Source of the DNA: Rickettsiales bacterium
GTDB taxonomy: Bacteria > Pseudomonadota > Alphaproteobacteria > Methylaequorales > Methylaequoraceae
Direction of reading: 5' to 3'
Assembly (NCBI GenBank): GCA_002691145.1
Contig: NZHE01000004.1
Coordinates: 1-45,475 of the forward strand
DNA length: 45,475 nt
In this document: positions 1-45,475 of the stretch, one piece after another
Layout of the letters: every line of letters begins with the position of its first letter
Numbering within the stretch: the first letter of the stretch is position 1
Notes under the pieces: model-generated
The model's database searches: none
What the model was told of the DNA's origin: nothing
Seen by the model: only the letters and a program-made list of their open reading frames with translations
Position numbers and translations under genes: made by a program

Positions 1-54
1 TCTTTCAAGAAAATTACTAGTAAACAAAAAATCCTTACTCCCATTCACTTTATA

Positions 55-114
55 TGGTACCCCTAGTCCGACTCGAACGGACAAGAACCGAAGTTCAACG
101 GATTTTGAATCAGT
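55..114 (-). repeat. Displaced tRNA-Leu 3' end, outer copy (att-like direct repeat)
   Basis: This 60-bp stretch matches the 3' part of the intact tRNA-Leu at 6469-6528, from the encoded CCA back to the anticodon stem. I count two mismatches: one in the variable-arm region and one in the anticodon stem. It is in the same orientation as the intact gene and has no 5' half, so it cannot be a working tRNA. Integrases that use tRNA 3' ends leave such fragments at the far end of the inserted DNA. It therefore marks the outer limit of the accessory region seen here, though more units could lie beyond the window. Confidence 0.88.
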
Positions 115-157
115 TGCGTTGGGTCTAAAACCCTTGACTACATTGACTTTCTAAAAT

Positions 158-183
158 GGTGTCAATGTTTGGTGTCAATGTTT
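158..183 (+). repeat. Tandem 13-bp repeat ggtgtcaatgttt x2
   Basis: Two perfect head-to-tail copies of ggtgtcaatgttt occupy 158-170 and 171-183, about 43 bp inside the outer tRNA-Leu fragment. An inverted partner, cattgac, lies at 141-147. A third copy of the 10-bp core gtgtcaatgt is at 4376-4385, near the other end of the same unit. Small repeats close to both ends of an integrated element are typical of recombinase or excisionase arm sites; that role is inferred. Confidence 0.6.
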
Positions 184-356
184 TTTTTCCAAAATCTCTA
201 AGAATATCCCTATGAATGTTAAATTAATTACCTTAGAAATCAAGGGGGTAGGTTTATATCTTTAAGTAGAGTTAATTGAGTTGTTATAGATAACAAAGAT
301 ACTTTTTTTATATATTTGAGGAGTGGGTATTGCTAAGATAAATTTTAAAAAGTAAG

Positions 357-402
357 TTTGTGGTACCGGATTTCGGAGGTTCAAATCCCCTCAGCCACCC
401 CA
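357..402 (+). repeat. tRNA-His(GTG) 3' half fragment, left copy
   Basis: The 46 bases begin in an anticodon loop reading tttgtggt (anticodon GTG). They continue with the 3' anticodon stem accgg, a T-arm with loop ttcaaat, the acceptor 3' strand cagccac, a C discriminator and encoded CCA. A C at position 73 is a hallmark of tRNA-His. No 5' half precedes it, so it is a fragment. The T-stem has one mismatch. It lies 68 bp before the first methyltransferase and has a degenerate partner after the second one (4268-4304). Confidence 0.72.
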
Positions 403-470
403 TAAAAAACTTTCTTAAATTTTTTCTTTTAACAAAAGATTAAATCAATTATTTTCATTATTATTACTCT

Positions 471-1667
471 ATGAAAAAAATTAATTTTGTTGACTTATTT
501 TGTGGATGCGGAGGATTGTCTGAGGGTTTTCTAAAACAAAAATTCATTCCGATTTGTCTATCTGATTTTGATAAATATTCTATGCAAACGTCAAGTAATC
601 GTCTAAAGTCTTTCGGCTATAAAAATAAAGAGATAGAAAATATTTGTAAGACCCTAGATTTAAATAATGACCCGAACATAAAAAAAATTTCTTCAAATAT
701 TTCAAAAGAATATAACATAGACGTTTTAATGGCTGGTATTCCTTGTCAAAGTTTTTCGTCTGTAGGAAAAGCTCAAGATAAAAATTCAATGAAATTTGAT
801 TCAAGAAATTATTTATACCTATCATTTTTAAAATTTGTAAACATTCTGAAACCAAAAATAGTGTTACTTGAAAATGTTTCAGGCCTTTTATCTTCTAAAC
901 CCGACGGAAAGTTAATAATTGATGATATTTTTTTTCAACTTCAATCTGCGGGATATAACGTGTTTACAGATAAAAAAAAAATTTTAATAAATGCAGTAGA
1001 GTTTGGTGTGCCTCAAGTAAGAAAAAGAGTTTTTATTTTTGCTTCTAGAAAAGATTTAAAGATTAAACCAATCGATTTTTATGAAAATTTAATAAAAACC
1101 CACTATTCACCAGATGATAAACACTCTAAACTAAAAAAATTTATTAATGTAGGTGAAGCAATTATGGACTTGCCAAAATTACTTCCAGGAAAAGGAAAAG
1201 AATTTTTTTCAAATTTTAAACCAAAGTTAAACAGATATTTAAAAAAAATTAGAGGTACTGATTATAAATATCTATATAATCATTTGGCAAGGGGCCACAA
1301 TTTCAATGATATGAAAAGATATGAGCTTTTGTCAAGAAATAAATGGCAACTTAAAGATTTATTAAACGGTTATGAACATCTAGTTCACCACGATCCTAAT
1401 CATTTTAAAAATAGATATACTGTTCAGTTAAAAGATTTGCCTGGCAGAACAATTGTTTCTCATTTATATAAAGATGGAAATTTATTCATTCATCCAGATT
1501 TTCAACAAAAAAGAACTTTTACAGTAAGAGAAGCAGCGCGAATTCAATCATTTCCAGATGATTTTATTTTTATGGGTTCTAGAACACAGCAATTTAAACA
1601 AGTTGGTAATGCTGTGCCACCTTTGTTATCAGAAAACTTTGCCACCTTAATAAGGGATTTATTATGA
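471..1667 (+). CDS. DNA (cytosine-5) methyltransferase, first of two in an R-M operon
   Basis: The 398-aa protein methylates C5 of cytosine in the site recognised by its restriction system. The full set of m5C methyltransferase motifs is visible. AdoMet-binding motif I is FVDLFCGCGG at residues 6-15. Motif IV is PCQSFS with catalytic Cys92, motif VI is ENV, motif VIII is QVRKRVF, motif IX is REAARIQSFP and motif X is QVGNAVPP. The stretch between VIII and IX should hold the target-recognition domain. Its stop overlaps the start of the HNH gene by 4 bp (ATGA), indicating translational coupling. A first methyltransferase made before the nuclease protects host DNA. The target site cannot be read from sequence. 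Confidence 0.93.
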   Translation: MKKINFVDLFCGCGGLSEGFLKQKFIPICLSDFDKYSMQTSSNRLKSFGYKNKEIENICKTLDLNNDPNIKKISSNISKEYNIDVLMAGIPCQSFSSVGKAQDKNSMKFDSRNYLYLSFLKFVNILKPKIVLLENVSGLLSSKPDGKLIIDDIFFQLQSAGYNVFTDKKKILINAVEFGVPQVRKRVFIFASRKDLKIKPIDFYENLIKTHYSPDDKHSKLKKFINVGEAIMDLPKLLPGKGKEFFSNFKPKLNRYLKKIRGTDYKYLYNHLARGHNFNDMKRYELLSRNKWQLKDLLNGYEHLVHHDPNHFKNRYTVQLKDLPGRTIVSHLYKDGNLFIHPDFQQKRTFTVREAARIQSFPDDFIFMGSRTQQFKQVGNAVPPLLSENFATLIRDLL

Positions 1668-3058
1668 TATTTTTTGCTGTTCCTAGTGTTGGACAACTAA
1701 AACCAGATACACTTTTTGGAAATGATGATCATTATGGTTTTCTTCAAACACTAGTAGGTAAAAAATATGATCGGAATATAGTTTCAAATTTATGCAAAGA
1801 ATATTACGGTAAAATTAATGATAGGTATTGGGATCAAATAATTACTATTTCAAATTTTCTAGCTTTTAAAAAACTTAATGAAAAAGAAAATTTTGTTAAT
1901 ATTCCTTTTTTAGATTTTGTTTCAGAGCAGTTTGATTTAGATCAAAAAATAATTTCAAGATTTTTATTTGAATACTATTTATTAATGTGGCAGTTTCCTC
2001 ACCCAATTAACTCAACACAAAAGATAAAGTTTTCTGGTCTTTTAGATATTAGTTCTTTTCGTTTAAGAAAATTTGAGGTTAATAAGCCTTACATATCAAT
2101 TCTAAAAATTTTGTTTAATTTAGAACAAATTGAAAAAGGTCAAGGATTTTTGAAGGATGATGAATTTTATTTTTTGGGAGTTGAGTTTTATAGAACTGAG
2201 GGTAAGATTCTCTTTTTAGATCAAGTTACTGAAATCTCAGAAAAAATTTATAAATTAAGAAAGAATGGTGGTTGGACACCTTTTGATGAAATTAAAAAAA
2301 AAAAACTTCCACATTTATCTTATCCAAAAGGTTTTTTAAGAAATTCTTTTTTTTTGAATGTAGAAAAAGATATTAAACTTAATAACTTTGCTGTTAAAAA
2401 TGAAAAAAATATAGAAAATCTATTAGAAGGTTTTTCTAATTTAAAATTTAATTTTAGTTCAACAATTAATCCTCGTGATCTGAAACTCTATAATAATTTT
2501 TCAAATTATTTGTATGATGATAATAAGTTTAAAGTCTTTGAAGATCTTATAAGTTTTGTTCAAAAAGACTTTAAGTTTTCAAATCCTTTAGTTGACTTTG
2601 CGGCTCAAAATTTTAATGAGGAGATTTCTAAAAAATATAGAATTGAAAAAATTTTGTCTAAAATTGGTAATTTAGACAGAAAAGTTATCAAAAGGCAAAG
2701 AGCTGAACAACACTATTTAAGACAATACATAATTGATGGAGAAACATGTGAGTGTGCTATTTGTCAAAAATCATTCCCTTCTAACTTAATTACTACCGCA
2801 CATATAAAAAAACGTCTAAAGTGTAATGATGATGAAAAAAGAGATACAAATGTAATTATGCCACTTTGTGATATGGGGTGTGATAGATTGTTTGAATTGA
2901 AGTTTTTGGTTGTTAATAGTGGTTTTGTTAAAAAGGGTAAAAATAAAAAAATTACCGACGATTTAGATAAATATATGAAGCCATTAATTGGAAAAAAATG
3001 TAAATACTACAATAATAAAACTAAAAAATATTTTGAGTTTCATGAGAATGAAAGTTAA
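1664..3058 (+). CDS. HNH-family type II restriction endonuclease (putative)
   Basis: This 464-aa protein sits between two cytosine methyltransferases and overlaps both. Residues 1-360 match no family I can name and probably carry DNA recognition. From residue 362 there is an HNH-type zinc/nuclease module: a CxxC knuckle (C364, C367), AHI with the putative metal or general-base His380, an Asn near 396, and a second Cys pair ending in GCDRLFE. That arrangement is common in HNH restriction enzymes, where the second zinc pair precedes D-x-LF-[DE]. There is no signal peptide or membrane segment. A lone homing-type HNH enzyme is possible, but the operon context strongly favours restriction. Confidence 0.82.
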   Translation: MIFFAVPSVGQLKPDTLFGNDDHYGFLQTLVGKKYDRNIVSNLCKEYYGKINDRYWDQIITISNFLAFKKLNEKENFVNIPFLDFVSEQFDLDQKIISRFLFEYYLLMWQFPHPINSTQKIKFSGLLDISSFRLRKFEVNKPYISILKILFNLEQIEKGQGFLKDDEFYFLGVEFYRTEGKILFLDQVTEISEKIYKLRKNGGWTPFDEIKKKKLPHLSYPKGFLRNSFFLNVEKDIKLNNFAVKNEKNIENLLEGFSNLKFNFSSTINPRDLKLYNNFSNYLYDDNKFKVFEDLISFVQKDFKFSNPLVDFAAQNFNEEISKKYRIEKILSKIGNLDRKVIKRQRAEQHYLRQYIIDGETCECAICQKSFPSNLITTAHIKKRLKCNDDEKRDTNVIMPLCDMGCDRLFELKFLVVNSGFVKKGKNKKITDDLDKYMKPLIGKKCKYYNNKTKKYFEFHENES

Positions 3059-4220
3059 ATTTATTGACCTTTTTTGTGGTGCTGGTGGCATGACACTTGG
3101 ATTTGAAAGAGCTGGTGCTAGATGTATTGGTGGTATCGAAATATCTAAGGCTGCATGTGTCACTCATTCTAAAAACTTTCCTCATTGTAAAGTCCTTGAT
3201 GAGGATATTTGTAACATAAAACCTGAGGAATTTAAAAAACGTTTAAATATCGAAAATGAGGTAGATATAATTGTTGGTGGTCCCCCTTGTCCAACTTTTT
3301 CAACAATTGGTCAAGCTAAAATAAAATCTGTTGGAGGAAATGTTGACACTGACAAAAGAAATAAACTATTTGTTAACTTTCTAGAATATGTAAATTTCTT
3401 TCAACCTAAATTCTTTGTAATGGAGAATGTTCCTAATTTTCTAACGAAAAATAATGGTGCGATCTTTCAAACTACAAAAAATATGATTAAAAACTTAAAA
3501 GGAAATTATAAAATAATCGAACCTGTTCAAATTTTAAATTCTGTAAATTATGGTGTTCCTCAAACTAGAAGGAGAATGTTTTTGATAGGTTGTAAAAACA
3601 ATTACTCATATCAATATCCCAAAATAACTCATCATAATGAATGTCATAATAATAAACAATTTGAGTTATTTAATAAAACAAATAAGCTTAAGCCACCTGT
3701 TACCCTCTTTGATGCAATATCAGATTTACCAATCATTACAGATGATTGGAGAATTGATCAGGTTAAATACTCAAGGAATAATAAATTATCTTTTTACCAA
3801 ATGATGATGAGGGAAAAAACCTCTAATACAGTTAGAAATAATAGGTGCAGATTGACTAATGACAGAGCAAAAATTCTTTTTAAAGAAATGAAGCAAGGAT
3901 CAAAATATATGGACCTACCAAAAGAGATTAGAAAAATACTTCCATTTAGAGAAGATATATTCCAAGATAGGTTAAAAAAATTAAACTACAATAAACCCTC
4001 TTGGACAATTATTGCTCATTTAGGCATGGATGGGTATATGTTCATTCATCCAGAACAAATAAGAACTATTTCTGTTAGGGAAGCTGCTAGAATTCAGTCT
4101 TTTCCGGATGATTTTATATTTTATGGAAATATGACTGAGACTTTTGTTCAAATTGGTAATGCTGTACCATGTATTCTTGCTGAAAAAATAGCTACAGCAA
4201 TTTTAGATTCATTGAATTAA
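3048..4220 (+). CDS. DNA (cytosine-5) methyltransferase, second of two in an R-M operon
   Basis: This is another complete m5C methyltransferase, 390 aa from the chosen start. Motif I is FIDLFCGAGG, motif IV is GGPPCPTFS with catalytic Cys81, motif VI is MENV, motif VIII is QTRRRMF, motif IX is REAARIQSFP and motif X is QIGNAVP. The frame is open from 2988, but the ATG at 3048 gives the usual short lead into motif I and an 11-bp overlap with the endonuclease gene; an ATG at 3042 is equally possible. Two different m5C enzymes in one system usually mean an asymmetric site, each modifying one strand. The gene ends 48 bp before a tRNA-His-like fragment. Confidence 0.92.
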   Translation: MKVKFIDLFCGAGGMTLGFERAGARCIGGIEISKAACVTHSKNFPHCKVLDEDICNIKPEEFKKRLNIENEVDIIVGGPPCPTFSTIGQAKIKSVGGNVDTDKRNKLFVNFLEYVNFFQPKFFVMENVPNFLTKNNGAIFQTTKNMIKNLKGNYKIIEPVQILNSVNYGVPQTRRRMFLIGCKNNYSYQYPKITHHNECHNNKQFELFNKTNKLKPPVTLFDAISDLPIITDDWRIDQVKYSRNNKLSFYQMMMREKTSNTVRNNRCRLTNDRAKILFKEMKQGSKYMDLPKEIRKILPFREDIFQDRLKKLNYNKPSWTIIAHLGMDGYMFIHPEQIRTISVREAARIQSFPDDFIFYGNMTETFVQIGNAVPCILAEKIATAILDSLN

Positions 4221-4267
4221 AAAATAATAGAATAATAAATTAAACTAATATTATAACCTAAAGTCAA

Positions 4268-4304
4268 TTTGTGGTACCTAAGGCTGGGGGTTCAAATCCC
4301 CTCA
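4268..4304 (+). repeat. tRNA-His(GTG)-like 3' half fragment, right copy (degenerate)
   Basis: Like the copy at 357-402, this starts with tttgtggtacc (anticodon loop GTG and part of the stem). After a diverged spacer it shares ttcaaatcccctca of the T-arm. The acceptor strand and CCA are lost, replaced by AT-rich sequence. It is in the same orientation as the left copy, so the two form a direct-repeat pair enclosing exactly the three R-M genes. Confidence 0.6.
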
Positions 4305-4375
4305 ATTAATCATATCAATAAATCTTTTTTACTGAGTTAATTCGTAAGAAAAAATGAGGTTCACAGCGTAAATGT

Positions 4376-4385
4376 GTGTCAATGT
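4376..4385 (+). repeat. gtgtcaatgt motif, right-end copy
   Basis: This is a third copy of the core of the 13-bp tandem repeat at 158-183, in the same orientation. It lies 73 bp from the tRNA-Leu fragment at 4459-4518. With the left-end pair it places the same motif near both termini of unit 1. A single 10-bp match carries limited weight in AT-rich DNA. Confidence 0.4.
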
Positions 4386-4458
4386 CTATAACAATAGTAA
4401 ATATTATCAAATAAAATTTTTAATAAATTCTTAAACTCCTATTCACGTTGATTCTTAA

Positions 4459-4518
4459 TGGTACCCCTAGTCCGACTCGAACGGACATGAACCGAAGTTC
4501 AACGGATTTTGAATCCGT
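4459..4518 (-). repeat. Displaced tRNA-Leu 3' end, inner copy (att-like direct repeat)
   Basis: These 60 bases are identical to 6469-6528, the 3' part of the intact tRNA-Leu(CAA), and in the same orientation. Identity stops in the anticodon stem, after which the sequence diverges completely. The 10-15 bp before it also resemble the flank of the intact copy. It is the junction between the two accessory units. The rest of the 4221-4628 gap holds the tRNA-His fragment, the gtgtcaatgt motif and a short ctcaca-rich stretch near 4560-4585, with no gene. Confidence 0.92.
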
Positions 4519-4628
4519 TGTATTTTTCTGAAAGACACTCTGACAAAGGATTTTAATTTACTCTCACACACTCACTCTCACACTTTTTTTAAATATATCT
4601 CTAGGAACTAAATTAAGTCATTTCTAAC

Positions 4629-6413
4629 TTAATTTAAATCTTCATCAAATCGAAATTCTAATTCCTCTATGTGTGTCTTTACGTCCTCCGGAGGTAATAT
4701 GACGGTGTCTTCTCCTTTTCTAATAAAAAAATCTTTTACCCAATATTTAGAATCAAATTTATTTTTTTTTTCATTAAGATTTGCACTATTAAAAATCTTC
4801 TGATCGGGATAGATATAAGTACCAGGTTTTTTAAATTTATTTTTAATTACTAGGTTTAAATAAGTAGTTCCTTGAAATTTTTTATAATCACATTCAATTA
4901 AATGGTATCTAGGGAGAAGTCTTGATAAGTGGTCTAAAAGACTTTGTTTTATTTTTTCTTTTGTTTTTAAATCATCCTCATTATTTCTTTTGAAAAACTT
5001 AATATCTTCAACAATTCCATTTGGTTTTGAATCATTTGTAATTCCTAGTCGAATTACTTGGTTTATAGTTGAAGTATTATTTAAAAATCCACACATCTTT
5101 TTTGCAATCTCAATGGCAGTAGCACATTGTACTTTACTTTTATATTGTTCTTTTGAATAATTTTTTGCTTCTTTTTCATCATACTTGAAAAATATTCTAT
5201 TTTTAAATTCCTGATGTGTACTTTCTCCTGATTTGATCCATTCCTCTTCTTCATCAATCTGAGACCTAAATCCCTCCAAGAGTTTGTGTTTCTGAATTGA
5301 TACAGTATTTGGGAATGGAATGATTTTTTTTTGCTCTTTGCTGACTTTTTTTTTTGAAGAACTTTTATTTTCAGAAAAAGAGTCAGCGTTCGAAGAAAAA
5401 ATAACCTCAGAAAATTCCAAATTATTTTCCACATGTTCAACTTCTTCCTGATCATTTTCATATCCAGATTTTTTTAAAAATTTTTTAGATTCTTTTTTAT
5501 TTACCTCTGAGTCACCTTCCATAAATGCTGATATAGCCAGTGTTTTAGATAATTTTAGACAGAACTCTTTGTATACTTCAACTTCAGAAACTTCATCATA
5601 GATTGTAGAAATATATTGTAACGAATCATAGAGATGTTTCTTAGAGGAATGTATATACTTTTGTAGTTTTATTTTTTCAGATCTTTCATCTTCACCGTAA
5701 TGTATTTTTGCGATTACAATAAATGCTAAATTTTGAATCAAGTGCTCTAAAATCCAATCTTCACCTAACTCATGAGCCTTCTCCAATAATTCAACACCTT
5801 TCTCTGTACTTTCCTCTACACCATCTCCTCTAGTAAAGCAGTAACCTAAACTTGCAAAAGCCTCTGGATATTCATTTTGTATAGATTTTTCATACCAACT
5901 TACAGCTTTATAAAAATCAGGTTCTGGTTTTTTATATTTGTGATTCCATTTATAACAAGTGCCATAATAAAAATAATCTCCTATCGTATTTTGTGCATAA
6001 CCATCACCTTTTTCAGCAGCTTCAAGATAAAGTTCAAATGCTTTTATGTCTGAATCATCATTTGCTTCTTCTTTTAATTTGTCAGCTTTTTTGATAATTT
6101 GTTTGATTGAAAGTTTCTTCAAACCTTCAGGTTTTAACTTTTTACCAAGTCTCTCAAATTTTTCTAATACAGCTTTTGATTTTTTATAAAACTTATTTAA
6201 TTTTTTTTCTTCACACCATTCTGTAAGAGCAATCACTAATCCAGGGATCTTTTCCAATAGAAATTTATATAAATTTGAATGTTTACCAATAGAATAAATA
6301 AGTCTTCTTTGGTATGGATTAAAAGCTTTATGCTTTGCCGTCAATGACGAAAGTTCTAACATCATATTTCTTTCATCTTGATTTAAAGGATTTATAAAAG
6401 TTTTTCCGGACAT
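4629..6413 (-). CDS. Sel1-like repeat protein with C-terminal AlbA_2/Schlafen-type domain (candidate defence gene)
   Basis: This 594-aa protein appears to have three parts. Residues 1-110 are helical, basic and unrecognised. Residues about 120-240 contain Sel1-like repeats of the A-x2-Y-x2-A-x6-A-x3-[IL]-G type, expected to form a helical binding scaffold. After a charged Ser/Lys-rich linker, residues about 396-580 resemble the AlbA_2 (divergent AAA-4, Schlafen-core) domain. The signs are ESTHQEFK, CGFLNN, LGITND with a following GI, and near the end FFIRKGEDTVILPPEDV. Schlafen-core domains bind or cut nucleic acid. There is no signal peptide. It is alone in a tRNA-bounded unit beside an R-M operon, which suggests antiphage function. 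Domain calls are by eye; the role is inferred. Confidence 0.72.
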   Translation of the reverse strand: MSGKTFINPLNQDERNMMLELSSLTAKHKAFNPYQRRLIYSIGKHSNLYKFLLEKIPGLVIALTEWCEEKKLNKFYKKSKAVLEKFERLGKKLKPEGLKKLSIKQIIKKADKLKEEANDDSDIKAFELYLEAAEKGDGYAQNTIGDYFYYGTCYKWNHKYKKPEPDFYKAVSWYEKSIQNEYPEAFASLGYCFTRGDGVEESTEKGVELLEKAHELGEDWILEHLIQNLAFIVIAKIHYGEDERSEKIKLQKYIHSSKKHLYDSLQYISTIYDEVSEVEVYKEFCLKLSKTLAISAFMEGDSEVNKKESKKFLKKSGYENDQEEVEHVENNLEFSEVIFSSNADSFSENKSSSKKKVSKEQKKIIPFPNTVSIQKHKLLEGFRSQIDEEEEWIKSGESTHQEFKNRIFFKYDEKEAKNYSKEQYKSKVQCATAIEIAKKMCGFLNNTSTINQVIRLGITNDSKPNGIVEDIKFFKRNNEDDLKTKEKIKQSLLDHLSRLLPRYHLIECDYKKFQGTTYLNLVIKNKFKKPGTYIYPDQKIFNSANLNEKKNKFDSKYWVKDFFIRKGEDTVILPPEDVKTHIEELEFRFDEDLN

Positions 6414-6468
6414 AAATTATTTAAACAAAATAGAATTTTGAAATCTATATTTAAATATTTTTCTTAAA

Positions 6469-6555
6469 TGGTACCCCTAGTCCGACTCGAACGGACATGA
6501 ACCGAAGTTCAACGGATTTTGAATCCGTCGCGTCTACCAATTCCGCCATAGGGGC
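6469..6555 (-). tRNA. tRNA-Leu(CAA), intact
   Basis: The 87-nt gene folds as a type II tRNA. The acceptor strands are GCCCCTA and TAGGGGT, with discriminator A and encoded CCA. The anticodon loop is TTCAAAA (anticodon CAA), the variable arm is long, and the T-arm is built around TTCGAGT. It is the only complete copy; its 3' 60 bp recur at 4459 and 55. The tRNA is the insertion target of the accessory region and remains intact, as expected when the incoming element carries an identical 3' end. Confidence 0.96.
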
Positions 6556-6690
6556 TCTTGTATTTCATTAAAAACTTAAATTTAAGATATACTTAAAAGT
6601 TTGCACATTGTCCAAATTTATTACCTTTCATAACTAAAGTTATATTTCTCTAACCTAAAAACGTTTATACTATATATAAAAAAAAGGTTT

Positions 6691-7272
6691 ATGAAAAATA
6701 ATTTCCAATCAATATATGATAAAACCATCAAACTTTTTTCAGAAAATGCTTCTTGGAAGGCGATTTCAATTATTTCTTTTTTTGAGTCAATCATATTTCC
6801 AGTTCCTACCGATTTATTTTTAATACCCGCAATAATTGCTAATAAAAATAAAGTCATATTTTTAATTTTTGTTACTGTATTTTTTTCAGTAGTAGGGGGA
6901 ATTGTTGGCTACATGATTGGGTTTTTTTTTTGGGATATAGTTTCTGAATATTTTTATATATTTTATCCTAATTTTGAAGCAAGATTTAATACGTTTAAAA
7001 GTACATTCAACAGTTATGGTTGGCTTTTTGTTCTAGCAGGTGGATTTACACCATTTCCATTCAAAATAGCAGCTGTTTCAAGTGGTATATTAGAGCTCAA
7101 TATTATAATTTTTATTCTATTTTCTTTTATCTCAAGAGGCCTTAGATTTTCTCTAGTTGGTTTTTTACTTTTTAAATATGGATCAAATATTGATAGATAT
7201 CTCAGAAAATATATAAACTATATAGTGCTATTTACTATGGTTATTTTTCTATTATATTTAATTTTTAGGTAA
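6691..7272 (+). CDS. YqaA/DedA-like (SNARE-associated) inner-membrane protein
   Basis: The 193-aa protein has about five hydrophobic segments. It shows the DedA/YqaA signature: an early FFESIIFPVPTD loop containing an acidic residue and prolines, and later GGFTPFPFKIAAVSSG, with the P-x-P and G-x-F-x-P-x-[KR] features of this group. Members are polytopic inner-membrane proteins linked to lipid carrier flipping and membrane homeostasis. It stands 5 bp before dsbB, and dsbB overlaps coq7, so the three probably form one transcript. The yqaA-dsbB-coq7 order is familiar in alphaproteobacteria. Confidence 0.82.
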   Translation: MKNNFQSIYDKTIKLFSENASWKAISIISFFESIIFPVPTDLFLIPAIIANKNKVIFLIFVTVFFSVVGGIVGYMIGFFFWDIVSEYFYIFYPNFEARFNTFKSTFNSYGWLFVLAGGFTPFPFKIAAVSSGILELNIIIFILFSFISRGLRFSLVGFLLFKYGSNIDRYLRKYINYIVLFTMVIFLLYLIFR

Positions 7273-7277
7273 CTTTT

Positions 7278-7760
7278 ATGTTTAAAAAAAAGACTGAAAA
7301 CTATTTTATTTTATATGCATATCTTTCAAGTATATTCGTCATACTGTTTGCACTGTACTTTCAATATTTTAAAAATTTTCCTCCATGTGAGCTTTGTACC
7401 TACCAAAGAATTCCATACATAATAATTATCTTGATTTGTAGTGTAAATTTCTTTTTAGCAATTAATCATAAATTTTTATTTTTATTTATTTCAATTATCT
7501 ATTTCGCAAGTTTTATTGTTTCTGGCTTTCATTTTGGAGTTGAACAAAGTTGGTGGACATTTAAAAGCTCATGTTCAAATACATTAAATGATTTTGAAAA
7601 TATAGATGAGCTTAGAAATTTTCTTGATGAAGTTCCCATTACAAAATGCAATGAAGTTATTTTATCTTTTTATGGTTTGTCTATGGCAGGTTATAATGTG
7701 TTGTATTCATTAGTAAATTTTATTATAAGTATATTTTATATAAGAAGATCAAATGACTAA
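7278..7760 (+). CDS. dsbB: Disulfide bond formation protein B
   Basis: DsbB reoxidises DsbA by passing electrons to ubiquinone in the inner membrane. The 160-aa protein has four predicted membrane helices. The first periplasmic cysteine pair is CELC, directly before YQR. A second pair (SSC and TKC) sits about 26 residues apart in the large second periplasmic loop, as in the family. It overlaps coq7 by 8 bp. It fits functionally with the ccm operon further on, since cytochrome c maturation depends on controlled thiol chemistry in the periplasm. Confidence 0.9.
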   Translation: MFKKKTENYFILYAYLSSIFVILFALYFQYFKNFPPCELCTYQRIPYIIIILICSVNFFLAINHKFLFLFISIIYFASFIVSGFHFGVEQSWWTFKSSCSNTLNDFENIDELRNFLDEVPITKCNEVILSFYGLSMAGYNVLYSLVNFIISIFYIRRSND

Positions 7761-8271
7761 AAGCAAAAACTACGAAAAAGTAATAAGGGTTGATCATGCA
7801 GGTGAATTTGGAGCTCAAAAAATTTATGCAGGTCAAATTAAATTTTCTCGAGATAAGAGACTAATTAAAGAATTAAAATCTATTGCAGAGCAAGAACAAA
7901 AACATTTGGATTTTTTTGAAGCGAAAATGTTATCAAAAAGAATACGTCCTACTCTGATGACGCCATTATGGGAGATTGGAGGCTATACTCTTGGTGCTAT
8001 AACAGCTGTATTAGGAAAAGAATATGTGATGGCCTGCACTGACGCTGTTGAAAGTATCATAGTAAAACATTACAAAAATCAAATGACTAAAAAAGAAGTG
8101 AAAGATGACAAGCAACTTTTAAGAAAAATAAAATTATTTATGGAAGAAGAAGCTGAACATCAAAAATCTGGTGAAAATAATACAAAATCAAATAGTTTTA
8201 GAATTAGAATTTTTAAGAAACTTGTTCAACAATTGACTTTATCAGCTATTAAGATATCGGAAAAAATTTGA
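7753..8271 (+). CDS. coq7: Demethoxyubiquinone hydroxylase (Coq7 family)
   Basis: Coq7 hydroxylates demethoxyubiquinone late in ubiquinone synthesis, using a di-iron centre. The 172-aa protein is the usual short bacterial length. The diiron ligands appear as two E-x2-H style repeats: DHAGE at residues 14-18, EQEQKHLDFFE at about 47-57, AVESIIVKHY in the middle, and EEEAEHQ near 131-137. It follows dsbB with an 8-bp overlap. Its quinone product is the electron acceptor of DsbB, which makes the pairing sensible. Confidence 0.92.
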   Translation: MTKSKNYEKVIRVDHAGEFGAQKIYAGQIKFSRDKRLIKELKSIAEQEQKHLDFFEAKMLSKRIRPTLMTPLWEIGGYTLGAITAVLGKEYVMACTDAVESIIVKHYKNQMTKKEVKDDKQLLRKIKLFMEEEAEHQKSGENNTKSNSFRIRIFKKLVQQLTLSAIKISEKI

Positions 8272-8290
8272 AATCTTAATAGATAAAATT

Positions 8291-8974
8291 TTAATTTATT
8301 AACATTTTTTTTTTATAAATTATATTACCTGTAGTTGCAGAATCCGACTTTTCTTCTCTTTCATATTTTATAAGTCCCAAATCTTTTGCGAACCAAGTAT
8401 TAGAAATTATTTCAATATTAATTTTATCTAAAGGTGGACCCGGAAGAAAACTAGTTTTTCCATAACTAGCAACTTTTATACAATTTCTGATTTTTCTACC
8501 ATTAATAGAAATTGTTTCATTGGTTTTAACAATTTTATTTGTTAATTCGAAAGGTAAATTTGTATTATAAATCCTATCAAATCCTAATACTAGTTTAATA
8601 GTTGTTATATCTTTTGTAATCCATTCTGTGCCCTCTAACAAAGGAAATGCTAAAATGAGGTTAGAGTTAACATTATCTTTTAAATCTTCATAATCAGTAA
8701 CATTTACATTACTAATGCTATTTTTTTGGATACCTTTTTTATTTTTTGAATACAGAATAATTTCACCATCATTTTTTACAGCAGGTAGGAAGTTTTTATG
8801 CATTGGTAAAAAATGATAACTCTGTCTATAAGTTTTCTCAATATTATCTTTATTTTTAAAAGTAACTTCATAAAATACAGTCTCTCCAGAATTTCCAATT
8901 AAATTATTTGTGTTCTTTTCGCAAGAAATACAAAAAAGGATTAAAATTAATAAATTTAACTTATTTTTAAACAT
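8291..8974 (-). CDS. Predicted lipoprotein of unknown function
   Basis: This 227-aa protein begins with a hydrophobic leader ending in LFCISCEK, a plausible lipobox with the lipidated Cys at about residue 18, so it is probably membrane-anchored in the periplasm. The rest is mixed alpha/beta and charged, with no domain I recognise. It starts 3 bp after the gmhA-like gene and is probably co-transcribed with it. It converges with coq7, leaving only 19 bp between stops and no clear terminator hairpin. Confidence 0.75.
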   Translation of the reverse strand: MFKNKLNLLILILFCISCEKNTNNLIGNSGETVFYEVTFKNKDNIEKTYRQSYHFLPMHKNFLPAVKNDGEIILYSKNKKGIQKNSISNVNVTDYEDLKDNVNSNLILAFPLLEGTEWITKDITTIKLVLGFDRIYNTNLPFELTNKIVKTNETISINGRKIRNCIKVASYGKTSFLPGPPLDKINIEIISNTWFAKDLGLIKYEREEKSDSATTGNIIYKKKMLIN

Positions 8975-8977
8975 GAA

Positions 8978-9586
8978 TTATTTTTTCTCTTCTTTGACAA
9001 GCTTTGCCAAACCAAGTTTATACTCTAGAGCGTTACACAACATTTGACCCAAAAGAATATGAGCCTCTTGAATTCTTGAAGTATTTTTCGCTGGTATTGA
9101 TATAATCTCATCTGTAATTTTTTCAACTAACTTAATATTTCTACCAGTAAAAATTATAGATTTCATTCTGTTTTTTTTTGCATATTCGAGGCCTTTTATC
9201 ACATTTTTACTTTTACCTGATGTTGAAATACCAATTGCAACGTCACCAGTCATACCAAGAGCTTCAAGTTGTCTAGAGAAAATATATTCAAAGCCAAAAT
9301 CATTGCCCACTGCTGTCAATGTGGAAGTATCTGTAGAAAGTGATATTGCAGAAATAGGTTTCCTGTTCTCTGAAAATCTTACAGTTAATTCAGTAGAAAG
9401 ATGTTGTGCATCAGAGGCACTACCACCATTACCAAAAAAAATTATTTTCTTTTCTCTTTTTATAGCATTAAAACATATATTAACAACATTTAAGAAGCTC
9501 GATTCGAGATTATTTTTAATTTTTTCAACAACAAGTTCATGTTCTATTATTTGAGACTGAAAAAAATCTTTCAACTTTTGTTTCAT
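8978..9586 (-). CDS. gmhA: Phosphoheptose (sedoheptulose-7-phosphate) isomerase, SIS domain
   Basis: GmhA converts sedoheptulose 7-phosphate to heptose 7-phosphate, the first step to the heptose of the LPS core. The 202-aa protein has the SIS phosphosugar-binding core: FFGNGGSASDAQHLSTEL with the S-A-x-D-A-Q-H signature, then TAVGNDFGFEYIFSRQ, ISTSGKSKNV, and RIQEAHI with the family's Gln/Glu/His. DiaA-like SIS proteins are related, but the TD-T-S-x-LTA-x-GND stretch favours GmhA. It lies 14 bp after tRNA-Arg, and two lipid A deacylase-like genes precede that tRNA, so the neighbourhood has an outer-membrane LPS theme. Confidence 0.85.
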   Translation of the reverse strand: MKQKLKDFFQSQIIEHELVVEKIKNNLESSFLNVVNICFNAIKREKKIIFFGNGGSASDAQHLSTELTVRFSENRKPISAISLSTDTSTLTAVGNDFGFEYIFSRQLEALGMTGDVAIGISTSGKSKNVIKGLEYAKKNRMKSIIFTGRNIKLVEKITDEIISIPAKNTSRIQEAHILLGQMLCNALEYKLGLAKLVKEEKK

Positions 9587-9600
9587 ACAAACCTTACTAT

Positions 9601-9676
9601 TGGTGATCTTATCTGGACTCGAACCAGAAACTAATCCTTAGGAGGGACTCGTTATATCCAGTTTAACTATAAGACC
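9601..9676 (-). tRNA. tRNA-Arg(CCT)
   Basis: The 76-nt gene folds into a complete cloverleaf. The acceptor is GGTCTTA/TAAGATC with one G-T pair, discriminator A and encoded CCA. The D-stem is GTTA/TAAC and the anticodon loop CTCCTAA gives anticodon CCT. The T-stem is TCTGG/CCAGA around TTCGAGT. It lies between a PagL-like gene (11 bp upstream on this strand) and the gmhA-like gene (14 bp downstream), so it is probably processed out of a shared transcript. Confidence 0.94.
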
Positions 9677-9687
9677 ACTTATAAAAA

Positions 9688-10194
9688 CTATTTTAGAGGA
9701 ATCTGATACTTAAGTAATAAGGTTTCAGACCCAGGATTTCTATAACCACTATCTGCATTGGAAATATGAAAAATACCCATACCCAATCTAACATTATTTT
9801 TAAATCTATAAAACAAATCAATTCCAATGTAAAATTCTAAAGGATTTCCTGCTTTAATCTCACTTCCATCTTTGTAATATCCACAAGCAACACTAGGAGT
9901 TAAAATAATATTCTTTTTTCTTGTGTAATAACCGTCAATTCCAAATCCCCCATAAGCATAGTATGCATGTGAGCTTGTACCAAGAATTCCAGCAAAAGGT
10001 TTTATTAGATTAAATAATTTTTTTCCACTATGGATTTCTAGATTTAGCATTTCAGAAGTATTTTTGTGAGGCGGTGTCCCATCCTCCATAAAATTAAACT
10101 GTCCAATTCCAACAGAAAGTCTTGCTTGATTATCTTTCGCAAAAATATTAGATGATGACAGAAGTAAAAAAATTATTATTTGAAATACAACCAT
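9688..10194 (-). CDS. PagL-like lipid A 3-O-deacylase / acyloxyacyl hydrolase, copy 2
   Basis: This 168-aa protein has a signal peptide (hydrophobic start, cleavage near IFAKD) and beta-rich alternation typical of a small outer-membrane barrel. The C-terminal segment GIFHISNADSGYRNPGSE carries H, S two residues later and E fourteen residues after H. This is exactly the spacing of the His126-Ser128-Glu140 triad of Pseudomonas PagL. PagL enzymes remove the 3-O acyl chain of lipid A. It is a tandem paralogue of the gene starting 1 bp upstream (10196-10759), sharing the ends GIFHISNA and KYQIPLK. Substrate specificity is inferred. Confidence 0.8.
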   Translation of the reverse strand: MVVFQIIIFLLLSSSNIFAKDNQARLSVGIGQFNFMEDGTPPHKNTSEMLNLEIHSGKKLFNLIKPFAGILGTSSHAYYAYGGFGIDGYYTRKKNIILTPSVACGYYKDGSEIKAGNPLEFYIGIDLFYRFKNNVRLGMGIFHISNADSGYRNPGSETLLLKYQIPLK

Positions 10195-10195
10195 T

Positions 10196-10759
10196 TTATT
10201 TTAACGGAATTTGGTATTTAAAAATAATTTGTTCTGAGCCTGGATTTTCGTCTCCTAAGTTTGCATTAGAGATATGAAATATTCCTAAACCAACTCTGAC
10301 CTGGTTTTTAAATTTGTAGGTAATATCTCCACCACTCCTGAATTGAATTCTGTTCCCCAATTTTATATCTTCTCCGTCTAAATACCAACCAGCTGCTAAA
10401 CTTGGTGTTATTACTATACACTTACACCTCAAAAAAAATAAGTCACCACTTAATCCAAAATAACCATAATAAGCGCTATCAGTCGTTCCTAAAAATCCTA
10501 AAAAAGGATTTATATATTTTAGGACTTTTTTTTTAGTAAAATATTCTAAATTATAGGCAATAGATGCTGACTTATGTTCTTCAAGATCAGCTGTTGTACA
10601 GGTGCCATCAATTAAAGGATTTTTACACCTTGATTTACCATTTTCCATAAAATTATAAATTCCTGTTCCAATAGAAAACCTTGCATTTTTATTTTTACTG
10701 AATACATCTGTAAAAAATAGACTTATTAAAAAAAAAGTAGTGTAATGAACAAATCTCAT
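10196..10759 (-). CDS. PagL-like lipid A 3-O-deacylase / acyloxyacyl hydrolase, copy 1
   Basis: The 187-aa protein has a signal peptide ending near DVFSK. Its C-terminal segment GIFHISNANLGDENPGSE again keeps the PagL H-x-S and the Glu 14 residues after His. Compared with copy 2 it has an insertion around residues 40-58 with extra cysteines (SRCKN, GTCTT) and another Cys pair in the middle (RCKC), perhaps disulfide-linked in the loops. The two genes are separated by one base and are clearly a duplication that has diverged. Expected location is the outer membrane. Confidence 0.8.
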   Translation of the reverse strand: MRFVHYTTFFLISLFFTDVFSKNKNARFSIGTGIYNFMENGKSRCKNPLIDGTCTTADLEEHKSASIAYNLEYFTKKKVLKYINPFLGFLGTTDSAYYGYFGLSGDLFFLRCKCIVITPSLAAGWYLDGEDIKLGNRIQFRSGGDITYKFKNQVRVGLGIFHISNANLGDENPGSEQIIFKYQIPLK

Positions 10760-10797
10760 AAAAATTATCGAGTATATAAGTGGTCTAATATTTAATT

Positions 10798-12261
10798 ATG
10801 AACAATAAACAACTTTTTCAAATTAATCTTCTAAAATTATTTTTTTTACTTTCTTTTATTTTTTTATCCAGTTGTCAAACTAACCCTGCTACTGGTGAAG
10901 AAGAGTTTCTATTGATGAGTGAAAAAGAGGAATGGACGATAGGCGCAAGAGAACACAAAAAAATTATTCAAGAATTTGGTGGTGTTTACAATGATAAAAA
11001 AATAAATAACTATGTTATTTCATTAGGCGAATTTTTATTGGCTACTTCTGAACTTGCTGGCTCAAAGTTCACTTTCACAGTATTGGATACTCAAATTGTA
11101 AATGCATTTGCATTACCTGGAGGATTCGTTTATGTAACCAGGGGATTAATCTCATTGTGTCAAAATGAAGCTCAATTAGCTGGGGTAATTGCTCACGAAA
11201 TAGGACACATAACTGCTAGACATACAGCAAGAAGATATACTCGTAGCATAGGCACAGGTGTTGTAGCAAATATTTTAGGTACGCTGACTAATAATGTTGC
11301 TTTAAGAAATATAATTAACCAATCAGCAGGTCTTTATTCCTTATCATACTCCAGAGAACACGAATATGAGGCAGATCTATTAGCAATAAGATATATGCAG
11401 AGAGCAGGGTTTAATGTGCAAGAAATGCCTAAATTTTTAAGTATCATGGAAGAATACTCTATATTATCAAAAAAAATATTTAATATGAAAAATAAAAAAA
11501 TTTCAGAACTTTTATTAACACATCCATCTTCATCAAAACGTGTAAAGAAACTCATTGAAAAAAATAAGCAAATTGACAATACTAACCCTATTACTGGTAG
11601 AGATGTCTTTTTAAAGAAAATTGAAGGCATGGTGTATGGCAGCAATCTGAATGAAGGTATTATATATAACCAAAAATTTATACATCCTCCACTTCAAATT
11701 TCTTTTGATATTCCTGAAAGTTTTTATTTCTTAAATCTACCAAAAAATGTAATTGGGTATGATTCAAAAAAATCTAAAATTGTATTTGATATGGATATAA
11801 ATAAAAATAAACTTGAAATAGAAGAATACACAAAAAATTGGGATAAACTTCCCAAGAAATCTTTTATTAAATATTCAGTTATAAATGGTTTTAAAGCTTC
11901 AAACATAAATTTTAGTAGAGGAGATGAAAAAATAAATTTATTCTTATTACAAGATTCTGAATATAAAATTTACAGATTTGTATTTATATCAAAATCTGAC
12001 GAACATAAAAAAGCAAGCTCCCAATTTCAAGAACTAGTAAAAAGCTTTAAACTGATTTCAAAAATTGAGGCAGACAAAATTGAACCTAACAAAATATCAA
12101 TCAAAACTAAAGAATATATAAAAAAGAATCAATCAAATAATTTGGGACTGAGCATACAAAAAAGATTTTCAAAAGATGTTTTTAATACTCTAAACGCAGT
12201 AAAGCAGAATAGAGGAAAAGAAATAAAAAGATTTAAAATTATTGTAAATAAATCGCCTTAA
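10798..12261 (+). CDS. M48-family periplasmic metalloprotease, BepA-like lipoprotein
   Basis: The 487-aa protein has a lipoprotein leader (LSSC, Cys26) followed by NPATGE, a typical start of this family. The zinc site is HEIGH at residues 133-137. The third ligand lies in SREHEYEADLLA, and LPGGFVYVTRG precedes the active site as in BepA/YfgC-type enzymes. These proteases monitor outer-membrane protein and LPS assembly. The C-terminal 200 residues lack obvious TPRs and may be an accessory domain. Its TAA stop shares bases with the stop of carD on the other strand (4-bp overlap). Confidence 0.86.
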   Translation: MNNKQLFQINLLKLFFLLSFIFLSSCQTNPATGEEEFLLMSEKEEWTIGAREHKKIIQEFGGVYNDKKINNYVISLGEFLLATSELAGSKFTFTVLDTQIVNAFALPGGFVYVTRGLISLCQNEAQLAGVIAHEIGHITARHTARRYTRSIGTGVVANILGTLTNNVALRNIINQSAGLYSLSYSREHEYEADLLAIRYMQRAGFNVQEMPKFLSIMEEYSILSKKIFNMKNKKISELLLTHPSSSKRVKKLIEKNKQIDNTNPITGRDVFLKKIEGMVYGSNLNEGIIYNQKFIHPPLQISFDIPESFYFLNLPKNVIGYDSKKSKIVFDMDINKNKLEIEEYTKNWDKLPKKSFIKYSVINGFKASNINFSRGDEKINLFLLQDSEYKIYRFVFISKSDEHKKASSQFQELVKSFKLISKIEADKIEPNKISIKTKEYIKKNQSNNLGLSIQKRFSKDVFNTLNAVKQNRGKEIKRFKIIVNKSP

Positions 12262-12776
12262 CTATTTAGTAGTTCTTCCAATTTCTTTTTTGCAACTTTT
12301 TTATCGATATTCTCGACAGCCGCATATTCATTGCTTAATCTATTTAAGGCTGTCAAATAAATCTGCCTTTCGGAGTAAGATTGTTGTTCAAGCAATTCAT
12401 CTTTTTTGTGAAGGTCTCTAACAACTTCAGCGATTAGAACAGGATCACCACTATTAATACTCTTCTCGTATTCTTTTGCTCTTTTTATCCACATATCTTT
12501 TTTTAGATTCGGATCTTCTTTCAAAACCTCAAGTGCTTTTGATAATCTATTCTTATTACTTAACTTTCTAAGTCCAGAGTTTGCGGTTTTATTCATTGGA
12601 ATTCTTAATTTCATTTTATCTTGTTTGAAATTGATAAGAACAAAATCGTGATCAGTTCCATCAATATGATGGGTATCAAATTCTTCGATTTGACCAACTC
12701 CATAAGTAGGATAAACTACAAGATCTCCAATCTCGAGATTAAGGTCTGGTACATCTTTTTTCAAAATTCTCTCCAA
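12258..12776 (-). CDS. carD: CarD-family transcriptional regulator
   Basis: CarD proteins bind the RNA polymerase beta subunit through an N-terminal Tudor-like domain and stabilise open complexes. The 172-aa protein begins LEIGDLVVYPTYGVGQI at residues 14-30, the standard start of that domain, followed by a beta-rich part to about residue 75 and a helical DNA-contacting C-terminus. It precedes no operon partner; fdxA lies 32 bp upstream on the same strand. In a streamlined genome with few regulators, a global polymerase-binding factor may matter a good deal. Confidence 0.9.
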   Translation of the reverse strand: MERILKKDVPDLNLEIGDLVVYPTYGVGQIEEFDTHHIDGTDHDFVLINFKQDKMKLRIPMNKTANSGLRKLSNKNRLSKALEVLKEDPNLKKDMWIKRAKEYEKSINSGDPVLIAEVVRDLHKKDELLEQQSYSERQIYLTALNRLSNEYAAVENIDKKVAKKKLEELLNS

Positions 12777-12808
12777 TAAAATTATGTATTTTTTTTAAAA
12801 TGTAAACT

Positions 12809-13147
12809 CTAACTTCCTTTACCTGGGTTTGGGCTAAAATGAGACTCAAATTTATTCTTTACATCTTTCCACTTATCACTATCATCTGGAGGTGTACCCA
12901 TAGATGAAATATTCGGCCATTTTTCAGCAAACTCTCTGTTGATTTCTAACCATTTTTCAGCATCATCACATGTATCGTCACTTATTGCTTCAACAGGGCA
13001 TTCCGGTTCACAGACTCCACAATCTATGCATTCATCGGGGTGTATAACTAAAAAATTTTCACCTTCATAAAAACAATCTACTGGGCAAACTTCAACGCAA
13101 TCCATGTATTTGCATTTCACGCAAGGATCTTTCACTACATAAGGCAT
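12809..13147 (-). CDS. fdxA: Ferredoxin FdxA, 3Fe-4S / 4Fe-4S type
   Basis: The 112-aa electron-transfer protein has two cluster regions. The N-terminal one is [17 protein letters not shown] (residues 9-25), and [15 protein letters not shown] follows at about 40-54. The C-terminal tail of about 50 residues, with a long helix-like [20 protein letters not shown] segment, is typical of alphaproteobacterial FdxA. It lies just downstream of the SUV3-like helicase and a small unknown frame, and upstream of carD. This fdxA-carD order is common in the class. Confidence 0.94.
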
Positions 13148-13220
13148 ATTTAAAATACTTTAGCATATACATAACATTTGTTTCTTTAAATTCAACAGTT
13201 TTTATCAAGAGTCATTTAAA

Positions 13221-13457
13221 CTAAAAATTTTTTAATGCATTTGGGTATTTAAAACAATGATTTAAAAATCTTGTATCGTTGTTACATTCTAAGATTATTG
13301 ATTTTGGAAAAAAAACCTTCCTCTTTTTTGCAAAAAAAAGCGCTCTAATAATTTTTTCATACAGAAAATAGTGAATTAAATAATCCTTATTAAAAACTTT
13401 TAATTTATAATAACCCAGTCTTTTTAATTTATGATAAATTTCATCACTAATCGGCAT
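13221..13457 (-). CDS. Small unknown protein overlapping the helicase 3' end
   Basis: This 78-codon frame starts with ATG 11 bp inside the end of the helicase gene, a spacing that suggests translational coupling. The product is basic and rich in Lys, Ile and Phe, with no signal peptide or known motif. In related genomes a small S4-type RNA-binding gene often lies between helicase and fdxA, but I see no S4 motif here. It may be a very diverged or decayed version of that gene, or a chance frame in AT-rich DNA. Confidence 0.4.
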   Translation of the reverse strand: MPISDEIYHKLKRLGYYKLKVFNKDYLIHYFLYEKIIRALFFAKKRKVFFPKSIILECNNDTRFLNHCFKYPNALKNF

Positions 13458-15597
13458 ACTTGGAAGAATAAGTTTTTTTTTTTGAGATTACATTTGTTTC
13501 GATTTTATAGTAAACGCTTATTAACATTTGAGTTGTTAAAAATATTGAATGATTGCAAATGTTAATAAAAAAAAACTTGCTCCCGGAAATAAACTTTATT
13601 TTTTTTAAGTTATTGATTTCTAGCGCGTTAAGTTTTTCGTAAGATCTTTTGTATTCTGATTTTAGACTATGACCAAGATTTTCATATAGACCAAAGCAAA
13701 TTGCTCTAAAAGAAGGACTAAATTGTTTATTTTTTGAATAGTTATCAAGCTGAGTTATATAATCATTATTTTTGTTCAAAATATCAAATAAGAATTCATA
13801 TAACTTTTTTTTAATTAGCTCTAAATTTTTTCTTCCAAATATTTCATCATGCAAGATCTTAATTCTTGGATTTGACATTTTGTCTCCTTTTAAAAATTTA
13901 GCTATAAGTTGGTTTTTCCAAAATATATTTGCTTTCATATCGAAAGTAATTTTTTTAAAACTTGTATTTATAAAATCTTCATAAATATCAGATGAAATTC
14001 TGTTTAAAGAGCTTGTTAGATTTTTGTATATGTGAGAATTTTTTAGATTAAAACTGTCATTGTGCTTAATCTTGAATCTAAACCCATCTAAAATTGCTAA
14101 AACTTTATCATTAACAACAACTTCATTCTTAATATTTAGTTTACAAAACTGGTTTTTGCTCAAAAAATTTGAACTTTTGAAATTTTTGCCCGTAATTTCA
14201 ATAAATTTATTCACGAGCAATTTATGGAGTCTGTTAGATAAATAAATTTCGATTTTTTTTATTTTATCTCTATATCTAATCGAGTCTTTTACCCAGTTAT
14301 GTTTATTAGCAATGAATGACCAAATTCTTATTTGAGCAATTTTCATATTAATATTCTCAATTTTATCAGTAAATTTTTCAATTTGTTTAAATTGCGCCTC
14401 AAACCACTTGCTAGGAATGTACCCAGAGCTACTTAACATGTATTCCGAGATTTTTATTAAAAGCTTAGAATGGAACTCATCAAGAATTTTTGTATAATCA
14501 GGAATACCGCAAATTTCCCAAAGAAGTTTTAAATCTTTTTGGCAATTTACCTTTTTTTTTACATCATGATTTTGAACTAAAATATTCAAATTCATGTGAT
14601 CATGCCCGTCTTTCTTAAGAATAAATATACTTTTTTCTGGTTTTTTTTTAATACTCTTGATCAACTCTGAAATCGATTGAAAATTGAGACTAGAATTTCT
14701 CCAAAAAATTTTTTCAATCGGATTGAATTTATATTCTTCTACAAATTTTATTAATTCAGGGTTTATTGTTTTTAGATTTTGAGTGGTTCCAAAAAATCCG
14801 TCTGTTTTGTATCTTCCTGCTCTTCCAGCAATTTGTGAGATTTCGTCAAAAGTAAGATATCTTTTTTTAAATCCATCAAACTTAATAAGATTGGTAAAAA
14901 AAATATATTTTATAGATAAATTTAGTCCCATACCAATCGCATCAGTTGCTACCAAATAATCCACTTCTCCATTCTCAAAAATTTTTACTTGAGCATTTCT
15001 GGCTTCTGGAGATAAAGCCCCTGTAACTATGGAGGCACCACCTTTAAATTTTTTTAATTTTTCTGCAATTGAATACACCTCAAGTTGAGAAAAAGCTATG
15101 ATCGCTGACCTAGGTGGTAGCCTAATCAAATTTTTATATCCATAAAAGTTCAATTTTGATAATCGTGGCTTTTTTATTATCTCAATCTTTTTGAATAGTT
15201 TTCTAAGAATTTTTTCAATACTTTCTGAACCAAGAAACATTGTTAAATGTTTTCCTCTTAAATTTAAAATTCTATCAGTAAAAAAATAACCTCTTTCCTG
15301 ATTAGATGCTAATTGAACCTCATCAATTGCTAAAAAATCAAAAGCAAGGTTTTCAGGCATTGATTCAACTGTACAAAAAAAAAAAATTGCAGTACTGGGG
15401 ATAATCTTCTCTTCTCCTGTCAATAGGGCAACTTTTGAGAATCCAATCTTTCTTCCAATTTTTTCATAATTTTCTCTTGCTAATAATCTAAGAGGAAACC
15501 CAATCATGCCATTCTTATGTTTCAACATTTGTTGAATAGCAAAAAAAGTTTTACCAGTATTAGTGGGACCCAAAACAGCACAAATTTTTTTGATCAT
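13447..15597 (-). CDS. SUV3-like superfamily II RNA helicase
   Basis: This 716-aa ATP-dependent helicase is of the type related to mitochondrial SUV3, which works in RNA degradation. Motif I is GPTNTGKT (residues 9-16), motif II is DEVQ (about 92-95), a GSES segment follows, then motif V-like TDAIGMGLNL and motif VI QIAGRAGR with the arginine finger. Residues beyond 400 are less conserved and Lys-rich. It starts 4 bp downstream of the acnA stop. The helicase-(S4)-fdxA-carD order is familiar in alphaproteobacteria. Confidence 0.86.
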   Translation of the reverse strand: MIKKICAVLGPTNTGKTFFAIQQMLKHKNGMIGFPLRLLARENYEKIGRKIGFSKVALLTGEEKIIPSTAIFFFCTVESMPENLAFDFLAIDEVQLASNQERGYFFTDRILNLRGKHLTMFLGSESIEKILRKLFKKIEIIKKPRLSKLNFYGYKNLIRLPPRSAIIAFSQLEVYSIAEKLKKFKGGASIVTGALSPEARNAQVKIFENGEVDYLVATDAIGMGLNLSIKYIFFTNLIKFDGFKKRYLTFDEISQIAGRAGRYKTDGFFGTTQNLKTINPELIKFVEEYKFNPIEKIFWRNSSLNFQSISELIKSIKKKPEKSIFILKKDGHDHMNLNILVQNHDVKKKVNCQKDLKLLWEICGIPDYTKILDEFHSKLLIKISEYMLSSSGYIPSKWFEAQFKQIEKFTDKIENINMKIAQIRIWSFIANKHNWVKDSIRYRDKIKKIEIYLSNRLHKLLVNKFIEITGKNFKSSNFLSKNQFCKLNIKNEVVVNDKVLAILDGFRFKIKHNDSFNLKNSHIYKNLTSSLNRISSDIYEDFINTSFKKITFDMKANIFWKNQLIAKFLKGDKMSNPRIKILHDEIFGRKNLELIKKKLYEFLFDILNKNNDYITQLDNYSKNKQFSPSFRAICFGLYENLGHSLKSEYKRSYEKLNALEINNLKKIKFISGSKFFFINICNHSIFLTTQMLISVYYKIETNVISKKKTYSSKYAD

Positions 15598-15601
15598 AGT
15601 C

Positions 15602-18223
15602 TTAACTAAGTTTTTTCATCACATATGGGAGTATGCCATCTTCTTTAAAGTATTCTAATTCATGCAAAGTGTCTATTCTTGACAAGACTTTTAAATGAGT
15701 AACATTACCTTTTTTATTTTTTAAAAGGATTTTAGTTTCAACTTTTGGTTTTGATTTAAACCTTTTTAAATCACCAATATCAAATAATTCGTTTCCTCTT
15801 AAGTTTAAATCATCTATTTTTTTGTCCATGATTTGAAGCGGCAGAACTCCCATTCCAACTAAATTTGAGCGATGAATTCTTTCAAAGGTCTCAGCTAATA
15901 CAACTCTAACTCCTAATAACTTAGTTCCTTTTGCCGCCCAGTCTCTTGAAGACCCTGTGCCATATTCCTTACCTGCAATTACAATCAAAGGGGTTGCTTC
16001 TTTCTTATATTTTTCAGCAACATCAAAGACATCATTTGTCTCCTCAGAAGGATAATGAACACTAAAACCGCCCTCTTGATTTGTCATCTTATTTTTAATT
16101 CTTACGTTAGCAAAAGTTCCTCTGACCATAACTTCATGATTTCCTCTTCTAGCTCCATAGGAATTAAAGTCATCTGTGTTAATTTGTCTTTTTGATAAAT
16201 ATTTGCCTGCTCTACTGTCCTCGTTGATACTTCCTGCTGGTGAAATGTGATCTGTTGTTACAGAATCTCCAAGTATCATTAATGGTCTTAAGTTATTTAT
16301 TGATTCATCTTTCTTTGTTTTAATATCTAGAAAAGGAGGTCTCTTTATGTAAGTTGAAGAAAGTGACCAATCGTAGGTCTCTGATTTTAAAGTTTTTATC
16401 TTTTTCCAATTTTGGTCTCCTGAGAAGATATCCGAATATTTTTCTTTAAAAATTTCTTTGCTCACAACTGATTTGAGAACTTTATCTATCTCTTTATTTG
16501 ATGGCCAAATATCCTTTAAAAAAAATTTACCTTTTTCAGAGATAAAAAGAGGTTCTTTATAAAAATTTATATTCACATTTCCAAATATTGCAAAAGCAAT
16601 TACTAATAAAGGTGAAGCTAGAAAATTTGATTTAACTAGTGGATGAATTCTTCCTTCAAAATTTCTATTTCCTGATATTACACTACAAACGTTAAGATCA
16701 TTTCTCTTAATTTCTTTTTCAATCTCACTATCTAACGAACCTGAGTTACCAATGCATGTTGTACACCCATAACCAACAATATTAAATCCTAATTCGTTTA
16801 GTGAACTCATCAAATTAGCTTTTTCTAAATATTCTCCAACCACTTTGCTTCCGGGAGCAAAAGATGTTTTTACCCACTTTGGTATTTTAATTCCTAATTT
16901 TCTAGCTTTCTTTGCCATAAGTCCTGCACCAATTAATACTGCAGGATTGGAGGTATTAGTACAACTTGTAATAGCTGCTATGCATACAGAGCCTTGTGTT
17001 AAAACTTCAGTAGAGAAATCCTTTTTGTAATTTTCGTTATTTAAATTTAAATTTTTTTTATAAGTTCTCGAAATGTCTTCTAAGTTTATTCTATCTTGCG
17101 GTCTTTTAGGTCCTGCCAAAGAACTCTTAATTTTTTCTAAGTCTATTTCAATAATATCATTGTAATCTGGAGTAATTTCAGGGTTAGAGCCCCAGGTGTC
17201 TTGTAATTTGTGATATTCTTTAATAAGTTTTAATTGAGTTTCATTTCTTCCTGTTAATTTTAAATAATCAATAGTTTCATCATCAACAGGAAATAAGCCA
17301 CATGTAGCTCCATACTCTGGGGACATATTTGATATTGTTGACCTTTCAGATAGAGTTAGATGCTGCAACCCTGGCCCAAAAAACTCTACAAATTTACCAA
17401 CTACACCAAATTCTCTTAATCTTTCTGTTACCGTTAATACCAAATCAGTAGCTGTAATGCCCTCTCTTAGATTACCAATAAACTTAACCCCAACAACTTC
17501 TGGTATTAGCATTGAAATTGACTGACCCAACATTACAGCTTCAGCCTCAATACCTCCTACACCCCAACCCAGAACTGATAAAGCATTAACCATTGTTGTG
17601 TGACTGTCAGTTCCAACAACTGTATCAAAAAATAATTTGTCTAGTTTATTACCCACAACATCAGCTAAAAATTCAATATTTATTTGATGACAGATACCTG
17701 AACCTGGCGGAAAAACTTTGAAATTTTTAAAAGAGGACTGTGCCCATTTAAGTAACTGATATCTCTCAGTATTGCGTTTAAATTCCATTTCAATATTTTT
17801 AAAGAGAGCATTCTTATTTCCAAATTTATCTACAATTAGTGAATGATCAATCACCAAACTAACTGGAACAAGAGGGTTAATTTTTTTTGGATCTTTATTC
17901 ATTTTTTTTAAAGAATCTCTCATAGCTGCAAGATCAGCTATAGCTGGAACCCCTGTATAATCCTGCATTAAAACTCTTGAAGGTTTGAATTGAATTTCTT
18001 TTCCAAATTCAAGATTGATAATCTTATGCATATCAACATCATGTGAAATCTCTTCACTACAGTTTCTTATCAGATTTTCAAGGAGAATCTTGTAAGAGAT
18101 TGGAAGTCTATTAACTTTTCCATTCTTGTTAAAATCAGACTTTATAACATTATAGAATTTATAAATGTTTCCAGAAACCTTAATTTCATCTATACTATTG
18201 TAGTAATTATGAGACTTTTTCAT
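15602..18223 (-). CDS. acnA: Aconitate hydratase A
   Basis: Aconitase isomerises citrate to isocitrate in the TCA cycle using a [4Fe-4S] cluster. The 873-aa length is normal for AcnA. Visible signatures are VGTDSHTTMVNALSVLGWGVGG, the cluster Cys in SCTNTSNP, the Cys pair in GYGCTTCIGNSG, and the swivel-domain GDSVTTDHISPAG and GSSRDWAAKG. It is divergent from ccmA across 60 bp, an arrangement seen in many alphaproteobacteria. The helicase gene follows closely on the same strand. Confidence 0.97.
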   Translation of the reverse strand: MKKSHNYYNSIDEIKVSGNIYKFYNVIKSDFNKNGKVNRLPISYKILLENLIRNCSEEISHDVDMHKIINLEFGKEIQFKPSRVLMQDYTGVPAIADLAAMRDSLKKMNKDPKKINPLVPVSLVIDHSLIVDKFGNKNALFKNIEMEFKRNTERYQLLKWAQSSFKNFKVFPPGSGICHQINIEFLADVVGNKLDKLFFDTVVGTDSHTTMVNALSVLGWGVGGIEAEAVMLGQSISMLIPEVVGVKFIGNLREGITATDLVLTVTERLREFGVVGKFVEFFGPGLQHLTLSERSTISNMSPEYGATCGLFPVDDETIDYLKLTGRNETQLKLIKEYHKLQDTWGSNPEITPDYNDIIEIDLEKIKSSLAGPKRPQDRINLEDISRTYKKNLNLNNENYKKDFSTEVLTQGSVCIAAITSCTNTSNPAVLIGAGLMAKKARKLGIKIPKWVKTSFAPGSKVVGEYLEKANLMSSLNELGFNIVGYGCTTCIGNSGSLDSEIEKEIKRNDLNVCSVISGNRNFEGRIHPLVKSNFLASPLLVIAFAIFGNVNINFYKEPLFISEKGKFFLKDIWPSNKEIDKVLKSVVSKEIFKEKYSDIFSGDQNWKKIKTLKSETYDWSLSSTYIKRPPFLDIKTKKDESINNLRPLMILGDSVTTDHISPAGSINEDSRAGKYLSKRQINTDDFNSYGARRGNHEVMVRGTFANVRIKNKMTNQEGGFSVHYPSEETNDVFDVAEKYKKEATPLIVIAGKEYGTGSSRDWAAKGTKLLGVRVVLAETFERIHRSNLVGMGVLPLQIMDKKIDDLNLRGNELFDIGDLKRFKSKPKVETKILLKNKKGNVTHLKVLSRIDTLHELEYFKEDGILPYVMKKLS

Positions 18224-18251
18224 GATGCTACTTTATAAAATTTATTAAATT

Positions 18252-18279
18252 TTGAAAGAACAATTTATAACTATATATA
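18252..18279 (+). promoter_or_regulatory. Possible sigma-70 promoter for the ccm operon
   Basis: In the 60-bp divergent gap, TTGAAA at 18252-18257 is followed after 16 bp by TATATA at 18274-18279; TATAAC at 18266 is an alternative -10. Start sites from these would lie at or within a few bases of the ccmA ATG (18284), implying a leaderless or nearly leaderless message. No Shine-Dalgarno precedes that ATG, which agrees. AT-rich sequence makes chance matches easy. Confidence 0.3.
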
Positions 18280-18283
18280 GTTT

Positions 18284-18940
18284 ATGCTTTTAGAATTAAA
18301 ATCAGTAACTTTAAAAAGAAATAAAAGAATTTTATTCAAAAATTTCAGTCTGAAGTTAAATCAATCTCAAATAATCGTTATTAAGGGTAAAAATGGAATT
18401 GGCAAATCCAGTCTTTTAGAATTCATGGTTGGTTTAGCAAAACAAAACTCAGGTTTAAAATACTCAAACTTTGAATTAGTAAAAACTAACCCAATCACAA
18501 AAAGTAAAGTATTTTATCTTGGGCATCAAAACAGCTTAAAAGATAATTTGACTATTCTAGAAAACCTTAAAATTTGGAATAATATTTTTGGTCTTCAACT
18601 TACAAACGAGACAATTACGGATAGTTTAAAATACTTTGATCTTAAAAAATACTCTGAGTCATTAGTTGGAAAATTATCCATGGGCCAAAAAAGAAAAGTA
18701 GCCTTAACTAAATTATTATTTTTAAAAAAAATAACGTGGTTCTTGGATGAACCAACTAATGGATTAGATTCATTTTCCGAAAAAAAATTCTTTTGGTTAT
18801 TAAAAAAACATCAAGAGGATGGGGGTAGCGTGATAATGACTACACACTCAAATATTACAATCCCTAATTGCTTAATTCTCAATTTAAAACCCTTTATTAA
18901 TCATAACTCAACTGAGTTTGATTCCTGGGATGAACTATGA
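18284..18940 (+). CDS. ccmA: Cytochrome c maturation ABC transporter ATP-binding protein
   Basis: The 218-aa ATPase works with CcmB and CcmC to release haem-loaded CcmE. Walker A is GKNGIGKSS (residues 35-43), the ABC signature is LSMGQKRK, and Walker B is WFLDEPTNGLD, followed by the switch His in TTHS. It is the first gene of a compact nine-gene operon and overlaps ccmB by 4 bp. The N-terminal ELKSVTLKRNKR is the usual CcmA start. Confidence 0.93.
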   Translation: MLLELKSVTLKRNKRILFKNFSLKLNQSQIIVIKGKNGIGKSSLLEFMVGLAKQNSGLKYSNFELVKTNPITKSKVFYLGHQNSLKDNLTILENLKIWNNIFGLQLTNETITDSLKYFDLKKYSESLVGKLSMGQKRKVALTKLLFLKKITWFLDEPTNGLDSFSEKKFFWLLKKHQEDGGSVIMTTHSNITIPNCLILNLKPFINHNSTEFDSWDEL

Positions 18941-19602
18941 CCTCTTTTCTTACAATTTTTAAAAGAGAACTTCTTATAAATTATAAAAAATTATCAAATT
19001 TTATAATAAATACTTTTTTCTTTTTTTTGGGAATTTTGATTTTTATTTTTTCATTAGGACCAGATTCTGTTTTGATATCAAATTTTAGTAGTTCAATAAT
19101 CTGGACGATTATACTTTTTTGTATAATTTTGGGTGTGGATCAGTTTTTTTCTGATGATTATCATGACGGAAGTCTTAAGGAACTTTTAAGCATTGGTTAT
19201 TCAACAGAAATTATAGTCTTATCTAAAATTTTGGTTATGTGGATATATTTAATTTTTCCTATTCTTTTAACATCACCTATTCTTCTTGTTATTATGCAAA
19301 TTGGCTTTTTAGATTATTTTATATTAATTTTATCAATTGCTCTGGGCACACCAAGCTTGCTTTTAATATCAAGTAGTGCTGTACTTTTAACCATCCAATC
19401 AAATCAAAATAAACTAATTTTGTTGCTTCTGGTCTTTCCCTTTTACATACCTACTTTAATTTTTGGAGTAAGTAATAGTTCTAGTTTGTTAGATTCAGAT
19501 AACTTTTTTATGAATTTTTTTATTTTAATTGCGATTTTTTTAATTACATTACCAATTACATTAATTTCAAATAAATTAGCAATTGAAGAATTAAATAGAT
19601 AA
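18937..19602 (+). CDS. ccmB: Haem exporter / cytochrome c maturation protein CcmB
   Basis: The 221-aa integral membrane protein has six hydrophobic segments. It partners CcmA in the ABC complex that drives release of holo-CcmE from CcmC. The early FKRELLINYKK and the central DQFFSDDYHDGSLKELL (family pattern D-x-LF-x-[ED]D-x2-G-x-LE) identify it. It is coupled to ccmA by a 4-bp overlap, with one base before ccmC. Confidence 0.9.
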   Translation: MTSFLTIFKRELLINYKKLSNFIINTFFFFLGILIFIFSLGPDSVLISNFSSSIIWTIILFCIILGVDQFFSDDYHDGSLKELLSIGYSTEIIVLSKILVMWIYLIFPILLTSPILLVIMQIGFLDYFILILSIALGTPSLLLISSSAVLLTIQSNQNKLILLLLVFPFYIPTLIFGVSNSSSLLDSDNFFMNFFILIAIFLITLPITLISNKLAIEELNR

Positions 19603-19603
19603 A

Positions 19604-20317
19604 ATGTTTAGCTTAGTCACCCCTCTAAAATTTCAAAAATTTTCAACTATAATACAACCCTGGATTTCTGTATTGTACGTTATTTTTTTAACATTCGGGA
19701 TTTTTTACTCGTTCTTTAATTCGCCACCTGACTATTTACAAGGAGAGTCTGTAAGAATTATGTACGTTCATGTTCCATGTGCGTGGCTTTCACTTCAAAT
19801 TTATTTAATAATGGCAATATGCAGTTTTATTTCAATTGTTTATAAACATACGCTTGCAGATATAATTTCTAGATCATGTGCTCCCATTGGTGCTTGTTTT
19901 ACTTTAATTACTCTAGTTACCGGCTCAATATGGGGAAAACCAACCTGGGGAACATGGTGGGTTTGGGATGCGAGACTAACATCAGAACTAATTTTATTGT
20001 TTATATACATTGGGCACATATACATTTCAAGAGCTTTTGAAGATCACAGAAAAGGAGATAAAAGTGCTGCTATTTTAACTTTAATTGGAACAGTAAATTT
20101 ACCAATTATTAAATGGTCTGTGGATTGGTGGAATACGCTACATCAACCAGCAAGTATTTCAAAATTTAGTTCACCATCAATAGATTCCTCTATGATTACG
20201 CCGTTATTCTTCATGAGCATTGCATTCTTTTTGATATTCTTGTCGATTTTACTTACCAGGATAAGATGTGAAATTTTAGCAAGAAAAATAGAAATTATTG
20301 AAATGAATACCAAATAA
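19604..20317 (+). CDS. ccmC: Haem-handling protein CcmC
   Basis: CcmC binds haem and hands it to CcmE. The 237-aa polytopic protein contains the tryptophan-rich WWD signature WGTWWVWDARLTSELIL in a periplasmic loop, flanked by the two haem-ligand histidines (MYVHVPCAW and WNTLHQPAS). The YPPDYLQGESVR-like N-terminal region (PPDYLQGE) also fits. It is followed after 5 bp by the very short ccmD. Confidence 0.94.
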   Translation: MFSLVTPLKFQKFSTIIQPWISVLYVIFLTFGIFYSFFNSPPDYLQGESVRIMYVHVPCAWLSLQIYLIMAICSFISIVYKHTLADIISRSCAPIGACFTLITLVTGSIWGKPTWGTWWVWDARLTSELILLFIYIGHIYISRAFEDHRKGDKSAAILTLIGTVNLPIIKWSVDWWNTLHQPASISKFSSPSIDSSMITPLFFMSIAFFLIFLSILLTRIRCEILARKIEIIEMNTK

Positions 20318-20322
20318 TAATT

Positions 20323-20490
20323 ATGGAATATTTTTTAAAATTTTTACAATCAGATAAATACTTTAATTATGTTCTTACTTCTTACATGATTGCTGGTTTT
20401 GTAATATTAATTTTAAAACTTTACTCAAATATAAAATTAAAAAAATTAGAAAAAAAATATATCAGCCTTGCAGGTAAAAATGAAAGCTAA
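20323..20490 (+). CDS. ccmD: Haem exporter protein D (very short)
   Basis: A 55-codon frame starts at ATG 20323 and ends at TAA 20488-20490, in the slot between ccmC and ccmE where ccmD belongs. The product begins MEYFLKFLQSDKY, has one transmembrane helix (about residues 16-33, YVLTSYMIAGFVILILK) and a basic cytoplasmic tail containing KLKKLEKKY. That layout is the CcmD hallmark. CcmD helps release haem-loaded CcmE from CcmABC. It overlaps ccmE by 11 bp. Confidence 0.88.
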   Translation: MEYFLKFLQSDKYFNYVLTSYMIAGFVILILKLYSNIKLKKLEKKYISLAGKNES

Positions 20491-20929
20491 ATATAAACGT
20501 TTATCATTTTTGACCTTATTACTTTTGTCCTTTTTTTTTGGATGTACAATACTTTTTATAAACTTAAAAGATAATTTGATTTACTTTTTTTCTCCCACTG
20601 AATTTTTAACAAAGGAAATTAAAATAAATAAAAAAATTAGACTTGGCGGAATGGTTCAAAAGTCAAGCTTGAATAGAGAAATCATTAATGAACAAGGAAA
20701 GAAGATTGAAGAAATATCTTTTGTAATAACAGACTATCAAAACTCTATGCCTATTGAATACAAAGGTATTCTTCCTGATTTATTTAAGGAAGAACAAGGT
20801 GTAATCGTAGAAGGCTTTTTTAAGAACAAAAAAAAATTTGTAGCACAAAAAATACTTGCAAAACACGATGAAAACTATATGCCTCCAGAAATAAAGGATA
20901 ATCTTATAAAAGTAAAGGGTGTTGAATGA
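20480..20929 (+). CDS. ccmE: Periplasmic haem chaperone CcmE
   Basis: CcmE carries haem covalently bound to a histidine and delivers it to CcmF. From ATG 20480 the protein is 149 aa, with a membrane anchor at residues about 7-28, a beta-barrel (OB-fold) domain with IRLGGMVQ, and the haem-binding signature AKHDENYMPPE near the C-terminus. The frame is open from a TTG at 20468, but ATG 20480 gives the standard start and a tight overlap with ccmD. It overlaps ccmF by 4 bp. Confidence 0.94.
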   Translation: MKAKYKRLSFLTLLLLSFFFGCTILFINLKDNLIYFFSPTEFLTKEIKINKKIRLGGMVQKSSLNREIINEQGKKIEEISFVITDYQNSMPIEYKGILPDLFKEEQGVIVEGFFKNKKKFVAQKILAKHDENYMPPEIKDNLIKVKGVE

Positions 20930-22866
20930 TTGCGGAAATTGGTCTTATCTTTCTTATATTTTCTATCTTGTTTAGTCTTGTTACAAGTATTTATCCATCC
21001 GTAGGATTTTTAAATAAAAATTGGGTGCTCCAAAACACAAATACTTTAGAAAAATTAACAAATCTCATTTTCTTTTGCATCCTACTTTCTTTTATTTGTT
21101 TAACACACTCCTTTATTATATCAGATTTTTCCTTATTGATTACATCAAAAAACTCAAATAGTGAATTACCACTTATATATAAAATTACCGGAGTATGGGG
21201 TAATCACGAGGGCTCAATCTTACTATGGTTGCTTGTGATGAGTTTCTTTGGCTTCCTTTTTTCAAGAAATAAAATTATTGAATTTACATTAAAATCAACA
21301 ATACTCCAAATTCAGGGGCTTCTCTGTTTTCTTGTTGGAATATTTGTTCTTTTTACCTCAAATCCATTTGAAAGAATTTTTCCTCCGCAAATTGAAGGAA
21401 GAGATCTAAATCCTTTATTACAGGATCCTGGATTGGCCATTCATCCTCCTTTCTTATATATGGGGTACGTAGGATTTTCAATTGTTTATTCTATTGCTAT
21501 AGGAGGATTAATTAGAGGAAAGGTTTCTTTACAGTTTATTAAATTGATCAAGCCGTGGATTTATTTATCATGGATTTTTTTAACATGTGGAATTGGGCTC
21601 GGAAGTTGGTGGGCTTATTATGAATTAGGATGGGGAGGGTTTTGGTTCTGGGATCCTGTTGAAAACGCGTCTCTACTTCCATGGCTTACTGGTACAGCTT
21701 TATTACATACTGTTATAGTAGCAGAGAAAAAAGAAGAATTGATCTCGTGGACTCTTTTATTATCAATCATAACATTTTCATTAAGCTTACTTGGAACCTT
21801 CTTGGTAAGATCTGGAGTCCTAGTTTCTGTTCATGCCTTTGCAAATGATCCAGAAAGAGGCATATTTATATTATTTTTATTAGTTTTTATTATTGGTTTT
21901 GGTCTTACACTATACATAAAAAACTCTTTCAAGTTTTCGAAGAAAAATAATATTGAACTGATTTCAAGAGAAGGAGCTATTTCTTTAAATAATGTTTTTA
22001 TGTTGTCCATTGCGGGTACAGTTCTTATTGGCACTATATATCCGTTAATTGCTGATGCTTTCTTTGAAAAAAAAATATCTGTCGGTGCGCCTTTCTTTAA
22101 CTCAGTTCTAACACCATTTTTATTTCCATTAGTTTTCGGAATGATCATTGGACCATTTTTAAATTGGGGTGCCGACGATTTAGCAAAATTAGTGAAAAGA
22201 TTGAAATTCTTAATTTTAGCCATTCTGTTTGTATCAATGTTTTTCTGGTACTTTTATTTTCAAGGACCAATATTAGCAGTCATCTTTCTTACATTATCTC
22301 TTTGGTTAGCTGTGAGCTCTATTTTTGAAATTTTATCAGTCTTTCAAAGAAATATAAAAACTAACAAAAAACCCTTTTGGAATATTCCGGTAAAAATTTA
22401 TGCTCAATCAATTGCTCATTTAGGCGTTGCATTACTGATTTTAGGTTCTACAGGAGGATCTTTGTTGAAAGAAGAAAAAATACAGTTTCAAGAAATTGGT
22501 GAAGAAATCTCACTATCTAATTATAAAGTAAAATTTTTAGGAGTTCAGAACATTAAAAAAGACAATTATCGAGCAGATCAAGCTACTTTTGATATTTATC
22601 AAAATGATATTTTAGTTACAACATTAAAGCCAGAAAAGAGATATTATAACTACAGCAATCAAATAACTACAGAGGCTTCCATTTTTTCAACTTTGCTTGG
22701 AGATATCTACATAGCTATCGGTGAAAAAAATATAAACTTTAAATCTGAAAACTCCTGGACAACAAGATTATGGTTCAATCCATACGTAATTTGGATTTGG
22801 ATAGGCGTTTTCTTGATAGCTTTCGGCGGTTTAATATCATTAGTAAAAATTTCGATAAAAGAATGA
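20926..22866 (+). CDS. ccmF: Cytochrome c haem lyase subunit CcmF
   Basis: The 646-aa integral membrane protein attaches haem to apocytochrome c. It has many membrane helices, the N-terminal WGNHEGSILLW, the WWD domain GSWWAYYELGWGGFWFWDPVENASLLPWL (split here by family positions), and GTFLVRSGVLVSVHAFA with a conserved His. The C-terminal periplasmic region contains EKRYY, as in the family. Its TGA stop overlaps the ATG of ccmG (ATGA). Confidence 0.95.
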   Translation: MIAEIGLIFLIFSILFSLVTSIYPSVGFLNKNWVLQNTNTLEKLTNLIFFCILLSFICLTHSFIISDFSLLITSKNSNSELPLIYKITGVWGNHEGSILLWLLVMSFFGFLFSRNKIIEFTLKSTILQIQGLLCFLVGIFVLFTSNPFERIFPPQIEGRDLNPLLQDPGLAIHPPFLYMGYVGFSIVYSIAIGGLIRGKVSLQFIKLIKPWIYLSWIFLTCGIGLGSWWAYYELGWGGFWFWDPVENASLLPWLTGTALLHTVIVAEKKEELISWTLLLSIITFSLSLLGTFLVRSGVLVSVHAFANDPERGIFILFLLVFIIGFGLTLYIKNSFKFSKKNNIELISREGAISLNNVFMLSIAGTVLIGTIYPLIADAFFEKKISVGAPFFNSVLTPFLFPLVFGMIIGPFLNWGADDLAKLVKRLKFLILAILFVSMFFWYFYFQGPILAVIFLTLSLWLAVSSIFEILSVFQRNIKTNKKPFWNIPVKIYAQSIAHLGVALLILGSTGGSLLKEEKIQFQEIGEEISLSNYKVKFLGVQNIKKDNYRADQATFDIYQNDILVTTLKPEKRYYNYSNQITTEASIFSTLLGDIYIAIGEKNINFKSENSWTTRLWFNPYVIWIWIGVFLIAFGGLISLVKISIKE

Positions 22867-23387
22867 AATATTTAATTTTATTCTCAATTGTAGGTTTTTT
22901 TTTATATATATTTATTAATGGTCTTTCAAAGGATCCAAAATTAATTCCATCAAATCTAATTAATAAAGATGTTCCGAATTTTGTTTTAAAAAAAGTTTTA
23001 AATAAAAATAATTTTAATATTTTTGATTTTCAAAAAACTAAGGAAATAAAAATTGTTAATTTTTTTGCATCTTGGTGTCCTCCATGTAGAATTGAACATC
23101 CACAATTAATGCAACTCTCAGAAATAAGCGATGTAAGTTTGTATGGAATAAATAAAAAGGATAATATTGAAGATTTGAAAAAATTTTTAGATGAACTAGG
23201 AAATCCTTTTTTAAAAATAGGTTCTGACCCGGACGGTAGAGCCAGCTTTGAGTGGGGAGTTTACGGATTGCCGGAAACCTTTATTGTGGATAAGAATGGT
23301 AAGGTTAGATTGAGACATGTTGGACCAATCTTAGAAAGAGACATTACTGAGATTAAAAAATTAATTAATTTTCTTAAAAATGAATAG
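22863..23387 (+). CDS. ccmG: Thiol:disulfide interchange protein CcmG/DsbE
   Basis: This is a membrane-anchored thioredoxin-like reductant for the haem-binding cysteines of apocytochrome c. The frame is open from 22770, but the ATG at 22863 overlaps the ccmF stop as ATGA and opens directly into the signal anchor (MKYLILFSIVGFFLYIF), giving 174 aa. The active site is ASWCPPCRIEHP, and the cis-Pro region is VYGLPETFIVD. Overlap with ccmH is 8 bp. Confidence 0.94.
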   Translation: MKYLILFSIVGFFLYIFINGLSKDPKLIPSNLINKDVPNFVLKKVLNKNNFNIFDFQKTKEIKIVNFFASWCPPCRIEHPQLMQLSEISDVSLYGINKKDNIEDLKKFLDELGNPFLKIGSDPDGRASFEWGVYGLPETFIVDKNGKVRLRHVGPILERDITEIKKLINFLKNE

Positions 23388-23760
23388 TGCCTTACAAATT
23401 ATTATAATCTCCTTTTTTTTTCCTATTTTTAATCTTCAATCTATTGAGCCAGATGAGGTGCTAAAAGACGAAAAACTTGAAACTAGAGCAAGAACTATTA
23501 GCAAGCAACTTCGATGTTTAGTTTGTCAAAATGAAGATATTGATCATTCAAATGCAGATATTGCAAAAGACTTAAGAATAATAATTAGAGAAAAACTGAC
23601 AGAAGGTAACTCAAATAAAGAAATATTGAACTTCATTCATAATAAGTTTGGTGATTTTGTACTTTACAAACCTCCGGTCAGAACTGATACTATCTTGCTT
23701 TGGGTAACACCTTTTTTTTTGATATATTTATTTTACTTTTTATTTTTTAGAAAAAAATAA
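23380..23760 (+). CDS. ccmH: Cytochrome c maturation thiol-oxidoreductase CcmH (CycL)
   Basis: The 126-aa periplasm-facing protein has a signal peptide, the redox motif LRCLVCQNEDIDHSNADIAKDLR, and a C-terminal membrane helix (LLWVTPFFLIYLFYFLF). The LRCxxCQ motif is diagnostic. CcmH reduces apocytochrome c together with CcmG. It is the short form, without a fused CcmI part, which is encoded separately 5 bp downstream. Confidence 0.94.
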   Translation: MNSALQIIIISFFFPIFNLQSIEPDEVLKDEKLETRARTISKQLRCLVCQNEDIDHSNADIAKDLRIIIREKLTEGNSNKEILNFIHNKFGDFVLYKPPVRTDTILLWVTPFFLIYLFYFLFFRKK

Positions 23761-23765
23761 AATTT

Positions 23766-24377
23766 ATGTTTTACTTAATTTCTTTTATCTTTTTTTTAAT
23801 TATTTTCTTCATAATTTATTTGTTTAATCCAAGAGAGAAACCAAAAACTTTTTTTGTTTGTTTTAATTTAATTTCAATTTTTATAACTATCATTTATCTA
23901 AAAACTGGGAATTTACAAAGTTTAAATTATTATGAAAATCTTTCAGATCAAATAAGAAATGGTCAGAATTTAAAACCTGAAGAACTTATTATATTTTTAG
24001 AGAAGAAAATCAAAGATAATCCAAAAGACCTTGAAGGCTCTTTGATACTTGCTAGAAGTTATTTATTATCTGGTTATACACAAAAAGCAGAGAAAAGTTA
24101 TAATTTGCTGATTAAAGATTTTCCAAATAATGAAGATGTTTTATTTGAAGCAGCTTTATTTAAAAAAAAGAAAAAAGACATAGAATCAAGTATCAAACTG
24201 CTTGAAAAAATAAAGACACTGAATGAGATGAATTTAAGTAGCAGGATATTCCTTACTGAAGTATACATCGAAAATAAACAGCTAGAAGAAGCTAAAAAAG
24301 AGATTAGATTTATAAAAAAAAATTTTGAAATTAATGAGTCAGCACTTAGAGAGCTAGAAAATAATCTAAAAAATTAA
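23766..24377 (+). CDS. ccmI: CcmI/CycH-like TPR apocytochrome c chaperone
   Basis: The 203-aa protein has two N-terminal membrane helices (residues about 1-20 and 27-45) with the intervening NPREKPK loop of CcmI. TPR-like repeats follow (EGSLILARSYLLSGYTQKAEKSYNLL and a later EAALF unit). CcmI holds the apocytochrome C-terminus. The usual long periplasmic C-terminal domain is shortened. Its stop overlaps the pabC stop on the other strand by 4 bp. Confidence 0.82.
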   Translation: MFYLISFIFFLIIFFIIYLFNPREKPKTFFVCFNLISIFITIIYLKTGNLQSLNYYENLSDQIRNGQNLKPEELIIFLEKKIKDNPKDLEGSLILARSYLLSGYTQKAEKSYNLLIKDFPNNEDVLFEAALFKKKKKDIESSIKLLEKIKTLNEMNLSSRIFLTEVYIENKQLEEAKKEIRFIKKNFEINESALRELENNLKN

Positions 24378-25244
24378 CCAATCTCGAGATTACCTTTATC
24401 TTCTAAAATTTCTTTTAACTGCATAATAATTTCAGGTATTATGAACTTTTTGTCTCCAACTTTTTTTACTGGTAAAATTTTTATCAAAGAATTACAAATG
24501 AAAATACCATCTGCCTTCATTAAGAAGTCTAGTTTAAATTTAGTTTCTTTTACGTTCTTAAAATAGTTATTAAATTTTTTTAAAATAACTTGTCTTATTA
24601 TTCCATTAATACCGTAGGAATCTATTTTTGGTGTAACTAAGTTTTTATTATAAATCATAAAAATATTAGACATACTACCTTCTATAACATTATCGTTTTC
24701 ATCTGTAATTATACCCTCAAAAAAGTTATTTCCACTCCATTCATTTCTGAGCATCACAGAATCAATTCTATTTAGATGCTTCATTCCCGCCAAAAAAAAA
24801 TTTTTTGATAATTTTTTTTTGACAAATCTTTAAATTTACACCCTTTGTAGCTTTAATACCAGAGTTATCTACAATTGGAAAAATTAAAAAAATTATATTT
24901 GGTTTGAGTGTATTATCAAATTTATAACCCCTTCCTCCAGAACCTCTTGTAATTAAAATTTTTAAAATACCACGATTCATTCCTGATTTAATGGCTTTAA
25001 GGATTACCTTCTTCCTATACAGATTAATAATCTGATTACTTGGTTTATTGATTCTTAAATTATCACAGCTGTTCATCATTCTCTTTAGATGCATATCCCA
25101 AAATTCCACACCATAACCGGGCTTAGAATCAAACTTATGCCAAATCATAGTTTCAAAAACTCCATCACCGTATGCTAGCCCTCTATCAAGAACACAAATT
25201 TCCTTTTTAAATTTTCCATTTACTAAAGATATAAAATCAATCAT
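24374..25244 (-). pseudogene. pabC: pabC (aminodeoxychorismate lyase), one-base frameshift
   Basis: PabC releases pyruvate from 4-amino-4-deoxychorismate to give p-aminobenzoate for folate. Two frames make up the gene. The N-terminal piece (24768-25244) has DRGLAYGDGVFETM and ILITRGSGGRGY of class IV PLP enzymes. The C-terminal piece (24374-24793) has LAGMKHLNRIDSVM and EGSMSNIFM. They join if one base is removed from the homopolymer at 24792-24800 (nine T on the coding strand), giving about 289 aa. Everything else looks conserved, including the PabC-typical GMKHLNR, so decay is recent, or reading is rescued by slippage, or the base call is wrong. ATGA overlap with pabB. Confidence 0.85.
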
Positions 25245-26618
25245 ATTCTAATTTTTTCCAATGCTTTCAACATTCCATTTGCTTTAGCCTCGGTCTCAAG
25301 TGTTTCTTTCTCAGGAATCGAATCGGCCACAATTCCCCCTCCCGCTCTCAAACTTAATTTTTCGTTCTCTTTTAACATTGTTCTAATTAAAATGTTCAAA
25401 TCCAAATCTCCAGAATGATTCACATATCCAAAGGATCCTGTGTAGGGACCTCTACCAGTCTTTTCCAACTCTCCAAGAATTTCCATACATCTGACTTTAG
25501 GGCAACCTGTTATAGTTCCACCGGGAAAAACCGCTGAAAATATTTTTCCAGGAGTTATATTTTCTTTCAAAATACCCTTGATGTTTGAAACAATATGATG
25601 AACATGTGCATATGATTCAATAACCATCATTTCATCTACCTTCACAGAACCGGGCTTGCAAACTCTAGAAATATCATTTCTCTCTAGATCAACCAACATT
25701 AAATGCTCAGCTCTTTCCTTAGATGAATTAATCAATTCTCTATGCAACTCTATATCGGTTAATCCTGAAAATCCTCTTGGTTTTGTTCCGGCAATAGGCC
25801 TCGTTTCTATTTTATCTTTTTTTACTGAAATCAATCGCTCAGGTGAAGAACTTATTATACAACTATCATTAATTTCAACCAATCCACCAAAAGGAGAGGG
25901 ATTTGATTTTCTTAAAGAACGATAAATATCTGATGATGAAATATTTGGACTCAATTTGAATTCCCATAATCTTGACAAATTTGCTTGAAATATTTCTCCC
26001 TCGTAAATGTATTTAATGCATTTTTTTACATCGAAATTATGCTGCTTTTTAGAGATATTTCCGAGAAAATCAATAGAATTTTTATTTATAATTTTTTTAC
26101 TAGTTTTTTTTTTTAAAAATTATTTTATAATCTTCAAACATGTCATCAATGTTTCCGAATGATGAATCTGAAACAAAATATAATTTTTTTTTTAATTGGT
26201 CTTTAATGATTGCAGACTTCACTCTAGCTGCAAAAGCATCTGGTATCATAAAATTAGATTTAGGCAGGTTTAATTTATTTTCAATTTCAGAAACTAGCTC
26301 ATATCCCAGGTAAATAAACCAACCTCCAATAAACGGTAATCCTTTATCATTATTGATATTAATTCGCTCTTTCTTCCACAGTTCGTCAAATTTTTCTAAA
26401 AAATTAAAATTATCATCTTTCTTTTTTTCTAAAACGATTTTCGGATTTGAAAATAAAATTGAAAATCTAGCTCTTTTATTACCTTTTGCCGAACTTTCTA
26501 ACAAAAAAGGGTATTTTTTCCTGTTAAATTCGTAAAATTCAAGTAAATCAATATCATCATTTTTAAATGAAAGAGTCTTTGTATGTAGTTTTTTATTTGA
26601 TTTATTTTTTTTATCCAT
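25241..26618 (-). pseudogene. pabB: pabB (aminodeoxychorismate synthase component I), one-base frameshift
   Basis: PabB aminates chorismate in p-aminobenzoate synthesis. The N-terminal piece (26100-26618) ends at a run of 11 A (coding strand; 26104-26114). The chorismate-binding piece continues in the +1 frame from there to 25241 and includes YEGEIFQANLSR before its first Met. Removing one A gives a 458-aa protein, the normal PabB length. The C-terminal piece has PIAGTKPRG, ERAEHLMLVDLERND, FPGGTITGCPKVR and AGGGIVADS. The motif reads PIAGT, where classical PabB has PIKGT. Pairing with pabC supports PabB over anthranilate synthase. No pabA is visible here. Confidence 0.85.
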
Positions 26619-26679
26619 TTTTGATTAAATACTTGTTTTATTAATATATAATATAATATGCTGTATGGGGGATTTAAAT

Positions 26680-27960
26680 ATGTTTCATACAGTAGTTATT
26701 GGTGGAGGTTGCCTAGGCGCTGCCGCAGCTATATCATTACAAAGAAAACTAAATAAATTAGGTAAAAACGACCAGGTTTGTCTTGTTGAGAAAGCTGTTC
26801 TGTGCGCAGCAGAGTCCTCTAGACACTCTGGTATCGTAAGATCTGCAAACGCTGACCCTGATGCTTCTAGAATGGCCTCTATAAGCTCAAAAATGTGGAG
26901 AGATTTATCAGAGGTTTGGGGTATCGAAATGGAAATCGATGAATTTGGTGCAATCTGGATTGCAAAAAAAAATTCAGATGGTGAAAATCCTGTCTGGAAA
27001 CAACTTTCTGAAAGAATGGAAAAGATTGAACTAGTATTTGAAGAAATTGATATAAATTCAGCTGCGAAAAAATGTGGTGAAACGCTTTTAACTGATAAAA
27101 ATGAGTCTTACTTTTACGAGCCGCAAGCTTTTCAATTAGATCCAAGTATTCTCAGAAGTACTCTTTACGATGCAATTGACAACAATGGGGTCATTTTAAT
27201 GGAAAAAACTGAAGTTGATACAATTTTAACAAAAGGAAACGAAATAGTTGGACTCACAACCAATAACGGGAAAATAAATGCTAAAAATTTTGTAAATGCA
27301 ACAGGTGCCTGGAGTTCACAATTATTTGCTAAAGTTGGACTAAAAATTCCTGTTACAATTGAACCCGTGTCTGTAGTCAATTGGATGGAAAGTCCTAGAC
27401 AAATAAAATATGAATACCCTATTATTGCTGATTACACTAATTTATGTTATTTCAGATCTTGGAGGGGTAATAAAATGCATGCTCATCAGCCAAGAAAAAG
27501 GTCTGTTTATGAAATTGCAAAAAATTTTCTAAATGATTTAACTTCTGTTAACGGTGGTGAATATTTAAATGAGCCAATGAATCAATCTTTAGCATATGCT
27601 CAAATAAAAAATTATGAGGACATTTCAAAAAAAAGATTCTCAAATATCGATAAGACTGTGTATGCTTCTGGTTACAGGTCTTTTTTTGACATAACACCAG
27701 ATCTCAGGTTTATACTAGGGAAAGATACTAAATTTAAGAATCTATTTCATAATCTCGGCTCAGGCCAAGCCATGAAGTACTGTCCTATTTTAGGAGAATG
27801 CATAGCTGAAGAAATAATGAATGAAAAGTTTTATACTTCAACATTTGAATACAGCAAATTTAATATTAGTCGATTTAGCGATGACTACATGAAAGAATTC
27901 TGGAATTTAGTTCAGGGTGAAGAAAATACTCTTCATAGACAAGGAAAAAACACCCTTTAA
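26680..27960 (+). CDS. FAD-dependent oxidoreductase, DAO / sarcosine-oxidase-beta-like
   Basis: The 426-aa flavoprotein is of the D-amino-acid-oxidase fold and probably oxidises a small N-methylated or amino compound. The FAD Rossmann motif is VVIGGGCLGAAAA at residues 4-16, with VEKA at the end of beta-2 and SSRHSGIVR, resembling the flavin-contact region of sarcosine/glycine oxidases. NATGAWSS and a C-terminal GSGQAMKYCP complete the family pattern. The frame opens at 26665, but ATG 26680 has a GGGGG ribosome-binding site 9 bp upstream, so I start there. It is a single gene with no dehydrogenase partner nearby. The substrate is unknown. Confidence 0.83.
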   Translation: MFHTVVIGGGCLGAAAAISLQRKLNKLGKNDQVCLVEKAVLCAAESSRHSGIVRSANADPDASRMASISSKMWRDLSEVWGIEMEIDEFGAIWIAKKNSDGENPVWKQLSERMEKIELVFEEIDINSAAKKCGETLLTDKNESYFYEPQAFQLDPSILRSTLYDAIDNNGVILMEKTEVDTILTKGNEIVGLTTNNGKINAKNFVNATGAWSSQLFAKVGLKIPVTIEPVSVVNWMESPRQIKYEYPIIADYTNLCYFRSWRGNKMHAHQPRKRSVYEIAKNFLNDLTSVNGGEYLNEPMNQSLAYAQIKNYEDISKKRFSNIDKTVYASGYRSFFDITPDLRFILGKDTKFKNLFHNLGSGQAMKYCPILGECIAEEIMNEKFYTSTFEYSKFNISRFSDDYMKEFWNLVQGEENTLHRQGKNTL

Positions 27961-27976
27961 ATGTTTGTCTAAAGCT

Positions 27977-28375
27977 TTACTCTTTGTCAGTTAAAGATGT
28001 CATAACGTTTAAATTTCTCCAAAAATCTTCGCTTTTTGTATTTATATCATTAAGTCTTATTAATAGGCTTCTAAGTATAGCTCTAATTACTGGATCTGCT
28101 TTTTTAATTTTATCTTTAATTGTTTTTTCGCTGATTGGAAAAAGTATGCAGTTTGTTGCGGCCTCAGCCGTAACCGATCTTGACTCATCAAGTGAGGGGC
28201 CTCTTTCACCAAATATTTCACCTTCGCCTATCTGGCCTAGCAACAAGCCTCCAGGACTATAAATATTTATTTTCCCTGAGTTCACATAATAAGCTGAAAT
28301 AGCTTTTTCTCCTTTAGAGTAAATTTTTGTCCCTTTAGTAAACTTTAATTGCTTTAGACCTAAATTATTTTTCAT
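27977..28375 (-). CDS. Stand-alone cyclic-nucleotide-binding domain protein
   Basis: The 132-aa protein consists of one cNMP-binding beta-roll: KGTKIYSKGEKAISAYYVNSG, then GEGEIFGERGPSLDESRSVTAEA, which matches the phosphate-binding cassette pattern FGE-x2-x-L-x4-R-x-A-T-A. A short helical tail follows, with no helix-turn-helix, so it is not a Crp/Fnr DNA-binding regulator by itself. The cassette Arg (ESRSVTA) is present, so ligand binding is plausible. Its effector or partner cannot be seen; the gene upstream (28392-29768) runs in the same direction. Confidence 0.8.
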   Translation of the reverse strand: MKNNLGLKQLKFTKGTKIYSKGEKAISAYYVNSGKINIYSPGGLLLGQIGEGEIFGERGPSLDESRSVTAEAATNCILFPISEKTIKDKIKKADPVIRAILRSLLIRLNDINTKSEDFWRNLNVMTSLTDKE

Positions 28376-28391
28376 GAAAATTAATTTTTAA

Positions 28392-29768
28392 TTAGTTGCA
28401 TAAATATTTTTTTTTATTGATTACATACCTTTTCGAAACTTTAGTTTTTTGATTAATCAGCTTGTTTAAGAGATTACTTTTATTATGACTAAAATCTATA
28501 CATTTAAAAGTCTTTATAAGATTTATATACTTTCTATATTCTGATTTTTCAATTAATTCATTTAAATATTTCAAAATATTATCCTCAATTTTTGCTGGAT
28601 AATAAAATTTATCTCGCACCATTACAATTGGTGAAGATGGAAGACTCTTTATCAACTTAAAAAAAATTTCAGAAACGAAGCTATCCCAAGGAACTTCATC
28701 GCCGGAGAAAAAAAATTTAAAAATATCTGCATTAGTTCTTTGTACAAGCTTAAGAAAAATTAAAAAATCTTTTTTTGAAACCTTTTGAGTGATTCCAATT
28801 TTTTTCTTTTCATTACAAAAGGATTTAAAAAAACCCTCTATACTTCTCGAAGTAACTGCCTTTTGAAATAAGTGAAAAATTTGTTCATTATTACTAGTAA
28901 ATGGAGTGTTCCTAATTAAAGTTTCTATTCTGATTTTATTAAAATTAACTTTAAATTTCTTTGAGAAAACAGGAAAAAAAAGGTCTGAGAGATCGCAATA
29001 TTTTGTTTCAGAATCATTAATTATCATTTTAGAGTTTAGTTGCTTAATAGATTTTAAGTCCAACTTATGCCACCAACTACCTGCAAAACCTCCACCTAAA
29101 CTCCAAGATCCCTTAAAATAACGATTAGTCAAAGTTTGCATATGCGATATAAGTACTTTTTTGTTGTCTCCTCTTATTATAAAGTCATCTTCTAAAGAAG
29201 GGACATCAAAGAGTGTTTTAAGCATTATAGAGTTATAGTTCCTCATAATTTCTCTAATTTCATGAGTTTCAAGATTATCTCTGTATTCAAGTAATTTTGA
29301 ATTTCTACCATATAATATCAAGTTTTCTCGATTTTTATTATTTAATATACTTAATGTATTAACATTAAGATTTTTAAAATGCTCAATTAATTTTGGAGAT
29401 GCTTTAATTCTTGTTAATCTACTAATTTTTTTCTTAAAATCGTAAAATCCAGGGTAATAATCAATTAATTCTTTATTGCGCAAATATTTAATAGAATCAA
29501 TTAATTTTGAAGAAATGCTGTTAATGTTATATCTTGAGTTTGCTTTGTAACCTCTTTTTGACATTGAAACTACCAAAAATTGCTTATCCGATTCTATCCA
29601 ACAACAATACAACTCAGTAATCAGAAAAATTACATGCTTAGTTGTAAGACTATCAAAATTTTTAACTTTAAGAGCAGAGGGAATTAAATCCAGACTCAAA
29701 TCTATTCTTTTTTGTAGATCAAGTGGTCTAGAAAAATTAAAATCTATTTGAATATCCTTATTTTTCAT
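28392..29768 (-). CDS. Uncharacterised protein with winged-helix-like N-terminus and degenerate PolA-like core
   Basis: I do not know a name for this 458-aa Lys-rich protein. Residues about 40-120 look like a small helical, winged-helix-type unit. The middle RYFKGSWSLGGGFAGSWWHK and CDLSDL resemble a family of phage and alphaproteobacterial proteins with FNNG-F-x-GGRFYGGWW followed by a family A polymerase motif A (VDYSGLHP). Later, ADIFKFFFSGDEVPWDSF and VMVRDKFYYPA resemble that family's motif C region (HDSF-x-VPA), with His replaced by Arg. Both aspartates are kept. It may be a diverged or inactive replication-type protein. Assigned by eye; the function is open. Confidence 0.5.
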   Translation of the reverse strand: MKNKDIQIDFNFSRPLDLQKRIDLSLDLIPSALKVKNFDSLTTKHVIFLITELYCCWIESDKQFLVVSMSKRGYKANSRYNINSISSKLIDSIKYLRNKELIDYYPGFYDFKKKISRLTRIKASPKLIEHFKNLNVNTLSILNNKNRENLILYGRNSKLLEYRDNLETHEIREIMRNYNSIMLKTLFDVPSLEDDFIIRGDNKKVLISHMQTLTNRYFKGSWSLGGGFAGSWWHKLDLKSIKQLNSKMIINDSETKYCDLSDLFFPVFSKKFKVNFNKIRIETLIRNTPFTSNNEQIFHLFQKAVTSRSIEGFFKSFCNEKKKIGITQKVSKKDFLIFLKLVQRTNADIFKFFFSGDEVPWDSFVSEIFFKLIKSLPSSPIVMVRDKFYYPAKIEDNILKYLNELIEKSEYRKYINLIKTFKCIDFSHNKSNLLNKLINQKTKVSKRYVINKKKYLCN

Positions 29769-29794
29769 ATAAAAATTACTTTTTGTAAATTATT

Positions 29795-30073
29795 ATGTCA
29801 ATTTTTGGTTTTTTTGCATACGAATTGTTAAGAATTTATGGTTTTTTTGTAATTATTTATGTAATTATAAATATCTTAATTTCTTTTAATGTTATTAATA
29901 ATTCTAACAAATTTGTCTACATAGTTATGGACTTTCTTTTTAAGATAACAGAACCAATTCTTAATAATATTAGACGTATTTTACCTAGTTTTGGGTATAT
30001 TGATATTGCGCCTCTTATTTTATTAATTATTATAGAAACTTTAAAGTACGGAATTATAAGGTATAGTATTTAA
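29795..30073 (+). CDS. yggT: YggT-family membrane protein
   Basis: The 92-aa protein has two long hydrophobic segments and the YggT signature between them: a stretch ending KITEPILNNIRRILPSFGYIDIAPLIL, where the family has P-x-L-x-P-[IL]R-x-[IL]-[LI]P-x-[LM]G-x-[ILM]D-x-[SA]P. YggT proteins are inner-membrane proteins linked to osmotic or ion homeostasis and cell division. It abuts folD with no intervening bases, so the two are co-transcribed. Confidence 0.85.
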   Translation: MSIFGFFAYELLRIYGFFVIIYVIINILISFNVINNSNKFVYIVMDFLFKITEPILNNIRRILPSFGYIDIAPLILLIIIETLKYGIIRYSI

Positions 30074-30973
30074 ATGAATGATGGAAAAATAATAAATGGG
30101 AAAGAAGTTGCCTCTCAAATAAGAGAAAAAGTGAAGTTGATTGGCTCAGATTTCATTTCAAAAACTGGACATACACCTGGTTTATGTGTCGTGCTTGTAG
30201 GTGAAAATCCAGCAAGTAATGTCTATGTTAGAAATAAGATCAGACAAACAGAAGAAGTAGGTTTTAAGTCAATAGAACATAGGTTGCCATCTGATACTGA
30301 AGAAAAAAAATTACTGGATTTAATTGAAAGATTAAATAATGATCGTTCAATAAATGGGATTCTAGTTCAGCTACCTTTACCTAAACATATAGACTCTGAT
30401 AAAGTGCTTGATAAAATTGTTCCAGAAAAAGACGTGGATGGCTTTCATGCTAATAATGTAGGAAAGTTATGGACAAATATAAGTACTCTTGTTCCATGTA
30501 CACCATTAGGTTGTAGTATTATTTTGAAGAAAATACAGTCGGATCTATCAGGAATGCATGCTGTTATAATTGGAAGATCAAACATAGTTGGAAAGCCAAT
30601 GGCAGCACTTTTGTTACAAATGAATGCAACTGTAACCGTTGTACATTCCCGAACCAAAAATATTTCTGAAATTTGCAAGGATGCCGATATTTTAGTAGCG
30701 GCAGTCGGTGTTCCTGAGATGGTGAAAAATAGTTGGATTAAAGAAGGCTGTATTGTAATAGATGTTGGAATAAACAGAATTAAGGATGGAGAAAAAACGA
30801 GACTTGTGGGTGACGTTGATTTTGACGATGTTTTAGAAAAATCTTCAATGATTACTCCTGTGCCAGGAGGCGTTGGTCCAATGACGATAGCCTGTCTCCT
30901 TGTAAACACTTTGTCAGCAGCTCATGCACAACATGGCCTTAATGTTCCCTCTTTAAGTTCTTTGCTTGATTAA
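30074..30973 (+). CDS. folD: Bifunctional methylene-tetrahydrofolate dehydrogenase / cyclohydrolase
   Basis: FolD interconverts 5,10-methylene-, methenyl- and 10-formyl-tetrahydrofolate. The 299-aa protein shows [13 protein letters not shown] with the catalytic Lys, [27 protein letters not shown], the nucleotide-binding [14 protein letters not shown] and the C-terminal [15 protein letters not shown]. It is complete. It converges with argG, and the two coding ends overlap by 21 bp. With pabB and pabC nearby, the region has a folate theme, though these are separate transcripts. Confidence 0.96.
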
Positions 30974-32158
30974 TTTAAGCCTAAGTGCATTAAGTTTAAT
31001 AAATCCATGTGCATCGTTTTGGTTATATAGCTCGTCAGACTCAAAAGTTGCAATTTCTTTTGAGTATAAGCTATTTTTAGATTCTCTACCTAACACCTCA
31101 ACATTTCCTTTATATAAAGAAAGTCTAACGATACCGTCAACAAAAATTTGACTTTTGTCTATTAGAGCTTGTAACATCTCTCTTTCTGGAGAAAACCAGA
31201 AACCATTATAAATTAATTCAGCATATCTTGGCATTAATTCATCTTTTAAATGAGATGCACCTTTATCAAGAGTCAAACTTTCAATTGCTCTTCTTGCTGT
31301 TAATAAAATTGTGCCTCCGGGAGTCTCATAAACACCTCTTGATTTCATTCCAATAAATCTATTTTCAACAATATCAATTCTCCCAATACCATTTTTTCCC
31401 CCGACAACATTTAATTTCTGAAGTAAACTTTTTGGGCTCAGCTTTTCTTCATTAATAGCAACAGGATCTCCCTTTGAAAATTCAATTGAAATTTCTGTCT
31501 GTTTATCTGGAGCTTCCTTGGGTGAGACTGAACGATTATAAATCATTGAATCAGCATTCTTTTCTGGATCCTCTAGACTTTTACCCTCATATGAGGTGTG
31601 AAGTAAATTTGCATCCATCGAATATGGTGGCGTATTCATTTTATCCATTGGTACGTGGATATTATTTCTTTGAGCAAATTTAATTAATTCTTCTCTTGAA
31701 GTAAGTTCCCATATTCTCCAGGGTGCTATTATATTTATATCGGGGTCATTTGCATAATAACCTAATTCAAAACGGATTTGATCGTTTCCTTTTCCTGTAG
31801 CTCCATGTGCAACTGAATTAGCCCCAACTTTGTGTGCAATTTCAATTTGTCTTTTTGCAATTAGTGGTCTTGCTATTGAAGTGCCCAGTAAATAAATACC
31901 TTCATATAACGCATTAGCTCTAAACATAGGAAAAACATAGTCTCTGACAAAGGTTTCATTTAAGTCCTCTATAAATATTTCAGATACTCCCATTTGTTTT
32001 GCTTTCGCTCTAGCCTCTTCTACCTCCACGCCTTGGCCTATGTCTGCTGTAAAGGTGATAACTTCGCACTTATATTTTTCTTGCAACCATTTAAGAATAA
32101 CAGATGTATCCAATCCGCCAGAATAAGCTAAAACTATTTTATTTATATTTTTCTCCAT
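30953..32158 (-). CDS. argG: Argininosuccinate synthase
   Basis: ArgG condenses citrulline and aspartate with ATP in arginine synthesis. From ATG 32158 it is 401 aa, the normal length, opening with the ATP PP-loop [26 protein letters not shown] and [16 protein letters not shown] are other family landmarks. The frame is open to 32176, but that start would overlap the upstream ialB stop and add six unconserved residues. The gene follows ialB by 2 bp. Its 3' end overlaps folD by 21 bp on the opposite strand. Confidence 0.96.
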
Positions 32159-32160
32159 GA

Positions 32161-32685
32161 TTATTTCTTTTGACAAGCAACGTTAATCGCTTGATAGGCT
32201 TTACTGAAACCAAGCAAAGAATAAGTATCTGTAGTTATTGTTCCCCTAGATGATGTCCCTATAACCTGCATCTTGATAGCAGTTTTCATGGCATTTATTA
32301 TTTTTAAATCATCTCTAACACTAAAGCTCCACGCTCTAGACCCCGAAGTAAATAGTTGTAACTTTAAATCTCCTATTTGGATGTCAGGATTACTACCTGG
32401 CTTAAAGTTATAACCAGCGACAACACTAAATTCGTCCCATTTATCTTGACCCGGTAAATGCGTTACAATAAGAAAAATATCACCTCGTCTTTTGTAATTT
32501 CCCTCATGTTTAATTGGCTTAGAAACGGCCATACAAGCTTTGTTTCTAGCTTCACCTTCTGAGTACGCTGACCAGTCCTTGAATTTTTGGATTTCTTTTG
32601 CATTTGCTTCAGAAATTAAAAAAATAAGAAGAAAGAACTGAATTGAAGTGTATGATATAATTAAACTTAAAACTTTATTCTTCAT
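32161..32685 (-). CDS. Invasion-associated locus B (IalB)-family periplasmic protein
   Basis: The 174-aa protein has a signal peptide ending in EANAK. It shows the IalB fold features: an early [20 protein letters not shown] with the conserved Cys, then [37 protein letters not shown] and a terminal [17 protein letters not shown] with the second Cys. IalB proteins are widespread in free-living alphaproteobacteria, where the invasion name is historical and the function unclear. It is probably co-transcribed with argG. Confidence 0.85.
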
Positions 32686-32740
32686 TTTTTTTTAATTGCA
32701 TAATTTTCATAAAAATACAAGATTTGAATATTTAATTAAA

Positions 32741-33583
32741 GTGAAAAAAACATTTAGTCTAAAATCAGTTTTATTTATATTGATTTCATCCTTTTGTTTT
32801 TCTGTATTAGGCGGATTGATAAAGTATCTATCAAATTATTTTCATGCATTTGAGCAAGCTTTTTTTAGAAATATATTTAGTATAATTTTACTAATACCGA
32901 TCCTTGCTTGGTTTAAAATTAATCCTTTAAAAACTAAAAAACAAAAACTTTTAATTATTCGAAGTATTTTTGGGGGAATTACTATGATCCTTTTGTTTTG
33001 GTCTTATACGCTCATTCCTCTATCACAAGCTATGGCAATAAGCTTTAGCACCCCATTATTTACTTTTATAGGAAGCGTGTTTATTTTTAAGGAACAACCA
33101 TCAAAAAATAAGTACTTTGCCCTCTTATTTGGATTTTTATCTGTAATAGTAATCATCAGGCCAGATTTAACTATCGAAACTGGAACCTATGTAGCTTTAT
33201 TTGCAGCGATAACTCATGCTATCACAGCTTTGATTGTAAAACAATTAACTCAGACAGAGTCTATTTTATCAATAATGTTCTTCATGGTTTTATTAATGAC
33301 GCCTATAACAGCTTTCCCAGCATTGACTGTTTGGAAAACTCCTAACGAAATAATTTTCATATTTTTTTTTATTTGTTTGGCAATTATTGGTACACTGGGA
33401 AATTATTTTTGGACAAAGTCCATTAGTATTTCTCAAATGACTTCTATAATGCCTTTCGATTTTTCAAAATTAATATTTGCAATCATTATTGGGCATTACT
33501 TTTTTGACGAAAAGATTGATATCATAACCTTTGTTTTTGGTTGCGGTTTAATATTATGTAATCTGATGTTGGTAAGAAAATAA
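32741..33583 (+). CDS. EamA-family (DMT superfamily) transporter, first of a pair
   Basis: This is a polytopic inner-membrane protein with about ten hydrophobic segments arranged as two EamA halves. GTG 32741 opens directly before the first helix (KKTFSLKSVLFILISSFCF), giving 280 aa; a TTG at 32696 would add 15 hydrophilic residues. The end of the first half has the familiar PLFTFIGSVFIFKEQPSKNKYFALLFGFLSVIVI. The substrate cannot be predicted; relatives export amino acids, metabolites or S-adenosylmethionine. The second EamA gene begins immediately after its stop. Confidence 0.82.
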   Translation: MKKTFSLKSVLFILISSFCFSVLGGLIKYLSNYFHAFEQAFFRNIFSIILLIPILAWFKINPLKTKKQKLLIIRSIFGGITMILLFWSYTLIPLSQAMAISFSTPLFTFIGSVFIFKEQPSKNKYFALLFGFLSVIVIIRPDLTIETGTYVALFAAITHAITALIVKQLTQTESILSIMFFMVLLMTPITAFPALTVWKTPNEIIFIFFFICLAIIGTLGNYFWTKSISISQMTSIMPFDFSKLIFAIIIGHYFFDEKIDIITFVFGCGLILCNLMLVRK

Positions 33584-34450
33584 ATGAAAAATGAAAAGTT
33601 TGATAAAACATATTTTCAAATCTTGAGTTCGTTTTTATTTGCTCTATTAGGTGTGCAAATCAAAATTCTTACACAACATTTAAATTTAGAATCACTTGTG
33701 TTTTATAGATGTTTTTTTGGTACATTAATAATTTTTTTTGTAATTTTAATTCAATTAAAAAAGATAAAAATTAATGGTTTTATAGCTAATAATCAAATAT
33801 TACAGCTTCTAAGGGCCGTAGTTGGTGTAGGTGCCATGTATATGGGTTATAAGGCACTGACTATTATACCTTTAGCGATGGCATCAACTATATCTTTTAC
33901 GAAAGTATTTTTTGTTACTTTTTTGTCTTTCTTTTTTTTAAAAGAAGATTTCAAATTAAAAATTTTATTTTTAGCCGCAATCGGACTCTTAGGGGTATAT
34001 CTTATTATCAATCCTACAACAACTGAAGGAAGTAATAAAATTGGAATTTATTTATCAATTATTTCAGCATTTTTTGTTGGAATAGGTATAGTGTTAACTT
34101 CTTTTTTAACAAAAAAAAACAGAACAATAACAATTCTTTTCTATCATTCTTTTTTTTCTTTAATATTTTCTTCGGTAATTTTTTTTAATAAAATAGAACA
34201 TATTTCATGGGATCAGTTTTTACTTATTTTAATATTTACATTTACTGCTCTGTTGGGTCAGTACTTTAATACAGAAAGTTATAAAAATAAAAAGGCTAGT
34301 GTAACTGTTCTATTCAGCTATACAAGAATAATATTTTCATTCCTATTTGGATATTTCATTTTTAATGAAACCTTATCAGGATTAACATTGTTAGGATTAG
34401 CTCTGATTGTAATTTCAACACTAAGTGTTAAAAAATTTACAAAACTTTAG
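33584..34450 (+). CDS. EamA-family (DMT superfamily) transporter, second of a pair
   Basis: The 288-aa protein has ten predicted helices, again in two EamA halves (F-x-SFFFLKEDFKLKILFLAAIGLLGVYLIINP in the first, FGYFIFNETLSGLTLLGLALIVIS in the second). It starts at the base after the preceding EamA stop, so the two are translated together. They may be a duplicated pair, or halves of a heteromeric transporter. The stop overlaps that of the aldo/keto reductase on the other strand by 4 bp. Confidence 0.85.
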   Translation: MKNEKFDKTYFQILSSFLFALLGVQIKILTQHLNLESLVFYRCFFGTLIIFFVILIQLKKIKINGFIANNQILQLLRAVVGVGAMYMGYKALTIIPLAMASTISFTKVFFVTFLSFFFLKEDFKLKILFLAAIGLLGVYLIINPTTTEGSNKIGIYLSIISAFFVGIGIVLTSFLTKKNRTITILFYHSFFSLIFSSVIFFNKIEHISWDQFLLILIFTFTALLGQYFNTESYKNKKASVTVLFSYTRIIFSFLFGYFIFNETLSGLTLLGLALIVISTLSVKKFTKL

Positions 34451-35487
34451 GGACAAGGATAAGGATTCTCGTTATGAATCTTTTCAATATTCTCTATTAT
34501 TTCCTCGCTTAGATCTAAATTAATAGATTTGATGTTTTCTTCTAACTGACTTAAGTTTGTAGCGCCAATAATATTACTTGTAAGAAATTCTCTTGAATTT
34601 ACATACGAAAGAGCCATCAAAGCAGGAGAAATACCAAAACTTTCGGCAAGAGAATTAAACTTTTTTGATATTGAAATACCTTTAGGTTTTGTGTATCTAG
34701 TGAACATATCTCCAAAAATGGTAAGCCTTGCTTTCTCAGGCTTTTTATCACTATCATACTTGCCTGTTAGCATTCCAAAACCAAGAGGAGAGTAAGCCAA
34801 AAGACCACAGTTTTCTCTAATTGAAATTTCTGCCATTCCCACCTCATAACTCCTATTTAATAAGGAATACGGATTTTGTACTGAGACAACTCTCGGAAGG
34901 TTATATTGCTCTGCTAATGAAATAAATTTCATTAATCCCCATGGTGTTTCATTAGATAGACCAATATATCTAACCTTTCCAGATTTAACTAAAGTGTCCA
35001 ATGCTTCCAACTGTGTTTTTATTTCAATGACGTCAGATTCCTCTGAATGCTCATACCCTAGTTTACCAAAAAAGTTTGTTTTTCTATCCGGCCAATGCAA
35101 TTGATACAAGTCAATGTAATCTGTTTTTAATCTTGTTAAACTTCCTTCAATTGCATTTAATATTTGCTCTTTATTTAATCGGGTTTCTTTTCCCCTAAAC
35201 CACTTCATTCCTGACCTTCCAACCACTTTTGTGGCTAATATTAAATTGTTTCTAATTTTTTTTTGTTGCAACCATTTTCCTATAATTATCTCTGTTGAGC
35301 CAAAAGTATCCTTTTTTGGTGGTACGGAGTACAATTCTGCTGTATCAAAAAAATTAACTCCATTTTCAAAAGAAAAATTCATTTGTTCAAAGGCTTCTGT
35401 TTCGTTATTCTGTTCTCCCCATGTCATAGTTCCGAGACAGATCCTACTCACTTCAATATTAGTATTTCCTAATTTAGAATACTTCAT
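34447..35487 (-). CDS. Aldo/keto reductase, Tas-like
   Basis: The 346-aa NADPH-dependent TIM-barrel oxidoreductase is of the Tas subgroup. The start MKYSKLGNTNIEVSRICLGTMTWGEQN is typical. The catalytic tetrad residues are visible as FFDTAELYS (Asp, Tyr), LATKV (Lys) and YQLHWPDR (His). The long insertion after AELYS with PP and STE-x-I-GKW is characteristic of Tas. The physiological substrate is unknown. It is divergent from the Bax inhibitor-1 gene across 110 bp. Confidence 0.88.
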   Translation of the reverse strand: MKYSKLGNTNIEVSRICLGTMTWGEQNNETEAFEQMNFSFENGVNFFDTAELYSVPPKKDTFGSTEIIIGKWLQQKKIRNNLILATKVVGRSGMKWFRGKETRLNKEQILNAIEGSLTRLKTDYIDLYQLHWPDRKTNFFGKLGYEHSEESDVIEIKTQLEALDTLVKSGKVRYIGLSNETPWGLMKFISLAEQYNLPRVVSVQNPYSLLNRSYEVGMAEISIRENCGLLAYSPLGFGMLTGKYDSDKKPEKARLTIFGDMFTRYTKPKGISISKKFNSLAESFGISPALMALSYVNSREFLTSNIIGATNLSQLEENIKSINLDLSEEIIENIEKIHNENPYPCP

Positions 35488-35597
35488 TATTACTTGCAGA
35501 ATTTTATTGTTGAATAATTATAATTCTATCATAAATAATATAGCATAGTTAAGTTTTTTGTAGTATGCTTAACCAAATTTAATATTAGGAGTATAAA

Positions 35598-36332
35598 ATG
35601 TCTTATGATTTTGAAAAAAACGTTCAGTCAAGAACTTCAGTTGATCAGGGGATAGATCTAGGTTTAAAGGCCTACATGAACAAAGTTTATTCTTTTATGG
35701 CTGTAGGGCTTGCTTTAACTGGAACAATCGCACATCTATTTTCACAGATGGCTTTTGATTTCTCAACCAATACCTACACATCTTTTGGTATGACTTTATA
35801 TGCATCACCTTTAGCATTTATAATTATGTTAGCTCCTTTAGGGTTCATGTTAGCAATTAGCTTTGGCATATCAAAAATGAAAGAGTCAACTGTTCAAATT
35901 CTTTACTGGTCTTTTGCCTCAGTTATGGGTGTCTCTTTGGCTAGTATCTTTATTCAGTATACAGGTGAATCAGTGGCCAGAGTATTTTTTATAACCGCGG
36001 GAACCTTTGGCGCACTCAGCTTGTATGGCTACACCACAAAGAAAGACTTGTCTGGATGGGGTTCATTTCTTTTTATGGGTCTTATAGGAATATTGATTGC
36101 TTCAATAGTAAATATTTTTATTGCTAGCAGTTTACTACAATTCGCCATTTCTGTAATTGGGGTTCTAGTTTTTGCTGGACTAACAGCATATGACACACAA
36201 CAAATTAAAAATATGTATTTTGAAAATGACGGAAATGAGGGGAAAAAAGCTATAATGGGTTCACTAAGGCTCTACTTAGATTTTATCAATTTATTCATCA
36301 TGCTTATTCAACTTTTCGGAAATAGAAGGTAA
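35598..36332 (+). CDS. Bax inhibitor-1 / YccA-family membrane protein
   Basis: The 244-aa protein has seven hydrophobic segments and the BI-1 features: an early AYMNKVYSFMAVGLALTG, a central LSGWGSFLFMGLIGI, and the late AYDTQQIKNMY with the conserved Asp, followed by SLRLYLDFINLFIMLIQLFG. Family members act as pH-dependent Ca2+ leaks in related systems and interact with FtsH as YccA. A strong AGGAG ribosome-binding site at 35587-35591 precedes the ATG, unusual in this window, which suggests high expression. A hairpin at 36341-36374 follows. Confidence 0.9.
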   Translation: MSYDFEKNVQSRTSVDQGIDLGLKAYMNKVYSFMAVGLALTGTIAHLFSQMAFDFSTNTYTSFGMTLYASPLAFIIMLAPLGFMLAISFGISKMKESTVQILYWSFASVMGVSLASIFIQYTGESVARVFFITAGTFGALSLYGYTTKKDLSGWGSFLFMGLIGILIASIVNIFIASSLLQFAISVIGVLVFAGLTAYDTQQIKNMYFENDGNEGKKAIMGSLRLYLDFINLFIMLIQLFGNRR

Positions 36333-36340
36333 TTAATTCA

Positions 36341-36374
36341 TTAGACTGGTTGATTGTAAGATTAACCAGTCTAA
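36341..36374 (+). terminator. Hairpin after the BI-1 gene (possible terminator)
   Basis: TAGACTGGTT at 36342-36351 and AACCAGTCTA at 36364-36373 form a perfect 10-bp stem, extended to 11 bp by T36341-A36374, with a 12-base loop. It begins 8 bp after the BI-1 stop. The U-tract after it is weak (aattttaaattgttt), so it may also act as an mRNA 3'-end stabiliser. It overlaps the most upstream possible start of the next gene. Confidence 0.6.
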
Positions 36375-36382
36375 ATTTTAAA

Positions 36383-37051
36383 TTGTTTAAATTTCTAGTA
36401 TCATTCATAATTTTGTGCTTCTGCAACCCTATTTTTGCAAAAGAAAGCAATAACATTTCTTTTGACGTATACAGAAAGGGTAATAAAATAGGTTATCATA
36501 ACTTAGTAATTACTCATCAAGGCAATAAAACAATCGTAGAGGTAGATATTAATTTTGAGGTTAATTTTCTAGGTTTCCTAATTTATGAATATAAACACAA
36601 AAATAAAGAAATTTGGGATAAAAAATTTCTTCAAACACTAAATGCTGAGACAATCAAAAATAACGGTGAAAAGTTAGTTTGTAATATAAAAAGTAATAAC
36701 AGCGAGTTAGAAATAAATGGAACTAACGGTAAATTCCAAAAATCTAATATACTAATGCCTTCAAGCTATTGGAATTATGAATTAGTAAAGGGTGAAAGCA
36801 AAAAAACTATGATAAATACTCAAGATTGTAGTCTAATTGATATAGAAATTTTAAATTTAGGCTCGGAAAAGATTTATAATAGTTCCCTAAATTCAAAAAG
36901 ATACAAAATAACTGGGAAAGAAATAAGTGGTGAAAATATTGATATCGATATTTGGTACGACGAGGACAATAATTGGGTTAAAATGATATTTAAAAAGGAT
37001 GAAAACTTAATAGAATATTACTTAAGAAAATATAATGAATTTAATGAATAA
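36383..37051 (+). CDS. DUF6134-family exported protein
   Basis: The protein is predicted periplasmic: FKFLVSFIILCFCNPIFAKES is a signal peptide with cleavage near IFA. Mature features are FDVYRKGNKIGYHNL and WIWYDEDNNWVKM-like IDIWYDEDNNWVKMIFK near the C-terminus, which match DUF6134 (predicted beta-rich, YxxW-type C-terminal tail). No ATG precedes the leader. TTG 36350 lies inside the hairpin, so TTG 36383 (222 aa) fits better. Its end overlaps the SDR gene by 8 bp. The function is unknown. Confidence 0.7.
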   Translation: MFKFLVSFIILCFCNPIFAKESNNISFDVYRKGNKIGYHNLVITHQGNKTIVEVDINFEVNFLGFLIYEYKHKNKEIWDKKFLQTLNAETIKNNGEKLVCNIKSNNSELEINGTNGKFQKSNILMPSSYWNYELVKGESKKTMINTQDCSLIDIEILNLGSEKIYNSSLNSKRYKITGKEISGENIDIDIWYDEDNNWVKMIFKKDENLIEYYLRKYNEFNE

Positions 37052-37802
37052 AAAAGTTGTTTGGATTACAGGAGGTGGAACCGGTATTGGAGCTGAATTA
37101 GCTGAAATTTTTGCCTCTAAAAATTGGACAGTGATCATAAGTGGAAGAAGAATTGACAAACTTAATTCAATAAAGAAAAAAAATGTTAAAAATATTTATG
37201 TTTTTAAAAATGATGTCTCTTCAAATACTAGTTGTCAGAATGTAACCAAAAAAATTATAAATAAATTTGGAAAAATTGATATGATGATACTAAATGCTGC
37301 AGCTTACAACCCTGGTCACCTAAATTTTGAAAATATTGAGAACGCTAGAAGTGTCTTGGATACAAACATAATGGGTCAAATAAATTGTATTAGCAATGTA
37401 TTACCAACAATGAGAAAACTGGGTTCTGGTAGTATTATATTTATCTCTTCACCAGCAGGATTCAGAGGATTGCCTAATGCAGGATTTTATGGAGTTTCAA
37501 AATCTGCATTAACTTTTCTAGCAGAGTCATTGTATTTGGAGCTAAAAAAAGAGAACATAAAGGTCAAGGTTGTTCATCCCGGTTTTATTAAAACTCCAAT
37601 GACTGACAAAAATGATTTCCCGATGCCCTTTTTAATGACCTCCTCTCGAGCAGCAAAAAAAATTTACGAAAATTTATTTAATTCGAGTTTTGAAATTTCT
37701 TTTCCAAGAAGACTTATAATACCAATGAAAATATTATCTCTTCTGCCTTATAGATTCTATTTTTTCCTAATGGATTTTATTCTTAAACATTCGGTTAAGT
37801 AA
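37044..37802 (+). CDS. Short-chain dehydrogenase/reductase (SDR)
   Basis: The 252-aa classical SDR has the cofactor motif TGGGTGIGAELA near the N-terminus, LNAAAYNPG (the NNAG equivalent), catalytic Ser in IIFISSPAGFRG and the Y-x3-K site YGVSKSA, followed by VHPGFIKTPMT. The C-terminal hydrophobic stretch may associate with the membrane. ATG 37044 gives the best N-terminus; an in-frame ATG lies at 37035. It lies between DUF6134 and an NTF2-like gene. SDR, NTF2-like and DUF3833 genes together are common beside lipid-modifying genes, which are absent here. Confidence 0.88.
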   Translation: MNKKVVWITGGGTGIGAELAEIFASKNWTVIISGRRIDKLNSIKKKNVKNIYVFKNDVSSNTSCQNVTKKIINKFGKIDMMILNAAAYNPGHLNFENIENARSVLDTNIMGQINCISNVLPTMRKLGSGSIIFISSPAGFRGLPNAGFYGVSKSALTFLAESLYLELKKENIKVKVVHPGFIKTPMTDKNDFPMPFLMTSSRAAKKIYENLFNSSFEISFPRRLIIPMKILSLLPYRFYFFLMDFILKHSVK

Positions 37803-38201
37803 ATGTCAGACGTAATAGGGAAATATATAAAAGCATATGAAAATATAAATATATCTTCATTAAACAAATTATTATCTTGCATCGATGAAAATTTTCTTTT
37901 TTTAGACCCATTCAATAAAATTAAAGGAAAAAATAAATTTGAAAATATGTTTCAAAAATTTCTTCAAGAAATAAAAGATCCTGAATTTAAAACTTTAAAT
38001 ATTACAAATGATAAAAGCACTTACTTCGTAAAATGGAATTTTACAGGTATTTATAAAAAAAGATTTTCATTCGATGGAATGAGTGAAATTATAGTAAAGA
38101 ATAATTTGGTAATAAGACACATTGACTACTGGGACAGTGGAAGAAATTTTTATTGTAACATACCTTTGCTAAAATATATTTTTAAAAAAATCCACAAATA
38201 G
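37803..38201 (+). CDS. NTF2-like (SnoaL-type) family protein
   Basis: The 132-aa protein has the NTF2-like cone-fold pattern: an N-terminal helix pair, IDENFLFLDPFNKIKGKNKFENMFQKF (the beta strand followed by an N-x-G-K-x4 helix start), then YFVKWNFTGIYKKRFSFDGMSEIIVKNNLVIRHIDYWDSG. It starts at the base after the SDR stop and converges with the DUF3833 lipoprotein (4-bp gap). It probably binds a small hydrophobic ligand or acts as an accessory to the SDR; neither is proven. Confidence 0.75.
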   Translation: MSDVIGKYIKAYENINISSLNKLLSCIDENFLFLDPFNKIKGKNKFENMFQKFLQEIKDPEFKTLNITNDKSTYFVKWNFTGIYKKRFSFDGMSEIIVKNNLVIRHIDYWDSGRNFYCNIPLLKYIFKKIHK

Positions 38202-38205
38202 TTAA

Positions 38206-38757
38206 TTACAATTTAAGAAAAGTAATAGATACAACTCCTAAAGTAATTCCAAATTTTTTAACCTCAGCTCTATTTATTAAAACACCTTTTTCTTGAAGAA
38301 ACATCCAATCGTCAAATCTTACTTTTATGGTACTGTCTTTAATTTTTAACAATAAATCATAACTCCAGTTAAGAGCGTTTCCACTTGCAGATCCTGTTGC
38401 TGAACCTATTACGTCATCAGCTCTTCCAACATATTTTTTCCCATCAAGTATATCAATGGTCCAAATCCTTTGTTGTTTTTCTCCATCATCATAAACAAAC
38501 TTCTCATCTAGGGTTAGTTGAGTATCAGCTAACGTACCCTCAATATCAACTTTGAATTGCCTTCTCAAATTTCCAAATCTATCATGAAATAATCCCCACG
38601 CAATAACACTTCCTTCAAAGTAGTCCTCTAAGATAAATTCTGGCTTGTTATCTTTAAACTGTGAAATATTCATTTTTGAAGAGCATGAAAAGGTAAAAAA
38701 AGTTAATATTAAAATTAAATAACGCACACTAATAATATAGTTTATTGAGTATTTCAT
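38206..38757 (-). CDS. DUF3833-family lipoprotein
   Basis: The 183-aa protein has a lipoprotein leader ending FTFSCSS. The body contains DYFEGSVIAWGLFHDRFGNLRRQF and the C-terminal WMFLQEKGVLINRAEVKKFGITLGVVSITF, which are the landmark segments of DUF3833. Members are predicted periplasmic lipid-associated lipoproteins and often sit near cyclopropane-fatty-acid synthase and SDR genes. Here it faces the SDR/NTF2-like pair. Its start is 33 bp from the end of the giant adhesin gene. Confidence 0.85.
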   Translation of the reverse strand: MKYSINYIISVRYLILILTFFTFSCSSKMNISQFKDNKPEFILEDYFEGSVIAWGLFHDRFGNLRRQFKVDIEGTLADTQLTLDEKFVYDDGEKQQRIWTIDILDGKKYVGRADDVIGSATGSASGNALNWSYDLLLKIKDSTIKVRFDDWMFLQEKGVLINRAEVKKFGITLGVVSITFLKL

Positions 38758-38790
38758 TAAAGAGTTTTATCTAAATTATTAATTTTTTAT

Positions 38791-41700
38791 TTAATTGCAA
38801 AACCCGTCTGTCATTATACAAGGACTGACTGATATAGATTGGTCAGTTGACGTTACTGTTACTCTTCTGCTATGACCACCCTTTGCTGAATGAGTAGTTT
38901 TTGAAGGAAACAGTTTGTCATTTATATTAGAAAGTTCTTGCAATCTTAGAAGTATGCCAGCTCTAGTTCTAGATCCAGGCCTTCCCCTTAGGATATTGAA
39001 GGTTAAATTTCCAAAGTCATAATTTGAGGCAAGGCCTGAACCGTCACCAATAACTAATGTCCCTCTATTAATCGTATAAGAACCCAATTCATCTGAATTA
39101 TTAATATATCCTTCACCGCTGAGAAGAAGAGACTCGCCCAATGCCAAGTTTCCAAAGCTTAATTCTGAAGAATTAACTGATAAGCTACCGCCTGGATTAC
39201 GCCTTCCTGTTAAATTAAATAATCTTTTTGATACAATTAATGTAGCATCAGATATATAATAATTTGAATTATTCGAACGCAAGCTTCCAATTGTAACCCC
39301 TTTGGATCCAACAGATGCTGAGCTAAATGAACCAGTTCCAGACATTTGAACAGAATCTCCTGATATAAGCCCAGTAAAACGTGAAAAATCAGCGCCTTGA
39401 GCTGATGTCGTTCCATTATAAGCTCTTGTTCCAGATGCAGTTATTGATTTTGGCGTAATACTTAATTGAAGAGTTCCACCTGAGAGAGTATAATTACTAG
39501 CATTACCTGAATTACTACCTAAGGTTAGGCTACCTACATTAACTGATTTATTTGTTTCTACATCTTTAGAACCTAAAACACCTGTGCCTGACAATGTGAG
39601 TGTTTCACCACTAATAAGATTTCCGAATGATCCTAAGTCGCTTGACGATGCATTCGTTGTTCCATCATAAATTCGTGTTCCAGATAAATTAACAGGTCTT
39701 TTATTGATGTTAGCTTGGTGAGTTCCTCCAGTTAAAGTGTAATTCGATTCAGAACCCGTTCCGCTTGATAAAGCTAAACTACCTAATGTAACAGATTTTC
39801 CATTTGCCGCACCTGAAGAACCAATACTACCAGAACCTGAAAGTGTTAATGTCTCATTTCCAATCAAATTTTCAATTGAGGGATCGTCGGAGCCACTGAT
39901 ATTTGTGGTACCGTCATAAACTCTAGTTAAAGTCACATTGATCGGTCTTTTGCTTATAGTGAGAGTTGCTCCATTTAAATTGTAGTTTGTAGCTGCACCA
40001 CTTCCATCTGCCAGAGCGAGATCACCTAAAGCTACTACTTTGTTTGATTCAACAAGTGCAGATAAAACAGTACCTGATCCAGAAACAGAAAGTGTTTCAC
40101 TCCCAATTAAGCCTGAGAAGGTACTGAAACTTCCAGAATTTGCTACGTTTGTTCCGTCATAGACTCTAGAACCACTTAGGCTTATGTCCTTTTGCGTAAC
40201 ATCCAATAAAAGAGTGCCCCCACTTAGAGTATAATTGTCTGATTCGCCTGAACCATCAGAAAGAGCAAGAGTCCCAACACTTACTGACTTATCGCTACCA
40301 ACTGCAGCTGAGGCAAGGATTCCTGTTCCGCTCAAGTTCAGTGTTTCCCCACTGACCAAGTTACCAAGAGTTGTTAAATCACTTGCTGTTGCATTTGTTG
40401 ATCCGTTATACACGCGCGTTCCGCCTAAATCCACAGGTCTTCTTGTAATATTAATTTGATGCGTTCCACTAGAAAGAGTGTAATTTGAAACTGAGCCACT
40501 TCCGTCAGACAATGCAATCGTTCCCAATGTTAATGTTTTGTTGTTTTCAGCTGTGCTTGAGGAAACTGAACCAGTTCCACTCAAAGATAGTGTTTCTCCT
40601 GTAACAATATTTCCAAATGTATTTATATCTAAAGCAGTTACTGAGGTTGTCCCATTATAAGTTTTGGAACCTGAAAGATTAATAACTCTTTTAGTTACGG
40701 AAATAGTGCCACTTGAAAGATTATAATTTGAAGCCGCTCCAGACCCATTTGCTAAAGTGAAAGTTCCCAGTGAAATAGTTTTGTTAGACCCTACAGCACC
40801 TGATGATATAGTGCCCGATCCAGTAATAGTTAGTGATTCTCCTGAAACAAGGTTGCTAAATGTAGAGATACTTGAATTACTTACAATATTGTTTCCGTCA
40901 TATGACTTTGACCCACTTATTGTAATATTTCTAGTTGTTACGCCTAGTTCAAGAGTGCCTCCGCTTAAAGTGTAATTGTCTGATTCTCCTGAACCATCAG
41001 AAAGGGCAAGAGTCCCAATACTTACTGACTTATTACTACCAACTGCAGCTGAGGCGAGAGTTCCTGTTCCGCTCAAGTTAAGCGTTTCTCCACTGACTAA
41101 GTTACCAAGAGTCGTTAAGTCACTTGCTATTGCATTCGTTGATCCATCGTAGACTCTTGTTCCACTTAAATTCACAGGCCTTTGAACAATTGTTAGAGTA
41201 GCTGATGATAAATTATAATTTGATGAAACCCCGGTTCCCGATATAAGGCTAAGATCATTAAATGTAACGTTTTTGTTTGACCCCGGAGTAGCAGTACCAA
41301 CAGAGCCAGTTCCCGATAATGTGAGTGATTCCGAACCAACAAGATTACTAAAGCTTGTCAGATCTGAAGGGCTTGCATTAGTTGTTCCGTCATAAACTCT
41401 TGAACCAGAAATAGTTATTTGTCTTTGACTTATACTCAACTGATGAGTTCCGCCAGTCAATGTATAATTTGATGCTGTTCCTGATCCATTACTCAAGGAT
41501 AACGACCCAACAGAAATTTCTTTGTTACTTCCAACTGCTGCCGATAGCACTGAACCAGTTCCACTTAAGTTTAAAGTCTCTCCAGAAACAAGATTTGACG
41601 AGCTTAGGTCTGAGGCTGCAGCATTTGTTGAGCCATCATAGGCTCTTGACCCACTAAGATTTAAAGGTCTTTGGAATATTTCAAAACTCGTTGTATAATT

Positions 41701-44700
41701 ACTCAGGGTATAGTTGCCTGATCCTGAGCCAGTAAGAGCAAGTGAACCAGTTGACACGGTCTTGTTGTCCCCAACTGCTGCTGAGGTAACTGAACCACTT
41801 CCCGTTAAAGACACAGCCTCACCACTCACCAGATTTGTTAAAGTAAGAGTTGATCCATTTACAGTTGTCGTCCCATCATAAATTTTAGATCCCGTAACAT
41901 TTACTGATAGCTGAGATATGTCAAAGGTGTGAGTACCTCCAGATAAAGTATAATTAGAAGCATTCCCTGATCCGTCAGAAAGGCTTAAAGAGCCTAAAGT
42001 TAAGCTTTTATTCATCCCTGCATTTGCATTCGTTACAGTTCCTGACCCTAATAGAATAAGCGATTCTCCTGAAACAATGTTTCCAAATGTAGAAATATCA
42101 GAACTTGAAACTGTTGTATTTCCGTCAAATGCTCTTATTCCATCAAGGCTTAAAATTCTTTGATTAATATTAATTGTTATATTTCCTAAAGAATAGTTTG
42201 ATGCTGCTCCAGAACCATTTGCAAGGGTTAAGGTCTGATGAGAAACTGATTTATTGGTTCCTACTGAAGAGCTTGCTACTGATCCAATACCTGAGAGCGA
42301 GAGAGTTTCACCACTTACAAGATTTGTAAAGGAAGTAAGATTAGATGCAGCTGCGTTTGTAGTTCCATCATAAAACTTAGAACCTTTGACAGTAACTGAG
42401 CGCTTAGTTATTGCCATTGATAGGGTGCCTGTAAGTGAATAATTTGATGCACTGGAGGAGCCATCTGAAATTTCAAGACTACCAATATTTGTTATAGTTT
42501 GCGATCCAACAGCAGCTGAGCCAAGAGTTCCTGTCCCTGACAATGAAATGTTTTCGCCTGAAACCAAGTTACTCAACGAGAGGTCTGAGGCGGCTGCATC
42601 TGTTGTGCCATCATATACTCTGCTTCCAGATAGATTAACTGGTCTTAAAGTAATGTCTGCTGAAATAGTATTTGCAATACTATAATTAGATGCTGATCCA
42701 CTTCCGTCTAACAGTTGGAGTGATGTATTAGTTACAGTTTTATCATTCCCAATATTAGCAGAAGCTACAGTTCCTGAACCCGTCATTGATAGAGTTTCTC
42801 CGCTTACGATACCAGAAAATGTTGATAAATTTGATCCTTGAATAACATTAGTTCCGTCATAAACTTTGCTGCCTGAAATAGTAAGAGATTTTTGAGTAAT
42901 ATCTAGTGTAGCTGATCCTAGTGTGTAATTTGCAGAACTGCCTGTTCCATTTGATAAAGAGAGTGATCCTATTGTAACAGATTTTGATGAGCCAACATTT
43001 GCTGATGATACTGTTCCTGATCCCGTTATATCTAATGTCTCACCGCTTACAAGATTATTGAATACATTCAAATCAGATGAATTAACAGTGGTTGAACCAT
43101 TGTATGACCTACTTCCAGACATACTAATAGATCTCTGAGAAACGGAAAGCTGGTGTGTGCCACCATTTAAAGTGTAATTAGAAGCTACACCAGTGTCATT
43201 GTTGATCGAAAGTGTATTAAGAGATACTGATTTATTATTACCCACATTTGCACTTGTAATTGTGCCATTACCAGACAAATCAAGAGTTTCAGAACCAACT
43301 AAGTTAGACAAAGTTAAATCAGATGAAACTGCATTAGTTGTTCCGTCATAAACTCTAGTACCACTAATGTTTAAAATTCTTGGCGTTATATTTAGTATTT
43401 TTGTTGATCCATTAAGTGTGTAGTTGGATGCTAACCCTCCATTTGAGCCATCTCCAAGGGAAAGTGACCCCTGAGATACATCGTAATTATTGGCTACTGC
43501 CGAAGAAGTTATTGTTCCAGCGCCGCTAAGAACGAGTGTCTCTGACCCTATCAAGCCACTAATCGTTAAGTCAGACGCAGTGGCTTGGGAGGAACCATCG
43601 TAAGTTCGCGAACCACTGAGAGAGACTGCAACAGGATTTACTGAAAGAGAAGCAGATGAAATAGAATAATTTGAGGCGCTACCGGATCCATTTTGCAAGG
43701 CTAGTGTGCCTAAAGTTACTGATTTTGAATTGCCAGTATTTGCTGATGAAACTGATCCCGACCCTGAGAGACCTAAAGTTTCACCACTTACTATATTACT
43801 AAATGTGTTTAAGTCGGAATTACTTACAGTTGTATTTCCGTTATACAATCTAGATCCTGATAATGTTAATGGTCGTGTTGTAACAGAAAGGGTAAAAGAG
43901 CCTCCTGAAAGTGTGTAATTTGAAGCGGCTCCAGAACCATTGCTTATTGAAAATCCATCTGATGTAACACTTTTATTGTTTTCAACTTCAGCACTGCTAA
44001 TTGTACCTGATCCAGAAAATGTAATTGTTTCTGACCCTACTAAGTTGTTTAGCGTCAGATCTGAAGATGTAACATTGGTTGACCCATTATAGGCTCTAGA
44101 ACCAGAGGCATTTAGCACTCTTTGTGTTATTTCGAATGATGTATTTCCAAATGTGTAGTTAGATGCCGTTCCGCTCCCAGTATTTCCTAACGCCAATGTA
44201 CCAAGTGTAATTGCTTTATCTAAACCTACTGATGAACTTGATACAGAGCCTGAACCACTTATAGTTAAACTCTCACCAGAAACAAGATTGCCTAGTGTGA
44301 GGCTACTAGCTGTAACAGAAGTATTTCCGTCATATGTTTTGTTACCAGTAATGTTAACCCACCTTTGTGTTACATCAAATGTACCGCTTCCTAAGGTATA
44401 ATTACTTGCTAGGCCTGTTCCATTTTGTAGACTCAGTGTTCCTGTTGTAACACTCTTACCCGCTCCGACATTTGCTGAGGATATGGTGCCTAAGCCCGCG
44501 ATGCTCAATGATTCACCTGTTGCTAAATTTGAAATCGTTGTTAAATCTGATCCATTAACCGAGGTAGCTCCATCATAAACTTTTGTTCCACTATATGTTA
44601 CCGTTCTTGAGGTAACATCGTAAGTATGAGTGCCACCTATTAGAGTGTAATTTGATGCAGAGCCTGATCCATTTGAAAGCGATAATGTATTTAATGAAAT

Positions 44701-45475
44701 CGGTTTGTTTATTCCAATATTACCCGAGGTTACCGTGCCGAAGCCCGATAAGGAAAGGGTTTCTGATCCAACTAAATTAGTTATTGTGAGGTCTGACGAA
44801 TTTGAATTAGTCGTTCCATCGTAAACCCTAGATCCATCTAAAGATAAAATCCTCGGCGTTATCGATATGATACTAGATCCTCCAGAAAGAGTGTAATTAG
44901 CGGCCAATCCACCATTGGAACCATTTTGTAATGTCAAACCTGATAAATTTGTTAAGGGTTTATTATCACCTACATTGGCATTTTCAACAACACCATTCCC
45001 AGATAGGGTTAGAGTTTCACTGCCAACTAGATTATTTATTGTTGGTAGGTCAGCAGCTATTGCGGTTGAAGAGCCATTATATTGTCTAGAACCCCCGCTT
45101 AGACTGACAACTCTTTTATTGATAGTAAAGTTGTGGGTCCCCCCTGTGAGTGTATAGTTTGAAGCAGACCCACTACTATTATCAATACTGATTCCGGACA
45201 GATTATTAATAGTATAACTTCCTGCATTGGCCGAGCTTGTAGAAGCTGTTCCTGAATGAACTAGTATTTCACTTCCTGCCAGATTAGATAGTGTAATTGT
45301 ATTTGCAAGTGCATTAGTATTAGCATCATAGACTTTCGATCCTGAAGAATTCAAAGGACGTTGAGTAACAGTAAGCTGATGCGTTCCACCTGATAGAGTG
45401 TAGTTTGCGGCTAGCCCGCCATTGGAACCATCAGCAAGCGCTAGTGTTCCCACAGACACTGTCTTGTTTGATCCA
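38791..45475 (-). CDS. Giant YDG-repeat surface protein / adhesin, C-terminal part (5' end beyond window)
   Basis: The frame is open to the window edge, with in-frame codons continuing the repeat up to base 45475, so the true start lies outside. At least 2,227 residues are visible. Apart from the last 65, they are tandem repeats of about 81 aa built on [LI]SGSR-x-YDGTTN-x4-SDL, NLVSGETL-x-LSG-G, SNYTLSGGT, as in the YDG/MBG-type domains of filamentous-haemagglutinin-like exoproteins. The product is Ser/Gly/Thr/Asn-rich and low in Lys, unlike its neighbours, and base composition is visibly less AT-rich. The tail has RGRPGSRTRAG and ends CIMTDGFCN. There is no autotransporter barrel, so two-partner or other export is likely. 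Role in attachment is inferred. Confidence 0.88.
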   Translation of the reverse strand, partial: GSNKTVSVGTLALADGSNGGLAANYTLSGGTHQLTVTQRPLNSSGSKVYDANTNALANTITLSNLAGSEILVHSGTASTSSANAGSYTINNLSGISIDNSSGSASNYTLTGGTHNFTINKRVVSLSGGSRQYNGSSTAIAADLPTINNLVGSETLTLSGNGVVENANVGDNKPLTNLSGLTLQNGSNGGLAANYTLSGGSSIISITPRILSLDGSRVYDGTTNSNSSDLTITNLVGSETLSLSGFGTVTSGNIGINKPISLNTLSLSNGSGSASNYTLIGGTHTYDVTSRTVTYSGTKVYDGATSVNGSDLTTISNLATGESLSIAGLGTISSANVGAGKSVTTGTLSLQNGTGLASNYTLGSGTFDVTQRWVNITGNKTYDGNTSVTASSLTLGNLVSGESLTISGSGSVSSSSVGLDKAITLGTLALGNTGSGTASNYTFGNTSFEITQRVLNASGSRAYNGSTNVTSSDLTLNNLVGSETITFSGSGTISSAEVENNKSVTSDGFSISNGSGAASNYTLSGGSFTLSVTTRPLTLSGSRLYNGNTTVSNSDLNTFSNIVSGETLGLSGSGSVSSANTGNSKSVTLGTLALQNGSGSASNYSISSASLSVNPVAVSLSGSRTYDGSSQATASDLTISGLIGSETLVLSGAGTITSSAVANNYDVSQGSLSLGDGSNGGLASNYTLNGSTKILNITPRILNISGTRVYDGTTNAVSSDLTLSNLVGSETLDLSGNGTITSANVGNNKSVSLNTLSINNDTGVASNYTLNGGTHQLSVSQRSISMSGSRSYNGSTTVNSSDLNVFNNLVSGETLDITGSGTVSSANVGSSKSVTIGSLSLSNGTGSSANYTLGSATLDITQKSLTISGSKVYDGTNVIQGSNLSTFSGIVSGETLSMTGSGTVASANIGNDKTVTNTSLQLLDGSGSASNYSIANTISADITLRPVNLSGSRVYDGTTDAAASDLSLSNLVSGENISLSGTGTLGSAAVGSQTITNIGSLEISDGSSSASNYSLTGTLSMAITKRSVTVKGSKFYDGTTNAAASNLTSFTNLVSGETLSLSGIGSVASSSVGTNKSVSHQTLTLANGSGAASNYSLGNITININQRILSLDGIRAFDGNTTVSSSDISTFGNIVSGESLILLGSGTVTNANAGMNKSLTLGSLSLSDGSGNASNYTLSGGTHTFDISQLSVNVTGSKIYDGTTTVNGSTLTLTNLVSGEAVSLTGSGSVTSAAVGDNKTVSTGSLALTGSGSGNYTLSNYTTSFEIFQRPLNLSGSRAYDGSTNAAASDLSSSNLVSGETLNLSGTGSVLSAAVGSNKEISVGSLSLSNGSGTASNYTLTGGTHQLSISQRQITISGSRVYDGTTNASPSDLTSFSNLVGSESLTLSGTGSVGTATPGSNKNVTFNDLSLISGTGVSSNYNLSSATLTIVQRPVNLSGTRVYDGSTNAIASDLTTLGNLVSGETLNLSGTGTLASAAVGSNKSVSIGTLALSDGSGESDNYTLSGGTLELGVTTRNITISGSKSYDGNNIVSNSSISTFSNLVSGESLTITGSGTISSGAVGSNKTISLGTFTLANGSGAASNYNLSSGTISVTKRVINLSGSKTYNGTTSVTALDINTFGNIVTGETLSLSGTGSVSSSTAENNKTLTLGTIALSDGSGSVSNYTLSSGTHQINITRRPVDLGGTRVYNGSTNATASDLTTLGNLVSGETLNLSGTGILASAAVGSDKSVSVGTLALSDGSGESDNYTLSGGTLLLDVTQKDISLSGSRVYDGTNVANSGSFSTFSGLIGSETLSVSGSGTVLSALVESNKVVALGDLALADGSGAATNYNLNGATLTISKRPINVTLTRVYDGTTNISGSDDPSIENLIGNETLTLSGSGSIGSSGAANGKSVTLGSLALSSGTGSESNYTLTGGTHQANINKRPVNLSGTRIYDGTTNASSSDLGSFGNLISGETLTLSGTGVLGSKDVETNKSVNVGSLTLGSNSGNASNYTLSGGTLQLSITPKSITASGTRAYNGTTSAQGADFSRFTGLISGDSVQMSGTGSFSSASVGSKGVTIGSLRSNNSNYYISDATLIVSKRLFNLTGRRNPGGSLSVNSSELSFGNLALGESLLLSGEGYINNSDELGSYTINRGTLVIGDGSGLASNYDFGNLTFNILRGRPGSRTRAGILLRLQELSNINDKLFPSKTTHSAKGGHSRRVTVTSTDQSISVSPCIMTDGFCN
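38989..45475 (-). repeat. Tandem array of about 26 repeats of about 243 bp inside the adhesin gene
   Basis: Successive Y-[DN]-G units recur every 80-82 residues (about 243-247 bp). I count 26 anchor motifs, the last one degenerate (GRRNPGGS). Most repeats are diverged at DNA level, but two (40211-40440 and 40952-41180, three units apart) are nearly identical, pointing to recent duplication or gene conversion. Some units carry an NGGLAANY insertion before the terminal strand. The array probably extends beyond the window. Confidence 0.88.

Follow-up and report, generated by a model that had tools for sequence, protein, structure and literature searches.

In the 45,475-nucleotide stretch of Rickettsiales DNA analyzed here (hereafter the window), we identified a gene whose product combines Sel1 repeats with a C-terminal AlbA_2 domain of the Schlafen type, and which is the sole sizeable gene of a 2-kb unit lying between tRNA-Leu(CAA) and a 59-bp copy of part of that tRNA. 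This architecture is real and uncommon, and a literature search returned no paper on a Sel1-Schlafen fusion or on a defense protein of this kind. Since bacterial Schlafen defense has been proposed already, what is new is the Sel1-Schlafen architecture itself. We assign a probability of about 0.5 to the reading that the protein serves in phage defense as sensor and effector in a single polypeptide, in which the Sel1 repeats would perceive a trigger and the Schlafen RNase would respond by cleaving RNA. The gene and the parts of its product are as follows.

4629..6413, minus strand: coding sequence of the Sel1-AlbA_2 (Schlafen) fusion, stop codon included (ORF list; Pfam)
6069..6413, minus strand: N-terminal predicted-helical region, residues ~1–115, without a named domain (alignment, Pfam, low-confidence model)
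5736..6068, minus strand: Sel1-repeat region, residues ~116–226 (PF08238; solved Sel1 proteins; well-modeled part)
5250..5381, minus strand: charged low-complexity linker, residues ~345–388 (translation; low pLDDT in the full-length model)
4632..5246, minus strand: C-terminal SLFN_AlbA_2 domain, residues 390–594 (PF04326; AlphaFold2; Foldseek)

According to the ORF list and its translation, the gene (4629–6413, minus strand) has an ATG start and encodes 594 amino acids; a 126-amino-acid ORF at 5081–5461 merely overlaps it in another frame. The Sel1 family PF08238 matches the whole protein at 36.7 bits against a curated cut-off of 30.7 (E = 5e-9), with the best unit at residues 189–217. Solved Sel1 proteins align over residues 124–219 (best E = 1e-12), and we therefore estimate the number of recognizable repeats at about two to three. 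The original prediction had placed Sel1 repeats at residues 120–240; the repeats are indeed present, in the slightly shorter span of ~124–219, and the charged linker it expected between the Sel1 and AlbA_2 parts is evident in the translation. Residues ~1–115 also align with both of the full-length homologues described below. A full-length AlphaFold2 model, built from a three-row alignment, gave good confidence in the Sel1 part and was poor elsewhere (pLDDT 40), so we relied on a model of the C-terminal domain alone.

Several lines of evidence identify that domain. Scanned by themselves, the C-terminal 205 residues match PF04326 at 27.7 bits (cut-off 25.3; E = 4e-6); the family was not called by Pfam when the whole protein or the genome was scanned. 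Both full-length homologues match it more strongly (E = 4e-11 and 2e-9). The motifs of the window protein lie at E397-S-T-H-Q-E402-F-K, CGFLN (441–445), LGITND (456–461), and FFIRKG (562–567). The AlphaFold2 model of the C-terminal part, computed from a 15-row AlbA_2 alignment that itself contained other AlbA_2 domains, reached a mean pLDDT of 90.3 and a pTM of 0.87. Foldseek comparison of this model with the PDB returned 3lmm (probability 1.00), 2kyy (0.97), and SLFN13 (5yd0; 0.80). Every high-probability match was an AlbA_2 or Schlafen structure, with weak E-values (best 0.0097) and low TM-scores (0.31–0.43), and a viral fold library yielded no convincing match. A profile of 15 AlbA_2 members that included the window protein retrieved SLFN14 (1e-16), SLFN13 (4e-14), and bacterial CbCash (8e-14) from the PDB, along with 2kyy, SLFN5, SLFN11, and SLFN12. 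The predicted AlbA_2/Schlafen core from residue ~396 is thus borne out by the Pfam match, the model, and the Foldseek search, and the resemblance to 3lmm, 2kyy, and 5yd0 disposes of the concern that a predicted structure might show no Schlafen/AlbA_2 similarity.

We then compared the putative active site with that of rat SLFN13, in which the triad consists of E205, E210, and D248, and in which the E205A and E210A variants are absolutely inactive (PMC5862951). Two sites in the window protein correspond to it.

5208..5225, minus strand: E397-x4-E402 pair, aligned with SLFN13 E205/E210 (alignment to 5yd0)
5031..5036, minus strand: N460-D461, with Asn at the SLFN13 D248 position and Asp next to it (alignment)

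The acidic motif had been described as E-x3-EFK; its actual spacing is E-x4-E-F-K (E397...E402-F-K). The two glutamates, and K404 with them, are present in every one of the 15 aligned AlbA_2 domains. The third carboxylate position, which in the 5yd0 alignment (D248) falls three residues past the glycine of GVDD, varies among these domains and is Asp in both full-length homologues. The window protein accordingly keeps two of the three catalytic carboxylates of SLFN13, the third being Asn460. Because the third position varies, and because the fold need not cut, as illustrated by SLFN5, which keeps the triad yet cut no substrate tried (PMC8789055), we regard nuclease activity of the window protein as likely rather than established. 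The replaced carboxylate and the example of SLFN5, together with the annotation of AlbA_2 as a DNA-binding domain (PMC6299218), could instead point to a non-catalytic regulator, in which AlbA_2 would bind DNA or RNA and Sel1 would recruit partners, the protein controlling its neighbors or a helper element. We consider such a role doubtful, since both essential glutamates are invariant and the unit contains no other gene to control, its neighbors being a restriction-modification (R-M) set and housekeeping genes.

A tree of 39 AlbA_2 domains from the phylum places the domain in a broader context. The position of AlbA_2 at the very C-terminus of long proteins requires two changes on this tree, against a shuffled mean of 6.6, and six of the seven C-terminal domains group together (81/95). 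The window domain forms a long branch (2.22 changes per column); adding it to the C-terminal group is not rejected (p-AU 0.43), so that its membership there is allowed by the tree. Two of the C-terminal AlbA_2 proteins (L137 and L149) also carry a GmrSD_N restriction part, which scores above the curated cut-off in one of them and below it in the other, and their AlbA_2 domains group with those of both Sel1-AlbA_2 homologues. Because the C-terminal domains cluster and two of them carry GmrSD_N parts, the pattern fits a modular effector tail. The length of the window branch and the substituted active-site position would also be expected of a decaying passenger gene without present function. That the 594-codon frame is intact, that the EFK, FLN, G, and R motifs are conserved, and that the protein is co-linear over its full length with homologues at 28% identity make decay very improbable.

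The setting of the gene is defined by a repeat derived from tRNA-Leu(CAA).

6469..6555, minus strand: tRNA-Leu(CAA), intact, serving as attachment site and lying at the array's right end (ARAGORN)
6470..6528, no strand: copy of the attachment (att) repeat within the tRNA, from the anticodon arm to the 3' end (repeat comparison)
4460..4518, no strand: att repeat left of the Sel1-AlbA_2 unit, 59 bp identical to the tRNA copy (repeat comparison)
56..116, no strand: att repeat left of the R-M unit, 97% identical (repeat comparison)

Including the tRNA itself, the genome holds six copies of the repeat: three on the contig of the window (C25; at 56, 4460, and 6470) and three on a second contig, C7 (29–92, 2320–2376, and 3546–3609). 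The claim that the gene is the single cargo of a tRNA-bounded unit held up, with tRNA-Leu(CAA) called by ARAGORN on one side, the exact 59-bp copy on the other, and no other substantial gene between them. Neither an exact repeat of 59 bp nor a domain match that exceeds the cut-off and is stronger still in diverged homologues could plausibly arise by chance. The gene starts ~55 bp downstream of the tRNA in the same orientation, and because no terminator-like site was seen between the two, transcription may read through from the tRNA promoter; scans for promoters and terminators remained at chance level. No integrase or tyrosine recombinase gene lies within the array, which is split by a contig break, making a missing piece possible. 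The whole assembly contains two Phage_integrase genes (C8:232169 and C7:73622), both outside the array, which are probably XerC and XerD.

C25 and C7 are very probably the two ends of one island, because relatives place the tRNA-Leu, a variable gene, and the alkaline phosphatase gene in a row. In relatives G013 and G018, a DedA-like gene is followed by tRNA-Leu(CAA), one variable gene, and the same alkaline phosphatase gene that on C7 sits just past the repeat copy at 3546; in G007, the variable gene at the tRNA-Leu site is related to a 237-amino-acid gene of C7. To the left of the first repeat in the window, the bases agree with those of C7 beside the copy at 2320, ambiguous letters aside, and the DNA past the repeat differs. 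Window positions 1–116 and C7 positions 2320–2440 (locus L059) share this lead-in to the repeat, which is followed by the R-M genes in the former and by a methyltransferase and an amine-oxidase-like gene in the latter. The explanation is either that two orders of the cassettes are present side by side in the sampled population or that the assembly was interrupted at the repeat. Locus L059 also contains two paralogous NAD-binding/amine-oxidase-like genes (220–1197 and 7809–8786), one in the tRNA-Leu array and the other ~7 kb away past the alkaline phosphatase gene; the array copy seems to be a duplicate of the nearby chromosomal gene.

The unit next to the Sel1-AlbA_2 cassette within the window carries a type II R-M set and fragments of a different tRNA.

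471..4220, plus strand: type II R-M unit, between the repeats at 56 and 4460
471–1667, plus strand: first 5mC methyltransferase (PF00145; PADLOC MTase_II)
1664–3058, plus strand: putative HNH-type nuclease, 464 amino acids (weak HNH match, E = 0.065)
3048–4220, plus strand: second 5mC methyltransferase (PF00145; PADLOC MTase_II)
357..402, plus strand: tRNA-His(GTG) 3'-half fragment, left of the R-M genes (match to the tRNA-His on C17)
4268..4304, plus strand: partial tRNA-His 3'-half fragment, right of the R-M genes (match to the tRNA-His on C17)

The two methyltransferases are recognized by Pfam (PF00145, E = 3e-58 and 2e-68) and by PADLOC (MTase_II, 2e-83 and 2e-100). The 464-amino-acid protein between them is barely visible to family models and has a C-x2-C...H...C pattern near its C-terminus; it is probably a diverged HNH restriction enzyme. 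The unit carries traces of two tRNA attachment sites, both of which begin at the anticodon loop, as if the R-M set, either before its entry into the tRNA-Leu array or afterward, had also been attached at another tRNA. Toward the other end of the window (38791–45459, minus strand), and running close to the contig end, we noted a 2222-amino-acid ORF with degenerate repeats of ~80 residues (of the GSRVYDGTTNA... type, resembling MBG/YDG adhesin repeats).

Of the 31 further genomes in the same bacterial family, only two yielded full-length homologues of the fusion, which show 28% identity over the whole length and the same order of parts. An alignment-based search of named genomes placed both in uncultured Alphaproteobacteria isolates, AG-349-G20 and AG-892-K07, and found no others; a single-sequence scan of the named genomes found no homologue. 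Among 385 sampled genomes of the class, a profile search detected no full-length homologue outside the family, the matches there being to Sel1 only, and a profile of the C-terminal part, run against 142 genomes of the class, added no member. Phages, plasmids, and viral contigs likewise yielded no full-length homologue, and the plasmid matches were Sel1-only. No model in the 2023 copy of PADLOC fits the Sel1-AlbA_2 protein.

Both homologues are located downstream of tRNA-Thr(TGT) and are preceded by an HD-domain gene and a small gene, the latter encoding a helix-turn-helix protein in G013. In the G006 island, the genes of a type III R-M system come next (PADLOC E = 0 for mod), and with them genes for a UvrD helicase, a PD-(D/E)XK nuclease, and a tyrosine integrase that has an arm-binding domain. 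The G013 island encodes RecQ, a second C-terminal AlbA_2 protein (E = 3e-16), an HNH protein, an HSP90-type ATPase, a radical-SAM-like protein, and a SNF2 helicase (ZorD-like, 7e-46), along with a PD-(D/E)XK nuclease and an integrase that are both very similar to those of G006. We also looked for tRNA repeats bounding these tRNA-Thr islands, and the stretches searched contained no such repeat. Two features of the G013 island are recorded here in their own right. The second C-terminal AlbA_2 protein (L022, 13258–15183, minus strand; 641 amino acids) has a different, helical-looking N-terminal part and is encoded two genes from the Sel1-AlbA_2 homologue. In the same island (L155, 6466–13506, minus strand), the genes for the HSP90-type ATPase, the radical-SAM-like protein, two Pfam-less, ParB-like-looking proteins, and the SNF2 helicase form a run that may represent an undescribed multi-gene system.

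The homologues thus lie outside housekeeping contexts, in variable islands that carry genes for R-M, helicases, and nucleases; occurrence in housekeeping contexts alone had been named as the finding that would speak against a defense role. All three members lie in variable regions beside R-M or other nuclease or helicase genes, in a tiny sample and with other cargo at the tRNA-Leu hotspot as well: in relatives or elsewhere in the genome, that site holds methyltransferases, a histidine phosphatase, and an amine-oxidase-like oxidoreductase. Given the small sample and such ordinary cargo, location alone is weak evidence for defense. The mixed cargo, and the precedent of SLFN13 as a tRNA/rRNA-cutting enzyme of translational control (PMC5862951), would also suit a general stress or toxin-like RNase, or a cassette maintenance function, not aimed at phage. 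We give this little credence, as the unit encodes no antitoxin-like partner and all three members have R-M or other nuclease or helicase genes among their neighbors.

Our preferred reading, a Sel1 sensor joined to a Schlafen RNase effector, would work as follows. The N-terminal helical part and the Sel1 repeats would form a protein-binding scaffold, and the C-terminal AlbA_2 domain would act as a metal-dependent nuclease that uses E397 and E402, its most likely substrate being tRNA or rRNA. In the resting state, the scaffold would hold the nuclease inactive. Once the scaffold bound a phage (or stress) protein, or oligomerized on one, the nuclease would be set free and translation would stop, as has been suggested for other Schlafen proteins from bacteria. 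The gene would be moved, with no other cargo, by a small non-autonomous cassette whose insertion site is the anticodon arm of tRNA-Leu(CAA). Nuclease activity, the RNA target, the role of Sel1 as sensor or gate, phage defense, and cassette mobility are what we infer from sequence and genomic context. A precedent for such a role comes from work on BREX systems (PMC12839542), which, citing a preprint on bacterial Schlafens, describes Schlafen-linked prokaryotic systems that can be antiphage modules cleaving tRNAs. Because only three members are known here, no PADLOC model fits, the hotspot also takes non-defense cargo, and the third catalytic position is Asn, the single-gene defense system with a phage-sensing Sel1 scaffold that the original prediction described is likewise something we infer rather than observe. 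More tentatively still, the three proteins may represent a new type of single-gene immune receptor, in which a Sel1-repeat sensor switches on its own C-terminal Schlafen RNase, and which marine alphaproteobacteria exchange in two settings, by itself in tRNA-Leu cassettes and within integrase-bearing tRNA-Thr R-M islands. If the defense reading is true, uncultured bacteria combine the fold of animal antiviral Schlafens with a repeat-sensor architecture in a single gene. A gene of the defense type would then be moving by itself, beside an R-M cassette, in a minimal cassette that is flanked by tRNA sequence and lacks an integrase, and this would help to account for the exchange of defenses between small genomes.

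Compared with the PF04326 family (SLFN11, SLFN13, and SLFN14; bacterial 2kyy and 3lmm), the window protein has the same fold and the same E-x4-E-F-K and FxN motifs, as well as the GVxD-region glycine and a conserved Arg close to the end. It differs from SLFN13, whose core is a pseudo-dimer (PMC5862951), in having a single AlbA_2 lobe, C-terminal and placed after Sel1 repeats, as well as Asn at the D248 position and extra insertions between motifs. With the bacterial Schlafen proteins reported as antiphage in 10.1101/2025.07.24.666596, as cited in PMC12839542, it has in common a Schlafen-type domain in a prokaryotic protein; such a domain is also what it shares with CbCash (PDB 9ylu), considered here by its PDB name and sequence match alone. 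The GmrSD-type proteins L137 and L149 resemble it in that a restriction-type or other N-terminal part is followed by AlbA_2 at the very C-terminus, this N-terminal part being a restriction-enzyme module in theirs and Sel1 repeats in the window protein. At the level of the cassette, one parallel is the additive flexible genomic islands at tRNA-Lys in 'Ca. Methylopumilus' (PMC10872708), which are likewise arrays of small units each ended by a copy of the tRNA 3' end, whereas the window array uses tRNA-Leu(CAA), has a 59-bp rather than a 20-bp repeat, and belongs to an alphaproteobacterium. Tycheposons, too, are tRNA-anchored cargo islands in pelagic genome-reduced bacteria (PMC10872708), from which the window array differs in carrying no tyrosine recombinase.
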